The notes under the pieces: model-generated
What the model was told of the DNA's origin: nothing
What the model saw: only the letters and a program-made list of their open reading frames with translations
Database searches by the model: none
Shown here: positions 1-64,000 of the stretch, one piece after another
How positions within the stretch are numbered: the first letter of the stretch is position 1
Layout of the letters: each line of letters begins with the position of its first letter
From: Prochlorococcus sp. MIT 1300
GTDB taxonomy: Bacteria; Cyanobacteriota; Cyanobacteriia; PCC-6307; Cyanobiaceae
Direction of reading: 5' to 3'
Assembly (NCBI RefSeq): GCF_034092375.1
Contig: NZ_CP139302.1
Coordinates: 1,364,001-1,428,000 of the forward strand
DNA length: 64,000 nucleotides
Made by a program: the position numbers and the translations under genes

Positions 1-1294
1 CATTATGGGAATCGCAGCTGCTAACAATTGCTGGCATTCCAAGGCATGCTGCATCTAGAACAGGAATACCGAAACCCTCAACCAAGGAGGGACTTACCAA
101 AGCCATTGCATTTAGGTAAAGATCTAATTTTGTGCTTTCATCAATGTAACCAGTCAGTAGAATCCCCTTTTCATTTTTAACAATTTCCTTTACAGCTTTA
201 CTGTAGGAATCTTGTTTTAATTTACCAGTGACACATAACCTGATACCTTCCTTGCTTACGTTAGATTCTACGTAAGCCTTTACGAGGAAAAGCAGGTTTT
301 TTCTCGCTTCCACAGAAGAGTTAAATAATAAATATTTAAATGGTGTTAGTTGTCCTTGATCTCTAAGTAGGTAGCTAACAGGTTTCAGATCAGCTATAAC
401 CTTTGAATCGGATGTTAACCATTTAGGGAAATTCAGAGAGGGGGGCTGTACAAGTACTTCTTCTCTAGCCTCTCTTGGGATTTGTGTCTTTATTCTTTGG
501 TTCGAAAAAGTTGGAAGATCTATTTGGTTACGAAATTTGTATGCAGTAGAAGAGGAGACATATATTCTTCTTGAAGAAAGGCAGGCTTGAAGTCTTCTGC
601 CAAACTGTAGTCCATTGTCGTCGTGTTGATCATATTCAAGTGGTATGACATCATGAATTGTTTGAATAAATACTGGTACATTGAATGGTTTTAAGCTTAG
701 TGGACAAGTGGTTATAAAAATATCAAACCCATCTAAATCTATGGATACTTTTGTATGATTTCGTAGAAGTGTAGCTATTAGGCTGGCTTTATAGATATTT
801 CTGGCACATAATAAACCATCTACATTTTTGAGATAACCAAGTCTTTCATTTCTCAGGTTGGGATTGTCAAATAGATTGTTGATGAGGATTTTATTGATCT
901 TTCGCTTGGGATATCTTCTTGGCCTGCGTATCCATTCAATAATTAATTCCATTAACTCAGGAATTTTAGATAATTTCTGAGCGAATGGTATTTTCCCTCT
1001 AAATAAGACCCTTCTGTCTTTTGATCCAGTGCTGAGTTGACTTAGGACCTTGGAACTATGGATGACTTCTTGGGTGATTTTTGGGAGTCGGTTTAGGCCT
1101 GAACTTTTTTTAGGTGGATCAAATTGTGTTAGTAGCCAGACTTCAGCACCAGCATTGCGTAAAAGCGAAATGAGTGCTTTGGAGTACGTTGCGATGCCTC
1201 TATGTTCGCTTTGCTCTAGGTCGAGAGCGGTCACCAAGACCCTTTTGCCTTTCAGAAAGAGTTGCTGTTCAGACAAAAGACTTGACGACTCCAT
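1..1294 (-). CDS. Glycosyltransferase group 1 (GT4-like), C-terminus beyond the left edge
   Basis: The minus strand is open from an ATG at 1292-1294, with an in-frame stop just upstream at 1319-1321, to the window edge, giving about 431 residues without the C-terminus. The last part reads SLVEGFGIPVLDAACLGMP, the nucleotide-sugar binding signature of GT-B fold, family 4-like enzymes. The N-terminal part has the usual acceptor-domain start (KRVLVTALDL). The second acidic residue of the usual E-x7-E motif is Asp here. It probably transfers a sugar during surface polysaccharide synthesis; donor and acceptor cannot be read from the sequence. It follows a GT2 gene on the same strand, 156 bases away. 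Confidence 0.85.
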   Translation of the reverse strand, partial: MESSSLLSEQQLFLKGKRVLVTALDLEQSEHRGIATYSKALISLLRNAGAEVWLLTQFDPPKKSSGLNRLPKITQEVIHSSKVLSQLSTGSKDRRVLFRGKIPFAQKLSKIPELMELIIEWIRRPRRYPKRKINKILINNLFDNPNLRNERLGYLKNVDGLLCARNIYKASLIATLLRNHTKVSIDLDGFDIFITTCPLSLKPFNVPVFIQTIHDVIPLEYDQHDDNGLQFGRRLQACLSSRRIYVSSSTAYKFRNQIDLPTFSNQRIKTQIPREAREEVLVQPPSLNFPKWLTSDSKVIADLKPVSYLLRDQGQLTPFKYLLFNSSVEARKNLLFLVKAYVESNVSKEGIRLCVTGKLKQDSYSKAVKEIVKNEKGILLTGYIDESTKLDLYLNAMALVSPSLVEGFGIPVLDAACLGMPAIVSSCDSHN

Positions 1295-1450
1295 GGAGGC
1301 AGGTTCGGCGACTTCACCTTAACTCTGCATCCCTCTTTCGGTTGCGCCCTTTTGAGCCATTCTTGTTTGGGGCAGGATTCTCAGGCATTAGAATATATTT
1401 TGTTGGTTCTTTCAATGGATAAATTGATCTAAATTTATAAGTAGGCAGGC

Positions 1451-2398
1451 TTACTGCTCCTCTCGTTGCAGATTTATTCTTTCTTTTAACCGTGTAATTT
1501 CTTGGTCTTGCTTGATGCGATGTAATTGAAGAGAATGAGTTTGATTTTTCCAGTACTTTAGATCTTTTTCGAGCTTACTATCACCTCTAATAATAGATAA
1601 TAATGCTTCACTTTCCTTCTGAGAAGCATTCATTTCATCTTTTAGTTCTTCAATGCTTATTTGCTCTAGAAATTTTCTTCGCCTGTTGCGCATTCTAACT
1701 AGGTCTTCTGAATTGTTGCCGGCTAAATTTTTCTTTTGTCTGGTGCTGGAATATTCGTGAATTGCACTTGCCTTCGCTGAATAATAGGCCTTGAGGGTAA
1801 GCTTTTCACGAATATCTAAACACAGTTCGACGTCTTCGCCGCATCTAATATATTTCTCGTTGAATTTTAATTGAAGGAAATGTATCCGTCGTATGAACAT
1901 TAAGGCCCCTGTTATTGCAGGCATGGCTATGTTTTTATTGATTATTGATTGGTCTTTTGCAGGTAAAATATGTTCAAGCTGATGGTAGGCGGAGCTTTTG
2001 GTGTCGAAAAGCATTCCAGCGTGGACAAGCTGTCCAGATCCATTACGAAGTCGACCTCCTACAACTCCAGCCTTGATTTCTTGTGTAAGACAGTCGATAC
2101 CAGCATCAATGCTTGCAGGGTCTAGAACAATGTCATCATTGACCAGCATGAGCAGTTCACCGGCAGCAAGTCCGGCTAGCTGATTCATATTGCTAGCGAA
2201 GTGATAGGGGAGCCTTTGAGCAATAAGGAATTCATAAGGGGAGCTGTTAATTATTTTTTGCTCGTCTGCTGGCGAGCCATTCCATGAGCAGAGAATTTCC
2301 AAATCATTTGAAGAGAGCTTGGTTGCTTCAGCCAAACTTCCTAACAAACTATTCAGCAGTTTCCAATCACAGGAGACCACAAGGATGGATAGACGCAT
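1451..2398 (-). CDS. Glycosyltransferase family 2 with a charged C-terminal tail
   Basis: This 315-residue protein starts with the GT2 pattern MRLSILVVSCDWKLL. A longer reading starting at 2431 exists, but the first 11 residues there do not look like the family. A DxD-like site LMLVNDDIVLDP follows about residue 85. A GEDVEL segment near residue 185 resembles the catalytic region of rhamnosyltransferase-type GT2 proteins. The last 70 residues are rich in Glu, Lys, Arg and Gln and should form a coiled coil. It is predicted to act in surface glycan assembly, probably in one unit with the downstream group 1 glycosyltransferase. The specific sugar is unknown. Confidence 0.8.
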   Translation of the reverse strand: MRLSILVVSCDWKLLNSLLGSLAEATKLSSNDLEILCSWNGSPADEQKIINSSPYEFLIAQRLPYHFASNMNQLAGLAAGELLMLVNDDIVLDPASIDAGIDCLTQEIKAGVVGGRLRNGSGQLVHAGMLFDTKSSAYHQLEHILPAKDQSIINKNIAMPAITGALMFIRRIHFLQLKFNEKYIRCGEDVELCLDIREKLTLKAYYSAKASAIHEYSSTRQKKNLAGNNSEDLVRMRNRRRKFLEQISIEELKDEMNASQKESEALLSIIRGDSKLEKDLKYWKNQTHSLQLHRIKQDQEITRLKERINLQREEQ

Positions 2399-2562
2399 TT
2401 GCAGTCGCCTAAACAATCCTGAGCCTATCAATCTGGCAGGGCGTTGTGTGGGAACAGAATCTTTTATGCCTAAAGAACTCTTCCAATTCTCAGGTATTTC
2501 TACAAGTAGATGGTGTTCAACTTCGTTAGGCTTAGTTTAAATCTCAGGTCAATTTTCTAATC

Positions 2563-5415
2563 ATGCTCAAGCTACTGCTGGGTGATCCCAATGCCCGCAA
2601 GCTGAAGCAGTACCAGCCAATCGTTACTGACATCAATGTCCTCGAGGAGGATATTGCTCCTCTTAGTGACGATGAACTGCGCGTAAAAACATCAGACTTT
2701 CGTCAAAGGCTAGAAAAACCTGAGAGTTTTGAGCGGCAACGGCAATTATTAGATGATCTTTTGCCGGAAGCTTTTGCGGTAGTGAGAGAAGCGTCCAAGC
2801 GGGTTTTAGGGATGCGTCATTTTGACGTGCAACTCATCGGTGGAATGGTCTTGCATGAGGGTCAAATAGCTGAGATGAAGACTGGAGAGGGCAAGACCCT
2901 TGTGGCCACTCTCCCAAGCTATTTAAATGCTTTAACTGGAAGAGGAGTGCATGTAGTTACCGTCAACGATTATTTGGCTCGTCGTGATGCGGAGTGGATG
3001 GGTCAAGTTCATCGGTTTTTGGGATTGAGTGTTGGTTTGATACAGCAAGAAATGACACCTCTGGAGCGACGTAAGAATTATGGTTGTGATATCACTTATG
3101 CAACAAATTCTGAACTTGGTTTTGACTATCTTCGAGATAATATGGCTACGGATATTAGTGAAGTGGTACAGAGAGACTTTCATTTTTGTGTGATAGATGA
3201 AGTCGATTCGATATTGATTGATGAGGCAAGAACTCCTTTAATTATTTCTGGCCAGATCGAAAGACCTCAAGAGAAGTACCAGCAGGCGGCTGAGGTGGTG
3301 ACCAAATTAGAGCGTGCAGCTGAGATGTCTAAAGATGGTATAGATCCTGAAGGTGATTATGAAGTAGATGAGAAGCAGAGAAGCTGCATCCTTACAGATG
3401 AGGGCTTTGCTAAGTCAGAAAAATTTCTCAAGGTTAGTGACTTATTTAATCCAGCTGACCCATGGGCTCATTATATTACAAATGCATTAAAAGCTAAGGA
3501 ATTATTTATTAGAGACGTTAATTATATAGTGAGAGATGGAGAAGCAGTAATTGTTGATGAATTTACAGGGCGAGTGATGCCAGGGAGGCGTTGGAGTGAT
3601 GGACAACATCAGGCAATTGAAGCTAAAGAGCAGTTAACAATTCAACCTGAAACTCAAACACTGGCATCTATTACTTATCAAAACTTCTTTCTCCTTTATC
3701 CTCGTTTGGCGGGTATGACTGGTACTGCAAAGACAGAGGAGGTTGAATTTGAAAAGACATATAAATTAGAGACCTCTGTTATTCCAACTAACTGCCCTAG
3801 GGCTAGAGAAGATTGGGTGGATCAGGTTTATAAAACTGAAGCTGCAAAATGGAAGGCTGTAGCTTGTGAGACTGCAGAGATTCATAAGCAAGGAAGACCT
3901 GTTCTAGTTGGAACTACTAGTGTTGAAAAGAGTGAATTATTAAGTGCATTACTGGCCGAGCAAGAAATACCTCATAACTTGTTAAATGCAAAACCTGAAA
4001 ATGTAGAAAGAGAAGCAGAAATTGTTGCTCAAGCAGGACGTGCGGGTGCAGTTACTATCGCTACAAATATGGCAGGTAGAGGTACGGATATAATTCTTGG
4101 AGGGAATAGTGATTATATGGCCAGACTTAAATTAAGGGAAGTTTTATTGCCAAGACTAGTTAAGCCTGAAGAAGGACATCGTCCTCCAGTTCCGTTGCAA
4201 CGAAGTAATGAATCTCCCGCTGGCTTTGGAGCTAAAAGTGTTTCATCGGATCAGAATTTATCCGTAAAGGTACAATCCGAAGCAAGAGCAATTGGCAGTC
4301 TTTACCCATCTTTAATAACTGAAGAAACTGATGAATTACTATCCGAACTAGTTCGTGATTTGGTTAAAGCATGGGGAGATAGGACGCTGACTGTTATTGA
4401 ATTAGAAGATCGAATTTCGACTGCGGCTGAGAAGGCTCCCACAACAGATACTCAGATTGCGGCATTGAGAAATGCCATTGCGTTAGTAAAGGCTGAATAC
4501 GATGAAGTGGTCGTGCAAGAAGAAGTACGTGTTCGTGAAGCTGGAGGATTACATGTCATAGGCACTGAAAGACACGAATCTAGGCGCGTTGATAATCAGT
4601 TACGTGGACGCGCTGGTCGTCAAGGTGATTTGGGAAGCACCCGATTTTTCCTTTCTCTAGGTGATAATCTTTTGCGAATTTTTGGGGGTGAAAGAGTTGC
4701 CGCACTTATGAATGCATTTCGAGTTGATGAGGATATGCCAATCGAATCAGGTATGTTAACTCGTTCTTTAGAGGGTGCTCAGAAGAAAGTTGAGACCTAT
4801 TATTATGATATTAGAAAGCAAGTATTTGAATACGATGAAGTCATGAATAATCAGCGTCGTGCTGTTTATTCAGAACGAAGGCGTGTTCTTGAAGGATTAG
4901 GACTTAAAAAACAGGTTATTGGTTATGGGGAGCGCACTATGGATGACATAGTCGAGGCTTATGTGAATCCAGATTTGCCCCCTGAGGAGTGGGATGTAGG
5001 CCAATTGGTTTCTAAGGTACAGGAATTTGTTTATTTATTAGATGATCTAACTCCAGACCAATTGTATGGTCTGGGCGTGGAAGAATTGAAGGCTTTTTTG
5101 CAGGAACAATTGCGTAATGCTTATGACATTAAGGAGAGTCAGATAGAGAAAGAAAGGCCTAACCTTATGCGAGAGGCTGAAAGGTTCTTCATACTTCAAC
5201 AAATAGATACTCTTTGGAGAGAACATTTGCAGGCTATGGATGCATTGCGAGAATCGGTAGGTTTGAGAGGGTATGGACAGAAAGATCCACTTATTGAATA
5301 TAAAAATGAGGGCTATGACATGTTCTTAGAGATGATGACGAATATGCGCAGGAATGTTATCTATTCGATGTTTATGTTTCAGCCTGCACCTCAATCGCAA
5401 CCTGCTAATACTTAA
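2563..5415 (+). CDS. secA: Protein translocase ATPase SecA
   Basis: SecA is the motor that drives unfolded preproteins through SecYEG in the plasma and thylakoid membranes. The 950-residue protein has the Walker A motif GEGKT at residues 108-112, the DEVD Walker B box near residue 210, the motif region [14 protein letters not shown] near residue 505, and the scaffold and helical wing regions after that. About 70 residues between the second nucleotide-binding part and the scaffold are longer than in E. coli, as is usual in cyanobacteria. The C-terminus ends [11 protein letters not shown] and lacks the cysteine zinc motif of E. coli SecA. It is divergent from the GT2 gene and convergent with cysE, 20 bases away. 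Confidence 0.97.
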
Positions 5416-5435
5416 TCACTGTATTTTCCTGCAGG

Positions 5436-6170
5436 CTAATTATCTCCTAGAAACTCAATTATTTCTTTGTCTTTAAGATTTTGAGCTTTGCCAGAAAGCC
5501 GGTTTTTTGGTGATTTGCCTTTAGACAAGTCATTTAGGCAATTTTGCAATGTTGTGACTTGATTTTCGAGTTGATCAATTCTTTCCATCAGATTCCGAAT
5601 CACGTTTGCTTCTGCATCTGGCAAAGCAGAGTGAGCTAGAGGATTAATCCTCACACCACTTTGGTGAACTACGCGTCCAGGTACTCCGACTACTGTGCTA
5701 TCTGCTTCAACATCGCGAACGACTACCGACCCAGCACCAATTCTGGTGTTTGTACCAACCTTTATAGCCCCTAGGACTTTTGCCCCTGCACCAACCACAA
5801 CATTTTCCGCCAGTGTGGGATGACGCTTCCCATGTGCTTTACCTGTGCCTCCAAGTGTGACGCCTTGATAAAGCAAGCAACGATTGCCAATTTCTGCTGT
5901 TTCTCCTATGACAACTCCCATTCCATGGTCTATGAAAACTCCCTGACCAATTCTTGCTCCTGGATGAATTTCAATACCGGTCAAAGATCGATTTGCTTGA
6001 CTTAGCAAACGTGGCAAAAGAGGTAATCCAAATTGCCAAAGTTTGTGGCTAACTCGATGTAATAACAGGGCTTGAAAGCCTGGATAGCACAAAAAAACTT
6101 CCAGCAAGCCTCTAGCTGCTGGATCTCGCTCTTTAATTATTGCTAGATCTGACTGGATTGCTTTTAGCAT
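5436..6170 (-). CDS. cysE: Serine O-acetyltransferase
   Basis: CysE makes O-acetylserine from serine and acetyl-CoA, the first committed step of cysteine synthesis. The 244-residue protein has the short helical N-terminal part and then the left-handed beta-helix of hexapeptide repeats, including the conserved IDHGMGVVIGETAEIG segment (about residues 80-95) and LGGTGKAHGKRHPT. The C-terminal 40 residues are charged and poorly conserved. It lies 22 bases downstream of a GntR-type regulator on the same strand, so the two are probably cotranscribed. Confidence 0.95.
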   Translation of the reverse strand: MLKAIQSDLAIIKERDPAARGLLEVFLCYPGFQALLLHRVSHKLWQFGLPLLPRLLSQANRSLTGIEIHPGARIGQGVFIDHGMGVVIGETAEIGNRCLLYQGVTLGGTGKAHGKRHPTLAENVVVGAGAKVLGAIKVGTNTRIGAGSVVVRDVEADSTVVGVPGRVVHQSGVRINPLAHSALPDAEANVIRNLMERIDQLENQVTTLQNCLNDLSKGKSPKNRLSGKAQNLKDKEIIEFLGDN

Positions 6171-6192
6171 TGAACCAGATTAATTGGTTATT

Positions 6193-7182
6193 TCACGAGA
6201 CAAGTAGACCAATTTCCTTTCGTAATTGCTCGATAGTTGCACTGCTGAGATAACTTTCAGCACAGTGAACCTGGGGCATTCTCATTAATTGAGAGCGATT
6301 TTGTCGCAGACTGTGTTCAACTAAGGGCAGGCTAGGACTATCACAAAGGACATGACTTGCAGCTCGGAGTAGGGCGAGCAACCGGCTCCCGACATCTGGT
6401 GTGGCGGTCATAAGCAAAAGCTCATTACCTCTCATGCTGTGAAGAATCACCTCAGCAGCTCGCAGAACCCCTGGGCTAATGCTTACGAGGCCAACACAGC
6501 TACCAGGTCTGAGTTCTTTAAGCATGGTCAGCTCTTGCCTAAAATCATTCAGGTCAACGGCTACGGCTCTTACTCCATGGCGTTTGGCTAGTTCTTCTAA
6601 AGGTTGTAGAAAGTAGCGACTAGTCACGACTGTCCCATTGCTTGAGCTTTCAAGCACGCTTTCCAGCTCTTCCATGGGGACCACTTCAACAGGGACCTCG
6701 AGTCTTGGCTCAAGCTCTTCAGCTATCAGCATTGACGCACCAATGTCCTCTCTTGGGGTGCTTACCAAGACTCGGGCGCCACAGCGCAGTCTCCAATCAA
6801 TTTCTCGTGTAAGTAATTCTCGAGTTTGTTGAAGGGTGCATCCTGCATTCAAAAGACCATCAACGCATTTACGAACTTCTTGGTCTAGATCAGTAACCGC
6901 GCGGTTTCTTATATGTGGAGGAGTGCGTATTTCGCGAGGTTTTTGTTGGTCTCGGACGTAAATGCCTGAGCCAGCCATGGCTTCTACTACCCCATCAGTT
7001 TCTAATTGGCGATAGACCTTGCTGATGGTGTTGCGATGGAGCCCAGTTTGCATCGCTAATTGGCGAGTGCTAGGCAGTCGATGTCCAGGAGGATAGTGCC
7101 GAGCTGCTATAGCAAAGCAAATCTGGTTGTAAAGCTGACTAGATGCAGGGATGTCGCTTTCCTGTTGGATATGGAATCGCAC
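6193..7182 (-). CDS. GntR-family transcriptional regulator with a long C-terminal domain
   Basis: Residues 1-75 form a GntR winged helix-turn-helix, with SQLYNQICFAIAARHYPPG, LPSTRQLAMQTGLHRNT and ETDGVVEAMAGSGIYV. The start is GTG. Residues 90-329 have no aminotransferase lysine motif, so it is not a MocR protein. They are much longer than the C-terminus of YtrA-type regulators. The alternation of short hydrophobic strands and helices suggests a Rossmann-like ligand-sensing fold, which is an inference. It sits immediately upstream of cysE, so a role in sensing a sulfur or amino acid metabolite is possible but unproven. Confidence 0.85.
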   Translation of the reverse strand: MRFHIQQESDIPASSQLYNQICFAIAARHYPPGHRLPSTRQLAMQTGLHRNTISKVYRQLETDGVVEAMAGSGIYVRDQQKPREIRTPPHIRNRAVTDLDQEVRKCVDGLLNAGCTLQQTRELLTREIDWRLRCGARVLVSTPREDIGASMLIAEELEPRLEVPVEVVPMEELESVLESSSNGTVVTSRYFLQPLEELAKRHGVRAVAVDLNDFRQELTMLKELRPGSCVGLVSISPGVLRAAEVILHSMRGNELLLMTATPDVGSRLLALLRAASHVLCDSPSLPLVEHSLRQNRSQLMRMPQVHCAESYLSSATIEQLRKEIGLLVS

Positions 7183-7427
7183 GCCGCTAGGCCAGGTTGC
7201 AATGCGGCCACCATAAGAACTTACGCGGTCGGTGACAATCCTTTGTTTGTCCTATGACACTGTGACAGTTCAAGAAAGCCCTTGGGGAGCTCGATTTGGG
7301 ATTTGTTCAATTAATCAAAATTTATTGATAATGATTATTTTTTGACTTTTGAGGCAACCACAAGGGGGTGGATTTGACCTGATTTAGGAGATTTAAGGTT
7401 TTGGTGGTAGCTGGAAACCAATGAATA

Positions 7428-8093
7428 TCATGCGTTGTTTGCTTTGGTTTTGTTTGCAAGCTTTGCCGCAGTAGGACGTGGGGGTGCTGTGATAGTTCTT
7501 ACAGCACGAACAGGGGTTGCTGAATCATTGTCTTTTTTGATTAGAGGTGTTTTGCGAGGTGTTAGGAACATGATCATGTTCCTTCCTTCACGTTTAGGAG
7601 CTTGTTGGATTTCTGCTTGCTCCTCAAGGTCACGTGCCATGCGCCTTAAAAGAGTTTCAGCGAGGGCTGTGTGTTGGATTTCTCGGCCTCTGAAGATAAC
7701 GGTGCATTTGACTTTGTCTCCAGCTTTCAGGAAGCGGACCGCGTGACCAATCCGCACTTGATAGTCGTGCTGGTCAATTTTGTACCGCATTTTTACTTCT
7801 TTAACCTCAGTCTGATGAGATTTCTTTTTGGCTTCTTTGGCTTTTTTCTCTTGTTCAAACTTGAATTTCCCATAATCCATGATTCTGCAGACAGGCGGAT
7901 CTGCTTTTTCGCTAACTAGAACCAGATCTAGTTCTCTGTCTTTAGCAACAACAAGGGCTTCTTCTCGATCGATCACCCCTAGCTGAGTGCCATCTGAGTC
8001 AACTACCCGCAATTTTGGGTAGTTAATACGGTCATTGATGTTTGGAAGCTCCCGAACAGGAGCACGACGGTCAAAACGAGGACGTGGAGGCAT
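7428..8093 (-). CDS. infC: Translation initiation factor IF-3
   Basis: IF-3 binds the 30S subunit, keeps 50S off and checks the initiator tRNA. The 221-residue protein has the N-terminal domain ([20 protein letters not shown], residues 20-39), the lysine-rich linker, and the C-terminal domain with [12 protein letters not shown] and [14 protein letters not shown] basic Ala/Pro/Thr-rich tail of about 45 residues follows. The start codon is ATG, unlike the rare AUU codon through which E. coli infC controls itself. It is 49 bases downstream of miaA on the same strand. Confidence 0.96.
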
Positions 8094-8142
8094 TCAGTGC
8101 GTTGATGGAATAGGGCAGATAAATAACTGAAAAGTTGCTCTG

Positions 8143-9054
8143 CTAATCCCAGCCTAGACCGGCTTGGATGATCGACAGTGATTCTCTAAGGGGTTTCTCA
8201 TGATTTAGCCAATGTGGGTTGTGTTGGCCCTTAAACCAAGTTCGCTGACGTTTGGAGAATTGATTGGTGCGTTTCGTAGTGGTTTCAATAGCTTCGTCTA
8301 GATCGAGACTCCCATTAATGACCTGTAGAGCTTCCTTGTAACCAATAGTTTGAAGTAAGGGAAGGTCTTTGCTGTAAATCTGAATTAACCGCTCAGTTTC
8401 TTCGATCAGACCATTTAGATAGATCTCTTTAGTTCGTTTAGAGATTCTTTGACGAAGGTTGACTGGATCTAGTCCTAATTCGAGTATTCTCCATGACGGT
8501 GGATTTATCGCTTGTTGACTGCTAATAGGTTTGCCTGTTGCATAAAATACTTCTAGAGCACGTTGAGTGCGGACAAAGTCAGACGTTGAGATGCGGGAGG
8601 CTGCAGTGGGATCTACTTGTTTAAGTAATTGGTGAGACGCTTCTTGCCCAAGTTGGCTTAATTGAGCTCTTAGCGAGGTTTGTGGTGGAACAGCTGGTGG
8701 GCAAAGACCTTTCGTAATTGCTTTGAGATAAAGCCCACTCCCACCAACTAGTAATGACATCTCGTTGGTTTGGATTTCTTTTTCAATATGTGCTGTAGCT
8801 GTTTGTTGGAACTCTTGGAGATTGATTGGATTATTGGGATATCGAAGGTCAAGGAGGTGATGAGGTATTGCTTTTTGTTGAGCAGGTGTTGGTTTTGCAG
8901 TACCAATATCCATTCCGATATACAGCTGCCTTGAGTCAATATTGATGATTCCGACTTTTAATTTCTCTGCAATCTTGATTGCGAGATCTGTTTTACCGCT
9001 TGCAGTGGGCCCTAAGAGGACAATTACTAGGGGCTGAGATGCATTTGAAGTCAC
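8143..9054 (-). CDS. miaA: tRNA dimethylallyltransferase
   Basis: MiaA adds a dimethylallyl group to A37 of tRNAs that read codons starting with U, which steadies codon pairing. The 303-residue protein has the P-loop GPTASGKT (residues 15-22), the conserved [19 protein letters not shown] segment, HHLLDLRYP, and the [10 protein letters not shown] motif near residues 104-113. The RTQRALEV tRNA-binding segment is near residue 163. It precedes infC on the same strand and is divergent from gyrB. Confidence 0.96.
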
Positions 9055-9199
9055 TCGATGAACTGCAATTTAGAGGGCTTTTGTTCGATGGGTTGTTGGA
9101 CTGATTTTCTTAGAATTTGTTATGAGCAAGATTGTTCAGCCAGTGTTAAATTGAGCCAGTCAGGTCGAGGTTTCTCGTCTACGAGGCCCCTTTGAATAA

Positions 9200-11190
<1,991 letters not shown>

Positions 11191-11191
<1 letters not shown>

Positions 11192-11526
11192 TGGAAATTA
11201 TGCGTTTCACCATTCGTTGGGGATGGTTGCTTGGATTGGCTTTGTTTGCTCCAGCTGCCTTGCCTGCAGGTGGAGCTGATCGGATGCAACCAGAAATCAG
11301 AAGACGACAAGGCCCTAGCCCTTTGTTAACACTTAATGATTCCCTGTTAAAGACAAGTCCTTTTGCTATTGCACCTTCTCTGAGGAAATTACAAGCAGGA
11401 ACACCGGTAAGGGTGTTGCATCAATGGCAAGCCCCTCATGGTTCTCAATGGCTTTATGTTTGCTTGGCAGAGAGTGACTTGTTAGGAAGTGTGCATTCAG
11501 CCAGTCGGGGTTGGATTAGTGTTTAA
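11191..11526 (+). CDS. Small exported protein, SH3-like, unknown function
   Basis: I do not recognise this 111-residue protein by name. The start ATG shares its A with the gyrB stop codon; a second ATG nine bases on is also possible. After a few residues there is a basic-hydrophobic stretch RWGWLLGLALFAPAALPAGG, a likely signal peptide with an Ala-x-Gly style cut site. The mature part (LQAGTPVRVLHQW and SRGWISV at the very end) resembles a bacterial SH3 fold such as SH3_3, a tentative reading. It overlaps the first crcB gene by eight bases, so gyrB, this gene and two crcB genes look translationally coupled. Confidence 0.75.
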
Positions 11527-11914
11527 TGATGACTATCTCCTAAGACTTATTGTTATAGGTATTGGTGCAATCGCCGGAGCTTGGCTTCGCTTTTTTGTAA
11601 CTAATTTCTTGCGAGTAGTGTGGCCTAGAAGAAGTTACTTGCCAACAATGCTTATTAATGTACTTTCCGCATTTTTGTTGGGACTTTTGTTGCCTTCAGT
11701 CTTAGCAACTGGCGAGTTTCGTTTAGTATCATCTTCTTTTTTATTTCTGGGAATTGGCCTCCTAGGAAGTTTTAGTACTTTTTCCTCATTTGCAATTGAT
11801 TTACTAGAGGAATTAAGAAGGAAAGCTTGGGCTGAAAGTTTTTTCCTTTTAGTTGGTTCTGTAGTTGGTGGGATTATTTTTGCCGCCATTGGATATGAAC
11901 TAGCCAATGCTTAG
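11519..11914 (+). CDS. crcB: Fluoride channel subunit CrcB (first copy)
   Basis: CrcB/Fluc proteins form dimeric channels that let fluoride leave the cell. This copy of about 131 residues has four predicted membrane helices, the helix 1 pattern GAIAGAWLRFF, the helix 2 pattern TMLINVLSAFLLG with the channel Asn, and the helix 3 break GLLGSFSTFSSFAIDL, matching the family GxxTTFSTF motif. I chose the GTG at 11519, which overlaps the previous stop; a GTG at 11489 would add ten residues unlike the family. The second crcB gene starts within its last eight bases, suggesting a dual-topology heterodimer. Confidence 0.88.
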   Translation: MFNDDYLLRLIVIGIGAIAGAWLRFFVTNFLRVVWPRRSYLPTMLINVLSAFLLGLLLPSVLATGEFRLVSSSFLFLGIGLLGSFSTFSSFAIDLLEELRRKAWAESFFLLVGSVVGGIIFAAIGYELANA

Positions 11915-12281
11915 TAGATTCTTGTTTGTCAAGGTAAACAAGATTGAATTGCTACTTATTGCACTAGGGGCAATTCTTGGAGCAGTAATACGATTTCAAG
12001 CCCAGAATAATTTTCTGGTAAATATTGTTGGAGCGGCTTTTCTTGGCTTTTTGAGTGCTTGCTCTCTTCGCTCAAACTATCAATTATTTTTAGGTGTTGG
12101 TTTCTGTGGAGCTCTCACTACGTTCAGTGGTTGGATTGTTAATGCATTTGAATTGTTATTAGATGGTTTTTGGAAAGATGCGTTGACGCTTGTTGGTTCG
12201 ACCCTGGGTTTTGGGTTAGGTGCAGCTGCGATTGGTTATTGGATCGGCAGGAGAATTAATTGGAAAGGGCTTTCTCGATAG
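11907..12281 (+). CDS. crcB: Fluoride channel subunit CrcB (second copy)
   Basis: This second CrcB has 124 residues and again four predicted membrane helices. It contains GAILGAVIRFQ (helix 1), NNFLVNIVGAAFLGF (helix 2, channel Asn) and GFCGALTTFSGWIVNAFEL (helix 3 break and Phe box). Overlap with the upstream copy by eight bases indicates coupled translation in near equal amounts. Paired crcB genes in one genome usually encode oppositely oriented subunits of one channel. The 3' end overlaps the convergent glutathione peroxidase gene by 26 bases. Confidence 0.9.
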   Translation: MLSRFLFVKVNKIELLLIALGAILGAVIRFQAQNNFLVNIVGAAFLGFLSACSLRSNYQLFLGVGFCGALTTFSGWIVNAFELLLDGFWKDALTLVGSTLGFGLGAAAIGYWIGRRINWKGLSR

Positions 12282-12735
12282 CCATTTTTAATTCTTGACT
12301 CTCAGGCTCAACTCCACTTTTGAATCTTGCGATAACAGAACTATCTTTCCCAACAAGAAATTTTTCAAAGTTCCAAGCGACTTCTCCAGCTGGTTCCGAT
12401 TGGATTAAAGATGTGAAGGGCTCTGTTGTGTTCCCTTTAGCGTGCACCTTATCGAAAAGCTCAAAAGTTGCGTTATAGGTTGAAGAGCAAAAGTTCTTTA
12501 TCTCTTCAAGGGTGCCTGGCTCTTGTCCACCAAAATCGTTGCAAGGGAACCCAAGAATTTCCATTCCTTTAGACCCATATGTATTTTGTAGTGCTTGAAG
12601 CCCTGAATATTGTTTGGTGAAGCCGCATTTGCTAGCAACATTAACTATTAGCAAGACTTTGCCTTTGTAGTCCCCAAGGCATTTTTGTGTCCCGTTGGCT
12701 TTACGGACTACAACTTTGCTTACATTCACACCCAT
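12256..12735 (-). CDS. Glutathione peroxidase family protein (Cys type)
   Basis: Thiol peroxidase of the GPx family, reducing hydrogen or lipid peroxides, probably with thioredoxin as donor as in most Cys-type members. In its 159 residues the catalytic Cys37 lies in NVASKCGFT, the conserved Gln in FPCNDFGGQEPGT and the conserved Trp in VAWNFEKFLVG, completing the usual tetrad pattern. A second Cys in the loop around residue 83 (KNFCSSTY) could be the resolving residue. It is a cytoplasmic form with no signal peptide. The last 26 bases overlap the second crcB gene tail to tail. Confidence 0.92.
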   Translation of the reverse strand: MGVNVSKVVVRKANGTQKCLGDYKGKVLLIVNVASKCGFTKQYSGLQALQNTYGSKGMEILGFPCNDFGGQEPGTLEEIKNFCSSTYNATFELFDKVHAKGNTTEPFTSLIQSEPAGEVAWNFEKFLVGKDSSVIARFKSGVEPESQELKMAIEKALSN

Positions 12736-12798
12736 TGGCTTTGATGGTTAATCACGACAAGATTAGCCATAAAATAAGCGAGCCCTGATTATGCGTCT

Positions 12799-14229
12799 AT
12801 GAATGAGGCAAATAGGGTACCCATCCCTTCTCAAACTCCAGTCGCTGGAGCTTATTTGGTGGATGAGGTTGCTAATGAGTTGGAATCGATGCTTGCGTCT
12901 GGCAACTATGACGCAGTAAAACTATTGCTCCAGCCAGTCCAACCTGTTGATATTGCTGAAGCAATAGGTAGCTTGCCTTTAATTTTGCAGGCTTTGGCTT
13001 TTAGGCTTCTTTCGAAGGATGAAGCCATAGAAGTTTATGAGTATTTAGATGCGGCAGTTCAACAAAGTCTTCTGGATCGCTTGAGGTCAAGTGAGGTACT
13101 GGAAATTGTTGAGGAGATGTCCCCTGATGATCGAGTGAGGTTGTTTGATGAACTGCCTGCAAAGGTTGTTCGTCGATTAATTGCTGAGTTAAGTCCAGCA
13201 GAGCGAAGGGTTACAGCTCAGTTGCTTGGTTATGAACAAGAAACTGCTGGTCGCTTGATGACCACAGAGTTTATAGATTTAAAAGAATTTCATAGCGCAG
13301 CCCAGGCTTTAAGCATTGTTAGACGTCGGGCGCCTGATACAGAAACTATTTATAGCCTTTATGTCACTGATCGAGAGAGACACCTCACAGGGATTCTGTC
13401 TTTAAGGGATCTTGTTACTGCTGAGCCAGATGCATTGATTGGCGATGTAATGACTAGAGATGTTGTAAGTATTCGAACTGATACGGATCAAGAGGAAGTG
13501 GCTAGGGCAATCCAGCGTTATGACTTTCTGGCATTACCAGTAGTTGATTTAGAGCAGCGCTTAGTAGGGATAGTTACTGTTGATGATGTGATTGACGTTA
13601 TAGAGCAAGAGGCTACGAGGGATTTATATGCGGCGGGTGCTGTCCAAGCAGGTGATGAAGATGACTATTTTCAAAGTAATTTGTTTGTTGTCGCCCGAAG
13701 ACGAGTGGTTTGGTTGTCAGTTTTAGTTTTCGCAAATGGCTTTACAACTCAAGTAATTGCAATGAATGATGCTGTTCTGAAGCAGGTTGTTTTGTTGGCT
13801 GCATTTATTCCATTGCTTATAGGTACTGGAGGTAATGTTGGTGCCCAGAGTTCAACAGTTGTTATTCGTGGACTGAGCACTCAAAGTATTCAGGCCATGG
13901 GCCGTTTGAAGGCTGTTTTTAGAGAAACTATGGCGGGTGCATTATTGGGACTTCTGATGTTGTTGTTTGTTGTTCCTTTTGCTTGGTGGAGAGGTGAAGG
14001 CCCATTGGTTGGAGCAGCGGTGGGCATAAGCCTTATGGCAATAACAACCTTGGCTGCAACTGCTGGTGCTGCGTTGCCACTGATGTTTGATCGCATGGGC
14101 CTTGATCCCGCATTAATGTCAGCACCATTTATTACTACTGCTACAGATGTGGCAGGGGTGTTGATTTATCTGCGAACTGCTTCATGGTTGCTGACTCAGA
14201 TTGATGGCGTGGGGGGTTCAGCTTTATAA
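12799..14229 (+). CDS. mgtE: Magnesium transporter MgtE
   Basis: MgtE is a homodimeric Mg2+ channel gated by cytoplasmic Mg2+ through its N and CBS domains. The 476-residue protein has a right-handed helical N domain (about residues 25-145, with MSPDDRVRLFDELP and AERRVTAQLLGY), two CBS motifs (about residues 150-270, with MTRDVVSIRTD and LVGIVTVDDVIDVIE), the plug helix and a C-terminal bundle of five membrane helices. The pore segment IPLLIGTGGNVGAQSSTV is intact. It is followed after 71 bases by a sigma factor gene on the same strand. Confidence 0.95.
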   Translation: MNEANRVPIPSQTPVAGAYLVDEVANELESMLASGNYDAVKLLLQPVQPVDIAEAIGSLPLILQALAFRLLSKDEAIEVYEYLDAAVQQSLLDRLRSSEVLEIVEEMSPDDRVRLFDELPAKVVRRLIAELSPAERRVTAQLLGYEQETAGRLMTTEFIDLKEFHSAAQALSIVRRRAPDTETIYSLYVTDRERHLTGILSLRDLVTAEPDALIGDVMTRDVVSIRTDTDQEEVARAIQRYDFLALPVVDLEQRLVGIVTVDDVIDVIEQEATRDLYAAGAVQAGDEDDYFQSNLFVVARRRVVWLSVLVFANGFTTQVIAMNDAVLKQVVLLAAFIPLLIGTGGNVGAQSSTVVIRGLSTQSIQAMGRLKAVFRETMAGALLGLLMLLFVVPFAWWRGEGPLVGAAVGISLMAITTLAATAGAALPLMFDRMGLDPALMSAPFITTATDVAGVLIYLRTASWLLTQIDGVGGSAL

Positions 14230-14300
14230 GTGGATTCAGCCTCTTGTAATACGCCTTTACAAAGCGTAAGGTAATGTTCACATAACTTAGCAAGCGGTTG

Positions 14301-15308
14301 ATGGCCTCTTCTACTGCCCTTCGTGATTCTTCTAGCCAAAACCTTTCTATGACTAAGAAGGTATATGGCGAGGTCGATTTAGTTAGTTCGTATTTGCGTG
14401 ATATTGGTAGGGTTCCACTTTTGACCCATGAGCAAGAAATTACTCTTGGGCGTCAGGTTCAGAACTTGATGGATTTGGAGGCGCTGCATTCTGATCTGCA
14501 GCAAAACCATGGAGAGTTGGTTGATAATGAAGATTGGGCTAAAGCTGCAGGAATTTCGCCTTCGGAGCTTAAAAAGAAGTTAAAACTTGGTCATCGCGCT
14601 AAGGAGCGTATGGTTGCTGCGAATTTGCGTTTAGTAGTAAGCGTTGCCAAGAAATATACCAAGCGGAATATGGAGCTTATGGATTTAATTCAGGAGGGAA
14701 CGATTGGTTTAGTTCGAGGAGTAGAAAAGTTTGACCCTGCTCGTGGATATAAGTTTTCTACATACGCATATTGGTGGATTCGTCAGGGCATAACTCGTTC
14801 TATTGCGGAAAAAAGTAGGTCTATTCGCTTACCAATACATATTACTGAGATGCTCAATAAGTTAAAAAAAGGACAAAGGGACCTTAGTCAAAATCTTGGT
14901 AGGACTCCTTCAGTTAAAGAATTAGCTGAGTTTGTTGAAATTTCAGAGGAAGAAGTCAAAGATTTAATGTGCAGTGCTAGGCAGCCATTAAGTTTGGAGA
15001 TGAAGGTTGGGGATTCAGAAGAAACAGTTTTGTTAGATATGCTTCCGACAGATAATCTGACCCCGAGTCAGGATATTGATTCCCGCTGTATGAAAAGCGA
15101 TCTGAATGACTTATTAGGACAGTTACCTGACTTACAAAATAGAGTTTTACGTATGCGATATGGAGTTGATGGAGAAGATCCGATGAATTTAACTGCTATA
15201 GGAAGGGTTATTGGTATTAGTCGTGACAGAGTCCGTAATCTTGAAAGAGATGGATTGATTGGTCTTCGTAAATTGAGTGAAAATGTTGAAGGTTATTTAG
15301 CTGCTTGA
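14301..15308 (+). CDS. Group 2 RNA polymerase sigma factor (sigma-70 family)
   Basis: This is a primary-like but probably non-essential sigma factor of 335 residues. It lacks region 1.1 and the long non-conserved spacer. Region 1.2 is visible as DLVSSYLRDIGRVPLLT. Region 2 has NLRLVVSVAKKYTKR, MDLIQEGTIGLVRGVEKFDP and FSTYAYWWIRQGITRSI. Region 4.2 (IGRVIGISRDRVRNLERDG) is divergent from RpoD in the second helix, so promoter choice may differ. The ATG at 14301 is preceded by an in-frame TTG, less likely as a start. Its end overlaps the convergent alpha/beta hydrolase by 16 bases. Confidence 0.93.
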   Translation: MASSTALRDSSSQNLSMTKKVYGEVDLVSSYLRDIGRVPLLTHEQEITLGRQVQNLMDLEALHSDLQQNHGELVDNEDWAKAAGISPSELKKKLKLGHRAKERMVAANLRLVVSVAKKYTKRNMELMDLIQEGTIGLVRGVEKFDPARGYKFSTYAYWWIRQGITRSIAEKSRSIRLPIHITEMLNKLKKGQRDLSQNLGRTPSVKELAEFVEISEEEVKDLMCSARQPLSLEMKVGDSEETVLLDMLPTDNLTPSQDIDSRCMKSDLNDLLGQLPDLQNRVLRMRYGVDGEDPMNLTAIGRVIGISRDRVRNLERDGLIGLRKLSENVEGYLAA

Positions 15309-16201
15309 ATTATCTTTACTAGAAGAGGGTTTACCTCTTCAGGCATTTCATCATGGGGGCAATGACCGGCATTAGGTATTATTTCTAAAGACCTAATAGA
15401 TTGCATGGATGAGTGCCATCTCTTTGCCTCTTGAATTGGTTCCCATGGATCTTCTTCGCCCCATATCAGGTCTATAGGAATATCTAGATTTTTAATTAAT
15501 TGTGGTGCCAAATGATCATCAAATAAGTTGATAAATCCCCTAAAAGATTCTGATGCACCTGGCCTTTTACTAGGGTTCAGTAAAATACTTACAAGTGATT
15601 CGTTGACATTCCTTCCACTTGGGTATGCCTGCCTGAGTACTTTTTTGACTACAGATGATTGTGCTGCATTACGAAATAAATTACTACTCAGCCACCTTTG
15701 CTTTACAAGAAACTTTAGAGTTGGCCTGCTCCAGCTCATCCAGAGGGGTTTCCCTGGAAGCCTCTTGTCGTCCATTGCTCTAGTTGCGCAATCAATAAGA
15801 ATCACTCCGCAGCAAAGTCCTTTTAACATTTGAGCTGCTCTTAGTGAAACTATTCCACCAATAGAATTCCCTACTAATATGACTGGTTTTTTTATAACTT
15901 CTTTGCAGAAATCAGTCACTTGTGAGCCCCAATTATCAAAGTTGTAGTAGAAACCAGACTCCTGGAACTCTTCTCCTTGTAGCAATGCCCTCGGCTGACT
16001 GCTATTCCCGAAGCCTATTAAATCAATTGCATAACAATCAGCATGTGCGGACAATATATTTTGATTATGCCGCCAATGTTCTTTGCAAGCTCCAAACCCA
16101 TGAACAAGAAGTACTGCTGGGGAGGTGCTATTCATCCCAGCTCGGCTCCAAGCAACTTTCCAATTTTGCCATTCCCAGGCTTGGCTCTTGGGTGGTTTCA
16201 A
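15293..16201 (-). CDS. Alpha/beta hydrolase (first paralog)
   Basis: A serine hydrolase of 302 residues. It has the oxyanion HGFG motif (residues 34-37), nucleophile Ser113 in VGNSIGG, the acid Asp in WGEEDPWEP near residue 247 and the catalytic His in NAGHCPHDEMPEEVN near residue 280. The lid region is helical. The substrate is not shown by the sequence. The same AGHCPHDE-PE-VN ending occurs in the second hydrolase of this window and in plant and cyanobacterial hydrolases related to pheophytinase, so a lipid or chlorophyll-derived ester is one option. No signal peptide is seen. Confidence 0.88.
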   Translation of the reverse strand: MKPPKSQAWEWQNWKVAWSRAGMNSTSPAVLLVHGFGACKEHWRHNQNILSAHADCYAIDLIGFGNSSQPRALLQGEEFQESGFYYNFDNWGSQVTDFCKEVIKKPVILVGNSIGGIVSLRAAQMLKGLCCGVILIDCATRAMDDKRLPGKPLWMSWSRPTLKFLVKQRWLSSNLFRNAAQSSVVKKVLRQAYPSGRNVNESLVSILLNPSKRPGASESFRGFINLFDDHLAPQLIKNLDIPIDLIWGEEDPWEPIQEAKRWHSSMQSIRSLEIIPNAGHCPHDEMPEEVNPLLVKIIQAAK

Positions 16202-16624
16202 GTTTACTGCTTAAGAGTGATTTTATTTGAAATATTCTAGTAATAAAGCTTACTTTCCTCTGCTCCAATGGACAATCTCTCAATTGTATATTTGATCTCC
16301 TCTAGATCTATTTAAGAGGTTATTTCTCGACTAAAGTTATCATCTTACCTTTAAGAACTAAGCTTTCCTGCATTGAGTTGATCTAAATTTTTTATTTTTG
16401 CTTGTTCCGAAGAGAATTAGTTGTTAATATGCTTTTCAAAAGCGCGTTAGCAATTAGCGTAACTTATATAAAATTTTAGCTTTTAATAATTGAAGCTTTG
16501 AGGGTGGTAGTAATGCGATTTTTCTTTAAATTTCTATACCTAAGAGCGTCTTTATTGTATTAAGCTCTATCATTTGGAATGATCAAATGGTTTTATTTTT
16601 TCGAATTATTGTGCAAGCTTTTCA
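16202..16624. other. 423-base gene-free stretch between divergent genes
   Basis: This AT-rich interval lies between the start of the alpha/beta hydrolase (minus) and mutY (plus). It is the only gap over 300 bases. A possible 16-codon reading frame (ATG 16513, stop 16561-16563) follows a purine-rich GAGGGTGGTAG stretch, but this is weak evidence for translation. A TATATAAAAT run at about 16466-16475 is a candidate -10 box for plus-strand transcription. I see no tRNA, no recognisable regulatory RNA and no repeat. mutY upstream sequence has no clear ribosome binding site. Confidence 0.5.
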
Positions 16625-17836
16625 TTGAAGAAAAATAGTCAAAAGTGTCCTCAAGCATTATTAATCAACTCTGGGAAGGCTTTTGCTCTCCAGCGAGTTA
16701 TTTTTACATGGTTTGATGATCACGGGCGACATGCAATTCCCTGGAAGCTAAAAGCAGATGGCTGTAGGCCTGCATCAGGGGAAATCATTGGAGCTTATGG
16801 TGTCTGGATTGCGGAAATAATGCTTCAGCAGACACAGCTCAAGACGGTTTTGCCTTATTGGCATAAGTGGATGGATGTCTTTCCTGGGCTAATTGAGTTG
16901 GCTTCTGCTGATGAACAGACTGTTTTATTGCTTTGGCAGGGTCTTGGTTATTACTCAAGAGCACGTCGTATTCATAAAGCTTCAAAGATTTTGTTGGATC
17001 TGATTGGAGCTAAGGAATCTGGAGACCCTAATGCTTGGCCTAGGGATTTAGATACTTGGATGGCTTTACCAGGTATTGGTCGAACTACGGCAGGCAGCAT
17101 TATTTCTTCTGCATTTGATTTACCTGAAGCCATTTTGGATGGGAATGTTCAAAGGCTTTTGGCTCGATTATTTGCTTGCAACAGCGAGCCTAAGAAAAAT
17201 TTGTCAGATCTTTGGACGTTAATTGAACAACTCCTTGATCATGAAAGGCCAAGAGATTTTAATCAGGCGATCATGGACCTAGGGGCAAAGATTTGTATAC
17301 CAAAAAACCCGTTGTGTTCTAAATGTCCATTGCGCAGGCATTGTTTTGCTTACGCTTCTGGTCAACAGAAGATGTTGCCAATGAAGGATGTGAAAAAGAA
17401 GCTCCCCTTCCATGTCATAGGAATTGGTGTAGTAGTTAATGAATCTGGGCAAGTTTTGATTGCTCAGCGTCTGGCCGAAGGTCTTTTAGGAGGTCTATGG
17501 GAATTCCCTGGAGGTAAGCAGGAGGAAGGGGAGGTGATTGAGCTCACTATTTCTCGAGAACTTAAAGAGGAATTAGATATTGATGTTGAGGTTGATGAAA
17601 AATTAGTTTCTTTCGAGCATGCTTATAGCCACATGAAACTTCGATTTGAAGTTTTCCTTTGTAGACATATAGATGGAGAGCCAAAACCTCTTTCAAGTCA
17701 AAAGGTTAAATGGGTTACGCTTTCGGCATTGTCTGAATACCCATTTCCAGCGGCCAATGCTCGCATGATTGCTTCCTTAAGAGATCATTTGAACTATGAC
17801 AAGAAAGCCAGAGCTGAGTATTTTCAAGACATCTAA
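16625..17836 (+). CDS. mutY: Adenine DNA glycosylase MutY with a Nudix-type C-terminal domain
   Basis: MutY removes adenine mispaired with 8-oxoguanine. The 403-residue protein has the HhH motif LPGIGRTTAGS near residue 150, the catalytic Asp in ILDGNVQRLL, and the iron-sulfur cysteines spaced C-x6-C-x2-C-x5-C (CIPKNPLCSKCPLRRHC). The C-terminal domain carries an almost complete Nudix box, with GGKQEEGE, then RELKEEL. Classic MutY keeps only the fold of MutT. The start is taken as TTG at 16625 because no ATG lies before the catalytic core; a GTG eight codons later is an alternative. Confidence 0.92.
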   Translation: MKKNSQKCPQALLINSGKAFALQRVIFTWFDDHGRHAIPWKLKADGCRPASGEIIGAYGVWIAEIMLQQTQLKTVLPYWHKWMDVFPGLIELASADEQTVLLLWQGLGYYSRARRIHKASKILLDLIGAKESGDPNAWPRDLDTWMALPGIGRTTAGSIISSAFDLPEAILDGNVQRLLARLFACNSEPKKNLSDLWTLIEQLLDHERPRDFNQAIMDLGAKICIPKNPLCSKCPLRRHCFAYASGQQKMLPMKDVKKKLPFHVIGIGVVVNESGQVLIAQRLAEGLLGGLWEFPGGKQEEGEVIELTISRELKEELDIDVEVDEKLVSFEHAYSHMKLRFEVFLCRHIDGEPKPLSSQKVKWVTLSALSEYPFPAANARMIASLRDHLNYDKKARAEYFQDI

Positions 17837-17843
17837 TTGAGAA

Positions 17844-18887
17844 ATGATGCCTGGGAGTGATGGCTCTGCTTTAAATCAACCTAAATTCATTTGTTTTGGT
17901 GAAGGGTTAGTTGATCGCTTGGGACCTTTGGGCGGTAATCCAGATTGTGATCTTCCTGTAGATGACTGTCTTGGGGGAGCCCCTGCCAATGTGGCCTGTG
18001 GGTTAGCAAAACTTGGAAATGATGTCGCATTTATAGGTAGGTTTGGTAATGATTCAATTGGTAGAGATTTCCGCAAATTAATGACCCATAGAGGCGTTAA
18101 TTTAAAGGGTTGTCAAATAGATCTTCTAAGACCCACTCGAATAGTTTTAGTGCAAAGAGATCTTAAGGGAGATAGAACTTTTAAGGGCTTTTCGGGTGAT
18201 CAAAAGGATGGTTTTTCTGATCAAGCAATAGATTGCCAATCTATTTCTAAAGTTTGGGATTACTTGCATAAAAAGGCTTGTTGGCTGTTAATAGGCTCAA
18301 TCCCACTTGCTTCTCCTGTTTCTGCAGAATCACTACTTTGGTGTATCGATAGGGCTAAAAAGAATGGGTTGAGAATCGCATTTGATGTGAACTGGAGGCC
18401 AACATTTTGGGATGCCAAATTGCCGGCAAACAGTGGGCCCAGTGAGAATGTGAAGGAATTAATAGCTACACTATTTGAGTCTGCTTCTTTATTAAAGCTT
18501 GCCAGAGAAGAGGCGATTTGGTTTTTCAATGAGACAGATCCCTGTTTGATTTCGAGGTCTTTGCCCCTGTCTCCAGATGTAGTAATTACTGATGGTTCGA
18601 AAAAAGTGAAATGGTGGATGTTCGGGAGGCAGGGCGAAACTGATGTGATGCCAGTGCGTTCAGTGGTTGATACCACTGGTGCTGGCGATGCTTTTACCGC
18701 AGGTTTACTTCATCAATATCTCTTGAAAAATGTATTTCCTGATCAAGAGCTATATCCAGACAACATGGTTAGGTTCGCGGCAGCTTGTGGTGCGATGGTC
18801 TGTGGTGGCGCAGGAGCTATTTCACCTCAGCCTTCTAAGCATGAAGTGGAAGTTTTTTTGTCTAGTTTCGAAGGTTTGATCAGCTGA
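17844..18887 (+). CDS. PfkB-family carbohydrate kinase, fructokinase-like
   Basis: A sugar kinase of the ribokinase fold, 347 residues, phosphorylating a sugar such as fructose with ATP. The N-terminal signature includes LGGAPANVACGLAKLG and VAFIGRFGNDSIG. The C-terminal signature DTTGAGDAFTAGLL near residue 275 holds the catalytic Asp and anion hole. Fructokinase is the closest type by the spacing of GEGLVD and GGAPANVA, but the substrate needs testing. It starts seven bases after mutY. Its last 61 bases overlap the convergent tsaE. Confidence 0.9.
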   Translation: MMPGSDGSALNQPKFICFGEGLVDRLGPLGGNPDCDLPVDDCLGGAPANVACGLAKLGNDVAFIGRFGNDSIGRDFRKLMTHRGVNLKGCQIDLLRPTRIVLVQRDLKGDRTFKGFSGDQKDGFSDQAIDCQSISKVWDYLHKKACWLLIGSIPLASPVSAESLLWCIDRAKKNGLRIAFDVNWRPTFWDAKLPANSGPSENVKELIATLFESASLLKLAREEAIWFFNETDPCLISRSLPLSPDVVITDGSKKVKWWMFGRQGETDVMPVRSVVDTTGAGDAFTAGLLHQYLLKNVFPDQELYPDNMVRFAAACGAMVCGGAGAISPQPSKHEVEVFLSSFEGLIS

Positions 18888-19309
18888 GCTAAACGCTCGG
18901 TTCGATTTAAGTATTTCAGTTTCAATTTCCAAGCATCAGGAAGGGCAATCCCCAACCTTTCTGGCCATTCAACCGCGATTAAAGCAGCAATGGTTATGGC
19001 TTCTTCCTCTTCTTGGAGAAAAAGCTCATCAGCAGATTGTCTTTCCGTTAGACGATATAGGTCGATATGTATTAGGGGTGGTTGACCCATTGGATAATGC
19101 TGGGCTAAGGGAAAGGTGGGACTCGTAATTGCCTCGTCTATACCTAGCCCTAAAGCAAGTCCTTTGACTAAAGAAGTTTTCCCTGCGCCTAAGGGACCCT
19201 CCAGGAGCAGGATGCTGCAATCAGGCAGTTTGTTGGCCAAGCTTTTCCCCAGCGCAACAGTTTCATCTAGGTTCTTTAAGATCCATTGTTCATCTGTAGA
19301 TTGCCTCAC
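18827..19309 (-). CDS. tsaE: tRNA threonylcarbamoyladenosine synthesis ATPase TsaE
   Basis: TsaE (YjeE) is the ATPase that resets the TsaBD complex which makes t6A37 in tRNAs reading ANN codons. The protein has the P-loop [16 protein letters not shown], the switch region [22 protein letters not shown], and the conserved AVEWPERL. I chose GTG at 19307-19309, giving 160 residues, the usual length; an in-frame TTG at 19354 would add 15 unlike residues and crowd ahcY. The C-terminal 20 residues are encoded opposite the end of the sugar kinase gene. Confidence 0.93.
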
Positions 19310-19377
19310 GTGAGAGTTTGATCTCTCATGGATTTCGCAGAAATTCCTTTCCAAGCTTCCCTCTGAGAGTTTTAACT

Positions 19378-20814
19378 ATGGTGGCAGTGTCCACATCATC
19401 GCCCTCTAATGCAGTAGAGGATTTTCGTGACTATGTAGTTGCAGACATTGGTCTAGCAGGCTTTGGGAGGAAAGAACTTTCGATTGCTGAGACTGAGATG
19501 CCTGGTTTGATGGCATTGAGGAAGAAATACAGCAGTGAAAGGCCACTTAAGGGGGCTCGTATTGCGGGGAGTCTTCATATGACTATTCAAACTGGGGTCC
19601 TTATTGAAACTTTGGTCTCTTTAGGCGCTGAAGTGCGTTGGGCTTCTTGCAATATCTTTTCTACACAAGACCATGCTGCTGCAGCTATTGCTGCGACTGG
19701 TGTCCCTGTATTTGCTGTTAAAGGCGAGACCCTAGATGAATATTGGGCTTATACCCATCGAATATTGGAATGGGGAGACGGTGGTTCTCCTAATATGATT
19801 TTGGATGATGGAGGTGATGCGACAGGGTTAGTAATGCTTGGGAATAAGGCTGAGCAGGATATCTCGGTCTTGGAAAATCCAAGCAATGAGGAGGAAATTT
19901 CATTATTTGCATCTATACGCAGTAAGTTGAAGGAGGATTCAAATTTCTACTCTAGAATTAAAGAAGAGATAAAAGGTGTAACTGAAGAGACTACCACTGG
20001 AGTTGCACGTCTTTATCAGATGCAAAAGAGTGGCGACCTTCCTTTCCCTGCAATCAATGTAAATGACTCTGTCACGAAGAGTAAATTCGATAATCTTTAT
20101 GGGTGTAGGGAATCACTTGTAGATGGTATTAAACGTGCAACAGATGTAATGGTGGCTGGTAAAGTTGCTTTGGTTATTGGTTATGGCGACGTTGGAAAGG
20201 GTTCTGCTCAATCATTAAGAGGATTGGGGGCGACTGTGATGATTTCAGAGATAGATCCGATTTGTGCTCTGCAAGCTGCAATGGAAGGTTATAGGGTTGT
20301 TAGGCTTGAAGATGTGGTTGAGGAAGTTGATATTTTTGTCACAGCAACCGGTAATTATAAGGTCATTATGCATGACCACTTAACTAGGATGAAGGATGAG
20401 GCAATTGTATGCAACATTGGTCACTTTGATAATGAGATTGATGTTGCATCATTGAAAAACTACTCTTGGGAGAATATCAAGCCACAGGTAGACCACATAA
20501 CGCTCCCTAGTGGGAATAAGATCATTCTGTTAGCAGAAGGCCGATTGGTGAACCTTGGCTGTGCAACTGGACATCCAAGTTTTGTGATGAGTAACTCTTT
20601 TACGAATCAAGTTCTTGCGCAAATTGAGTTATTTGTTAAGGGTTCAAATTATCAGAATAAGGTTTATGTTTTGCCCAAGCATCTTGACGAAATGGTTGCC
20701 AGATTGCATTTAGGCAAAATAGGTGCCAATCTAACCACGTTAACTACTGAGCAGGCCAAATATATTAATGTTCCTGTTGAAGGTCCTTATAAGAGTGATC
20801 ACTATCGCTATTGA
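19378..20814 (+). CDS. ahcY: S-adenosylhomocysteine hydrolase (adenosylhomocysteinase)
   Basis: AhcY splits S-adenosylhomocysteine to homocysteine and adenosine, relieving inhibition of methyltransferases. The start is set at the ATG giving [11 protein letters not shown], 478 residues; an in-frame ATG 60 bases upstream would overlap the tsaE promoter region. Visible are [34 protein letters not shown], the NAD-binding [15 protein letters not shown], the nearby Lys in [14 protein letters not shown], and the C-terminal [10 protein letters not shown] that reaches into the neighbouring subunit. Confidence 0.97.
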
Positions 20815-20871
20815 TAAAACCATATAAATCTCTTCTTAAGTCTCTAAAAGGTTTCACTGTATCTACGAACA

Positions 20872-21537
20872 ATGAGTTTGATTGAACTGATTAATGCTTT
20901 GCCTCAGTTCATAGGAAATGCTGTGGAAGCCAATCAAGCCCTTGGATATCTAGCGATTTTCTTGGCAATGTTTTTAGAAAATATTTTCCCTCCCATACCT
21001 TCTGAACTTATTATGCCTTTAGGAGGTTTTTATGTTCAACAAGGCCAATTAGATTTTCTTCCAGTGGTTTTGGCAGGATTGCTAGGCACTGTTCTGGGAG
21101 CTTTGCCTTGGTATGGACTAGGCCGACTTGTTAATGAACAAAGGATGGAGTTGTGGTTGACTCATAATGGTAAATGGATAGGTATTAGTCCAGATGAATT
21201 GGCTCGTAGTCGCCGCTGGTTTGCCCGTTATGGTAGTGCTTTAGTTTTCTGGGGGAGACTGGTTCCAGGAATTCGAACATTGATTTCTGTGCCAGCAGGA
21301 ATTGAGATAATGCCACTAGCCCCTTTCTTGATATGGACAACCGCAGGGACTCTTATTTGGACTCTTTTGTTGACATTTGCCGGGTATGTACTAGGGGCAA
21401 GTTATATGAATGTTGGTATTTGGTTGGAACCTTTTTCTAAAGTGATAAAAGTGTTACTTGTTTTAGTTATTTGTTCAGCGGTTGGTTGGCTGGCAATCCG
21501 AATTTTAAGAATTTATCAACGCAAAAAAAAACTATGA
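20872..21537 (+). CDS. DedA-family membrane protein
   Basis: A 221-residue integral membrane protein of the DedA (SNARE-associated, VTT fold) family, proposed to move phospholipids such as undecaprenyl phosphate or phosphatidyl lipids across the membrane. It has MFLENIFPPIPSELIMPLGG near residues 33-52, the central GTVLGALPWYGLGRLV, and GRLVPGIRTLISVPAG near 123-138, containing the functionally important Arg residues. Five or so hydrophobic stretches are visible. It ends 17 bases from the convergent ssb stop. Confidence 0.92.
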   Translation: MSLIELINALPQFIGNAVEANQALGYLAIFLAMFLENIFPPIPSELIMPLGGFYVQQGQLDFLPVVLAGLLGTVLGALPWYGLGRLVNEQRMELWLTHNGKWIGISPDELARSRRWFARYGSALVFWGRLVPGIRTLISVPAGIEIMPLAPFLIWTTAGTLIWTLLLTFAGYVLGASYMNVGIWLEPFSKVIKVLLVLVICSAVGWLAIRILRIYQRKKKL

Positions 21538-21541
21538 ATTG

Positions 21542-21565
21542 ATTCCTTTTGCATTAAAAGGGAAT
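21542..21565. terminator. Probable bidirectional terminator between dedA and ssb
   Basis: An inverted repeat, ATTCCTTTT then AAAAGGGAAT around GCATT, forms a stem with one bulged G. It lies between the convergent dedA and ssb stops and includes the ssb stop codon. The flanking A and T runs allow it to work in either direction. No experimental support; stem is short of GC pairs. Confidence 0.45.
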
Positions 21566-21937
21566 TTCATCATTTGTTGGATTGTTTTGGTTGCTAGTAG
21601 TAAATCCATTGGGCTCTGAATCTCTTTTAGAACCTAAAAGTTCAAGGCGGTCTACGCGAACAACAGGCTTGGTTCTACTTTCCCCCGTGTTTCGATCGGT
21701 CCAGCTATCTAGTTTGAAGCTTCCTGTAATACCCAATAGGGAACCTTTCTTAACGTAATCAGCGGCGACTTGAGCTTGCTTCCCCCAGATTTCGAGATTG
21801 AACCAGTCAGGCTCCTCATCACGCTTTCTTCGATTCACCGCGAGAGTGAGGTTTGCTACGACATTCCCCGATTCGAAGTAACGCACTTCTGGATCCCTGC
21901 CAGCACGTCCAACTAGCGTTACTGAATTGACGCTCAT
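21554..21937 (-). CDS. ssb: Single-stranded DNA-binding protein
   Basis: A 127-residue SSB with one OB fold, binding ssDNA in replication and repair. The start MSVNSVTLVGRAGRDPEV is chosen over an in-frame codon nine bases upstream. OB-fold strands include NVVANLTLAVNRRKRD and DWFNLEIWGKQAQVAADYV with the conserved aromatic DNA-binding residues. The C-terminus ends DEIPF, an acidic tip similar to the DDxPF tail that recruits SSB partners. The linker between fold and tip is short. Confidence 0.93.
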   Translation of the reverse strand: MSVNSVTLVGRAGRDPEVRYFESGNVVANLTLAVNRRKRDEEPDWFNLEIWGKQAQVAADYVKKGSLLGITGSFKLDSWTDRNTGESRTKPVVRVDRLELLGSKRDSEPNGFTTSNQNNPTNDEIPF

Positions 21938-22079
21938 AATGCACAACAGAATTTGTTATCGCCTAATAATGAGTCACTTAAGTCAGAACTGTTTGAAGTA
22001 TTTGTATCCTGTCGCCGTCATTAACAGGTTAATCAACGGCAGAAAGCCCTTATGATTCGCCGATCTGTCTCGGCCAACT

Positions 22080-23132
22080 GTGTTTTTTAGTCGCTTTAAG
22101 CTTTCGCGTGATATCGGAATCGATCTTGGCACCGCTAACACACTGATTTACGTGTCAGGGAAGGGGATAGTCCTTCAGGAACCTTCAGTGGTGGCAATGG
22201 ATTTAGAAGAGGGCTTGCCTATGGCTGTAGGGGATGATGCGAAATTGATGCTTGGACGGACTCCAGGAAACATTCGTGCTGTGCGGCCCTTGAGAGATGG
22301 GGTCATTGCTGATTTTGATGCAGCTGAACAGATGCTTAAGAGCTTCATTCGGAAATGCAATGAAGGTCGTGGCATCATTGCACCACGTTTAGTGGTGGGG
22401 ATCCCTAGTGGTGTTACTGGTGTCGAAAGAAGAGCTGTTCGAGAAGCAGGTATGGCTGGAGCTAGAGAAGTTAATTTGATTGATGAACCAGTTGCTGCGG
22501 CTATTGGCGCCTCTCTGCCAGTGACTGAGCCCATTGGCACAATGATTGTGGATATTGGTGGGGGCACTACTGAAGTTGCTGTTTTAAGTCTTGGCGGAAC
22601 GGTTTTAAGTGAATCAGTACGGGTGGCTGGTGATGAGTTGAACGATGCAATTGGTACCTATCTAAAAAAGGTTCATAACCTTGTAGTTGGTGAAAGGACA
22701 GCTGAGGAAATCAAGATTCGTATAGGTTCTGCTTTCCCTGATAATGAATTTGACCTTCAATCAATAGATGTAAGAGGGCTTCATATGCTTTCAGGTTTAC
22801 CTAGATCTATCAATTTGCAGGCTGGAGACTTGAGAGAGGCGATGGCCGATCCTTTGAACAACATTGTTGAGGCAGTCAAGAGAACTCTTGAGCGAACTCC
22901 ACCAGAATTGGCTGCGGATATTGTTGATAGAGGAATTATGTTGGCTGGAGGAGGTGCATTAGTTCGTGGTATTAGCGATTTAATAAGCCATGAAACTGGG
23001 ATTTTTACTCATGTGGCAGAAGAACCATTGCTTTGTGTTGTTAATGGTTGTGGCCAAGTACTAGAGGATTACAAGAGGTTTAGGCGAGTAGTTGATACTC
23101 CTGATTTTGCAAGAGCTGCTATTAAGGATTGA
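22080..23132 (+). CDS. mreB: Rod-shape actin homolog MreB
   Basis: MreB is a bacterial actin that guides cell wall synthesis. The 350-residue protein begins with a GTG and has the amphipathic membrane-binding start FSRFKLSRDIGIDLGTANT, phosphate 1 loop GIDLGTANTLIYV, phosphate 2 MIVDIGGGTTEVAVLS, adenosine motif GIMLAGGGALVRG. It heads the mreB-mreC-mreD unit, with short overlaps and one five-base gap. It is divergent from ssb with 142 bases between starts. Confidence 0.97.
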   Translation: MFFSRFKLSRDIGIDLGTANTLIYVSGKGIVLQEPSVVAMDLEEGLPMAVGDDAKLMLGRTPGNIRAVRPLRDGVIADFDAAEQMLKSFIRKCNEGRGIIAPRLVVGIPSGVTGVERRAVREAGMAGAREVNLIDEPVAAAIGASLPVTEPIGTMIVDIGGGTTEVAVLSLGGTVLSESVRVAGDELNDAIGTYLKKVHNLVVGERTAEEIKIRIGSAFPDNEFDLQSIDVRGLHMLSGLPRSINLQAGDLREAMADPLNNIVEAVKRTLERTPPELAADIVDRGIMLAGGGALVRGISDLISHETGIFTHVAEEPLLCVVNGCGQVLEDYKRFRRVVDTPDFARAAIKD

Positions 23133-23137
23133 TTGTT

Positions 23138-23878
23138 GTGTCTCCCATTTGGGCGATAGTCTTCAGAACACGCAGACTGGTTCAAGTTTGGAGATTGGTG
23201 TTCTTTTTAGGGGTTTTGTTTTTAGTTCGTTGGACTAAAGGAGCAGGCGTTGTAGATATCTATGCGTTCATTACTAGGCCACTTTGGCCAGGCCCAGCTC
23301 AAAAGGAATGGATTCAATCAGCGGCGGACCTTGAATCTCAGACCAAATTGAAATTATTAGAGGAAGATAATCGGAGACTAAGAGGTCTTTTATCTCTGCA
23401 AGCCTCAGGAGGAAATAAACGTATTTCAGCGGCAGTCATTTCTCGATCTGTCAGGGGATGGTGGCAGCAAATTGAGCTGTCCAAGGGAAGCACTCATGGC
23501 GTTCGAAGAGGTGCCGCAGTATTGGGGCCAGGTGGATTGATTGGAAGAGTTGAAAGTGTTACCCCAAGCACCTCCCGGGTACGGTTGTTAACTGCTCCTG
23601 GAAGTCGGATTGGGGTTTGGGTTCCTCGCACTCAGCGTCATGGATTATTAATTGGAGTGGGGACACGAAGGCCGCAACTTGTTTTCTTAGACAAGGATCC
23701 CAAAGTTTCTGCAGGAGATTTAATAAGTACTTCTCCGGCTAGTACGTTGCTACCTCCAAACTTGCCTATAGGAGTTGTTCAATCACTGAATCAAAAGGCC
23801 CAGCCTTCACCTCAAGCGGCCGTTCAGCTAATAGCTGCTCCTGAAGCTATTGATTGGGTACAGGTTCAAACTATTTGA
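23138..23878 (+). CDS. mreC: Rod-shape protein MreC
   Basis: MreC is a membrane-anchored periplasmic scaffold that links MreB with wall synthases. The 246-residue protein has an N-terminal membrane helix (WRLVFFLGVLFLVRW), a coiled-coil region with DLESQTKLKLLEEDNRRLRG, and two beta-barrel domains, with VISRSVRGWWQQIELSKG and GLIGRVESVTPSTSRVRLL. A GTG at 23138 is preferred because AAGGA lies nine bases upstream; a TTG at 23129 is an alternative. The stop overlaps the mreD start by one base. Confidence 0.9.
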   Translation: MSPIWAIVFRTRRLVQVWRLVFFLGVLFLVRWTKGAGVVDIYAFITRPLWPGPAQKEWIQSAADLESQTKLKLLEEDNRRLRGLLSLQASGGNKRISAAVISRSVRGWWQQIELSKGSTHGVRRGAAVLGPGGLIGRVESVTPSTSRVRLLTAPGSRIGVWVPRTQRHGLLIGVGTRRPQLVFLDKDPKVSAGDLISTSPASTLLPPNLPIGVVQSLNQKAQPSPQAAVQLIAAPEAIDWVQVQTI

Positions 23879-24384
23879 TGTCTAGGCTTTATAAACGACC
23901 AGCTTGTGTTGCTTCTGCCTTATTAGTCCCACTTTTCACTTTGTGGAGTCCTACTTGGTTGAGCTTTACTGGAGTTGCTCCTTGTTGGTCGATTTTTTGG
24001 TTGTTGCCTTGGGCTCTCGTTGATGGGCCGATGTCAGGGGTTTTGGCTGGAATGAGCTTGGGTTTGATTCTTGATGGAATAAGTATTGGAGGTCCTAGTC
24101 AAATTCCGGCATTAGTGATTCTTGGTTGGTGGTGGGGACGATTAGGCAAATCAGGAGCTCCTGTTGAACGTAGTTTGAATATTGGGTTATTAGCTTGGCT
24201 AGGAACAATTTTTCTAGGACTCACGATTGCATTGCAGACATTTTTCATTGCTCAATATGATTCCAGCTCCGTTTTTTCTATTTGGATTTGGCAAAATCTC
24301 TTGATTGAGGCTTTCCTTACAGGACTTTTTGCTCCATTCATTGCTTCCTGGGGACTGTTGCAATGGCGTCAGCAGCGGTTTTAA
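23878..24384 (+). CDS. mreD: Rod-shape protein MreD
   Basis: MreD is the small membrane partner of MreC. The 168-residue protein starts with an ATG that shares its A with the mreC stop. It has about five hydrophobic segments, with the family pattern LPWALVDGPMSGVLAGMSLGLILDG near residues 40-65 and a mostly neutral C-terminus. Identification rests on hydrophobic layout, length and position after mreBC rather than a diagnostic motif. Confidence 0.85.
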   Translation: MSRLYKRPACVASALLVPLFTLWSPTWLSFTGVAPCWSIFWLLPWALVDGPMSGVLAGMSLGLILDGISIGGPSQIPALVILGWWWGRLGKSGAPVERSLNIGLLAWLGTIFLGLTIALQTFFIAQYDSSSVFSIWIWQNLLIEAFLTGLFAPFIASWGLLQWRQQRF

Positions 24385-24436
24385 AATATTGAATCCACCT
24401 ATTGCAGAATTATCGGTTTTTGTGGAGGAGGAACAA

Positions 24437-24460
24437 ATGATTAGTTTTGCTTATTTTTAA
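24437..24460 (+). other. Possible 7-codon leader peptide upstream of the rpaB-like gene
   Basis: The sequence GGAGGAGG lies six bases before ATG, an unusually strong ribosome binding site for this window. The frame reads MISFAYF and stops. An AT-rich inverted repeat follows at once. It is 187 bases upstream of the response regulator. It may be a leader peptide or a chance site; no homolog is known to me. Confidence 0.25.
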
Positions 24461-24474
24461 AAGAGCTTTTAAAA
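24455..24474. repeat. AT-rich inverted repeat after mreD
   Basis: TTTTAAAAG and CTTTTAAAA are perfect reverse complements two bases apart. As RNA only a stem of about eight pairs with a four-base loop would form, and nearly all pairs are A-U. It may help end mreBCD transcription, or it may be a protein-binding palindrome. Confidence 0.35.
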
Positions 24475-24646
24475 GAAAATTTGGTAGCTGGGGGGGTAAA
24501 AAGCTTTGAGAGCAAGATAATTAACCTTCTTTTTTGGAATGGTTGAGTAATATTGCCTAAGCGTAAGTACTCGTTAAATCTTAAGAAAATAAGTAAGTCC
24601 TATTGGATCAGGCCTTTTAGCTGGGTTTCTTAACTGGCGGAAGGTT

Positions 24647-25486
24647 ATGGTTGCTTTTCTTGATGAGGAATTGCTTATGTCAGGGGGAGGCCCATCCAAG
24701 CTACAAAGCATTGATGGGCCTGGGCAGAAAGCTCCAGGATTCCCAAAGGCTTCAATTCTGGTTGTAGATGATGAACCAGCTGTTCTAAAGGTCTTAATCA
24801 CCAGATTGCAGCTGGCTGGTTATCGAGTCATGTCAGCTGAAGATGGTGAGCAGGCTTTAGAAGTCTTCCATAACGAATCTCCAGATCTTGTGGTTTTGGA
24901 TGTCATGTTGCCAAAGTTGGATGGCTTCGCAGTATGCAGAAGACTTAGGGCTGAATCTTGTGTTCCAATTATTTTTCTTACTGCTTTAGAAGCTATTTCT
25001 GAGCGCGTTGCTGGCTTAGATCTTGGCGCTGATGATTACCTTTCCAAACCTTTTAGCCCTAAAGAATTGGAGGCACGCATAGCCACCATTTTGAGGAGGG
25101 TTGGCCCTGGCTCTTCTGTTGCGGAGCCGCGAGACCTTCCAGTTGGTCAAGGAGTAATGAGACTGGGTGATCTAGTCGTGGACACTAATCGCAGACAAGT
25201 AAGTAGGGCGGGTGAAAAAATTGGCTTGACCTATACCGAATTTAGTTTGCTTGAGTTGTTGTTCCGTGAACCCGGTCGTGTTGTTCCAAGAGCAGAAATT
25301 TTGGAGCAGTTGTGGGGTTACCCACCACGGCGAGCAGCCGATCTTAGAGTTGTTGATGTTTATGTCGCTCGTTTGCGTGGAAAGTTGGAACCTGATCCCC
25401 GTAATCCTGAGTTGATTCTTACTGTGAGAGGGATTGGTTATGCATCCCAGCGCTCAGGTGAATTCCCTGTGGCATTAGCCAGTTGA
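24647..25486 (+). CDS. rpaB: OmpR-family response regulator, RpaB type
   Basis: This regulator has a receiver domain and an OmpR/PhoB winged helix. The acidic pair is D41-D42, the phosphate acceptor D85 in LVVLDVMLPKLDG, and the Lys in DDYLSKPFSPKE. The DNA-binding domain has LTYTEFSLLELLF, RAEILEQLWGY and DVYVARLRGKLEPD. VPIIFLTAL followed by SKPFSPKELEARI is typical of cyanobacterial RpaB/Ycf27, which controls photosystem and high-light genes through HLR1 sites. The N-terminal 34 residues are non-conserved; an inner ATG (MSGGGPSK) may be the real start. Confidence 0.85.
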   Translation: MVAFLDEELLMSGGGPSKLQSIDGPGQKAPGFPKASILVVDDEPAVLKVLITRLQLAGYRVMSAEDGEQALEVFHNESPDLVVLDVMLPKLDGFAVCRRLRAESCVPIIFLTALEAISERVAGLDLGADDYLSKPFSPKELEARIATILRRVGPGSSVAEPRDLPVGQGVMRLGDLVVDTNRRQVSRAGEKIGLTYTEFSLLELLFREPGRVVPRAEILEQLWGYPPRRAADLRVVDVYVARLRGKLEPDPRNPELILTVRGIGYASQRSGEFPVALAS

Positions 25487-25556
25487 AGAAGAAGTTCTTT
25501 GGATAGGCCAAATGTATGATCTAGCGCCAAGATGACGGCGGATTGCAAAGATTATT

Positions 25557-27068
25557 TTGTCTGATCTCCGCGAGACTCGCTTAGAAAAAGCTAATGCTTT
25601 AAAAATGATTGGGCAGGGTCCTTATGCCCAACGTTTTGATTCAAGCCACAAGACTGCATCTTTGCAAGAAGATCATGCTGACTTGCCTAATGGTGAAGAG
25701 AGGGATGTTGTTGTTTCTATTGCAGGGAGAATTGTCTCTCGTCGAGTGATGGGAAAGTTAGCATTTTTTTCTTTGGCCGATGAGAGTGGCACTATTCAGC
25801 TTTTCTTAGACAAGTCAACACTGAATTCACTTTCCTCTGATGAAAATCAGTTGAAGCCTTTTAGCCAAATCACGACTTTGGTCGATCTGGGAGATTGGAT
25901 TGGCGTTAGTGGAATATTGCGGCGAACTGACCGTGGAGAGTTATCGATCAAGGTTAGACAATGGACCATGTTGTCTAAATCCCTGCAGCCACTTCCTGAT
26001 AAATGGCATGGCTTATCAGATGTTGAAAAGAGATATAGACAGAGGTATTTGGATTTAATTGTTAATCCCTCTTCAAGAAAGACTTTTCGGAGAAGAGCCT
26101 TAATGGTCAGTGCAATACGTCGTTGGTTAGATGAACGAGATTTTTTAGAAATCGAAACTCCTGTTTTGAATGCCCAGGCAGGTGGGGCTGATGCAAGACC
26201 GTTTGTTACGCACCACAACACACTCGACCTTTCGTTGTATTTGCGTATTGCTACTGAGCTTCATTTGAAGCGACTTGTTGTGGGTGGATTTGAACGGGTT
26301 TATGAATTAGGCAGGATTTTTCGTAATGAAGGCATCAGTACTCGACATAACCCTGAGTTCACCTCTGTAGAGATATATCAAGCTTTTGCGGATTACACCG
26401 ACATGATGAATCTGACTGAAGAGTTGATATCCAATGTTTGTTTGCAGGTATGTGGCTCTATGAAGGTTGCCTATCAAGAACAAGAAATTGATTTCCAGCC
26501 TCCATGGAGAAGAGCCACTATGCATGAGCTCGTTGAGGAAGCAACTGGTATTGATTTCAGTAGTTTTGACGATCATTCAGCTCTGACGACTGCAATGATT
26601 GGTGCTGGATTAGAAGTATCGGAAACTTCTGATTCTGTAGGGCGCCTACTAAATGAGGCGTTTGAACAGTGTGTTGAGAGTAATTTGATTCAGCCGACTT
26701 TTGTCATTGATTATCCGATTGAGATTTCCCCACTTGCGCGTAAGCATCCATCCAAAGAAGGATTGGTTGAAAGGTTTGAGTTGTTTATTGCAGGAAGAGA
26801 AACTGCTAATGCATTTAGTGAGTTGATTGATCCAATCGATCAGCGAGCAAGGCTTGAGGCCCAGCAGCTAAGGCGCCAGGCAGGCGATTTAGAGGCTCAT
26901 GGGGTAGATGAGGATTTTTTGAATGCTCTTGAAGTCGGCATGCCTCCTACTGGAGGGCTTGGGATTGGTATAGATCGCCTAGTTATGTTGTTGACGGATA
27001 GCCCTTCAATTCGCGACGTTATTGCGTTTCCTCTCCTTCGCCCAGAGGTTACAACAAAAAGTTCCTAG
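25557..27068 (+). CDS. lysS: Lysine--tRNA ligase, class II
   Basis: LysRS charges tRNA-Lys. The 503-residue protein has an N-terminal OB-fold anticodon-binding domain ([21 protein letters not shown], then [12 protein letters not shown]) and a class II catalytic domain: motif 1 region near [14 protein letters not shown], motif 2 [15 protein letters not shown] and motif 3 [15 protein letters not shown]. The start is a TTG at 25557, with no ATG before the conserved part. The N-terminal 25 residues are variable. Confidence 0.96.
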
Positions 27069-27120
27069 CTTTAGGCCGCCGCAGTGGGATAATTAATAAC
27101 AGTGGCAAGGTCCTCTTCGT

Positions 27121-27381
27121 ATGAGTGGCGAGCGCGTAGGTTTCCGCTTCAAACACACCGATGCGGTGGTCAAGCGCAATCCCCAGGGTCGTTCTAGGCG
27201 TGGCTGGGTCATGGAGCCGGTTGAGCAGACCACAAGTCGTGGTACAAAGATGCCTGCGTATCGGATACGTTGGCGTGATAGTGAGCGGCCTGAGATTGTG
27301 CTTCAGCACATGTTGATTGCTGATCCTGATCCAACCCCACCACCAGAGAATGTGAGTCTTGAGCCTCCTGCTAAAAATTGA
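27121..27381 (+). CDS. Small conserved-looking cyanobacterial protein, unknown function
   Basis: An 86-residue protein I cannot name. It is basic in the first two thirds (RFKHTDAVVKRNPQGRSRRGW) and acidic-proline-rich at the end (ADPDPTPPPENVSLEPP). The middle, PAYRIRWRDSERPEIVLQH, could fold as a small beta barrel. Codon use at the 5' end is noticeably GC-richer than in the neighbours. It lies 52 bases after lysS on the same strand; a purine-rich stretch (GGCAAGG) is near the start. The coding character is well supported by composition and context. Confidence 0.7.
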   Translation: MSGERVGFRFKHTDAVVKRNPQGRSRRGWVMEPVEQTTSRGTKMPAYRIRWRDSERPEIVLQHMLIADPDPTPPPENVSLEPPAKN

Positions 27382-27386
27382 GCTAA

Positions 27387-27863
27387 TTAGTTAGCTTTTT
27401 TTTGCTTGAGATCATCAAGCTCTTGTTGGGCTTCAAAATCTCTCCATTCCTTTTCGATTGTCGAGCTTGTTGAGCTGGATACTTCGTTGAGAGTGAGGCT
27501 TTGTTTTTCTATGTCCCTAAGATTATCACCTAATTGCTTGAGATTCGACCAAATTTCTTCTCCTTCAGAAATAAGATTTTGAATATGCTTATCAGCTTTT
27601 ATTGCTAAAGAATGAGCACCATATTTCTCGGCTCGTTTAGACCTTTCCTTCCATAACCTAATTTGTTTTACCAGTTCAATTAACTCTTTTCGTAGCTTGT
27701 TTGCTGCATCTTTTAATTGCAGTTCTTTTCGCATTAGCTTGTATCCTTGATCTCTTTCAAATTGCTCATTTAGCAAGAAGTCTTGGTAAGGGTTTGAACG
27801 TAAGAAGCGCTCCAGCTTGGAATCAAGGTTTTGCTCTAACTCTTGCAGCCAATTATCGCTCAT
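27387..27863 (-). CDS. Coiled-coil protein, unknown (possibly the family labelled 'hercynine metabolism protein')
   Basis: A 158-residue, highly charged, mostly helical protein, with long heptad-like stretches (LKDAANKLRKELIELVKQI and SRAEK-type segments) and no membrane helix. It resembles picocyanobacterial proteins that databases name by neighbourhood with ergothioneine-type genes, but I recall this from memory only and no such gene lies in the window. Its start overlaps the end of the next small gene by four bases (ATGA), so the two are translated as a pair. Confidence 0.6.
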   Translation of the reverse strand: MSDNWLQELEQNLDSKLERFLRSNPYQDFLLNEQFERDQGYKLMRKELQLKDAANKLRKELIELVKQIRLWKERSKRAEKYGAHSLAIKADKHIQNLISEGEEIWSNLKQLGDNLRDIEKQSLTLNEVSSSTSSTIEKEWRDFEAQQELDDLKQKKAN

Positions 27864-28090
27864 GGTTGTGTTGATGGACTAGTTATTAGAGGTTGTTCAA
27901 TTTCTTCTCTTAGCGGGGCTATGGCAGAGTCTCGAGATAGAAGAATTATTTGCGTAAGCTTCGCAATAGATCTTTCAGAGATTTTAAGTGTGCTTATTCG
28001 ATCAAAGGTTCTTTTATATAGACTATCAAGCTCATCTATAAGAGCTTCTCTTTGGGCTAACAAGACTTCTCGCTGTTCTTTTTTAGACAT
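27860..28090 (-). CDS. Small helical protein paired with the coiled-coil gene
   Basis: A 76-residue protein, starting MSKKEQREVLLAQREAL; an in-frame upstream codon would add three residues. It is charged and helical, with LLAQREALIDELDSLY and SIAKLTQIILLSRDS. I do not recognise it. The four-base overlap with the following coiled-coil gene suggests the two products work together, possibly as a hetero-oligomer. Only the frame, composition and overlap support it. Confidence 0.6.
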   Translation of the reverse strand: MSKKEQREVLLAQREALIDELDSLYKRTFDRISTLKISERSIAKLTQIILLSRDSAIAPLREEIEQPLITSPSTQP

Positions 28091-28176
28091 TGTTAGCATT
28101 GAGAGAGTGTTTGAATAGACTAGGCTTTCTTCGGGAATATACTCATTTGCATTAATATAACTTGTATTCTTGAATT

Positions 28177-28674
28177 TTAATATCTCGACTGGGCTGATTT
28201 AATTTCTTTATCTGAAACCTTGCGTTTTTCCTCTTGTCGCTTGTCATGTAATTTGCGCCCTTTGCCAAGGCCAATAGTGAATTTAATCCAAGAACCTTTC
28301 AGGTGAATACTTAGTGGAATTAGCGTGAGCCCTTTTTTTTCGATTTGTCCACGTAACTTATCAATTTCTCGGCGGTGTGCAAGTAGCTTTCTTACTCTTA
28401 ATGGATCATGATTGAAATAGGTACTTGCTTGTTTGTGAGGGGATATGTGAACATTGTGGAGTTGCAATTCTCCTTTTCGAATAAGACAAAAGCCGTCTCG
28501 AAGATTTGCTTGGCCAGCGCGAATTGATTTCACCTCTGTTCCAAGCAGTTCAATTCCGGTTTCAAGCGTTTCTAGAATTTGATATTGATACCTTGCCAGA
28601 CGATTATCTGCTAATAAGCGGTTGGCAGCTGCCCGTGCAGCAGCTGAAGCTTTTTTTTTGCTTGATTTCACCAT
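28177..28674 (-). CDS. smpB: SsrA-binding protein SmpB
   Basis: SmpB carries tmRNA to stalled ribosomes for trans-translation. The 165-residue protein has the OB-like core [42 protein letters not shown], and [14 protein letters not shown]. The C-terminal tail [15 protein letters not shown] enters the mRNA channel. An Ala/Lys-rich 20-residue N-terminal extension precedes the core. It is divergent from ruvB, 50 bases apart. The tmRNA gene itself is not in this window. Confidence 0.96.
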
Positions 28675-28724
28675 CTGTTCTTCATGATGACTTGACCTGA
28701 TCCATTGCTAGGTACCCTTTCAGC

Positions 28725-29780
28725 ATGGCAATAGTTTCTTCGAAAAAGGGTCGGGAGGATTCCTATCCGAAAATGCCTAAAGATAGGCTGATGGATGCTG
28801 AGGCTTTACGAGGAGAAGAGTGTTCTCAAAAAGATGATGGCCTTAGACCTAAGTCTCTTAATGAATATATTGGCCAGTCTGCGTTAAAGCAGGTACTTGG
28901 AATTGCGGTGGAGGCGGCTTTAGGGAGAGCTGAAGCACTTGATCATGTTTTGCTTTATGGACCTCCTGGTCTTGGCAAAACAACGATGGCAATGGTTTTA
29001 GCTAAAGAACTTGGTGTTAGATGTCGAATCACGAGTGCTCCAGCGCTGGAGCGTCCTCGAGACATCGTGGGTTTATTGGTCAATTTGCAGCCTCGTGAGG
29101 TTTTATTTATTGATGAAATCCATCGACTCACAAGAGTTGCGGAAGAACTGTTGTATCCCGCCATGGAGGATAGAAGGATTGACTTGACTGTTGGTAGAGG
29201 GGGCACAGCAAGAACAAGAGCCTTAGAGCTTCCCCCTTTTACATTAGTGGGAGCAACTACTCGAGCAGGAGCCTTGAGTTCGCCATTAAGGGATAGATTT
29301 GGATTGATTCAGCGACTTGGCTTTTATGGTCTTGATGATCTCAAATTAATTGTTCAAAGAACTTCTGATTTATTGCATTTATCATTAACAGAGGAGGCTT
29401 GTTTGGAGGTCTCGCGAAGATGTAGAGGAACTCCACGAATTGCGAATCGTTTACTTAGGCGTATTAGAGATTTTGCTGCAGTGCGTGGAAGTGTTTTATT
29501 GATCGAGCCAAGACTAGTTGATGAAGCTCTTCAGCTCCATCATGTAGATACTCTTGGGCTTGATCAAAGCGATAGGCGTTTATTAGAAGTTTTAAATAAT
29601 AATCATGGTGGTGGGCCTGTAGGATTGGAGACTCTTGCTGCTGCTCTTTCTGAGGATTCCACTACATTAGAATCTGTAGTTGAACCTTTCTTGCTTCAGA
29701 TTGGTTTTATTCAACGAACACCTCGTGGAAGAATTCTGACAGAAGCAGGGCGAAACCATCTCTTATCAACTAAACCTTAA
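28725..29780 (+). CDS. ruvB: Holliday junction branch-migration ATPase RuvB
   Basis: RuvB is the hexameric AAA+ motor that drives branch migration with RuvA. The 351-residue protein has [11 protein letters not shown], Walker [16 protein letters not shown], Walker [11 protein letters not shown], sensor 1 [20 protein letters not shown], and the arginine-finger region. The C-terminal winged helix includes [11 protein letters not shown]. The N-terminal 40 residues before the core are cyanobacterial extension. Its stop overlaps the start of the TPR gene by one base. Confidence 0.97.
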
Positions 29781-30595
29781 TGAGACTTTTTGAATCATCC
29801 TCAATATTCTTTAGAGTATGCTTAATAGTTATTTTAATAATTAACATTACTGTATTTCCTCAAGGGCTTGATGCTCAGCAAGATGATTCTGAATTACAAG
29901 TTCTTTTTGAACAGGCACTTTCAGAAAGTAAAGAAGGTGATTTTGGTTCTGCTTTAACTCGTTGGGATCAGTTTTTAGATATTGCTCCTAACGATGCTGC
30001 AGCTTTGAGCAATAGAGGAAATGTACGTTTGGCTTTAGGTGATGTTGACGGGGCTATTGCAGATCAATCGATAGCTATAGGTCTGGATCCATTGGAGATA
30101 GATCCTTATTTGAATAGAGGTATTGCAGAGGAGCTTTTGCACCTTTGGGATGATGCGGCAAGCGATTATTTGTTTATTCTTGGTCAGGATCCAGAGAATT
30201 CTTCAGCGCTTTATAACCTCGCAAATGTTTTGGGATCGCAAGGTGATTGGGAAAAGGCCCAAGACCTTTATAAAAGGGCTTCAATTTCTAGACCAGGTTT
30301 TGCAATGGCGCGCTCTAGTCAAGCTTTGTCGGCCTATCAATTAGGTGATTTTGATAACGCAGAATCCCAACTACGTAACATAATTCGGCGTTATCCCATG
30401 ATGGCTGATGCCCGAGCTGCTTTGTCTGCACTTTTATGGCGAAGTGGATCTTTTGGAGAGGCTGAGAGTCATTGGGCTGCAGTCGCTGGATTGGACAATC
30501 GCTATAGGGATAGAGAATGGCTTGTAGAAATTCGTCGTTGGCCATCAGAGCCAACCGCAGATCTCATGGCTTTTCTTGATCTACGGAGGCGATGA
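29780..30595 (+). CDS. Exported TPR-repeat protein
   Basis: A 271-residue protein with a hydrophobic signal or anchor (VCLIVILIINITVFPQG), then about four to five tetratricopeptide repeats (EGDFGSALTRWDQFLDIAPN; AALSNRGNVRLALGDVDGAI; DPYLNRGIAEELLHLWDDA; SALYNLANVLGSQGDWEKA). It is likely periplasmic, or membrane-anchored toward the lumen or periplasm, as an assembly scaffold. The partner is unknown. It begins at the ruvB stop and ends with a four-base ATGA overlap with the peptidase gene. Confidence 0.88.
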   Translation: MRLFESSSIFFRVCLIVILIINITVFPQGLDAQQDDSELQVLFEQALSESKEGDFGSALTRWDQFLDIAPNDAAALSNRGNVRLALGDVDGAIADQSIAIGLDPLEIDPYLNRGIAEELLHLWDDAASDYLFILGQDPENSSALYNLANVLGSQGDWEKAQDLYKRASISRPGFAMARSSQALSAYQLGDFDNAESQLRNIIRRYPMMADARAALSALLWRSGSFGEAESHWAAVAGLDNRYRDREWLVEIRRWPSEPTADLMAFLDLRRR

Positions 30596-31782
30596 AAAGG
30601 ATTTTGAATTGGACTGAACGTCTTGAAGGTTTTTTAGATGATTTGATTGAGCTGCGAAGACATTTGCATGCTCATCCTGAATTAAGTGGTGAGGAATACC
30701 AGACCGCTGCTCTTGTTGCAGGTGAGCTGCGCAAGATTGGTTGGAGGGTTAAAGAAGGGGTCGGTCGTACTGGTGTTGTTGCTGATTTAGGAACTGATAG
30801 GCCTTGTATTGGATTAAGAGTTGATATGGATGCATTGCCAGTAGAAGAACAAACTGGTTTGGCTTATACCTCTAAAAGGCAGGGTGTAATGCATGCATGT
30901 GGGCATGATTTGCACACCACTATTGGGATTGGAGTGGCAAGGCTTTTGGCAGATGAAGAGCTTCCTGTAGGAGTTCGGATAATTTTTCAACCCGCTGAGG
31001 AGCTTGCTCAAGGAGCTGGTTGGATGAGAGATGAGGGCGCTCATCTAGGCCTTGAAGCGCTCTTTGGGGTACATGTTTTTCCTGAGTTGCCTGTTGGCAG
31101 TATTGGAATCCGTTCTGGCACACTTACGGCAGCAGCTGGCGAACTAGAGATACAAATTCTTGGTGAAGGAGGACATGGGGCGAGGCCTCATGATTCAGTA
31201 GATGCAATTTGGATTGCTGCGAGGGTAATAACTGGATTGCAGGAAGCAATTAGTCGGCGTTTAGATGCTCTTGAGCCTGTAGTTGTTAGCTTTGGCAAGA
31301 TTGATGGTGGTAGTGCTTTTAATGTCATTGCCGACCGTGTGAGACTCATAGGGACTGTTCGATGTTTAGACAACACTCTTAATAAACATTTGCCAGCTTG
31401 GATAGAAGAGACAGTAAAGGGTATTTGCAGTAGTTTTGGTGCAAAAGCTTTAGTTAAGTATCGTTCTATTGCTCCACCTGTAGTTAACGATCCAGAACTA
31501 ATTGATTTGTTGAAAAGATCAGCAAGTTCACAGCTAGGAACCGAAAAAGTCTTATGGCTTGCGAAGCCTTCTTTGGGAGCAGAAGATTTTGCTGAGTTTT
31601 TACAAGATGTACCAGGAGCCATGTTTAGACTTGGTGTTGCTGATACTGATGGATGTGCTCCTTTGCATAGTGGCAAGTTCTGTCCAAGTGAAGATTGTTT
31701 AGCTGTTGGTATCAAGGTTTTTACCGCTACTCTTCTTGAATGGATCAATAAGCGTTCGGAGTTACCGCTAGAACACCAATGA
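30592..31782 (+). CDS. M20 family amidohydrolase/peptidase (M20D, IAA-amino acid hydrolase type)
   Basis: A metal-dependent amidohydrolase of 396 residues that would cleave N-acyl or aminoacyl amides. The zinc/manganese site motifs are MHACGHDLHTTIGIG (residues 100-114), QPAEELAQGAG, GVHVFPELPVG and LHSGKFCPSED at the C-terminus; the dimerisation lid with GEGGHGARPHDSVD is intact. It resembles hippurate/IAA-amino acid hydrolases; the true substrate is not known. ATGA overlaps join it to the TPR gene before and the small membrane gene after. Confidence 0.92.
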   Translation: MKRILNWTERLEGFLDDLIELRRHLHAHPELSGEEYQTAALVAGELRKIGWRVKEGVGRTGVVADLGTDRPCIGLRVDMDALPVEEQTGLAYTSKRQGVMHACGHDLHTTIGIGVARLLADEELPVGVRIIFQPAEELAQGAGWMRDEGAHLGLEALFGVHVFPELPVGSIGIRSGTLTAAAGELEIQILGEGGHGARPHDSVDAIWIAARVITGLQEAISRRLDALEPVVVSFGKIDGGSAFNVIADRVRLIGTVRCLDNTLNKHLPAWIEETVKGICSSFGAKALVKYRSIAPPVVNDPELIDLLKRSASSQLGTEKVLWLAKPSLGAEDFAEFLQDVPGAMFRLGVADTDGCAPLHSGKFCPSEDCLAVGIKVFTATLLEWINKRSELPLEHQ

Positions 31783-31997
31783 AGTCACCCGGACATCTTT
31801 GGCTTTCACTTGCAGCCCCTTTTTTAATTGTTTTGGCTTGTTTTGGCCTTATCGTGCGCCAGGGTACAGATCAACTGCAGAGCTTGCCAGCCTTACTGGT
31901 TGGGGCTGGACTAATTATTAGTGGGAGTCTTGGAAGACGTCGTCGACGCCAAAAGTTGTTGTTGGCATTATTAAGAGATAGGCAGGTACCAAGATGA
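31779..31997 (+). CDS. Small membrane protein (DUF3188-like)
   Basis: A 72-residue protein with two hydrophobic segments, LWLSLAAPFLIVLACFGLIV and LQSLPALLVGAGLIISGSLG, then a strongly basic tail GRRRRRQKLLLALLRDRQ that should stay in the cytoplasm. It resembles the cyanobacterial DUF3188 proteins, from memory. Function unknown. Its start overlaps the peptidase stop by four bases, so it is the last gene of the ruvB-TPR-peptidase chain. Confidence 0.75.
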   Translation: MKSPGHLWLSLAAPFLIVLACFGLIVRQGTDQLQSLPALLVGAGLIISGSLGRRRRRQKLLLALLRDRQVPR

Positions 31998-32146
31998 ATG
32001 AAAGAGTCTTGAGGTTTTTAAAATAGTAATTTCTTCTTGGTTTTTGGCTAAGCAATAGGATGAAAAATTGCAGGGTATTAATTGAAATAGCTTATTTTTA
32101 GTAGATTTAGGGCTTAGTTCTTGAAATCGGGCTAAATTTTATATAC

Positions 32147-32231
32147 CGCTAGGGGTGCTAGTCAAAAACTTTCGACTGGCTGAGATCACACCCTCTGAAC
32201 CTGATCCGGGTAGCACCGGCGAAGGGAAGTG
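32147..32231 (+). promoter_or_regulatory. TPP riboswitch (THI box) upstream of thiC
   Basis: The thiamine pyrophosphate aptamer is recognisable by its conserved pieces in order: GGGGTGCT, CTGAGAtcacACCC, TGAACCTGATCCGGGTAG, and ACCGGCGAAGGGAAGTG. P1 can form between CGCT (32147-32150) and AGTG (32228-32231), and a variable stem pairs AGTC with GACT around 32160-32175. The thiC start lies 41 bases downstream. It should lower thiC expression when TPP is abundant; the switching element (terminator or start-site masking) is not obvious. Confidence 0.93.
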
Positions 32232-32269
32232 AATAAGAGTGACCCTTGGCTGACCAAATTGCTTTTTAG

Positions 32270-33673
<1,404 letters not shown>

Positions 33674-33714
33674 TGCTTTAATTTAGGGCAAGCTGGTTTA
33701 AATTAAAAAGCTAA

Positions 33715-34668
33715 TTATGTAGTTTGATTCATGGTTTTTCTGAACCATTCTATGGTTGAATCCAAGCCTTGCTCTAAAGAAATTGTAGGTTTCCAGTTTA
33801 ACTCATTTTCCGCTAAAGTTATGATTGGCTGTCTTTGTAATGGGTCATCAGCTGGTAATGGTTTCTCGATAATTTTTAAATTTGGCTGTATGCGTTTACG
33901 GATTAATTCAGCTAATTCACGAATAGTGAATTCCCCAGGGTTCCCTATATTTATAGGTCCTGAATGCTTGCCATTCATAAGCTTTATCATTCCATTGATG
34001 AGGTCATCTACATAGCAAAAAGATCTTGTTTGACTTCCATCTCCATAAAGTGTGAGGGGTTCGCCTTTGAGTGCCTGAACAATGAAATTACTTACTACTC
34101 TCCCATCATTTGGTAACATTCTAGGCCCATAAGTGTTGAAGATTCTCATTACTCGGATTTCAGTTTCATGCATTCTTTGATAGTCAAAGCAAAGGGTCTC
34201 TGCAATACGTTTGCCTTCGTCATAACAGCTTCTTATTCCAATGGTGTTAACGCAACCTCTATAACTTTCAGGTTGAGGGTGTACTTCAGGGTCACCATAA
34301 ACCTCGCTGGTACTAGCTAATAGTATTCTTGCCCCTACTCTTCTTGCTAGCCCAAGCATATTATATGTTCCTAGGAAACTTGTTTTTGCTGTTTTAATTG
34401 GGTTGAACTGATAGTGTACTGGCGAAGCTGGGCACGCTAAGTGCCAGATTCTATCTACCTCTAATTGGATGGGGACAGTTACATCATGGCGGATAAGTTC
34501 AAATTTTCTGTGCCCAATCCATTGCGATACATTATCTTTTCTACCTGTAAAGTAGTTGTCTAGGCAGATAACCTCCTCGCCATTTTGCATCAACTGATCT
34601 ATTAAATGAGACCCTAGAAATCCTGCCCCCCCTGTCACTAGATTTCGGTAAGAAGTTTTGTTTCCCAT
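33715..34668 (-). CDS. UDP-glucuronate decarboxylase-like NAD-dependent epimerase/dehydratase
   Basis: A short-chain sugar-nucleotide enzyme of 317 residues. It has the NAD motif [13 protein letters not shown], the [11 protein letters not shown] segment, [14 protein letters not shown], the catalytic YxxxK in [13 protein letters not shown] and [10 protein letters not shown]. The combination [18 protein letters not shown] and CPASPVHYQ is typical of UDP-xylose synthase (UXS), which makes UDP-xylose from UDP-glucuronate. It would provide a pentose donor for surface glycans. A GtrA-YdjC and two glycosyltransferase genes elsewhere in the window fit that use. Confidence 0.88.
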
Positions 34669-34777
34669 AGTTAGTGTTAATGATTTTAGATAGAGGTGCG
34701 GCTTGAGTGGTTGGTGAAGTTTGTGCCTTTGTTGTATTCGTTAGGTTGAATTATGGTTACTTTCCTAGGGTTTAGGA

Positions 34778-34809
34778 ATCAGCCAAAACCAATGAAGGTG
34801 TTGGCTGAT
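34778..34809 (+). terminator. Terminator-like hairpin between uxs-like gene and tkt
   Basis: ATCAGCCAA and TTGGCTGAT form a nine-pair stem, extended inward by ACC/GGT after one unpaired base each side. A T-rich tract (GTTTATTTTATTG) follows on the plus strand. Both neighbours are on the minus strand, and on that strand the sequence after the stem is not T-rich. So as an intrinsic terminator it faces the wrong way for tkt; it could end a plus-strand RNA or slow tkt transcription. Confidence 0.5.
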
Positions 34810-34852
34810 GTTTATTTTATTGTATCTCCTAAAAATAATAATATAAGACTAG

Positions 34853-36862
34853 TTAGCCAAGCAATATTTTCGACTTTGATATGACATTTTCAACCGTAAA
34901 TCCAAATTTCTCCATGCACGTTCCACCTGGAGCCGATGCGCCAAAACGACTCATGGTGATGCTATCCCCATCAAGCCCAATGTATTTGTGCCATCCAAAA
35001 GATTCTGCTGCTTCTACAACAATTCGTCTTCTTACAGATGAAGGGAGTACATCCTCTTTATAGCTTGGGCTTTGCTCCTCAAAAAGTTCAACACAAGGCA
35101 TGGAAACCACCCTAACCTTGTGGCCTTCAGATGTGAGCTTTTCAGCTGCTTTTACGCAGAGGTCAAGCTCACTTCCAGTGCCTATAAGTATTAGATCAGG
35201 AGTTCCAACGCAGTCATTTAAGACATATCCACCTAGAGCAACTTTGTCTATAGATGAGTTTTTTTGATTTGCCATACCTTGCCTGCTTAGGCATAAAGCA
35301 CTTGGACGCTTTCGGTTGGATATGGCAAGTTTGTATGCCCCACTTGTTTCATTTCCATCTCCTGGGCGGAAGACAAGGAGGTTTGGCATTGCTCGTAGTG
35401 AGGGAATAGTTTCGATAGGTTGATGGGTTGGGCCATCTTCTCCTACACCAATTGAGTCGTGGGTCAGTACATAAATAACGCCTAATTCGCTTAATGCTGA
35501 TAGACGCATTGAGCCTCTCATATAGTCCGCGAATACAAGAAAGGTTCCGCCATAAGGAATTAGCCCACTGTTGTGGTAGGCAATTCCATTGAGGATGGCG
35601 GCCATGGCATGTTCTCTGACGCCAAAGTGGAGATAGCGCTTTTCAGGAGTGGAAGATTGGAAAGAACCAGATTCTCCTTTGATATCTGTGTAGTTGGAGT
35701 GAGTAAGGTCGGCAGATCCACCGATTAGTTCAGGCAAATTTGGTCCAAGTGCACCTAGGCAGATTTGAGAGTGTTTTCGGGTGGCAAGACCTTTGTCTTC
35801 TGATGTATAGGTCGGGAGGTCTTTATCCCAACCATCTGGTAATTCACCTCGGAGCATACGCTCTAACTCTGCTGAATCGTCAGGGTAATTCTTTCGATAA
35901 TCATTGAGTAAATTATTCCATTGAGACTCTAAGTCCGCACCTTTTGTAATTGCTTTTCTGTAATGATCATAGGCCTCCTGGGGCACTTCAAAAGGTGAAT
36001 AGTTCCAGTTAAGTTGTTTACGAGTTAGATCTGCTTCCTCTTCGCCTAAGGGTGCACCATGCACTCCTGCAGTATCGCTTTTATTAGGTGAACCAAATCC
36101 AATAGTAGTAGTTACTTTTATGATTGAAGGTCTGTCAGTGACAGACTTTGCTGTTTCAATTGCTTTTGCAATAGCTTCTACATTTGTATTTCCATCAGGG
36201 ACATGTTGTACATGCCACCCATATGCTTCATAGCGCTTGAGAACGTCTTCGGTAAAAGAAACATCAGTGCGCCCATCAATTGTAATTTTATTGTCGTCAT
36301 ATAAAGCGATTAATTTCCCAAGCTTTAAATGACCTGCGAGTGAACAGGCTTCTGATGAAACCCCTTCTTGATTACATCCATCACCCATTACTACATATGT
36401 GTAATGGTCGACAATCTTTGCATCAGGTTTGTTGAACTTTGCTGCTAGATGTGCTTCAGCTATTGCAAGTCCGACAGCGTTCGAGATGCCTGCTCCAAGG
36501 GGACCTGTAGTCACTTCAACACCAGCAGTTTCGAAGGTTTCAGGGTGACCAGGTGTTCTTGACCCCCATTGCCGGAAAGCCTTTATGTCGTCAAGGGTTA
36601 CTGAGTCATAACCAGTCAGGTGAAGCAGCGCATAGATGAGCATGCAGCCATGACCCGCTGAAAGCACGAATCGATCACGATTGAACCATCTGGGGTTTTT
36701 GGGGTTGTGATTAAGAAATTTGTCCCAGAGGGTGTACCCCATGGGAGCACAACCCATTGGTAAACCTGGGTGACCGCTGTTGGATTTGTTAACTGCATCG
36801 ACGGCTAACATCCTGATGCTGTTGATGCATAGGGTGTCGAGAGAAGCTTGTGCAGCGGTCAT
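34853..36862 (-). CDS. tkt: Transketolase
   Basis: Transketolase moves two-carbon units in the Calvin and pentose phosphate cycles using TPP. The 669-residue protein has the substrate His region [36 protein letters not shown], the TPP motif [15 protein letters not shown] then [15 protein letters not shown], and the catalytic Glu region [14 protein letters not shown]. The C-terminal domain is complete. It follows fabF by 51 bases on the same strand, so acpP-fabF-tkt may be one unit. Confidence 0.97.
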
Positions 36863-36913
36863 GGTTTGAAAAGTGGTTTTAAGAATTCTGAAGGATTGAG
36901 TGAAAAAGGTTCC

Positions 36914-38161
36914 TTAGGTCATCTTGCGGAAGGCAAGGCAGACGTTATGGCCGCCAAAACCAAAGGAATTCGAGAGAACTACACCTAGGTGGTATTCCCG
37001 TGCTGTGTTGGGTACGTAGTCCAGATCACAGGCAGGATCAGGATTGGAGTAGTTAATCGTTGGAGGCGCTACTCCATGCTTTAGGGCAAGTGCACATGCA
37101 ACTGCTTCAATCCCTCCTGATCCTCCCAGAAGATGACCAGTCATAGATTTTGTGGAACTAATTGGGATTGTTTTTGCTCTGTCGCAAAGCACACTTTTTA
37201 TTGCGGCAGTTTCATTGCTGTCATTGGCTGGTGTGCTAGTGCCATGCGCATTGATGTAATCAACTTGATTTGGATTGATTTGAGCATCATCTAAAGCTAG
37301 GTGGATTGCTTTTGCACCCCCTACACCTCCTGGAGTTGGTGAAGTGATGTGGTGAGCATCGCAGGTGGTCCCATAGCCAATCACTTCTCCGTAGATCTCT
37401 GCTCCTCGGCTCATTGCATGGTCAAAGGTTTCTAGAACCATGACACCAGCGCCTTCGCCAATAACAAAGCCATCTCTGTCTTTGTCGAAAGGGCGACTTG
37501 CTGTTGAAGGATCGTCGTTACGAAAAGAAAGTGCTTTGGCACTTGCAAAACCTGCAACTCCTAAAGGAGTAATGCTTGCTTCTGCGCCCCCGCAGATCAT
37601 CGCATCGGCCTTGCCAAGTTGAAGAAGGCGAAAAGCGTCTCCGATTGCGTTGGATCCCGCTGCACATGCTGTTGCAACTGCGGAACTAGGTCCTTTGGTC
37701 CCAAGGGCAATTGCCGCTAGGCCAGTGGCCATGTTCGGGATCATCATTGGAACTGTAAAGGGACTTACCCGTCCAGGTCCCTTGTCAGCAAGGACATGTG
37801 CTTGGGTCTCCATGGTGAGTAGTCCACCAACACCAGAGCCAATGATGATCCCAATGTTTGTTTCATTGTTTTCATCAATTACAAGTCCAGAATCAGCCAG
37901 AGCTTGCTTGGCCGCAATGACACCAAATTTTGAGAATCGATCCCATCGTTTCGATTCTTTTGGTTCAAGAAACCCTTTGGTATCAAAGTTCTTTACTTCA
38001 GCAGCAAATCGACAGGCATGGGCAGATGCATCAAAAAGGGATATGGGCGCAACACCGTTGCGACCTGCGGTAAGCCCTTTCCAGTAATCCGCGACATTGT
38101 TACCAATCGGCGTAATCGCACCGAGGCCAGTGACCACAACGCGATGGAGAGCCTCCACCAT
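36914..38161 (-). CDS. fabF: 3-oxoacyl-ACP synthase II
   Basis: FabF condenses acyl-ACP with malonyl-ACP in fatty acid elongation. The 415-residue protein carries the Cys-His-His active site: Cys in VATACAAGSNAIGDA, His in NAHGTSTPANDSNE, and His in STKSMTGHLLGG. The GGAEASITPLG and SFGFGGHN motifs are also present. It starts nine bases after acpP, and the order acpP-fabF is the usual one. Confidence 0.97.
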   Translation of the reverse strand: MVEALHRVVVTGLGAITPIGNNVADYWKGLTAGRNGVAPISLFDASAHACRFAAEVKNFDTKGFLEPKESKRWDRFSKFGVIAAKQALADSGLVIDENNETNIGIIIGSGVGGLLTMETQAHVLADKGPGRVSPFTVPMMIPNMATGLAAIALGTKGPSSAVATACAAGSNAIGDAFRLLQLGKADAMICGGAEASITPLGVAGFASAKALSFRNDDPSTASRPFDKDRDGFVIGEGAGVMVLETFDHAMSRGAEIYGEVIGYGTTCDAHHITSPTPGGVGGAKAIHLALDDAQINPNQVDYINAHGTSTPANDSNETAAIKSVLCDRAKTIPISSTKSMTGHLLGGSGGIEAVACALALKHGVAPPTINYSNPDPACDLDYVPNTAREYHLGVVLSNSFGFGGHNVCLAFRKMT

Positions 38162-38170
38162 TGTGTTTCC

Positions 38171-38413
38171 TCAAGCTTGCTTGTCTTCGATGTATTTGAC
38201 GGCGTCGCCAACTGTGGCAATGCCCTCAGCTGCTTCGTCAGGGATTTCGATGTCGAAGGCTTCTTCTAGTGCCATGACTAGCTCGACAGTGTCAAGCGAG
38301 TCTGCTCCTAGGTCGTTTTGAAAATTTGATTCAGGCTTGACTTCGCCAGCATCGACACTGAGTTGTTCAGCAACGATGGAGCGGACTTTCTCGAGAATTG
38401 CTTCTTGGGACAT
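38171..38413 (-). CDS. acpP: Acyl carrier protein
   Basis: A small acidic carrier of 80 residues. The phosphopantetheine site is Ser39 in [15 protein letters not shown]. The start is set at [14 protein letters not shown]; a longer frame upstream includes 31 unlike residues. It leads the acpP-fabF unit and is divergent from psaC, 139 bases apart. Confidence 0.97.
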
Positions 38414-38516
38414 AGCCGTGAAGTTGGGACCACGCATCCTACGGGCTAGAGGTCTGGAGTTAACAACAGTGACGGCAGAACGCTCAACCTGTATCAGATG
38501 GTGCAATCGCGGTTAA

Positions 38517-38798
<282 letters not shown>

Positions 38799-38854
38799 TT
38801 TTTCAGGCACAAGGCATTTAGGGGTAAGGTTTTGGTATCAACCCCATAAGCTTG

Positions 38855-38875
38855 GCCCGGCTTTTGCCGGGCTTT
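38855..38875 (+). terminator. Intrinsic terminator after psaC, abutting the glmS start
   Basis: GCCCGGC and GCCGGGC form a seven-pair, almost all GC stem with a TTTT loop, followed by TTTC. It ends three bases before the glmS ATG (38879). It is well shaped for ending psaC transcripts. Its position means the glmS ribosome binding region is inside the hairpin. Confidence 0.7.
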
Positions 38876-38878
38876 CAG

Positions 38879-40783
38879 ATGTGCGGAATCGTTGCAGTAA
38901 TTGGTTCAAGAGAGGCTTCCCCCCTCTTACTTGCTGGCTTAAGGCAGCTCGAATACCGAGGCTATGACTCGGCTGGGCTGGCTACCATTGAGGCTTCCCC
39001 TGAAGGGCAGAGTGGGCAATTAACATGCCTGCGCGCTAAAGGTAAGTTGTTCAATCTTTCCAATAAGGTTGGACAACTTGGTGCTCTTGGACAGTTAGGG
39101 ATTGGACACACACGATGGGCAACACATGGGAAACCAGATGAGATCAATGCTCATCCACATTGCGATACTTCCAGGCAGATAGCTGTTGTTCAGAATGGAA
39201 TAATTGAGAATCACAGGGCGTTGAGAGAAGACCTTGAGAGTGAAGGCGTTAAATTTCTTTCGGAAACTGATACAGAAGTAATACCCCATTTGATCTCCCG
39301 CGAGCTCGGGAATCTCTCAAATCGAGCGGAAATCCCGACCTCAAAATTGCTCTTGCATGCTGTGCAAAGGATCACTGCCTTATTGAAGGGAGCCTTTGCT
39401 TTGGCGGTCGTATGGACTGAGAGCCCTGATGCACTGGTTGTTGCCAGGAGGCAGGCACCCTTGGTGATTGGTCTGGGTGAAGGGGAATTTTTGTGCGCAA
39501 GTGATACGCCAGCATTGGCAGGCTTCACCAGAACTATTTTGCCGTTGGAAGATGGGGAGGTTGCATTGCTTACTCCACTTGGTATTGAGCTTTACGACGC
39601 GCAGGGGGCAAGAGAACAGAGAAATCCATCACTTTTGAGTGGGGTTGATCATGTTGCAGATAAAAGTCATTTCAGGCATTTCATGCTTAAAGAGATTCAT
39701 GAGCAACCTGAAACGGCTGAACTTTGGATTAACCGTCACCTTCCTTCTGGTTTGCCTTTAGATGCGCCAGTTGCGTTGCCTTTTGATGATTCTTTTTATA
39801 AAGATGTTGAACGCATTCAAATCCTTGCTTGTGGCACAAGTCGTCATGCGGCCATGGTTGGTGCTTATTTGTTAGAGCAATTTGCAGGACTTTCTACCAC
39901 TGTTTTTTATGCCAGTGAATTTCGTTACTCTGCCCCACCATTATCCGCGAATACTCTCACTATTGGTGTTACCCAATCGGGAGAGACGGCTGATACTCTT
40001 GCCGCTCTTGCAATGGAGGCTGAGAGACGCAAATCTCAAGCCAACCCTGCATATATCTCTAGGCAATTGGGGATAACTAATAGGCCCGAAAGCTCTCTTG
40101 CTCGTCAGGTTACAAATATTCTTGATATAGGAGCAGGCATAGAAGTTGGAGTCGCCGCTACTAAGACATTTTTAGCTCAATTGCTTGCTTTCTATGGGCT
40201 TGCCTTAAATTTTGCTGCTCGAAGAAATAGCCGGTCACCTGATGAGATTGATAATGTAGTACAAGAAATCAGATCTCTTCCTGCTCTACTTAAGAATTTA
40301 GTTGATCAACATGACAAACTTTGTGAAGAATTAGCACCTCGCTTTGCGGATACACAGGACGTGATTTTTTTGGGCCGTGGTATTAATTACCCTATTGCAC
40401 TTGAAGGAGCATTAAAGCTTAAGGAAATTAGCTATATCCATGCAGAAGGATATCCTGCTGGGGAAATGAAGCATGGACCAATTGCACTTCTTGATCCAAG
40501 AGTTCCAGTCATATCTATTGCAATGCCAGGGGTCGTTTTTGAGAAAGTTATTAGCAATGCACAAGAAGCGAAGGCTCGAGATGCTCAATTAATTGGGGTT
40601 GCGCCTATTGGGCCTGAAACCCAACTATTTGATCACTTGCTCACTGTCCCTGAGGTCAGTGAATGGATAAGTCCATTGGTTTCTGTAATTCCTATGCAAT
40701 TGCTTAGTTATCATATTGCTGCCCATAGAGGTCTTGATGTTGATCAGCCTAGAAACTTGGCTAAGAGCGTAACTGTTGAGTAA
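38879..40783 (+). CDS. glmS: Glutamine--fructose-6-phosphate aminotransferase
   Basis: GlmS makes glucosamine-6-phosphate, the entry to UDP-GlcNAc, peptidoglycan and LPS. The start is fixed by the catalytic Cys right after Met (MCGIVAVIG), giving 634 residues. It has the amidotransferase domain (GHTRWATHGKP; AVVQNGIIEN), two SIS isomerase domains (ILACGTSRHAAMVGA; GVTQSGETADTLAAL; FLGRGINYPIALEGALKLKE) and the C-terminal PRNLAKSVTVE. It ends one base from the convergent manC stop. A hairpin covers its ribosome binding region. Confidence 0.97.
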   Translation: MCGIVAVIGSREASPLLLAGLRQLEYRGYDSAGLATIEASPEGQSGQLTCLRAKGKLFNLSNKVGQLGALGQLGIGHTRWATHGKPDEINAHPHCDTSRQIAVVQNGIIENHRALREDLESEGVKFLSETDTEVIPHLISRELGNLSNRAEIPTSKLLLHAVQRITALLKGAFALAVVWTESPDALVVARRQAPLVIGLGEGEFLCASDTPALAGFTRTILPLEDGEVALLTPLGIELYDAQGAREQRNPSLLSGVDHVADKSHFRHFMLKEIHEQPETAELWINRHLPSGLPLDAPVALPFDDSFYKDVERIQILACGTSRHAAMVGAYLLEQFAGLSTTVFYASEFRYSAPPLSANTLTIGVTQSGETADTLAALAMEAERRKSQANPAYISRQLGITNRPESSLARQVTNILDIGAGIEVGVAATKTFLAQLLAFYGLALNFAARRNSRSPDEIDNVVQEIRSLPALLKNLVDQHDKLCEELAPRFADTQDVIFLGRGINYPIALEGALKLKEISYIHAEGYPAGEMKHGPIALLDPRVPVISIAMPGVVFEKVISNAQEAKARDAQLIGVAPIGPETQLFDHLLTVPEVSEWISPLVSVIPMQLLSYHIAAHRGLDVDQPRNLAKSVTVE

Positions 40784-40784
40784 T

Positions 40785-42239
40785 TTACTTGGTAATCATT
40801 TGATTAATACGTCCATAACGATCTTCAAATCTGACTATATCGTCTTCCCCTAGATAAGCGCCGCTTTGTACTTCTATTAACTCAACGGGCATTCTCCCGG
40901 GATTGCTAAGTCTGTGTTTACACCCCAAAGGGATGTATGTGCTTTCGTTTTCACCCACTAAGTGTTTATCACCATCTTTCTCTACTAATGCAGTTCCTTT
41001 AACTACAACCCAGTGCTCAGCTCTATGGTGATGCATCTGTAGAGAAAGGCTTGCGCCAGGCTTTACGAGAATACGTTTAACTTGCCAACGGTTTCCTTCT
41101 ACTACTCCAGTGTAATTTCCCCAGGGACGATATATTTTTCTATGTGCTTTTGCTTCAGGACTCCCATTGAGTTCAAGTTGTTTGACGATGCTTTTTATAT
41201 TTTGAGATTGTTTTCTATCGGCAACTAAAACTGCATCGTCAGTTTCAATTACTACTAAATCTTTTACGCCTAGTCCAACTACAAGTCGATGTTCACTGCG
41301 TAGATAGCAATTTTTATTTTCTTTAGAGATAACTCGACCTCTGAGGACATTGCCATTGAGATCTTGTTCTGCTGTTTCCCAGAGTGCTGTCCAACTACCT
41401 ACATCACTCCAGCCTGCATTAAGTGGTAAGACTGTTCCTAAAGATGTTTTTTCCATTACTGCTATATCGATTGCAACATTGGGACATTTTGCGAATGCTT
41501 CTCTTTCGAGTCTTAGGAAATCAAGATCTGGGACATCTTGTTCTAGTGCTGCTCTACAAGAGCTAACTATTTCTGGCGCAAGCCTTTCTAGTTCGCTGAG
41601 CATGGCACTTGCTTTGAAGAGAAATATTCCGCTGTTCCATGTGAAACGTTTATCTGCAACAAACTTTTTAGCTGAGGCTAGATCAGGTTTTTCTACGAAT
41701 CTTGCTATGGGAACGCCATTGCCCTCGGTATTGGCGAGCTCTTTTGATGCTTCGATGTATCCGTAACCAGTTTCTGGGGCAGTGGGAACTATCCCAAAGG
41801 TGACTAGTCTTCCGGCTTCAGCCGGTACTCGTCCTGCTTCGATTACTCGAAGAAATTCCTTTGAATCTTTGATTAAATGGTCTGCTGCTAGTACTAGCAG
41901 CAAAGGATCTTCGCCTCTTTCAGTAGCTTGAAGGGCAGCGACTGTAACTGCAGGGGCAGTATTTCTTCCTATGGGTTCGAGCAGTATTGCATTTGGTTCT
42001 ATGCCAATTTGTCGCATTTGTTCTGCGACTATGAAGCGATGATCTTCGTGGCATATAAGTAAAGGGTCAGATAGACCTCGGAGCCCCTCCAGCCGTTGAT
42101 GAGTCTGTTGCAATAGTGTTTTGTCATTATCTGCTCCTAACGGCCAATATTGCTTCGGGTAACTTGCTCGAGATAAAGGCCACAGGCGTGTACCAGTACC
42201 TCCGCAGAGAATTACAGGAACTAGAGGAGTAAATGCCAC
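40785..42239 (-). CDS. manC: Mannose-1-phosphate guanylyltransferase/mannose-6-phosphate isomerase
   Basis: A bifunctional enzyme of 484 residues that makes mannose-1-phosphate into GDP-mannose and isomerises mannose-6-phosphate. The guanylyltransferase signature GGTGTRLWPLSRASYPKQ is at residues 13-30, with FVEKPDLASAKKFV and WNSGIFLFKA. The C-terminal cupin has RPWGNYTGVVEGNRWQVKR and LQMHHHRAEHWVVVKG, holding metal-binding His residues. It would supply GDP-mannose for surface glycans. Tail to tail with glmS, one base apart. Confidence 0.95.
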   Translation of the reverse strand: MAFTPLVPVILCGGTGTRLWPLSRASYPKQYWPLGADNDKTLLQQTHQRLEGLRGLSDPLLICHEDHRFIVAEQMRQIGIEPNAILLEPIGRNTAPAVTVAALQATERGEDPLLLVLAADHLIKDSKEFLRVIEAGRVPAEAGRLVTFGIVPTAPETGYGYIEASKELANTEGNGVPIARFVEKPDLASAKKFVADKRFTWNSGIFLFKASAMLSELERLAPEIVSSCRAALEQDVPDLDFLRLEREAFAKCPNVAIDIAVMEKTSLGTVLPLNAGWSDVGSWTALWETAEQDLNGNVLRGRVISKENKNCYLRSEHRLVVGLGVKDLVVIETDDAVLVADRKQSQNIKSIVKQLELNGSPEAKAHRKIYRPWGNYTGVVEGNRWQVKRILVKPGASLSLQMHHHRAEHWVVVKGTALVEKDGDKHLVGENESTYIPLGCKHRLSNPGRMPVELIEVQSGAYLGEDDIVRFEDRYGRINQMITK

Positions 42240-42293
42240 GATTGTGTTCTTTGGTTAGGTGATAACTGCTAGAAAAACTTTCTTTTTGTTGGT

Positions 42294-42827
42294 TTATAGC
42301 TCTAGCAGACCAGGAGGAGGGGTTATAAGCAACCAACCACCTTCCAGATCAACTGTCGGCACAATTTCATTGACAAATGGTATGAGAACATTTCTACCTT
42401 CAAAAAGTCTGATCTCAATCAAGTCATTCCCTGCAAATGTCAGGTTGATTACCTCTCCTATTGCAGGCCCTGCTGGATTATTCAATCTGGCTTCGAGGCC
42501 AACAAGATCTAGAAGGTGAAATTCTCCTTTGGCAAGTTTGGGCCGGCTAGTAGATGGCACTAGCAAACTTGATCCAATTAGTTCTTCGGCTTTGCTTCGG
42601 TTACTTATTCCACCAAAACTGACTATATAAAGGGATTTTCCAGGCAACTTTCTTCCTGCAGTCAATTCAATCTCTTTGGGTTCCTCGTTTCTTAATTGCA
42701 ACCATCTTTTCCCAGGTTCTGTAAAGCGTTCTGGGAAGTCACTACTTGGGTGAATGCGTATTTCACCTTTAAGTCCCTGAGGAGCGACTAATTTGCCGAT
42801 AGTGAGCCAGGGTTCATTTGGAGTCAT
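42294..42827 (-). CDS. rimM: 16S rRNA processing protein RimM
   Basis: RimM helps mature the 30S head, binding S19. The protein of 177 residues starts [19 protein letters not shown] (an in-frame TTG adds three residues). It has the beta-barrel N-terminal domain with [18 protein letters not shown], and the C-terminal PRC-barrel with [20 protein letters not shown]. It stands 53 bases from the divergent ndhS start. Confidence 0.95.
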
Positions 42828-42880
42828 TATGGACAATACATGCTGTCATTGATAGCGAAAAATTTTTCAACTTCGATTCT

Positions 42881-43066
42881 ATGGCTTCTGAATTTGGACC
42901 AATTTTGCCTGGCTCTACTGTGATCGTTAAAGACATGAACTCGATCTATCTGGGTTACAAGGGTTTTGTGCAAAGGATCAGTGGTGACATGGCAGCGGTG
43001 CTTTTTGAGGGGGGAAATTGGGACAAGTTGGTCACTATTCCAATCAAGGATTTGGCTTTGGAATGA
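42881..43066 (+). CDS. ndhS: NAD(P)H dehydrogenase-like complex subunit NdhS
   Basis: NdhS is an SH3-like subunit at the ferredoxin docking site of the NDH-1 complex, in cyclic electron flow. The start chosen is MASEFGPILPGSTVIV; an upstream in-frame codon adds 21 unlike residues. The 61-residue protein has the NdhS signature AAVLFEGGNWDKLVT. It faces rimM with 53 bases between starts and is convergent with rnc. Confidence 0.9.
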   Translation: MASEFGPILPGSTVIVKDMNSIYLGYKGFVQRISGDMAAVLFEGGNWDKLVTIPIKDLALE

Positions 43067-43108
43067 ACTAACAGCTTTGGAACCATTCTGTTTTGGTTGG
43101 GATGCGTA

Positions 43109-43864
43109 TTAGGCAGATTCAAGAAGATTTCCTAAGGCTTGTTTGGCGGCATCTTTTTCGGCATCTCGCCTAGATCCACCCCAACCTTCTCCTAGAATTT
43201 TTTCGTCAAGTGAAACCTGACTAAAGAATCGATATTGATCCCCATGACCTTTAGTTTTTTCTTCGCTTGAGTAAACAGGCTTTTGAAGCCCCCTGGCTTG
43301 GGTCCATTCTTGAAGTGCAGACTTGCTGTTTTGTCGATGTGGATCAGCCAGGACTAATTTGGCCGATTCTTTCCAAAATGGAACAAGCCATTTGTGCACT
43401 GGCTCCATACATTGAAACCATTGATAGATCGCTCCAATTAGGGCCTCTGTAGCTTCAGCTTCTATTGTTGACCGTGCAGAAATATCCCGAGCAGCCTTGG
43501 GGCCCAAAATCAAAACATCTTTTATTCCAATTCTGCTTCCTATTTCAGCAAGCCAGCGATCAGAAACAATTTGGGCTCGTAATGCTGAGCGTTCCCCGAC
43601 TTCCATGTTCGGATAGTTCCGATCAATGAATTCTGAGGCGGCAAGCCTTAGAACTGCATCCCCTAGAAATTCAAGACGCTCGTGGTTTTTCCCTGCTTGT
43701 GCAGAGGTATGGGTAAGTGCTTCATCAACAAATTCAAGGCCTTTGTTATTTGTCTGAATGCTTAATTCGATTTGATTTGGATCAATACCAAGGCTTACTA
43801 CAAGAAAAGCTTGCAGCTTAGAGATTCTTTCAGGATCAATTTTCCTTTTCGTTTTTTTTGGCAT
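43109..43864 (-). CDS. rnc: Ribonuclease III
   Basis: RNase III cuts double-stranded RNA in rRNA processing and mRNA control. The 251-residue protein has the catalytic signature HERLEFLGDAVLRLAASE, then ERSALRAQIVSDRWLAEIG and EATEALIGAIYQW, and a C-terminal dsRNA-binding domain with GGSRRDAEKDAAKQAL. It is 85 bases downstream of the RNase P RNA gene on the same strand. Confidence 0.96.
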   Translation of the reverse strand: MPKKTKRKIDPERISKLQAFLVVSLGIDPNQIELSIQTNNKGLEFVDEALTHTSAQAGKNHERLEFLGDAVLRLAASEFIDRNYPNMEVGERSALRAQIVSDRWLAEIGSRIGIKDVLILGPKAARDISARSTIEAEATEALIGAIYQWFQCMEPVHKWLVPFWKESAKLVLADPHRQNSKSALQEWTQARGLQKPVYSSEEKTKGHGDQYRFFSQVSLDEKILGEGWGGSRRDAEKDAAKQALGNLLESA

Positions 43865-43949
43865 CTCTAGTCTCTTTAAGCAAAGCTAGGAGCTCATTTT
43901 GAAGACCTAAAGTTTATAGGGAACTTTTGGTGGAATTAGATCAATAAGG

Positions 43950-44341
43950 TGAAAGCAGGGTGTAAGCCGGGTTCTGTTCGCCTCCCAATAAGGGGAGGTG
44001 GGCGATCATCTATCTAGGACTGCCGTTGCCGACAGCCTCAAGCGGCTCATTCAACGGAATAAGGCATATGGCCAGCCTTTGTTCCTTGGCCTTGCTCCTG
44101 GCCGGGGTTTACCGAGCCAGCACCTCTCGATGCTGCTGGTGCGCTCTTACCGCACCTTTGCACCCTTGCCTGTGCCCATAGGGCCATTGGCGGTGTGTTT
44201 CTGTGGCACTATCCTCACGGTTGCCCGTACTGGGAGTTACCCAGCAAGCCTGGCCATAGAGGAGCCCGGACTTTCCTCAATTGAAGCTTTGCTGCTGAAC
44301 AGCTGCTTAGGATCAATCGCGATCACCACTCCTGCTTTCAG
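43950..44341 (-). ncRNA. rnpB: RNase P RNA
   Basis: The catalytic RNA of RNase P, about 390 bases, on the minus strand. The 5' part carries the conserved GAGGAAAGTCCGGGCTCC (complement of 44262-44279). The 3' part gives ACAGAACCCGGCTTA, and the ends pair to form P1 (TGAAAGCAGG with CCTGCTTTCA). The central GAGGTGCTGGCTCGG and GGTAAACCCC elements are present. This excludes the open reading frame that runs through the same stretch. Ends are placed by P1 pairing and may be off by a few bases. Confidence 0.93.
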
Positions 44342-44346
44342 ACTCC

Positions 44347-44367
44347 ATAATGCCCGGTAGGCATAAT
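44347..44367. promoter_or_regulatory. Candidate divergent -10 elements for rnpB and tRNA-Arg
   Basis: CATTAT on the minus strand (44347-44352) is six bases ahead of the rnpB 5' end. CATAAT on the plus strand (44362-44367) is ten bases ahead of the tRNA 5' end. Both fit a TATAAT-like box. Their -35 boxes would lie in each other's transcribed or flanking DNA, so the two promoters overlap. Confidence 0.45.
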
Positions 44368-44377
44368 TCTTATCAAT

Positions 44378-44451
<74 letters not shown>

Positions 44452-44551
44452 TTTCTTCATATCCTTTACATAAGGTTAGGTACTATATTTGGTGGGGTGT
44501 TCAAACTCGACACTGTCGCTAGCGTATGGTTGGCAGAGTGAAACCGTCTCT

Positions 44552-44881
44552 ATGACCCAGCTTCACGATTTACGTCTTCGTCTTCTTGTTCAACAGGAAA
44601 GCGAGCACATTGCCAACTCTCAACCGACTGACCTTGATTTGTCTGTGGTCCAAGCGCGTTGTTTGTGTTGGCTAGCTCTTTTGGCAGATGCTCATGAAGA
44701 TCAAGCTAGCGATGCTGAACGTAGAGGTGATACAGAGCAGGCAATGGGTTGGTTTGCGGATTCAATGCGGCTCCGCGACGTTATTCAGGTAGTTACGACA
44801 ATCGAAATACCTTTGCCAGATTGTGTCGATTGTGATGATTGTGATGATCAGATTTCAGGTGATTCTTCCCTTGCAGCATGA
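44552..44881 (+). CDS. Conserved-looking hypothetical protein, acidic C-terminus
   Basis: A 109-residue protein, starting MTQLHDLRLRLLVQQESEHI; the frame is open 63 bases further upstream but that part is not protein-like. It is helical and acidic, with LSVVQARCLCWLALLADAHED and RGDTEQAMGWFADSMRLRDV, TPR-like in feel. The end has DCVDCDDCDDQ, with three Cys among Asp residues that could bind a metal. I do not recognise a family. The next gene starts 37 bases downstream on the same strand. Confidence 0.7.
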   Translation: MTQLHDLRLRLLVQQESEHIANSQPTDLDLSVVQARCLCWLALLADAHEDQASDAERRGDTEQAMGWFADSMRLRDVIQVVTTIEIPLPDCVDCDDCDDQISGDSSLAA

Positions 44882-44918
44882 CGGGATGGCATGATGGAAT
44901 CAGAGCTGAGGTACTGCG

Positions 44919-45383
44919 GTGCCAGAAGAGCCCTGTCAATGCCCTGACTGTCAAAGGTTTTACCGCGAGCATGATCGACTTATTCGTGAGTGCCCAACAT
45001 TGCGACAGCAACAAGAGCTGAATTGGGCTGCCTTGCAGTCTTTTAGAACCCTTTCTGGAAGAGTTCTTGAAGATCTTCAAAAACAGCAAGCAGATAAATC
45101 TAAAGAGGAGGAGCCCAATCCTTCTCAAATTTCTTCTTCTGGTGGACTTGAAGAGGCAGTTGATCCTATCCAGCAGGCAATAGCAGATTTAGAAAATATC
45201 AATGCACATTTATTTTCCATAGAAGCTTTGATGGAGCGTGTTTTTGATGTTCGTGTACCAGACTCAGTTGAGACAAAATTTAGAGAATTTGCTGGAGAAT
45301 TAGCTCCTGATCCTTTGAATGCAGACCGGTTACGCTTAAATCGACTTTTGCACCAAACACCAGATTTGCCTGATAGGAGCTAA
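44919..45383 (+). CDS. Hypothetical protein with an N-terminal CxCxxC motif
   Basis: A 154-residue protein starting with GTG (MPEEPCQCPDCQRFYREHD). Cys residues 6, 8 and 11, with Cys 25 beyond, may bind zinc or be redox active. A charged helical middle (LEDLQKQQADKSKEEE) leads to a second helical part with LEEAVDPIQQAIADLENI. No family recognised. It lies 37 bases after the previous small gene and may form one unit with it. It is convergent with glgP, 102 bases apart. Confidence 0.65.
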   Translation: MPEEPCQCPDCQRFYREHDRLIRECPTLRQQQELNWAALQSFRTLSGRVLEDLQKQQADKSKEEEPNPSQISSSGGLEEAVDPIQQAIADLENINAHLFSIEALMERVFDVRVPDSVETKFREFAGELAPDPLNADRLRLNRLLHQTPDLPDRS

Positions 45384-45485
45384 AAGCATTTTTATTTATA
45401 TTTCTCGCTGAACTTTATTAGTAGAAAGTTAATAACAATGATTTAGTTTGACGTCAATATTTTGTAAACTCTCTGTATAATTCGT

Positions 45486-48008
45486 TTAGTTTACATCACA
45501 GGTTATTTCAACAGGAAGTGGCTCAACATTCCAGATTGAATTGCAATATTCCATTATTGATCTATCTGATGAAAAGAAGCCTGATCTTGCACAGTTAATC
45601 AATGACATGCGATTCCATTCTTTTTTATCAATCCAGGCTCGGTTTACAGAATCTTGGGCTCTTAGGTAGTCTGCAAAATCTGCCATTACAAAAAATGGAT
45701 CTCTTGTTCTTAAATTATTAGTTAATGGCTTAAAAAGCTCTGTGTCGCCATTGCTAAAGTGGCCTAGATCAATGAGGTGAAGGGCTTCTTCAAGCTCGGG
45801 TAATTCTTCTATGTATGATTGGGGCATATAATTGGCATTTTGTAGATCCATTATTTCTGATTCTGTTTTTCCAAATAAAAAGAAGTTTTGTTCTCCAACC
45901 TTTTCACGTATTTCTACATTAGCCCCATCAAGGGTTCCAATTGTTAGGGCTCCATTCATTGCAAATTTCATATTTCCTGTCCCAGAGGCTTCCTTACCTG
46001 CAGTTGAAATTTGTTCAGATAAGTCAGTCGCAGGATAAACCTGCTCCCCTAATTTTACGTTGTAGTCAGCAAGAAAAATAACTTTAAGTCGCCCATCCAT
46101 ATCGGGATCTGCATTGACAGTTTCAGCAATCCCGTTTATGAATCTAATAATTAGCTTTGCCATAAAATAACCTGGTGCTGCTTTGCCGCCAAAAATGACA
46201 GTGCGAGGAGCTAAGCTCTGATCCTGACCATTTTTTATGCGTAGGTATTGGGTAATTACTTGCAAAGCATTTAGATGTTGACGCTTGTACTGATGGATTC
46301 TCTTAACTTGTACATCAAACATACTACTAGGGTCGACTAAAACACCACTTTGTCTATGTATATAAGAAGCTAATTTTATTTTGCCAGATAATTTTGTGTT
46401 TCCAAACTCTTCAAGAAAGTTAGAGTCATTTTCTCGACTCTCTAAGTTTTTCAGCAGCTCCATATTGGTTATCCAGCTAGGACCTATTTCTTTATCGAGT
46501 AGATCAGCCAGCTTTGGATTCGCTAGTGCAACCCATCTTCGAGGAGTTACACCATTGGTTACATTTGTGAATTTTTCGGGCCAAATTTTTGTGAATTCAG
46601 GTAATAGTTGGCGTTTAATTAAGTCAGAGTGTAGAGCTGCTACTCCATTTATATGATGGGCACCAATAGTTGCCAAGTGAGCCATTCTAATTGCTTTGCC
46701 TCCTTCTTCATCTATGATTGATACTTTCCTAAGAATATTGTCGTTACCTGGATAGCGTAGACGCACTTGTTGAAGAAATCTGCGGTTTATTTCATATATA
46801 ATCTCAAGATGACGTGGTAACAGACTTTTAAAAAGTCCAAGGTCCCATTTCTCTAGTGCTTCTGGTAAAAGAGTGTGATTTGTATAAGCAACTGACTGAG
46901 TAGTAATTTCCCAGGCTGTTTCCCAATCAAGATATCGATCATCTATTAGCAGTCTCATTAATTCTGCGACTGCAATGGCTGGATGAGTGTCATTTAATTG
47001 AACTGTCCAATGCTTAGGAAAATCTTTGATAGAAATCTTCCGATTTTCAAGACTTCGCAACATGTCTTGTAAAGAACAGCTCACAAAAAAGTGTTGTTGC
47101 TTCAGTCGTAAACGTCGCCCTTCATCTGTTCCATCGTTTGGATAAAGAACCTTAGATAAGGTTTCAGAGCCAACTTTTTCTTCTACAGCGCCGTAATAGT
47201 CACCAATATTGAATGCATAAAAGTCAAAACTTTCAGTAGCATCCGCCCTCCAAAGTCTTAATCGGTTGCAGCTATTGACTCTATAGCCCAATAATGGGAC
47301 ATCATGTGGTACACCTATCGCATTCTCATTAGGTATCCAGCGCGAACGATAGTTGCCTTTGTCGTCTATATAACTTTCTGTGCGACCTCCAAACCCTACG
47401 AAGCATGCTTCGTCTGGTTGCGGAAGTTCCCATGGCCAGCCACCTTTTAGCCATTTGTCAGTGACTTCTACTTGCCAACCATTCCGAATAATTTGATTAA
47501 AGATTCCAAATTCATAGCGGATTCCATATCCGACTGCGGGGACTTGCAGTGTTGCAAGAGATTCCATGTAGCAAGCAGCTAGTCTTCCTAGTCCGCCATT
47601 ACCTAATCCAGGTTCCTCTTCAACTTCAAGGGTTTCAGCCAGCGATTCGATTCCAAAGCGGCGAAGAGCTTCTTCGGCTTCTTTTTGTATTCCTAGATTG
47701 AGCAGATTATTGTTGAGTTGAGGGCCAATTAAGAACTCCGCAGAGAGATAAGCAACTGTTTTTTGAGGCTGTGCACGAATTGCCTCCATGCTTGCAAGGT
47801 ACCTTGTCATCAGCCTGTCTCTAACGGCATAACTAAGAGCCATATAGAGGTCGTGAAGACTGGCTGTAGGTGCAAGCTTGCCCAGAGTGAAGAAGAGATG
47901 CTCTGTCATCCCATCAAAAACAGCATCAGCATCTATACCTGCCCTTTCTGGATCTGCATAACAGCCTGGGGTTGGCAGTCTCAGGTCTAGGGGCTTGGAA
48001 CTGCTCAT
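45486..48008 (-). CDS. glgP: Glycogen/starch phosphorylase
   Basis: GlgP releases glucose-1-phosphate from glycogen, the night store in cyanobacteria. The 840-residue protein has the N-terminal regulatory part, the glucan-binding core with TVAYLSAEFLIGPQLNNNL, GLGNGGLGRLAACYMESLAT, and the PLP site region EASGTGNMKFAMNGALTIG near residue 660. TVQLNDTHPAIAVAELMRLL is present. It is of ordinary length with no sign of damage. It is divergent from the antiporter, 235 bases apart. Confidence 0.96.
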   Translation of the reverse strand: MSSSKPLDLRLPTPGCYADPERAGIDADAVFDGMTEHLFFTLGKLAPTASLHDLYMALSYAVRDRLMTRYLASMEAIRAQPQKTVAYLSAEFLIGPQLNNNLLNLGIQKEAEEALRRFGIESLAETLEVEEEPGLGNGGLGRLAACYMESLATLQVPAVGYGIRYEFGIFNQIIRNGWQVEVTDKWLKGGWPWELPQPDEACFVGFGGRTESYIDDKGNYRSRWIPNENAIGVPHDVPLLGYRVNSCNRLRLWRADATESFDFYAFNIGDYYGAVEEKVGSETLSKVLYPNDGTDEGRRLRLKQQHFFVSCSLQDMLRSLENRKISIKDFPKHWTVQLNDTHPAIAVAELMRLLIDDRYLDWETAWEITTQSVAYTNHTLLPEALEKWDLGLFKSLLPRHLEIIYEINRRFLQQVRLRYPGNDNILRKVSIIDEEGGKAIRMAHLATIGAHHINGVAALHSDLIKRQLLPEFTKIWPEKFTNVTNGVTPRRWVALANPKLADLLDKEIGPSWITNMELLKNLESRENDSNFLEEFGNTKLSGKIKLASYIHRQSGVLVDPSSMFDVQVKRIHQYKRQHLNALQVITQYLRIKNGQDQSLAPRTVIFGGKAAPGYFMAKLIIRFINGIAETVNADPDMDGRLKVIFLADYNVKLGEQVYPATDLSEQISTAGKEASGTGNMKFAMNGALTIGTLDGANVEIREKVGEQNFFLFGKTESEIMDLQNANYMPQSYIEELPELEEALHLIDLGHFSNGDTELFKPLTNNLRTRDPFFVMADFADYLRAQDSVNRAWIDKKEWNRMSLINCARSGFFSSDRSIMEYCNSIWNVEPLPVEITCDVN

Positions 48009-48243
48009 GGATTAGAAGAAGATTCTTAAAGAGTGGTTAGGAGTTTTAGGTGAGTTTTGATGAGTTTCTTTAGTTCTTTAAAGCAACTAGAAGACTTCTA
48101 CCGCTGGACCGTAGTCCCACTTTTTGGCTCAAATGAGTAGTACCTTCAGATCAACACCGTGTAAATCCGTTTCTAGTCGTGTCCCCTGTCACAGAAGATT
48201 CGGCACGTCGTCAACTATGTTCCAGGGTAAGGACTTGTAAAAC

Positions 48244-49626
48244 TTGGGCTTTATGTTGCTTCCTCAAATTCTGTCCGTGCTGAGCACTCATGATGTTGAA
48301 GTGGCAGAAACCCTTATTGGCGTAATCAATTTCCTTTTAATTTTCCTTGCCGCAAGAACGCTTGCAGAGGTTTTGGTTCGCCTTCATTTGCCCACAATCG
48401 TAGGGGAATTGCTGGCAGGAGTAATTATCGGTGCTTCTGGGTTTCATTTGTTGATGCCCCCAACTACTAGTGCCCAGTTAAATGACGGCTTTATCCATTT
48501 GATTAGTGCATTAGCTTCTGTGCCCCCTGAAGCCGTACCAGATCTTTATTTTGAGACTTTCCCCTCACTTCAGGCAGTAGCCACTCTTGGTTTGTATGCA
48601 TTGCTTTTCTTGACTGGCTTAGAAAGTGAACTAGAGGAACTAGTGGCAGTTGGCGCACAGGCTTTTACTGTGGCCCTTGCAGGTGTCATTTTGCCTTTCG
48701 CGTTTGGAACCTTTGGCTTAATGTTCCTCTTCAATGTTGATTTGATTCCTGCAATTTTTGCTGGTGCTTCTATGACAGCTACCAGTATTGGAATAACGGC
48801 AAGTGTCTTTGGTGAACTTGGTTATTTGAAAACTCGAGAAGGACAAATTGTTATCGGGGCAGCAGTTTTGGATGACATTCTTGGGATCGTGATTTTGGCT
48901 GTTGTTGTTGCACTTGCTACTGGAGGCTCCTTAGAGATTGCTCCAATTGTCAAACTTGTTCTTGCAGCGACAGTTTTTGTTGTTGGAGCTATAGCCCTTA
49001 GTAGAACTGCTGCACCTGCTTTTGATTGGTTATTAGAGAGACTTAAGGCTCCTGGGGCAGTGGTGGTAGCTTCTTTCGTGATACTTGTATTGAGTTGTTT
49101 TGTAGCTACCGCAATTGGGTTGGAAGCTGCTTTGGGAGCATTTGCAGCTGGTTTGATTCTTAGTAGCTCAAAAAATAATCATGCAATTCAACAATCTGTC
49201 CTGCCTCTTGTTTCTCTGTTCGCAACAATCTTCTTCGTAATTGTTGGAGCAGGCATGGACCTTTCGGTAATTAATCCTTTAGATCCATCTAGTCGATCAG
49301 CACTTGTTGTGGCTGGTTTCCTTTTAGTGGTGGCAATTATTGGAAAGATTGCCGCAGGCTGGTCATTCTTGATCGATAAGCCAACTAACCGTTTGGTGGT
49401 TGGACTTGGAATGATGCCTAGGGGTGAGGTAGGTCTCATTTTCCTTGGATTGGGAACCAGTGCAGGACTTCTTACTCCCTCACTTGAGGCTGCAATTTTG
49501 TTAATGGTTATTGGTACAACCTTTTTGGCCCCTGTTCTCCTAAGGCTTGTGCTTAAGGATAAAACACCTAGTGGGGGTAATACCATCCCTGATGAAGTTG
49601 CTGCAAACCCCGTTGGGCTTCTTTAA
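48244..49626 (+). CDS. Cation:proton antiporter, CPA2 family (Na+/H+ or K+/H+)
   Basis: A 460-residue membrane protein with about 12 to 13 hydrophobic helices. Family patterns include LPTIVGELLAGVIIG (helix 2), TATSIGITASVFGELGYL, and AAVLDDILGIVILAVV with the paired Asp residues that carry the ions in the NapA/KefB group. ALGAFAAGLILSSS and MMPRGEVGLIFLGLG are also typical. Ion choice cannot be read here. The start may be TTG 48244 (AAGGA ten bases upstream) or ATG 48253. No C-terminal TrkA domain. Confidence 0.92.
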   Translation: MGFMLLPQILSVLSTHDVEVAETLIGVINFLLIFLAARTLAEVLVRLHLPTIVGELLAGVIIGASGFHLLMPPTTSAQLNDGFIHLISALASVPPEAVPDLYFETFPSLQAVATLGLYALLFLTGLESELEELVAVGAQAFTVALAGVILPFAFGTFGLMFLFNVDLIPAIFAGASMTATSIGITASVFGELGYLKTREGQIVIGAAVLDDILGIVILAVVVALATGGSLEIAPIVKLVLAATVFVVGAIALSRTAAPAFDWLLERLKAPGAVVVASFVILVLSCFVATAIGLEAALGAFAAGLILSSSKNNHAIQQSVLPLVSLFATIFFVIVGAGMDLSVINPLDPSSRSALVVAGFLLVVAIIGKIAAGWSFLIDKPTNRLVVGLGMMPRGEVGLIFLGLGTSAGLLTPSLEAAILLMVIGTTFLAPVLLRLVLKDKTPSGGNTIPDEVAANPVGLL

Positions 49627-49756
49627 AAGCCTCTTCTCATTTGAGATGAGCAAGCAAACTAGTAAGTAGAAATTTTGCCTTTTCAGGTTTGATTTCGACA
49701 GATTCAGACCTATTTGCTTAGCATCTCTTTTCTTATTCTCTTTAGTTGCCTTGGTG

Positions 49757-50665
49757 ATGTCTGCTCAAGTTGCCGCATCTAATTCTCCTTGGAGTTATCG
49801 AGGGCATGAAGTTCATTGCTTATCTAGCAGTCCGATAGCTCACGGAACGGAAGTTGCTCAGGCTTGTGGTCCTGCCCTCTTGTTGGTACATGGTTTTGGA
49901 GCATCAACTCAACATTGGCGCCATAACATTCCAGTTCTTTCGCAGACTCATGAGGTGCATGCCTTAGACCTTTTGGGTTTTGGTAGAAGTGCGAAACCGA
50001 GTGAACTTGATTACGGAGGTTCTCTTTGGCGGGAACAAGTAGTTGCATATGTCAAGGAGGTAATCAGAAGGCCCACAGTCATTGTTGGAAATTCTTTAGG
50101 TGGTTATGCAGCACTTGCAGCAGGGGCTGACCTCGGAGTTGATGCTGCAGGGGTTGTTTTATTAAATGCTGCTGGATATTTCAGTGATGAGAAAAAACCC
50201 CCAAAGACTCTTTTCTCGAAAGCTCGTCAATTTCTAGGAACGGGCTTATTAAAAGATCCATTAGTACAAAGATTGATCTTTGAGAATTTACGAAAGCCTT
50301 CCACTATTAGACGCACTCTGAATCAGGTTTATATCGATCAAACTAATGTTGATGATGATTTAGTAGAAGCTATTCGTAAGCCCTCCCTGGATCCAGGCGC
50401 TTTTCAAGTTTTTCGAAGTGTTTTCGATTCGAGAGGTCCACAAGGTCAACCTTTAGATGAATTATTTATTGAACTAAAGGCTCCTCTGCTCTTGCTTTGG
50501 GGGAGTAGAGACCCTTGGATGAATGCTGCAGGTAAGCGAGCAAGTTTTCTTCGTCATGCACCAACTGACACGACGGAAGTCGTTCTTGATGCAGGACATT
50601 GCCCACACGATGAAGTGCCTGAGCAGGTAAACAATGCCTTACTAGATTGGTTGAATAACCATTAA
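49757..50665 (+). CDS. Alpha/beta hydrolase (second paralog)
   Basis: A 302-residue serine hydrolase matching the one at 15.3-16.2 kb in plan. It has HGFGASTQHWRHNI near residue 47, nucleophile in VGNSLGGYAALAAG (Ser113), WGSRDPWMNAAG, and DAGHCPHDEVPEQVN with the catalytic His. The start is the ATG at 49757 after two earlier weaker codons. The two hydrolases may split substrates. Chlorophyll-related pheophytinase-like esterase or haloalkane-dehalogenase-like activity are both possible; no signal peptide. Confidence 0.88.
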   Translation: MSAQVAASNSPWSYRGHEVHCLSSSPIAHGTEVAQACGPALLLVHGFGASTQHWRHNIPVLSQTHEVHALDLLGFGRSAKPSELDYGGSLWREQVVAYVKEVIRRPTVIVGNSLGGYAALAAGADLGVDAAGVVLLNAAGYFSDEKKPPKTLFSKARQFLGTGLLKDPLVQRLIFENLRKPSTIRRTLNQVYIDQTNVDDDLVEAIRKPSLDPGAFQVFRSVFDSRGPQGQPLDELFIELKAPLLLLWGSRDPWMNAAGKRASFLRHAPTDTTEVVLDAGHCPHDEVPEQVNNALLDWLNNH

Positions 50666-50721
50666 GGTTGTTTGCTAGAAGCGGCAATATTTTCTCTGGT
50701 TCTTAAAAAAAAAAATCATTC

Positions 50722-51573
50722 ATGGCATTAACAAGAAAATCTGAACCCTATCCACATTGGGAGTATGTATATCCAGACAACGGTGACAGATTGCGTGTAG
50801 TCCCTGAACGAGGGGGCCTCGTTAGTGAATGGCGTTGTAATGATCGAGAAATGTTGTACTTTGATCGAAGTAGATTTTTAGAGCCCTGGCAGAGTATTCG
50901 TGGGGGCATCCCAATACTTTTTCCAATATGTGGCAATCTCCCTGGCAATACTTTGCCTTTGGCTGAGGGCAACACAACTCTTCCACAACATGGATTTGCA
51001 AGAGATTTGAAATGGGATTTATCTCAGTGTGATCAGGGCAATGGTATTCAGTTATTGCTTGAACAGAATAGTCATTCGCTTGCAGTATACCCCTTCCTTT
51101 TTACATTAGAGATTAGCTTTTATCTTTTAAAGAACTCGTTAGAAGTATCTATTTTATTAAGAAATACCGGCGATTCGGATATGCCTTTTAATTTCGGATT
51201 ACATCCATATTTTTTAGTAGATGATCTTTCAAGGACTCGGATCGAAGGGCTTTCGAATAAATGTTTTGATCATATTCGCTCGGCTGAAGATTTAACTAAT
51301 AATCAATTGTCTAACCTTTCTTCAGGTGTAGATTTCTTAACTCGTTCATCAAGTCGAGTCACTCTCTTTGATGATGCAGCTGGCACTGCTTTAGAAGTAC
51401 ATAACAAAGAGCCTATGGACTTAACAGTTATTTGGACAGATCCACCGCGTAAAATGGTCTGTATAGAACCATGGACTAGTCCTAGGAATTCTATGATTTC
51501 TGGAGATAGGAAGTTAGCCCTAGCTCCTGGTGAAGATGTAAACTTTAGCTGTAAGTTTTTACAAGTAACTTAG
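50722..51573 (+). CDS. Aldose 1-epimerase (galactose mutarotase) family protein
   Basis: A 283-residue protein of the mutarotase-like beta-sandwich fold. It has RVVPERGGLVSEWRCNDREMLY, RGGIPILFPICGNLPG and LPQHGFARDLKW (with the active His), NFGLHPYFLV (second His), and VCIEPWTSP near the end (catalytic Glu). The pattern FPxxG, HGFAR, LHPYF suggests a D-hexose-6-phosphate mutarotase (YeaD-like). An 11-A run lies just before the start. It overlaps the convergent glcE by four bases. Confidence 0.88.
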   Translation: MALTRKSEPYPHWEYVYPDNGDRLRVVPERGGLVSEWRCNDREMLYFDRSRFLEPWQSIRGGIPILFPICGNLPGNTLPLAEGNTTLPQHGFARDLKWDLSQCDQGNGIQLLLEQNSHSLAVYPFLFTLEISFYLLKNSLEVSILLRNTGDSDMPFNFGLHPYFLVDDLSRTRIEGLSNKCFDHIRSAEDLTNNQLSNLSSGVDFLTRSSSRVTLFDDAAGTALEVHNKEPMDLTVIWTDPPRKMVCIEPWTSPRNSMISGDRKLALAPGEDVNFSCKFLQVT

Positions 51574-52790
51574 CCAGCGACGCCAGGTAATCTTCCTATG
51601 GCTATGAGTTCCTTAGGGTCAAATTGAATTTTGAGTGCTTGAATCAGCTGCTTTGATTCTGCATCTAACCAGCACAACAAAGGGCCGCCTTCTATATTTT
51701 TAGGTTGAACAAATATTGTTAGCAACCCTCCAAGCTCATGAACTTTATCCCTAAGTAGCTTTATTGTTTCTACACTTGTTTGACTTTCTGAATTGCTTTG
51801 CCATGTATCTCCTATCCCAACTCCTGCCGCGAAACGCAACCGCCAGTCTTTAATTGCAGATAGCTCTTGACTTTTTAGTAGCTTATGAACTTCTGACGGA
51901 GGCATCATTATTCTGGCTAACCAAGTAACTTCTTGAAGTGAATTTTTATTTGGAATATGTTCTGGTTGTGGTTCATTCCATTCAAGCATATTTATAGATA
52001 TTTTCGTTTCTTCTGCAAGTCTAATTAGTCTGTTGGATTGTTCTTTTAATGAATTCATATTTACACTTGCTATACCTATTTCTAGCCCAATTTCATTCGA
52101 TCTACTTTTAACCCAATCAATATATTCAGGAGAGAATGATGAACGAAGAAGTAAACGTCTCCAAGTTTCCAGTGAGTTAAGTTCTCCTTTCGCCTTGAGG
52201 CAGCAACGTGCTTGTCTTATGGGTTGCGTTCTTAACGTGATTTCAGTAATCATACCTAAACTCCCCCAGCTCCCACATAGCAATCGCATCAAGTCATAGC
52301 CCGCAACATTTTTTACAACACGTCCTCCTGCATGAGCTTCAATGCCATCACTTCGAAGCATCCCTATGCCAATTATTTGATCACGGACGCCTAAATATCT
52401 TTGACGCAAACTACTAGATAATCCTCGGGCGACTAACCCTCCAATAGTTCCTGCAGTAGATGTTTTTTGGTCAGCCTCAGTGCCCCATGGCCAGTCAACT
52501 GGAAGCCATTGAGATTCTTCGGATAGTTCAGCCTGAAGCTCTGCTAAAGACATTCCAGCTTGAACTGTAATTGTGAAATCATTTTTTGCAAAATCAATTA
52601 TGTGATTTAGTTTTCTAACGCTTATGGGGTGAGATGTAGCTTGAAGAGGGGCCCCCCAGTTGAGACGACTTGTTCGACCACATGGGAACCAGGATTGACC
52701 TTCTTCATGAAAATCTTTTAAAAGAGTTGCAATGTCTTTTACATTCTTTGGTGCCAGTGCTCTGGCATGAAGTTGAGGAGAGTTGTTCAC
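51570..52790 (-). CDS. glcE: FAD-binding subunit of glycolate oxidase/dehydrogenase, GlcE-like
   Basis: GlcE is the FAD-binding subunit that works with GlcD and GlcF to oxidise glycolate to glyoxylate. The 406-residue protein has the PCMH-type FAD domain with CGRTSRLNWG, VQAGMSLAELQAELS, and the GGLVARGLSS and GGRVVKNVAGYDLMRLL motifs. The C-terminal half is less conserved. A divergent kinase gene starts 14 bases away, and glcF lies beyond it on the same strand as glcE. No glcD lies in the window. Confidence 0.87.
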   Translation of the reverse strand: MNNSPQLHARALAPKNVKDIATLLKDFHEEGQSWFPCGRTSRLNWGAPLQATSHPISVRKLNHIIDFAKNDFTITVQAGMSLAELQAELSEESQWLPVDWPWGTEADQKTSTAGTIGGLVARGLSSSLRQRYLGVRDQIIGIGMLRSDGIEAHAGGRVVKNVAGYDLMRLLCGSWGSLGMITEITLRTQPIRQARCCLKAKGELNSLETWRRLLLRSSFSPEYIDWVKSRSNEIGLEIGIASVNMNSLKEQSNRLIRLAEETKISINMLEWNEPQPEHIPNKNSLQEVTWLARIMMPPSEVHKLLKSQELSAIKDWRLRFAAGVGIGDTWQSNSESQTSVETIKLLRDKVHELGGLLTIFVQPKNIEGGPLLCWLDAESKQLIQALKIQFDPKELIAIGRLPGVAG

Positions 52791-52804
52791 TGCACAATGA
52801 AGTT

Positions 52805-54160
52805 ATGAAGATTGTTGTGCTCGATGATGACCCCACAGGCTCTCAGACTGTTCATGGCTGTTTGCTCTTGTTGAGTTGGGAGGTGAGTCTTCTAAGGAAG
52901 GGCTTGAGGGACCCTTCTCCGTTTTTGTTTGTGATTGCAAATACACGGGCTCTGATGCCTGAGGAGGCTTTGAGCAGAAATCGTTTGATTTGTAATTCAC
53001 TTAAAAAGGCTATGGCTGCGGAGGGGATTAAGCAAAGGGATTTGATTTTTGTAAGTCGAGGCGATTCAACGCTTAGAGGCCATGGTTTTTTGGAGCCCAA
53101 GGTCATAGCAGAAGAATTGGGGCCATTCGATGCGACTATCCATGTGCCTGCTTTTTTAGAAGGTGGTCGAACTACTATCGATGGTGTTCATTTATTAAAT
53201 GGTCAGCCAGTACATAACACAGTTTTTGCTCGTGATCGTCTCTTTGGCTACTCGACTAGTGATTTAGCGGCTTGGTTAGAGGAGAAGAGTAATGGTGCAA
53301 TTCCTCAACAATCCGTGGTTCGAATATCTCTTGAACAGTTAGATGATGCTTCTACTAGTTCAGCAGGGCAGAAGAGGTTGGAAGAGTGGTTGAGTAAACT
53401 GAGAGATAATAAGCATGTAATAGTAGATGCTGAATATTCGCATCAATTGGATGCCTTAGGTACAGCAGTAAGGAAATTGATGGGACATAAGAAGTTTTTA
53501 TTTCGTTCGGCTGCGAGTTTGCTTAATGGTCTTTCGAAGAAAAGATCTCGACTATTGAGTAAGGAATATTTGCGAGAATTGCGGGCTAGAGATTCATCTG
53601 GACATCCCTTGCCTGGGATTATCATGGTGGGTTCTCATGTGTCTCTTGCTGATGCTCAGATTCGGCGCTTGCTTGAAACACCTAATTGTGAAGGCCTTGA
53701 GCTTTCAGTTCGTGATATCGCAAGGTGCTTAGATCAAGCTTGCGCTAGAGATCAACTTCTTTCTGACTTGAAAAAACAATATCTTGACCAAGTGATCAAG
53801 ATATTGGACATGGGGAAAACACCTGTCCTTTATACAACTCGTGGAGAAGTTGTGTTTAGTTCTATGGAATTAAGGATGGTATTTGGTCAAAAAATTGCTG
53901 AATTTATGGGACACTTGGCAGGAATATTGGCTCCAAAAATTGGTTACTTAATTAGTAAAGGTGGCATTACGACATTAACATTACTTTCACAAGGCCTGGA
54001 ACTTAGCTCGGTATATTTAGAAGGGCAAATCCTGCCAGGTCTTTCGTTGGTAATGCCTTCTGAAGACAAGCTTCATAACTTGCCAGTGGTTACATTTCCT
54101 GGCAACTTGGGAGGCCCTGAGACACTTTTTGAGGCTTGGCTTCTAATTGATTCCCTGTGA
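52805..54160 (+). CDS. DUF1537-family four-carbon acid sugar kinase-like protein
   Basis: This 451-residue protein starts MKIVVLDDDPTGSQTVHG, the DDDPTG motif of the DUF1537 (SBD_N/NBD_C) family, kinases acting on erythronate, threonate or related acid sugars. Further motifs are FVSRGDSTLRGHG, HVPAFLEGGRTTIDGVH, GSHVSLADAQI, and LISKGGITTLTLLSQ near the C-terminus. Length fits the family. It is inserted between glcE and glcF, opposite strand, 14 bases from the glcE start and overlapping glcF by 18 bases at the tail. The natural substrate in cyanobacteria is not known to me. Confidence 0.9.
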   Translation: MKIVVLDDDPTGSQTVHGCLLLLSWEVSLLRKGLRDPSPFLFVIANTRALMPEEALSRNRLICNSLKKAMAAEGIKQRDLIFVSRGDSTLRGHGFLEPKVIAEELGPFDATIHVPAFLEGGRTTIDGVHLLNGQPVHNTVFARDRLFGYSTSDLAAWLEEKSNGAIPQQSVVRISLEQLDDASTSSAGQKRLEEWLSKLRDNKHVIVDAEYSHQLDALGTAVRKLMGHKKFLFRSAASLLNGLSKKRSRLLSKEYLRELRARDSSGHPLPGIIMVGSHVSLADAQIRRLLETPNCEGLELSVRDIARCLDQACARDQLLSDLKKQYLDQVIKILDMGKTPVLYTTRGEVVFSSMELRMVFGQKIAEFMGHLAGILAPKIGYLISKGGITTLTLLSQGLELSSVYLEGQILPGLSLVMPSEDKLHNLPVVTFPGNLGGPETLFEAWLLIDSL

Positions 54161-55522
54161 ATCTTTTAGTAGCTCCATAGGATGCTTTACTGTTAATTTA
54201 CTATCTAAATGACACCTAAGTTGCAGTGTGCAGCCTATATTTGCACTAGCCACAATCTCGGCACCAGTTTTAGAGAGGTCGGCAGCTTTTATCTTGCCCA
54301 AATCGGCGGCTTCTTCTGGTCTTACAATGTTATAGATGCCTGCACTTCCGCAGCAAACACCGGCTTCTGTCGCTTCCTTCAAAAGTAGGTAAGGGATGTT
54401 TTTTAATAGATCACGTGGTTGATAGCTTATCCCTTGGCCATGAATCATATGACAGGCATCGTGATAGACAACCTCGCATGGATTTTGTTCACTAGATTCC
54501 TCCCCACCCTTATGTCTAAGAGGTTTTAAACTTGCAAGAAAACTGTGTGATAAACCTTTGCTAAATAGAAATTCATGAACGTCCATTACTGGCACTTTGA
54601 AATCGATTTCGTTGTTAAATAGTGCACCATAAGCCTTCATCGTATGGCCACACCCTGAAGCTGCAATTAAAATTGCATCTATTGATTTATCACCTTTAGC
54701 TAGCTCAGGTTCAATGCTAGAGGTGAAGCTTTGAACTAGCTTTGAGGCTAATTCTTTGGTCTGTTGTAAATCTCCCTGGTGATGAGTAACTGCACCACAA
54801 CAGCCTTGGTTATGTGGAATAAGAACTTCGAACCCATTAGCTTGCAGCACTTCTAATGTCGCTTGGTTGACCTCAGGATCAAAACATCTTTGGACACAAC
54901 CTAGAACTAGTCCAACACGTCCTCTGTAATCACCTTGGGCAGGATTGATTACTTGAAAGTTATCTATAAAGTTGTTTTTCTTTAGCTCAGGAAGAAGAGC
55001 TTCCATTGAGGCTATTTGGGGCCCAAGTAAATTTGTGAAACCAGATTTTTGAAATATTTTTTGTATTGGTTTTCCTGAATACAGGCGAATCACATTAAGA
55101 AGCTTTCTGAGCCTTTTGGGGTAGGGCAATATGTTTAGAAGGAGTTTCCGAAGAAAGTTGTCGCAAGGGCTACGAAGTCCTGCTTTATTTAGTTTTGGTC
55201 GAGTTTTTTCAATTAGTTCGTCATATCGCACGCCAGAGGGACATGCAGTGACACATGCGAAGCACCCCAGGCAAGTGTCAAAGTGACTAGCGATTGTTGG
55301 GTCTAGTTTGAGCTCCTCGTTTTGAATCGCTTTGAGCATGTGGATTCTGCCTCTTGGTGAATCCATTTCGGTACCTAATACTCTGTAGCTTGCACACGTG
55401 GGCAGGCAGAAGCCACAGTGGACACAAGGGTCTGTCGCATTCCCAACAGTTTTTAAAGTTTGGCCTTCACCAAGGCGTGACTTTTGACTCATAGGACTCA
55501 CGGATTTATTTGTTGGGTCCAC
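54143..55522 (-). CDS. glcF: Iron-sulfur subunit of glycolate oxidase/dehydrogenase, GlcF-like
   Basis: GlcF passes electrons from the flavin subunits. The 459-residue protein has two 4Fe-4S sites, C33, C36, C39, C43 in CVHCGFCLPTC and a second in CLGCFACVTACPSG near residue 90, and CCG domains with GCVQRCFDPEVNQ, GCCGAVTHHQGD and VCCGSAGIYNI. It could also be another lactate-type Fe-S oxidoreductase, but with GlcE close by GlcF is favoured. Its 3' end overlaps the kinase gene by 18 bases. Confidence 0.9.
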   Translation of the reverse strand: MDPTNKSVSPMSQKSRLGEGQTLKTVGNATDPCVHCGFCLPTCASYRVLGTEMDSPRGRIHMLKAIQNEELKLDPTIASHFDTCLGCFACVTACPSGVRYDELIEKTRPKLNKAGLRSPCDNFLRKLLLNILPYPKRLRKLLNVIRLYSGKPIQKIFQKSGFTNLLGPQIASMEALLPELKKNNFIDNFQVINPAQGDYRGRVGLVLGCVQRCFDPEVNQATLEVLQANGFEVLIPHNQGCCGAVTHHQGDLQQTKELASKLVQSFTSSIEPELAKGDKSIDAILIAASGCGHTMKAYGALFNNEIDFKVPVMDVHEFLFSKGLSHSFLASLKPLRHKGGEESSEQNPCEVVYHDACHMIHGQGISYQPRDLLKNIPYLLLKEATEAGVCCGSAGIYNIVRPEEAADLGKIKAADLSKTGAEIVASANIGCTLQLRCHLDSKLTVKHPMELLKDSQGIN

Positions 55523-55553
55523 GCTTTTTTGATTTTGCCAAAGATTTTGATTC

Positions 55554-56978
55554 TCAAAAACGATCTATAACCGCTTTTGCGAATTCGCTGCATCTCAAAG
55601 GCTCAACTTTAGGTTCCATTAATCGAGCTAGATCGTAGGTCACTTTTTGATCTGAGATGGATTGACTAAGTCCTTTAGTAATCAGGTCAGCAGCTTCTTT
55701 CCATCCAAGGAATTCGAGCATCATTACTCCACTAAGGATGACTGAGCCAGGGTTAATGCGATCCAGCCCAGCATGTTTAGGAGCAGTTCCATGGGTTGCC
55801 TCAAATATGGCAGCATTGTCACCAATATTGGCCCCTGGTGCCATTCCCAACCCTCCCACAATTGCAGCAGCAGCATCAGAAATATAGTCACCATTAAGAT
55901 TCAAAGTTGCCAGTATTGAATATTCCTGTGGACGAGTTTGTATTTGTTGAAAAATGCTATCAGCTATACGATCATCCACCATTACCATTTCACGCCATTT
56001 CCCATTTCCATGTGTGTTTCCTATGGATTTAATTACACTTTTAACTTCTAAGCATATTGCTTCTTTTTTTTCTTGTGTTAGGGATTCGTATCCAGGTTCA
56101 ATCATCTGTCCGTTATTCTCAAGGCTAATGCTTGGATTCTTCTCGACATTATTTAGTATCCAACTCTCTCGTTCTGTAATGCAAAACTCCCTAAATTCGC
56201 TAGTGGCTAATTGGTAACCCCAGTCACGAAATGCGCCCTCTGTATATTTCATAATATTGCCTTTGTGAACAAGTGTCACATGGCGTTTATGCCCTTTGAG
56301 TCGCAATGCATGTTGAATAGCCTTTTTGATGTGTCGTTGACTGCCATGTTTACTGACTGGTTTGATGCCAATTCCTGCTTCCATTGGGATTTGTCGTTTG
56401 CCGAGCTTTCCATTCGCTGGAATAATTTCAGAATTAAGAAGGTTGCAAAGCTTTTGTCCTACCGGATCAGTGGCTTCCCACTCAATTCCCATATATATGT
56501 CCTCAGTGTTTTCTCTGTAGACAACTACATCTAGATCTTGAGGGCGTTTGTGCGGACTAGGAGTGCCGTTGTAATAACGGCAAGGTCGCACGCAAGAGTA
56601 AAGGTCAAAGATTTGTCGCAAGGCAACATTGAGTGAGCGAATGCCTCCACCAACTGGAGTGGTTAAAGGTCCTTTAATGGCGACGCCATAAGTTCTAATT
56701 GCTTGCAATGTATCTTCAGGGAGATATTGATAGGTTCCATAAAGGTCACAGGCTTCATCCCCTGCGTAAACCTTGAACCATTTGATTTGTCTGTGTTTTC
56801 CATAAGCCTTAGCCACTGCTGCATTTAATACGCTTTTTGTTGCAGGCCAGATGTCAACACCTGTTCCATCTCCTCTAATAAAGGGAATAATGGGATTGTT
56901 TGGGACAACTGGCTGTCCTTTTTCAAATCGGATCTGCTCACCTTCTGTTGGGGCAGTTAACTTTTGGAATTGGGCCAT
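55554..56978 (-). CDS. icd: Isocitrate dehydrogenase (NADP+)
   Basis: Icd makes 2-oxoglutarate, the carbon skeleton for nitrogen assimilation in cyanobacteria. The 474-residue protein has [34 protein letters not shown] with the substrate-binding Ser and Arg, [29 protein letters not shown], and [19 protein letters not shown]. It is one of the long bacterial forms with an insertion around residues 270-320. It is divergent from the GtrB-like gene, 136 bases apart, and upstream of glcF on the same strand. Confidence 0.96.
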
Positions 56979-57114
56979 GAAATTCTGAGACTTCTGAGTT
57001 GCATCAAGTTGAGCTTATGACTCAGAGGTAGGTTTCCTCTAGGAATTTGCTCTCTCAATTTGAATTGGTAAGAATGTTTTGCTTTCGGATGATGCTTTCT
57101 CTGCCTAAAATCTA

Positions 57115-58098
57115 ATGACAGATCCCTTGAATAAGCCAACTGTTGAGCCGCCTAAGGTTTGGGTGATTGCGGCTTGTTTCAATGAAGAAGCGGCGATCGT
57201 TCGCTTTATTGAACGTGTAGTTGCTTTAAATTGTGTTAGTCGTTTAGTTTTAGTAGACGACGGTTCGTCTGATAATACTGTTAATCAGATTCAACTTTGG
57301 CAGGAGAAATCAGAGCAGCCAGAGGCTTTTGGAAAAATCACCTTGATTGAGTTGACTAGAAATTTTGGGAAAGAGGCTGCAATGCTTGCTGGTTTAGATT
57401 ATGCGCAGGATAATTGCGAGGCAGTGGTAATAATTGACTCTGACTTGCAGCATCCTCCAGAGTTGATTTTTGATATGGTTGAAGAATGGCAAAAGGGTGC
57501 TGAAATTGTTACTGCAGTTAGAGATGATAGAGATAAAGAGTCACCATTTAAAGTCGCTACAGCATCTTGGTTCTATAAAGTATTTAACAGGCTTGTTGAT
57601 TCAATTCAATTAATTGAGGGTGCAGGGGATTACAGGTTGTTGAGTGCCCCAGTGATTAAGGCCCTTATTCAAATGAGAGAGTTTAGTCGTTTCTCTAAGG
57701 GACTAGTTCCTTGGACTGGATATAAAAGTGTTCAGCTTAGTTATATGAGAGAATCTAGGATGGGAGGACATACTTCTTGGAGTCCTTTGAAACTGTGGAG
57801 CTACGCTCTTGATGGCATATTTTCGTTTTCTGATATCCCACTTAAGGTATGGAGTTTGCTTGGAATAACTGTTTCAATGTGTAGTCTATTTTATGCTGGA
57901 CTGATTATTATAAGAACCCTATCTGATGGGCCAGATCAGGGAGCTCCCGGTTATGCTTCTTTAATAGTTGCGATTTTATTTTTAGGTGGGGTTCAGCTCA
58001 TAGGGATAGGTGTTTTAGGAGATTATATAGGCCGTATTTATCTAGATGCAAAGGCTAGACCTCATTATTTTATTAGGTCAATTCATGTTCAAGAATGA
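57115..58098 (+). CDS. GtrB/DPM1-like glycosyltransferase family 2
   Basis: A 327-residue GT2 enzyme of the type that puts a sugar on undecaprenyl or dolichyl phosphate. The catalytic domain has VIAACFNEEAAIVRFIERV, LVLVDDGSSDNTV, ELTRNFGKEAAMLAGLDYA and the DxD VVIIDSDLQHPPELI. The C-terminal part has GAGDYRLLSAPVI and two membrane helices (about 245-265 and 280-305). It ends one base from the facing GtrA-YdjC fusion. It probably makes the lipid-linked sugar for a surface modification; the sugar is unknown. Confidence 0.92.
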   Translation: MTDPLNKPTVEPPKVWVIAACFNEEAAIVRFIERVVALNCVSRLVLVDDGSSDNTVNQIQLWQEKSEQPEAFGKITLIELTRNFGKEAAMLAGLDYAQDNCEAVVIIDSDLQHPPELIFDMVEEWQKGAEIVTAVRDDRDKESPFKVATASWFYKVFNRLVDSIQLIEGAGDYRLLSAPVIKALIQMREFSRFSKGLVPWTGYKSVQLSYMRESRMGGHTSWSPLKLWSYALDGIFSFSDIPLKVWSLLGITVSMCSLFYAGLIIIRTLSDGPDQGAPGYASLIVAILFLGGVQLIGIGVLGDYIGRIYLDAKARPHYFIRSIHVQE

Positions 58099-58099
58099 T

Positions 58100-59383
58100 C
58101 TAGCTTCTATTAAATTCTTTTAGTGATAACCACTCCTTCCTTCTCCATTCAGATGAAAAGAAATCTTGGGAAAGATAGAATCCTTTTGTTTTCAAATCAT
58201 TTTCTTTTCTGTTTAAATTAGTGGATGGGTGAGCCAGCAACAACGGAGCAGTTAGTTGTTTCCCCTGAGAGAAAAACCTGAGTTCTCTCCAGGCTCTACT
58301 TAGAGTCTTATCGGCCATTCTTCCAGTGCAAAGAACTCCGGCGAAGGCAATATTTGTCTCTAACTCTGCTTTTTTTATCTTTGACTTAGCAAGTATCGTA
58401 AGTGCTTGGAGTATTATCCATTTCAACCATCCACCATTGGCAAATATAAACGCTAAGTCTTTTAAGGGAATTCCCTGAGGCCATGGCTCTGATGTTGTGC
58501 GTATCCAATGTATGCCTAACTCATGTGCATTTTGTAGAAGAATATTTAGAACAATTGGTGTCAGATGAATGTGTTGATGACCATCTAATTTTATCTGTTT
58601 CTGATGAGTTAGTTGCTTGAAAGTATTGATTTGAGCTTTAAGTTCCTGGGTTAGCTGAAGTTCTATTGCTTGTCGTTTTTTTGACTGCTTAGGCAATATT
58701 GATAACCACATCAATTTAGCAAAAGATGTATTTAGATAACCTTCTTTATTTATTAAATCTAAGATTTCTTCTTTAGCAGATATTGTTGGACCTTCTGTTA
58801 GGCATATGTGCAGATGGAGCTCAAGCCGAGTGTCATAATTGAATTGTTCAATAGCATCTTTAACCGAAGGTCCATTTACAAGTAAGCTGGCACTATCTAG
58901 GTGCCCAGATTTTGCAAGGGAAAATATTGCTTCATTTGTAGCAGTATTTAGCCCAAGATCGTCAGCATGTATTCTTGGTGAGACATCGCTAATCCTTCTG
59001 CGCCTTTTACTAAAATTTGCGGCTTTATTCCATATTAATGCATTTAAAACTGTTGGGGTTAATACAAGAATTACTTTTGTCATTGGCAAGTCTTGCCAAT
59101 GACTTAGTGCGATTGGGAGCAATGCACTTACCGTCGAATTGATACAAAATTGAAAAATTAACCACCTACGTGCGAATTGTCTCCCAGATGTCTCCTCTTG
59201 ATATGTGTAGATCGCATGACCTATGTAGCTGGTGACAGAAGCAGCTACAAATGCAGTTAGATTACTTGCCCAGAATGGTAGGAAGTGAGTTAGAAACTCT
59301 AGGCAAATTGCATGAGTTGTTGCTGCCCCTAGCCCTACTACTGCATAGCGTCTTAAACGTTTCGAGAGATTGGTGATTTTCAT
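58100..59383 (-). CDS. GtrA-like membrane domain fused to a YdjC/ChbG-type carbohydrate deacetylase domain
   Basis: This 427-residue protein has two parts. Residues 10-123 hold four membrane helices with the GtrA/DPMS layout (RYAVVGLGAATTHAICLEFL; NLTAFVAASVTSYIGHAIYTY; basic KAANFSKRRRR at the end), a proposed carrier of lipid-linked sugars. From about residue 136 a YdjC-like domain follows: metal site Asp in IHADDLGLNTATNEAI, HxH in LELHLHICLTEG (His190, His192), and LDGHQHIHLTP with His269-His273. These are the family's metal ligands. Its tail faces the GtrB-like gene one base away. Confidence 0.85.
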   Translation of the reverse strand: MKITNLSKRLRRYAVVGLGAATTHAICLEFLTHFLPFWASNLTAFVAASVTSYIGHAIYTYQEETSGRQFARRWLIFQFCINSTVSALLPIALSHWQDLPMTKVILVLTPTVLNALIWNKAANFSKRRRRISDVSPRIHADDLGLNTATNEAIFSLAKSGHLDSASLLVNGPSVKDAIEQFNYDTRLELHLHICLTEGPTISAKEEILDLINKEGYLNTSFAKLMWLSILPKQSKKRQAIELQLTQELKAQINTFKQLTHQKQIKLDGHQHIHLTPIVLNILLQNAHELGIHWIRTTSEPWPQGIPLKDLAFIFANGGWLKWIILQALTILAKSKIKKAELETNIAFAGVLCTGRMADKTLSRAWRELRFFSQGKQLTAPLLLAHPSTNLNRKENDLKTKGFYLSQDFFSSEWRRKEWLSLKEFNRS

Positions 59384-59537
59384 TCTTCTAAGAAATTCTT
59401 GTTTTCTGAAAGATTGACATCTAAGTTGCAGGTGGTTAAAGAGATCACTAGGTGTGCGTAAAAAGGTGGTTGTAAATGCCCTTTAAAGCTAATTGCATGT
59501 CATCTTCATCCAGTAATGGTGTTACTAGGAGGTTGAG

Positions 59538-59981
59538 TTGAACGCTGCTGATCAAGCTCATAGTTTTGATTTTGCTAATGCGATTGCCTCGGTAGGCACA
59601 CTGGTTAGGCAACATTTCCCTGCCGCGTCAGCGAATCTGAAGCCTTGGCGAGATGATCCTGAAACTCGTAGGTGGTCTGAGAGCGAGACATTGGATTTGG
59701 CCTTTCATTTCCCAGGGTGGACTCCAAGATTGCAGTGTCGCAGTCTCTTATTACAACTCAGAATGAGTAGTGATGAGTCTGAACTGCCTCCTCATCTTGT
59801 AGGTGTTGTGATCAGAGGTATGACATATGAAGGAGAGCGATGGCGTTTAATTACTGCTGGTGACTGGTGCCCTAGGGGCTCTCATTTGCCTCAGATTGAA
59901 CAAATAGATCATTTACATGAGATTTGTCGTGACTTGTTCTCCTTATTCCCCTACCGTGATTCATGCTTGGAAGCTTCTTAA
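59538..59981 (+). CDS. Hypothetical protein, unknown function
   Basis: A 147-residue protein with no family I can name. The start is TTG with a strong AGGAGG five bases upstream (59527-59532), so the start is well supported. The sequence has DPETRRWSESETLDLAFHFPGW, then a beta-rich middle (RLQCRSLLLQLRMS) and VVIRGMTYEGERWRL with ITAGDWCP; it is soluble. It lies 61 bases upstream of ho1 on the same strand and may share its transcript. Confidence 0.7.
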   Translation: MNAADQAHSFDFANAIASVGTLVRQHFPAASANLKPWRDDPETRRWSESETLDLAFHFPGWTPRLQCRSLLLQLRMSSDESELPPHLVGVVIRGMTYEGERWRLITAGDWCPRGSHLPQIEQIDHLHEICRDLFSLFPYRDSCLEAS

Positions 59982-60042
59982 GCTTTCTAGTTCAGACGTA
60001 TTTGGTTTTTCTCTCTCCATTTTTCCTATCGCATTCTTTTAA

Positions 60043-60762
60043 ATGTCTTTAGCCCTAGCCAGGCAACTGAGAGAAGGTACGAAGAAAGCCCACACGATGG
60101 CTGAAAATACAGGCTTTGTGAGCTGCTTCCTTAAAGGGGTGGTCGATAAGACCAGTTATCGCAATTTGGTTGCAGATTTGTTTTTCGTTTATTCAGCAAT
60201 GGAGGAAGAAATTGGGCGATTGACAGCAGCTGATCATCCTGTAATTAGCTCCATTAGTTTTCCTGAGCTCAATCGTCGTGAATCTTTGGAATTGGATTTG
60301 GCTTTTTATTTTGGAAGTCATTGGCTAGAGGCTGTCAGGCCAACAAGCGCCGCTCAGTCATATGTAGATCGAATACATCAAATTGCAAGTGAGTGTCCTG
60401 AGTTGTTAGTTGGACATCACTACACCAGGTATATCGGGGATCTGTCTGGGGGGCAGATACTTAAGAAGATTGCTCAAAAGGCAATGAATCTTGATGAGCA
60501 TGATGGTTTGCGTTTTTATGAGTTTGATCTGATAGAAGATGAAAAAGCATTTAAACTTAAATACAGTGCAACTTTGAATAACCTGCCTATTGATCAACAA
60601 ATGGCTGATTCAATCGTTGAAGAGGCAAACAAGGCTTTCCAATGCAATATGGCTATGTTCCAAGAGCTAGAAGGCAGTCTGATTGCAGCAATTGGAAAAG
60701 TTTTGTATGGCTTCCTTACACGTAACAAACGCCTTGGGAGTACTGAAATCACTAACAATTAG
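60043..60762 (+). CDS. ho1: Heme oxygenase, ferredoxin-dependent
   Basis: Heme oxygenase opens heme to biliverdin, releasing CO and iron, the first step of bilin synthesis. The 239-residue protein has the proximal heme His17 in GTKKAHTMAEN and the distal helix GDLSGGQILKK after HHYTRYI. The length matches cyanobacterial HO1. pebA follows after 102 bases and pebB directly after it, so this is a bilin module. Confidence 0.96.
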   Translation: MSLALARQLREGTKKAHTMAENTGFVSCFLKGVVDKTSYRNLVADLFFVYSAMEEEIGRLTAADHPVISSISFPELNRRESLELDLAFYFGSHWLEAVRPTSAAQSYVDRIHQIASECPELLVGHHYTRYIGDLSGGQILKKIAQKAMNLDEHDGLRFYEFDLIEDEKAFKLKYSATLNNLPIDQQMADSIVEEANKAFQCNMAMFQELEGSLIAAIGKVLYGFLTRNKRLGSTEITNN

Positions 60763-60861
60763 TAATTTTGGGACTATTTTTTGCAAATCTTGTGGCTAAG
60801 TTTTACAGATTCTTGTTATATAGCCTTTACTTGAGGTTACCCCTTGCTAAGTAGAGAGTGA

Positions 60862-62378
<1,517 letters not shown>

Positions 62379-62444
62379 GCCTCCGGAGTAATGATGATTT
62401 CTGGATAAAAAACACTTTAGGCTCTATCATCTGGGAAATCTACC

Positions 62445-62466
62445 TTAAGCAAAATTATTTGCTTAA
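62445..62466. terminator. Perfect hairpin between pebB and the phosphatase gene
   Basis: TTAAGCAAA and TTTGCTTAA form a nine-pair stem with the loop ATTA. Only two pairs are GC, and the trailing sequence is CTTTGTC, so as a terminator it is weak. It is 12 bases before the next start codon, overlapping the likely ribosome binding region. Confidence 0.4.
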
Positions 62467-62478
62467 CTTTGTCTAGGT

Positions 62479-62955
62479 ATGGTCAAAAGACTGCTTTTCG
62501 TCTGTTTGGGTAATATTTGCAGGTCTCCTGCAGCAGAAGCTGTCTTCCTGCATTTGATTAATAGCAAAGGCCTGGCTAAGGATTTCGAAGTTGATTCTGC
62601 TGGGACAGGTGGCTGGCATGTTGGAAGGCCCGCGGACTCGAGAATGTTGATGGCTGCTAACCGCAGAGGAATTGAAATCAGAAGTCTTGCTCGCAGGATT
62701 GATGTAGAAGATTTCAGAGAGTTCGACCTCATTCTTACTATGGATCAGGATAATTACGATGCTGTACAGGCATTAAGCAAAAAGGCTGGGACCGCTTCAA
62801 CCGCAACAATTAAGCCAATTTTGAGTTATTTAAGTAAAGGTGAATTACTCGAGGTCCCAGATCCTTATTATGGAGGGGAGGACGGATTTGAAAAAGTTTT
62901 AGATTTATTGGAGGATGCATGTAAGGAGTTGATTGTAGAACTTAGTTCTTCCTAA
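62479..62955 (+). CDS. Low-molecular-weight protein-tyrosine phosphatase
   Basis: A 158-residue phosphatase of the LMW-PTP family. The active loop is Cys9-x5-Arg15-Ser in VCLGNICRSPAAEAVF, the general acid Asp lies in VPDPYYGGED, and the LILTMDQDNYDAV segment is conserved. It may act on tyrosine kinases that regulate surface polysaccharide export, or on other phosphorylated proteins; no kinase lies in this window. It overlaps the convergent panC-cmk by 14 bases. Confidence 0.93.
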   Translation: MVKRLLFVCLGNICRSPAAEAVFLHLINSKGLAKDFEVDSAGTGGWHVGRPADSRMLMAANRRGIEIRSLARRIDVEDFREFDLILTMDQDNYDAVQALSKKAGTASTATIKPILSYLSKGELLEVPDPYYGGEDGFEKVLDLLEDACKELIVELSSS

Positions 62956-64000
62956 TAGGCCAAACTTCCTCAGGAATTCTTTGGTGAAATAGATCAGTTA
63001 TGTCTTCAACCACCTCATCAATATTTTTGCCATCAGTAATAATTTCAATTGCATCTTTGGCTTTAATAAGAGGAGCGATTTCTCTGGAACTATCAAGATG
63101 ATCACGTTCCTTAATTTGTGCCTCGAGTTGACTTAAAGAAGGCACTTTGAAGCCCTTTTGCTTTAAGTCGAATGCTCTTCGTTTTGCGCGCTCTTTTGAA
63201 CTGGCAGTTAGAAATATTTTTAACTCAGCTTTTGGGAAGACCGCAGTCCCAATATCCCTACCCTCAGCAATAAGCCCTCCACTATTACCCATTTGTTTTT
63301 GCTGATTTGTAAGAGCATTCCTGACAGATTCTAGGGAGGCTATTTTTGAAACCAATGCAGTTACTTTTTGTGAGCGAATGATCTCAGTTACATCTTGATT
63401 GTTGACCCTTACCCTTGTAAGAGAAGAGTCGGAGTTGTCTAGCTCTAGATCTAATTTAGAAAGCAATTTATCTACTTCTTGCTCATTGTCAATATTCACT
63501 TGCTTGTTGAACATTAACCAAGTAACTGCTCTATACATTGCACCAGTATCTATGTACAACAGCCCAAGTTTCTTTGCTAAAGCACGTGTGACTGTGCTTT
63601 TGCCAGCGCCTGCAGGACCGTCAATGGCAATAATTGGCTTGCGTGTCATTAGGAATGCGTGATCGATAAGACGGGTTTCTCCGCAGCGGACTGCTGCTGC
63701 TAAAAGAGAGAGCTCTCCAGAGGGGTTGGTTGGTTTAAGGAGGTATGGATCAACTGTTTGCAAATATTCGACCTCAAGGCCACTTTCTTGCAACATGAAG
63801 TTTATGTCAATCAGGTTAATCTCTTTAGTTTTCTGATAAAGATCTGAAGCTTTTTTAAGCAATTTAGGCAATTTTCTTGCTTGGCTTCTTTGGAATGTAG
63901 TTAATTGCCGGTTCCTCGAGCTAAATGCAAGTCCATCTTGGTCACGAACTGTGGAGACACTGATTACACGAACAGATAGACTTAGTCTTTTAATGAGACT
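62942..64000 (-). CDS. Pantothenate synthetase/cytidylate kinase fusion, N-terminus beyond the right edge
   Basis: The minus strand is open to the window edge. The outer part reads STVRDQDGLAFSSRNRQL, which is the substrate-binding region of pantothenate synthetase (PanC), so the frame does not begin at the TTG near 63871. After about 50 residues of PanC end and a linker, the cytidylate kinase starts with the P-loop IAIDGPAGAGKSTVTRALA; DTGAMYRAVTWL, LIAEGRDIGTAVFP and the lid KERAKRRAFDLK follow. Such PanC-Cmk fusions are typical of cyanobacteria. At least 353 residues are present. Confidence 0.9.
   Translation of the reverse strand, partial: SLIKRLSLSVRVISVSTVRDQDGLAFSSRNRQLTTFQRSQARKLPKLLKKASDLYQKTKEINLIDINFMLQESGLEVEYLQTVDPYLLKPTNPSGELSLLAAAVRCGETRLIDHAFLMTRKPIIAIDGPAGAGKSTVTRALAKKLGLLYIDTGAMYRAVTWLMFNKQVNIDNEQEVDKLLSKLDLELDNSDSSLTRVRVNNQDVTEIIRSQKVTALVSKIASLESVRNALTNQQKQMGNSGGLIAEGRDIGTAVFPKAELKIFLTASSKERAKRRAFDLKQKGFKVPSLSQLEAQIKERDHLDSSREIAPLIKAKDAIEIITDGKNIDEVVEDITDLFHQRIPEEVWPIRKN

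Follow-up and report, generated by a model that had tools for sequence, protein, structure and literature searches.

The DUF1537 kinase encoded in the window, a stretch of 64,000 nucleotides from Prochlorococcus sp. MIT 1300 (NZ_CP139302.1, positions 1,364,001 to 1,428,000), is a near-universal protein of its cyanobacterial class that carries both domains and the conserved residues of its family, and in the window's family (Cyanobiaceae) its gene is consistently paired with an oxidase gene that has been replaced by another in part of the genomes. The oxidase family varies at the locus and the chemistry is constant. The locus arrangement was confirmed; it is shared across the family and involves a core gene of the class. 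Most likely, the neighboring enzyme oxidizes a four-carbon 2-hydroxy acid and the kinase then phosphorylates. Judged from sequence, the best explanation, in which we place moderate confidence, is an active DUF1537 kinase of the 2-OtnK kind that would phosphorylate a 2-oxo four-carbon acid formed by the adjacent oxidase. This two-step reaction may serve to salvage carbon or to supply vitamin B6, the latter being the bolder reading.

In the window, the ORF list and the sequence give the order GlcE-like gene (51570..52790, minus strand), DUF1537 kinase (52805..54160, plus strand, 451 aa), and GlcF-like gene (54143..55522, minus strand). ORF, Pfam, alignment, and tree data assign the kinase (SBD_N plus NBD_C) to a 2-OtnK-like subfamily, while ORF, Pfam, NCBIfam, and gene order data identify its neighbors: the head-to-head gene encodes a GlcE-like, FAD-binding subunit of a dehydrogenase for 2-hydroxyacids (glycolate type), and the tail-to-tail gene a GlcF-like iron-sulfur subunit. 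The GlcE-like protein has an FAD_binding_4 domain and the GlcF-like protein has CCG and Fer4 domains (Pfam). Both fell below the NCBIfam equivalog cut-offs (GlcE, NF008439, 130.5 vs. 284 bits; GlcF, NF008434, 254.7 vs. 333 bits), hence glcE and glcF are used here as names by resemblance. The locus is flanked on one side by an isocitrate dehydrogenase-like gene (Iso_dh, hereafter icd; 55554..56978, minus strand), a constant neighbor that directly adjoins the end of the kinase gene in genomes without glcF, and on the other by an aldose 1-epimerase-like gene (50722..51573, plus strand), both identified from Pfam matches and compared loci.

The kinase runs from an ATG at 52805 to a stop at 54160, and the glcE-like gene starts at a GTG at 52790. 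A longer kinase ORF is possible from an in-frame TTG at 52670 (496 aa), however, homologous sequence in the alignment begins at the methionine at 52805. The original prediction had put 14 bases between the two starts and an 18-base overlap between the kinase and glcF tails, and the ORF coordinates agree with both (gap, 52791..52804; overlap, 54143..54160). Its kinase span of 52791 to 54160 ended correctly and began at the first base of the gap instead of at the gene. Relatives of the glcE product align from query residue 2 to 18, which leaves its start uncertain by several codons and makes the 14-bp gap a lower bound. The regulatory signals of the glcE-like gene and the kinase would each lie inside the other gene.

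The original prediction had also suggested comparing gene order among relatives. The kinase was found in 185 of 201 drawn genomes of the window's family and in 127 of the 130 of good quality, among which glcE was found in 109, a count that includes weak cross-matches to GlcD-like genes, and glcF in 100. Pairing was tabulated for 150 kinase loci of the family. A strong glcE match was also present in 104 of these genomes, always on the contig of the kinase, and the two genes were head-to-head in 101 (all but G097, G138, and G188), a pairing beyond chance. Their starts were separated by -10 to 125 bp, the median being 29 bp, or 11 bp once glcE was extended to query residue 1. For glcF and the kinase, a tail-to-tail arrangement within 60 bp was recorded in 55 of 102 genomes; the distance was 61 to 3000 bp in 32 and greater in 14, and glcF lay elsewhere in one. 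Hence, glcE is the firm partner of the kinase and glcF a loose one, and the full trio is not the firm unit. A related-locus search of contigs recovered the order seen in the window from Prochlorococcus sp. AG-363-P19, as the single locus found. A rare local insertion of the kinase between glcE and glcF was ruled out by the family-wide gene order. Six genomes (G091, G114, G062, G113, G148, and G175) carried a single in-frame TGA within the glcE-like match, which may represent decay or sequencing error.

Neither glcE nor glcF was found in the remaining 46 of the 150 tabulated genomes, all of which have the kinase, and the kinase locus was retrieved for each. In 40 of the 46, the gene immediately upstream, in the orientation of the kinase and 13 to 74 bp from it (median 45), encoded an FMN-dependent 2-hydroxyacid dehydrogenase (PF01070; 410.9 and 411.5 bits in two examples). 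About half of these loci (21 of 40) also encoded a D-lactate dehydrogenase (Dld, PF09330) that scores as the true enzyme (NCBIfam, 817.5 vs. 391 bits). The kinase lacked an adjoining oxidase in six genomes, five of them from one genus (g18), the sixth being G025. In loci L034, L037, L043, L044, and 17 others, the pair formed by Dld and the FMN dehydrogenase occupies the place of glcE.

The position of the kinase becomes evidence because the only thing that these unrelated flavoenzymes have in common is the conversion of 2-hydroxy acids to 2-oxo acids by oxidation. Likewise, because the kinase persists in the 46 genomes without glcE and glcF, with the FMN enzyme in 40 of them, the chemistry of its partner is not specific to glycolate, and a role in photorespiratory glycolate metabolism is not needed for the kinase to be kept. 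The shared pathway for small acids that the original prediction had read from gene position therefore survives in part: the link between glcE and the kinase is conserved and kinase relatives occur in or beside pathways for C4 acids, whereas glycolate gives way to 2-hydroxyacid oxidation in general. Exchange of partners (GlcE/GlcF, FMN dehydrogenase, and GarR) narrows the chemistry of the kinase to a 2-oxo acid.

The same loci suggest another explanation, whereby the kinase has a role of its own as a core gene next to icd, and glycolate or lactate oxidases were exchanged alongside it; the exchange may have affected nothing but the use of lactate or glycolate, leaving the kinase a bystander. The kinase tail faces icd at 8 to 129 bp in all 46 loci without glcE and glcF, the g18 genomes and G025 retain the kinase with no oxidase alongside, and Dld and the FMN enzyme resemble lactate genes. 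Against this, the head-to-head starts of glcE and the kinase are kept while glcF drifts, the same-strand pairing is tight in all 40 loci with the FMN dehydrogenase, and GarR-like genes adjoin the kinase in genomes of the class outside the family. We regard this explanation as possible but short of probable. Distances among kinases and among icd sequences were correlated (Mantel r 0.89, 51 genomes), and the kinase therefore looks vertically inherited while the adjacent oxidase was swapped for another family.

Beyond the family, a DUF1537 match was present in 236 of 242 class genomes (223 of the 225 good ones), nearly always as a single gene. Retention of a single-copy kinase at this frequency, including in strongly reduced genomes, suggests a housekeeping function overlooked by annotation. 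GarR-like genes adjoined the kinase in four genomes of the class (G347, G232, G388, and G306), the first two coming from loci with short flanks. When several kb of context were scrutinized at 33 loci of the class outside the family, a GarR/LtnD-like gene was beside the kinase in two, GlcE/GlcF-like genes were about 2.3 kb away in one, and none of the partners sought was seen at the other 30. In one class genome (G408), a second kinase, of YgbK type and with a YgbL-like neighbor, is encoded at locus L053 in addition to the core kinase. A further DUF1537 match (G330:C1:3383267-3383971) lies within a stop-free frame given as 13,782 aa.

The kinase of the window is the one DUF1537 protein of its genome and matches both Pfam domains, SBD_N (PF07005; E 3.9e-49, 167.9 bits vs. 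a cut-off of 25) and NBD_C (PF17042; E 2.4e-24, 87.1 vs. 28.3 bits). It carries the motif VLDDDPTGSQTVH ... SRGDSTLRGH. An alignment of 19 rows from several subfamilies has 27 invariant columns, and the conserved family residues are intact in the kinase, including invariant positions common to the DtnK-type rows (e.g., D8, D9, T11, G12, D87, S88, T89, R91, G386, and G387). A plain phmmer search of the PDB returned no match to the kinase, and a profile search returned 4xfm (E 8.6e-14) and 4xfr (E 9.9e-12).

Relatives of the kinase were found on plasmids, the closer seven of ten records at 29 to 34% identity. In Ligilactobacillus and Priestia, the plasmid-borne relative is accompanied by a gluconate symporter and a GarR-type gene, and in Deinococcus and Rhodococcus by one gene resembling a racemase and another that is FBA-like, the Deinococcus locus additionally encoding an NAD(P)-dependent oxidoreductase. 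In a tree of 28 rows built without a characterized 2-OtnK, the kinases of the window, the class, and the plasmids formed one group (100/100) on a long branch (2.28), apart from YgbK, a DtnK-type kinase linked to PdxA, and DUF1537 kinases from elsewhere in the phylum. Consistent with this separate branch, two assignments were rejected. DtnK, which acts with PdxA2, has the DUF1537 domains in common with the kinase, yet the match is weak (NF047819, 61.9 bits vs. a cut-off of 450) and no pdxA lies near the window kinase. The same domains are found in Escherichia coli YgbK, the 3-oxo-tetronate kinase OtnK (NF043035, 36.5 bits vs. a cut-off of 350), and no YgbL-like gene was found when one was sought near the window kinase.

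The known system closest to our preferred reading is that of 2-OtnK, which reportedly acts in the three-step L-threonate/D-erythronate pathway of Guo 2024. A passage of PMC12540250 gives LtnD, 2-OtnK, and 2-OtnC (F_bP_aldolase) as the three steps and, citing Guo 2024, states that cyanobacteria have the enzymes, so that assignment of the kinase to the 2-OtnK kind is already foreseen in print. The DUF1537 fold is shared with this pathway and relatives of the window kinase adjoin LtnD/GarR-type and FBA-like genes; unlike that pathway, no dedicated 2-OtnC was found for the window genome, and the picocyanobacterial partner is a flavin enzyme placed head-to-head or upstream. As described in the same source, the Arabidopsis protein LTD (AT1G18270) is a fusion of LtnD, OtnK, and OtnC, predicted to be cytosolic and found in land plants, with a 2-OtnK-like kinase part that is 32% identical to Arthrobacter 2-OtnK (PMC12540250). 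Among other family members, 4-hydroxy-L-threonine kinase activity is attributed to DUF1537 proteins by Thiaville 2016, where it was demonstrated for STM0162, according to passages of PMC7954711 and PMC10971088; STM0162 is a kinase that feeds the PdxA step, as the window kinase would under a B6 reading, but it is a different DUF1537 member. A title- and abstract-level search of the open-licence literature returned neither the pairing pattern nor the missing dedicated aldolase in picocyanobacteria, and no paper dealing with the placement of the kinase next to glcE or with a part played by it in B6 synthesis by cyanobacteria.

In the preferred sequence of reactions, a 2-hydroxyacid dehydrogenase would convert a four-carbon 2-hydroxy acid to the 2-oxo acid. 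The candidate starting acids are D-erythronate and L-threonate, both 2R hydroxy acids, which would arise from side reactions of sugar phosphates. We infer erythronate or threonate as the source, along with the substrate of the kinase, the order of reactions, and the role of the neighbor as substrate supplier. In the window organism, oxidation would be carried out by a GlcE/GlcF complex with the usual GlcD (presumed). Other picocyanobacteria would use an LldD-like FMN enzyme, alone or together with Dld, and some cyanobacteria with large genomes a GarR/LtnD-type enzyme. The kinase would then phosphorylate C4 of the 2-oxo acid, giving 2-oxo-3-hydroxy-4-phosphobutanoate. Two fates of this compound are known. 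It can be decarboxylated to dihydroxyacetone phosphate, or its 3R form can be transaminated to 4-phosphohydroxythreonine and carried onward to vitamin B6, by enzymes given in passages of PMC9997740. Should it not feed PdxA and PdxJ, the kinase would define a route for C4-acid repair at the Calvin cycle.

Under the first of these fates, carbon salvage, the kinase would be the middle step between erythronate or threonate and dihydroxyacetone phosphate, and a class II aldolase the last. This matches the published three-step pathway, stated for cyanobacteria in the cited passage of PMC12540250, and the FBA-like genes that adjoin the plasmid relatives. Furthermore, about 70 of 242 class genomes have at least two PF01116 matches (a count read from the listing), and several shorter PF01116 proteins are 38 to 41% identical to the aldolase of the Deinococcus operon. 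However, the window genome has a single PF01116 match, presumably the Calvin-cycle aldolase, as have 27 of 29 sampled family members including the window genome (the exceptions being G056 with none and G178 with two). Of the seven class genomes lacking PF01116, six keep the kinase, among them the one-contig G056, and the inspected loci of the class showed no PF01116 gene in the vicinity of the kinase. The PF01116 counts therefore speak against a dedicated 2-OtnC in picocyanobacteria, although the Calvin-cycle aldolase might serve as one. We regard this fate as possible but less than probable. G056, a genome in one contig, is unlike its sampled relatives in having no class II aldolase match.

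In the alternative fate, the kinase and a hydroxyacid oxidase would supply B6 in place of PdxB, with phosphate added late, and an aminotransferase would convert the product to the substrate of PdxA. E. coli PdxB makes 2-oxo-3-hydroxy-4-phosphobutanoate in its 3R form, the stereochemistry needed for the B6 fate. A passage of PMC9997740 describes cyanobacteria with PdxA and PdxJ but without PdxB, PdxR, and Epd as an unfilled hole, and puts forward GlcD/GlcF-like proteins as stand-ins for PdxB in Desulfovibrio. For the Epd step, Sad is suggested in a passage of PMC11480449, which notes sad together with pdxA in Microcystis. The route would run from erythrose to erythronate (Sad-like) and on to 2-oxo-erythronate (GlcDEF, LldD, or GarR type), which the kinase would phosphorylate, yielding the compound used by the aminotransferase in the PdxA-PdxJ pathway. 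If so, B6 synthesis by cyanobacteria without PdxB, called unsolved in the same passage of PMC9997740, would be explained.

Across 146 genomes of the phylum, PdxJ was found in 134 and PdxA in 133, and PdxS exceeded its cut-off in one. PF11890, which we take to be the PdxB domain, matched none of the 146, and the E. coli control matched. A DtnK-type DUF1537 kinase adjoins the sole pdxA in 60 of 61 genomes of a family (f44) from another class than the window's, with genomes of 1.6 to 2.3 Mb that we presume to be nonphotosynthetic, several having the gene order ssb-like (by eye), kinase, pdxA. However, that kinase belongs to another subfamily, 23 to 24% identical to the window kinase, and the pair was rejected as orthologous proof, serving as analogy only. 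Other results also weigh against a B6 role. The kinase and pdxA are about 170 kb apart in the window genome, and PdxJ occurs with neither a DUF1537 nor a PF11890 match in G510 (of the class), G430, and three genomes of family f51. Outside the class, PdxJ was present in 66 of 69 genomes with DUF1537 vs. 4 of 13 without (p 4.6e-7, kinship ignored), falling to 6 of 8 vs. 4 of 13 once f44 was removed (p 0.08, kinship ignored); f44 carries the co-occurrence, which was rejected as proof of a B6 role. No kinase was obvious by eye among the ORFs neighboring pdxA in four genomes without the core kinase (G510, G430, G487, and G477). Taken as a B6 supply, the reaction seems unlikely to us, and the specific proposal that oxygenic cyanobacteria replace PdxB with this kinase and a 2-hydroxyacid oxidase on a late-phosphorylation route appears quite unlikely. 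The f44 kinase directly upstream of pdxA (L090-L097, L126, and L127) may itself be a 4-hydroxythreonine or threonate kinase. The control genome of Synechococcus elongatus exceeded the PdxS family cut-off, though cyanobacteria are said to rely on PdxJ.

Phosphorylation of glycerate or another product downstream of glycolate, in keeping with the position of the kinase by glcE and glcF in a photosynthetic class, is very improbable given that cyanobacteria are known to have glycerate kinases from other families, that the kinase is retained where both genes are gone, and that relatives in its subfamily occur in operons of the C4-acid type.

Follow-up and report, generated by a model that had tools for sequence, protein, structure and literature searches.

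A GtrA–YdjC fusion protein and its GtrB-type glycosyltransferase partner in picocyanobacteria: a probable donor half of an extracytoplasmic glycosylation system

A single reading frame in Prochlorococcus sp. MIT 1300 joins a GtrA/DPMS-like membrane domain to a YdjC/ChbG-type deacetylase domain, and it lies tail to tail with a gene for a GtrB-type GT2 glycosyltransferase, the stop codons of the two being one base apart (Table 1). The two proteins probably supply the lipid-linked sugar donor of an extracytoplasmic glycosylation system, in which charging by the GT2 would be followed by cytosolic N-deacetylation, exit by way of the GtrA domain and transfer by a GT-C enzyme. The pair was read in a stretch of 64,000 nucleotides, referred to here as the window (contig NZ_CP139302.1, positions 1,364,001 to 1,428,000). 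The source genome is that of a Cyanobiaceae picocyanobacterium, 1.855 Mb in size and 99.98% complete, and the fusion is its sole YdjC protein. Since the two genes are convergent, they are separately transcribed and do not form one operon, which counts as a doubt about the proposed pathway.

Table 1. Features of the fusion gene and its glycosyltransferase partner, in window coordinates
Feature	Position	Strand	Basis or remark
GtrB/ArnC/PgfS-like polyprenyl-phosphate glycosyltransferase, 327 aa	57115..58098	+	GT2 domain and two C-terminal membrane helices
His113 of the GT2, directly after the DxDLQ donor motif	57451..57453	+	
GtrA-YdjC fusion ORF	58100-59383	-	427 aa; single open frame
GtrA/DPMS-like membrane domain, residues 1-129	58997..59383	-	PF04138 and AlphaFold2: four helices, predicted N-in/C-in by the positive-inside rule
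Short basic linker, residues 130-136, from last membrane helix to deacetylase	58976..58996	-	
YdjC/ChbG-type deacetylase domain, residues 137-424	58112..58975	-	PF04794 (E 4.6e-36) and Foldseek
D141 (general base) and D142 (metal ligand), matching ChbG D10/D11	58958..58963	-	Alignment to 7vi8; 21/21 homologues
H192, metal ligand, matching ChbG H61	58808..58810	-	Alignment to 7vi8; invariant
H269, metal ligand within DGHQHIH, matching ChbG H125	58577..58579	-	Alignment to 7vi8; invariant
H385 of an invariant HP pair, probable general acid (ChbG H206)	58229..58231	-	Motif, not alignment

The layout of the locus given in a preliminary description, i.e. a four-helix GtrA/DPMS-like domain and a YdjC/ChbG domain in one frame, faced at a distance of one base by a GtrB/DPM1-like enzyme, is confirmed by the open reading frames, by Pfam and by a predicted structure, the domain search and the structure prediction being checks which that description had itself proposed. 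Both domains exceed their cut-offs in the same protein. The YdjC half matches PF04794 over residues 138-420 (E 4.6e-36; 125.5 bits, cut-off 29.7), spanning profile positions 4-254 of 266. The N-terminal half matches GtrA_DPMS_TM (PF04138) over residues 12-96 (E 3.5e-9; 37.3 bits, cut-off 26.1), and this match is partial, covering positions 1-88 of 117 or about three quarters of the profile. An AlphaFold2 model built with 21 family members as input (mean pLDDT 88.6, pTM 0.81) has helices at residues 3-31, 37-59, 70-92 and 100-129, continuing into a ChbG-like domain from residue 137, and the N-terminal half thus combines a GtrA/DPMS profile match with four membrane helices. The best matches among solved structures (Foldseek) are YdjC-type deacetylases, namely CmCBDA (8jqe), ChbG (7vi8) and EF3048 (2i5i). 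Another GtrA domain of this genome, at 1.021 Mb, is joined to a DPM1-like GT2.

In ChbG the metal is bound by D11, H61 and H125; the base is D10 and the acid H206 (PMC9402603). The corresponding residues of the fusion, D141, D142, H192, H269 and H385, are invariant in all 21 homologues. The preliminary description held that every metal ligand is kept, in the motifs HADD, HLH and DGHQHIH; this stands for the ligand set of D142, H192 and H269, but HLH was overstated, as its second His (H192) alone is conserved. The YdjC half is likely to be catalytically competent, judging by a metal site read off the sequence. That it serves picocyanobacterial chitin utilisation, as a ChbG-like deacetylase of chitin fragments, is very improbable. 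ChbG is among the best fold matches and GH18 chitinases occur in some picocyanobacteria, but the genome of the window is without GH18, strong GH18 matches are present in only 10 of 25 complete fusion genomes, the ChbG equivalog NF002559 is failed (64.8 bits against 227), and the one constant neighbour is GtrB-like, with no chb-type genes seen nearby. The chitin-catabolism reading was rejected as unsupported by the distribution of GH18.

The charge of the loops bears on where deacetylation could take place. Across the 21 homologues the N terminus has on average 3.2 lysine plus arginine residues, the loop joining helices 2 and 3 has 4.4 and the segment behind helix 4 has 5.1; the two remaining loops, assigned to the periplasmic side, average 0.4 and 0.5. 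By the positive-inside rule this pattern corresponds to an N-in/C-in topology, which would put the deacetylase domain in the cytosol, on the same face as synthesis of the GT2 product. Within the membrane domain R73 and N114 are invariant and, matched by motif, are the probable counterparts of GtcA R95 and N132, mutants of which are defective in both glycosylations (PMC7389260).

The partner enzyme carries a GT2 domain (Pfam, E 8.3e-25) and fails both the PgfS (255 bits, cut-off 500) and the ArnC (146 bits, cut-off 529) equivalogs of NCBIfam. Its closest relative in the PDB is Synechocystis GtrB (sll0501, E 3e-81), with which it is identical at 12 of 12 functional residues checked (D94, D96, R122, R125, K132, A136, Y140, D157, R200, L212, A216 and R290). 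The DxD motif, the acceptor Arg pair, the catalytic Asp and the juxtamembrane residues of a GtrB-type enzyme are all present. Synechocystis GtrB is specific for glucose, converting UDP-glucose to Und-P-glucose, which is without an acetyl group (PMC4728340), and the main doubt about the proposed pathway is accordingly its sugar, since the nearest characterised relative of the GT2 uses UDP-glucose. It differs from the enzyme of the window in this glucose specificity and in having Asp, not His, after DxDLQ.

Lipids other than undecaprenyl phosphate may also carry amino sugars. In the GpgSDF and HexSDF systems a glycosyltransferase, a deacetylase and a flippase act in turn, as proposed here, to yield the amino-sugar lipids GlcN-PG (PMC12713373) and HNHDRG (PMC10128005), although with other protein families, another lipid and separate genes. 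A glycosylated phospholipid or glycolipid, rather than an Und-P-sugar, could likewise be the substrate of the fusion, and the nearest NCBIfam model of its YdjC half is the hopanoid-linked HpnK (TIGR03473; 104.4 bits, below the cut-off of 232.6). Such a substrate is nonetheless improbable, as the GT2 is GtrB-type with all acceptor-phosphate residues conserved, unlike the GT4 enzyme GpgS and the MGDG-synthase-like HexS, and the presumed carrier is GtrA and not a flippase of the UPF0104/MprF type.

The residue following the donor motif of the GT2 varies with its genomic context. Residue 113 is His in all 53 fusion-linked enzymes and in all 19 YdjC-linked enzymes from outside the cyanobacteria, and Asp in the glucose-specific GtrB, in 12 of 12 Cyanobiaceae GT2s with GtrA but no YdjC nearby and in 7 of 8 others; the exceptions are four Vampirovibrionia-like YdjC-linked GT2s, with Q or D. 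In the GT2 tree the GtrA-only cyanobacterial enzymes form the sister group of the fusion-linked ones (96/97), and the YdjC-linked enzymes of proteobacteria fall elsewhere. Because these branches are separate, His113 tracks linkage to YdjC and not simple descent, though an ancestral His with several losses may be an alternative history. Residue 113 may govern the choice of sugar, and the His/Asp switch with YdjC linkage offers a testable rule of donor specificity.

An N-acylated donor is argued for by the intact deacetylase, which almost always stands beside a GT2 with this changed donor motif. The acyl group removed could be other than the acetyl of an N-acetylhexosamine, e.g. an N-formyl group, or an N-acetyl group on a diamino or 4-amino sugar, in the manner of ArnD acting on Ara4FN. 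The second-best NCBIfam model of the GT2 is ArnC, ArnC structures align with it, and the residue after DxDLQ varies between enzyme classes. We consider this reading improbable too, given that no genes for Ara4N synthesis were seen near the pair and that those YdjC enzymes whose activity is known have N-acetylglucosamine-type sugars as substrates.

The fusion was found in 86 of 400 sampled Cyanobiaceae genomes and is intact in 83 of them, the three other copies (G119, G302 and G246) being damaged or ended by a contig edge. Tallied by hand among these 400 genomes, its carriers belong to at least 22 of the 59 genera sampled, with identities of 38-52%. Synechococcus WH7803 is also a carrier. The join is therefore not a frameshift or an assembly artefact; a frameshift in other strains, which the preliminary description had named as a reason to dismiss the fusion, is absent from the 83 genomes with an open frame. 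Outside Cyanobiaceae no fusion was seen among the matches listed for 386 genomes from across the phylum, among those listed for 200 relatives of a proteobacterial YdjC genome, or in a scan of named genomes restricted to its peptide patterns. In a phage collection the fusion was likewise not found, two weak YdjC matches being the only ones. The fusion is lineage-restricted, and rare outside Cyanobiaceae rather than proven absent there.

The count of genomes sharing fusion and neighbour, also proposed at the outset, shows a constant partnership. An orthologous GT2 accompanies 83 of the 86 fusions, the three damaged or partial copies included; across the 400 genomes, 83 have the fusion with a close GT2, three the fusion only and one (G130) the GT2 only. 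In all 29 relatives with flanks available the GT2 lies tail to tail opposite the fusion, mostly with overlapping 3' ends, and in 28 of these it is a close orthologue (64-74% identity). The remaining relative, G052, which is one of the three fusion-only genomes, has as convergent partner a diverged GT2 of 31% identity (L047:6427-7362), apparently a different PgfS-like enzyme that has taken the place of the usual one.

Two cyanobacterial loci have the GtrA part without the deacetylase. In G130 (L034:4797-6170) the frame stops after the GtrA domain, with the GT2 adjoining and no YdjC remnant detected at the locus; in G183 (L035:3867-5462) GtrA adjoins a more distant GT2 (38%), and neither a nearby YdjC nor a remnant was found at the locus. 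As both hold GtrA beside a GT2 only, the GtrA domain is retained where YdjC is missing, possibly through loss of the latter. The two genomes belong to two genera that otherwise bear the fusion.

Separate versions of the system came from a scan of named genomes with peptide patterns from the fusion and no selection on neighbours, in which 28 YdjC loci lay outside the cyanobacteria. At 19 of the 28, YdjC adjoins a GT2 of the partner's family, and 10 of the 19 also have a separate GtrA gene, four of these confirmed directly by Pfam; when the genomes were searched whole with Pfam, most of them proved to have GtrA genes. The proteobacterial YdjC proteins are soluble, with GtrA encoded by a neighbouring gene of its own. 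At some other non-cyanobacterial loci a PMT_2-type GT-C replaces GtrA, and an EamA-type carrier gene occurs at one YdjC locus. Vampirovibrionia-like genomes have YdjC beside a GT2 in four of five loci read (L165-L168, not L172), and in one of them (L167) the two are joined by a GT-C-like gene and a weak match to GtrA. The other cyanobacterial YdjC genes checked had no adjoining GT2. The fusion thus unites parts that are neighbours elsewhere. The strongest, and independent, functional support for the proposed pathway is given by the ten proteobacterial GtrA/GT2/YdjC loci together with the two cyanobacterial lineages that have GtrA and GT2 and no YdjC.

These loci also bear on whether the GtrA part is a mere membrane anchor, holding the deacetylase near a lipid-linked sugar while another protein flips the product. 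The profile match is partial, as noted, and flipping by GtrA proteins, although proposed generally, is not proven even for the family. An anchor role is still unlikely, because R73 and N114, the probable equivalents of functional GtcA residues, do not vary, GtrA persists beside the GT2 where YdjC is absent, and the soluble proteobacterial YdjC with its separate GtrA implies that the deacetylase needs no such anchor.

No GT-C gene adjoins the pair within the window, and the genome encodes three PMT_2 proteins. An ArnT-like GT-C at 1.713 Mb was rejected as a dedicated partner; it is unspecific, being present in 46 of 46 genomes tested, with or without the fusion. Orthologues of another candidate, GT-C3 at 1.027 Mb, occur in 23 of 25 genomes with the fusion and in 8 of 20 others. 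In four genomes (g10) the fusion/GT2 pair is clustered with GT-C3, DUF2079 proteins and an OprB porin, and orthologues of this cluster lie at 1.012-1.031 Mb in the genome of the window. The evidence for GT-C3 as third component is suggestive.

The 1.012-1.031 Mb region itself contains three DUF2079 membrane proteins, two PMT_2 GT-C proteins, the DPM1-like GT2-GtrA fusion and an OprB/SLH porin. It is a second, unlinked extracytoplasmic glycosylation region, orthologues of which join the YdjC-fusion/GT2 pair in other genera. In G080 (L180:6331-13154) the two GtrA systems share one locus, where the pair adjoins two GT-C genes and an orthologue of the DPM1-GtrA fusion.

From the domains, catalytic residues, GT2 partnership and separate versions that are observed, we infer the sugar, its acceptor, the order of steps and flipping as follows. 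The GT2 would load undecaprenyl phosphate at the cytosolic face with an N-acylated amino sugar, most likely an N-acetylhexosamine. The YdjC domain of the fusion would strip the acyl group by means of a metal-activated water, giving Und-P-hexosamine in the cytosol, and the GtrA domain of the same chain would carry or pass this across the membrane. A periplasmic GT-C enzyme would then place the now cationic sugar onto an acceptor in the envelope. The preliminary description had suggested that the fusion deacetylates an undecaprenyl-linked sugar, and this part gains support from the separate three-gene versions, the co-occurrence with the GT2, the predicted cytosolic topology and the catalytic residues; its choice of GlcNAc, flipping by GtrA and LPS as acceptor do not share in that support. 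A more elaborate possibility, which we regard as doubtful, is that of a gated trimming flippase, in which attachment of the deacetylase to the exit path through GtrA would let only the deacetylated, cationic Und-P-sugar be exported.

The chemistry proposed has parallels in systems built from separate proteins. In Francisella, a pathway of NaxD and an ArnC-like glycosyltransferase reportedly converts Und-P-GalNAc to Und-P-GalN; as proposed here, a GT2 makes an Und-P-N-acetyl sugar and YdjC-family deacetylation precedes transfer to an envelope lipid, but NaxD is a separate protein whereas the picocyanobacterial deacetylase is fused to GtrA. The ArnC-ArnD-ArnEF-ArnT pathway for L-Ara4N similarly unmasks a lipid-linked amino sugar before flipping; unlike in the fusion, ArnD is a NodB-type deformylase, ArnEF is of the SMR/EamA type and all components are separate. 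The Lgm system of Bordetella also decorates with an amino sugar by way of an ArnC-like glycosyltransferase, a deacetylase and a GT-C, encoded in lgmA-D as four separate genes and not as a fusion. Its product is GlcN on the lipid A phosphate; a deletion phenotype is described (PMC11401268). The lipid A of marine Synechococcus WH8102 and CC9311 is without phosphate and contains galacturonic acid (PMC4515613), which rules out Lgm-type GlcN on phosphate in these strains. The acceptor must differ from that of Lgm where lipid A is of this type, and LPS is not assured as the acceptor. Three-component Gtr systems and GtcA-CsbB-YfhO share with the proposed pathway a GtrB-type glycosyltransferase, a GtrA-type presumed flippase and a GT-C acceptor enzyme (PMC11127046, PMC7389260); they have no deacetylase step, which is here built into the presumed flippase.

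As the chemistry is already known from the separate proteins of NaxD, Lgm and the Arn deformylase, the novelty lies in the fusion and not in the logic of the pathway. In the literature searched no paper names both GtrA and YdjC, and the fused architecture appears undescribed; nor was a description found there of a positively charged surface sugar in marine picocyanobacteria. The fusion ties a presumed flippase to an enzyme whose action is easily followed by mass spectrometry (-42 Da), which provides a handle on GtrA function. If the proposed pathway is correct, the outer surface of marine picocyanobacteria would carry a sugar with a positive charge. An amino-sugar modification of the envelope is thus predicted for abundant marine phototrophs, in which surface charge would affect phage, grazers and nutrient binding.
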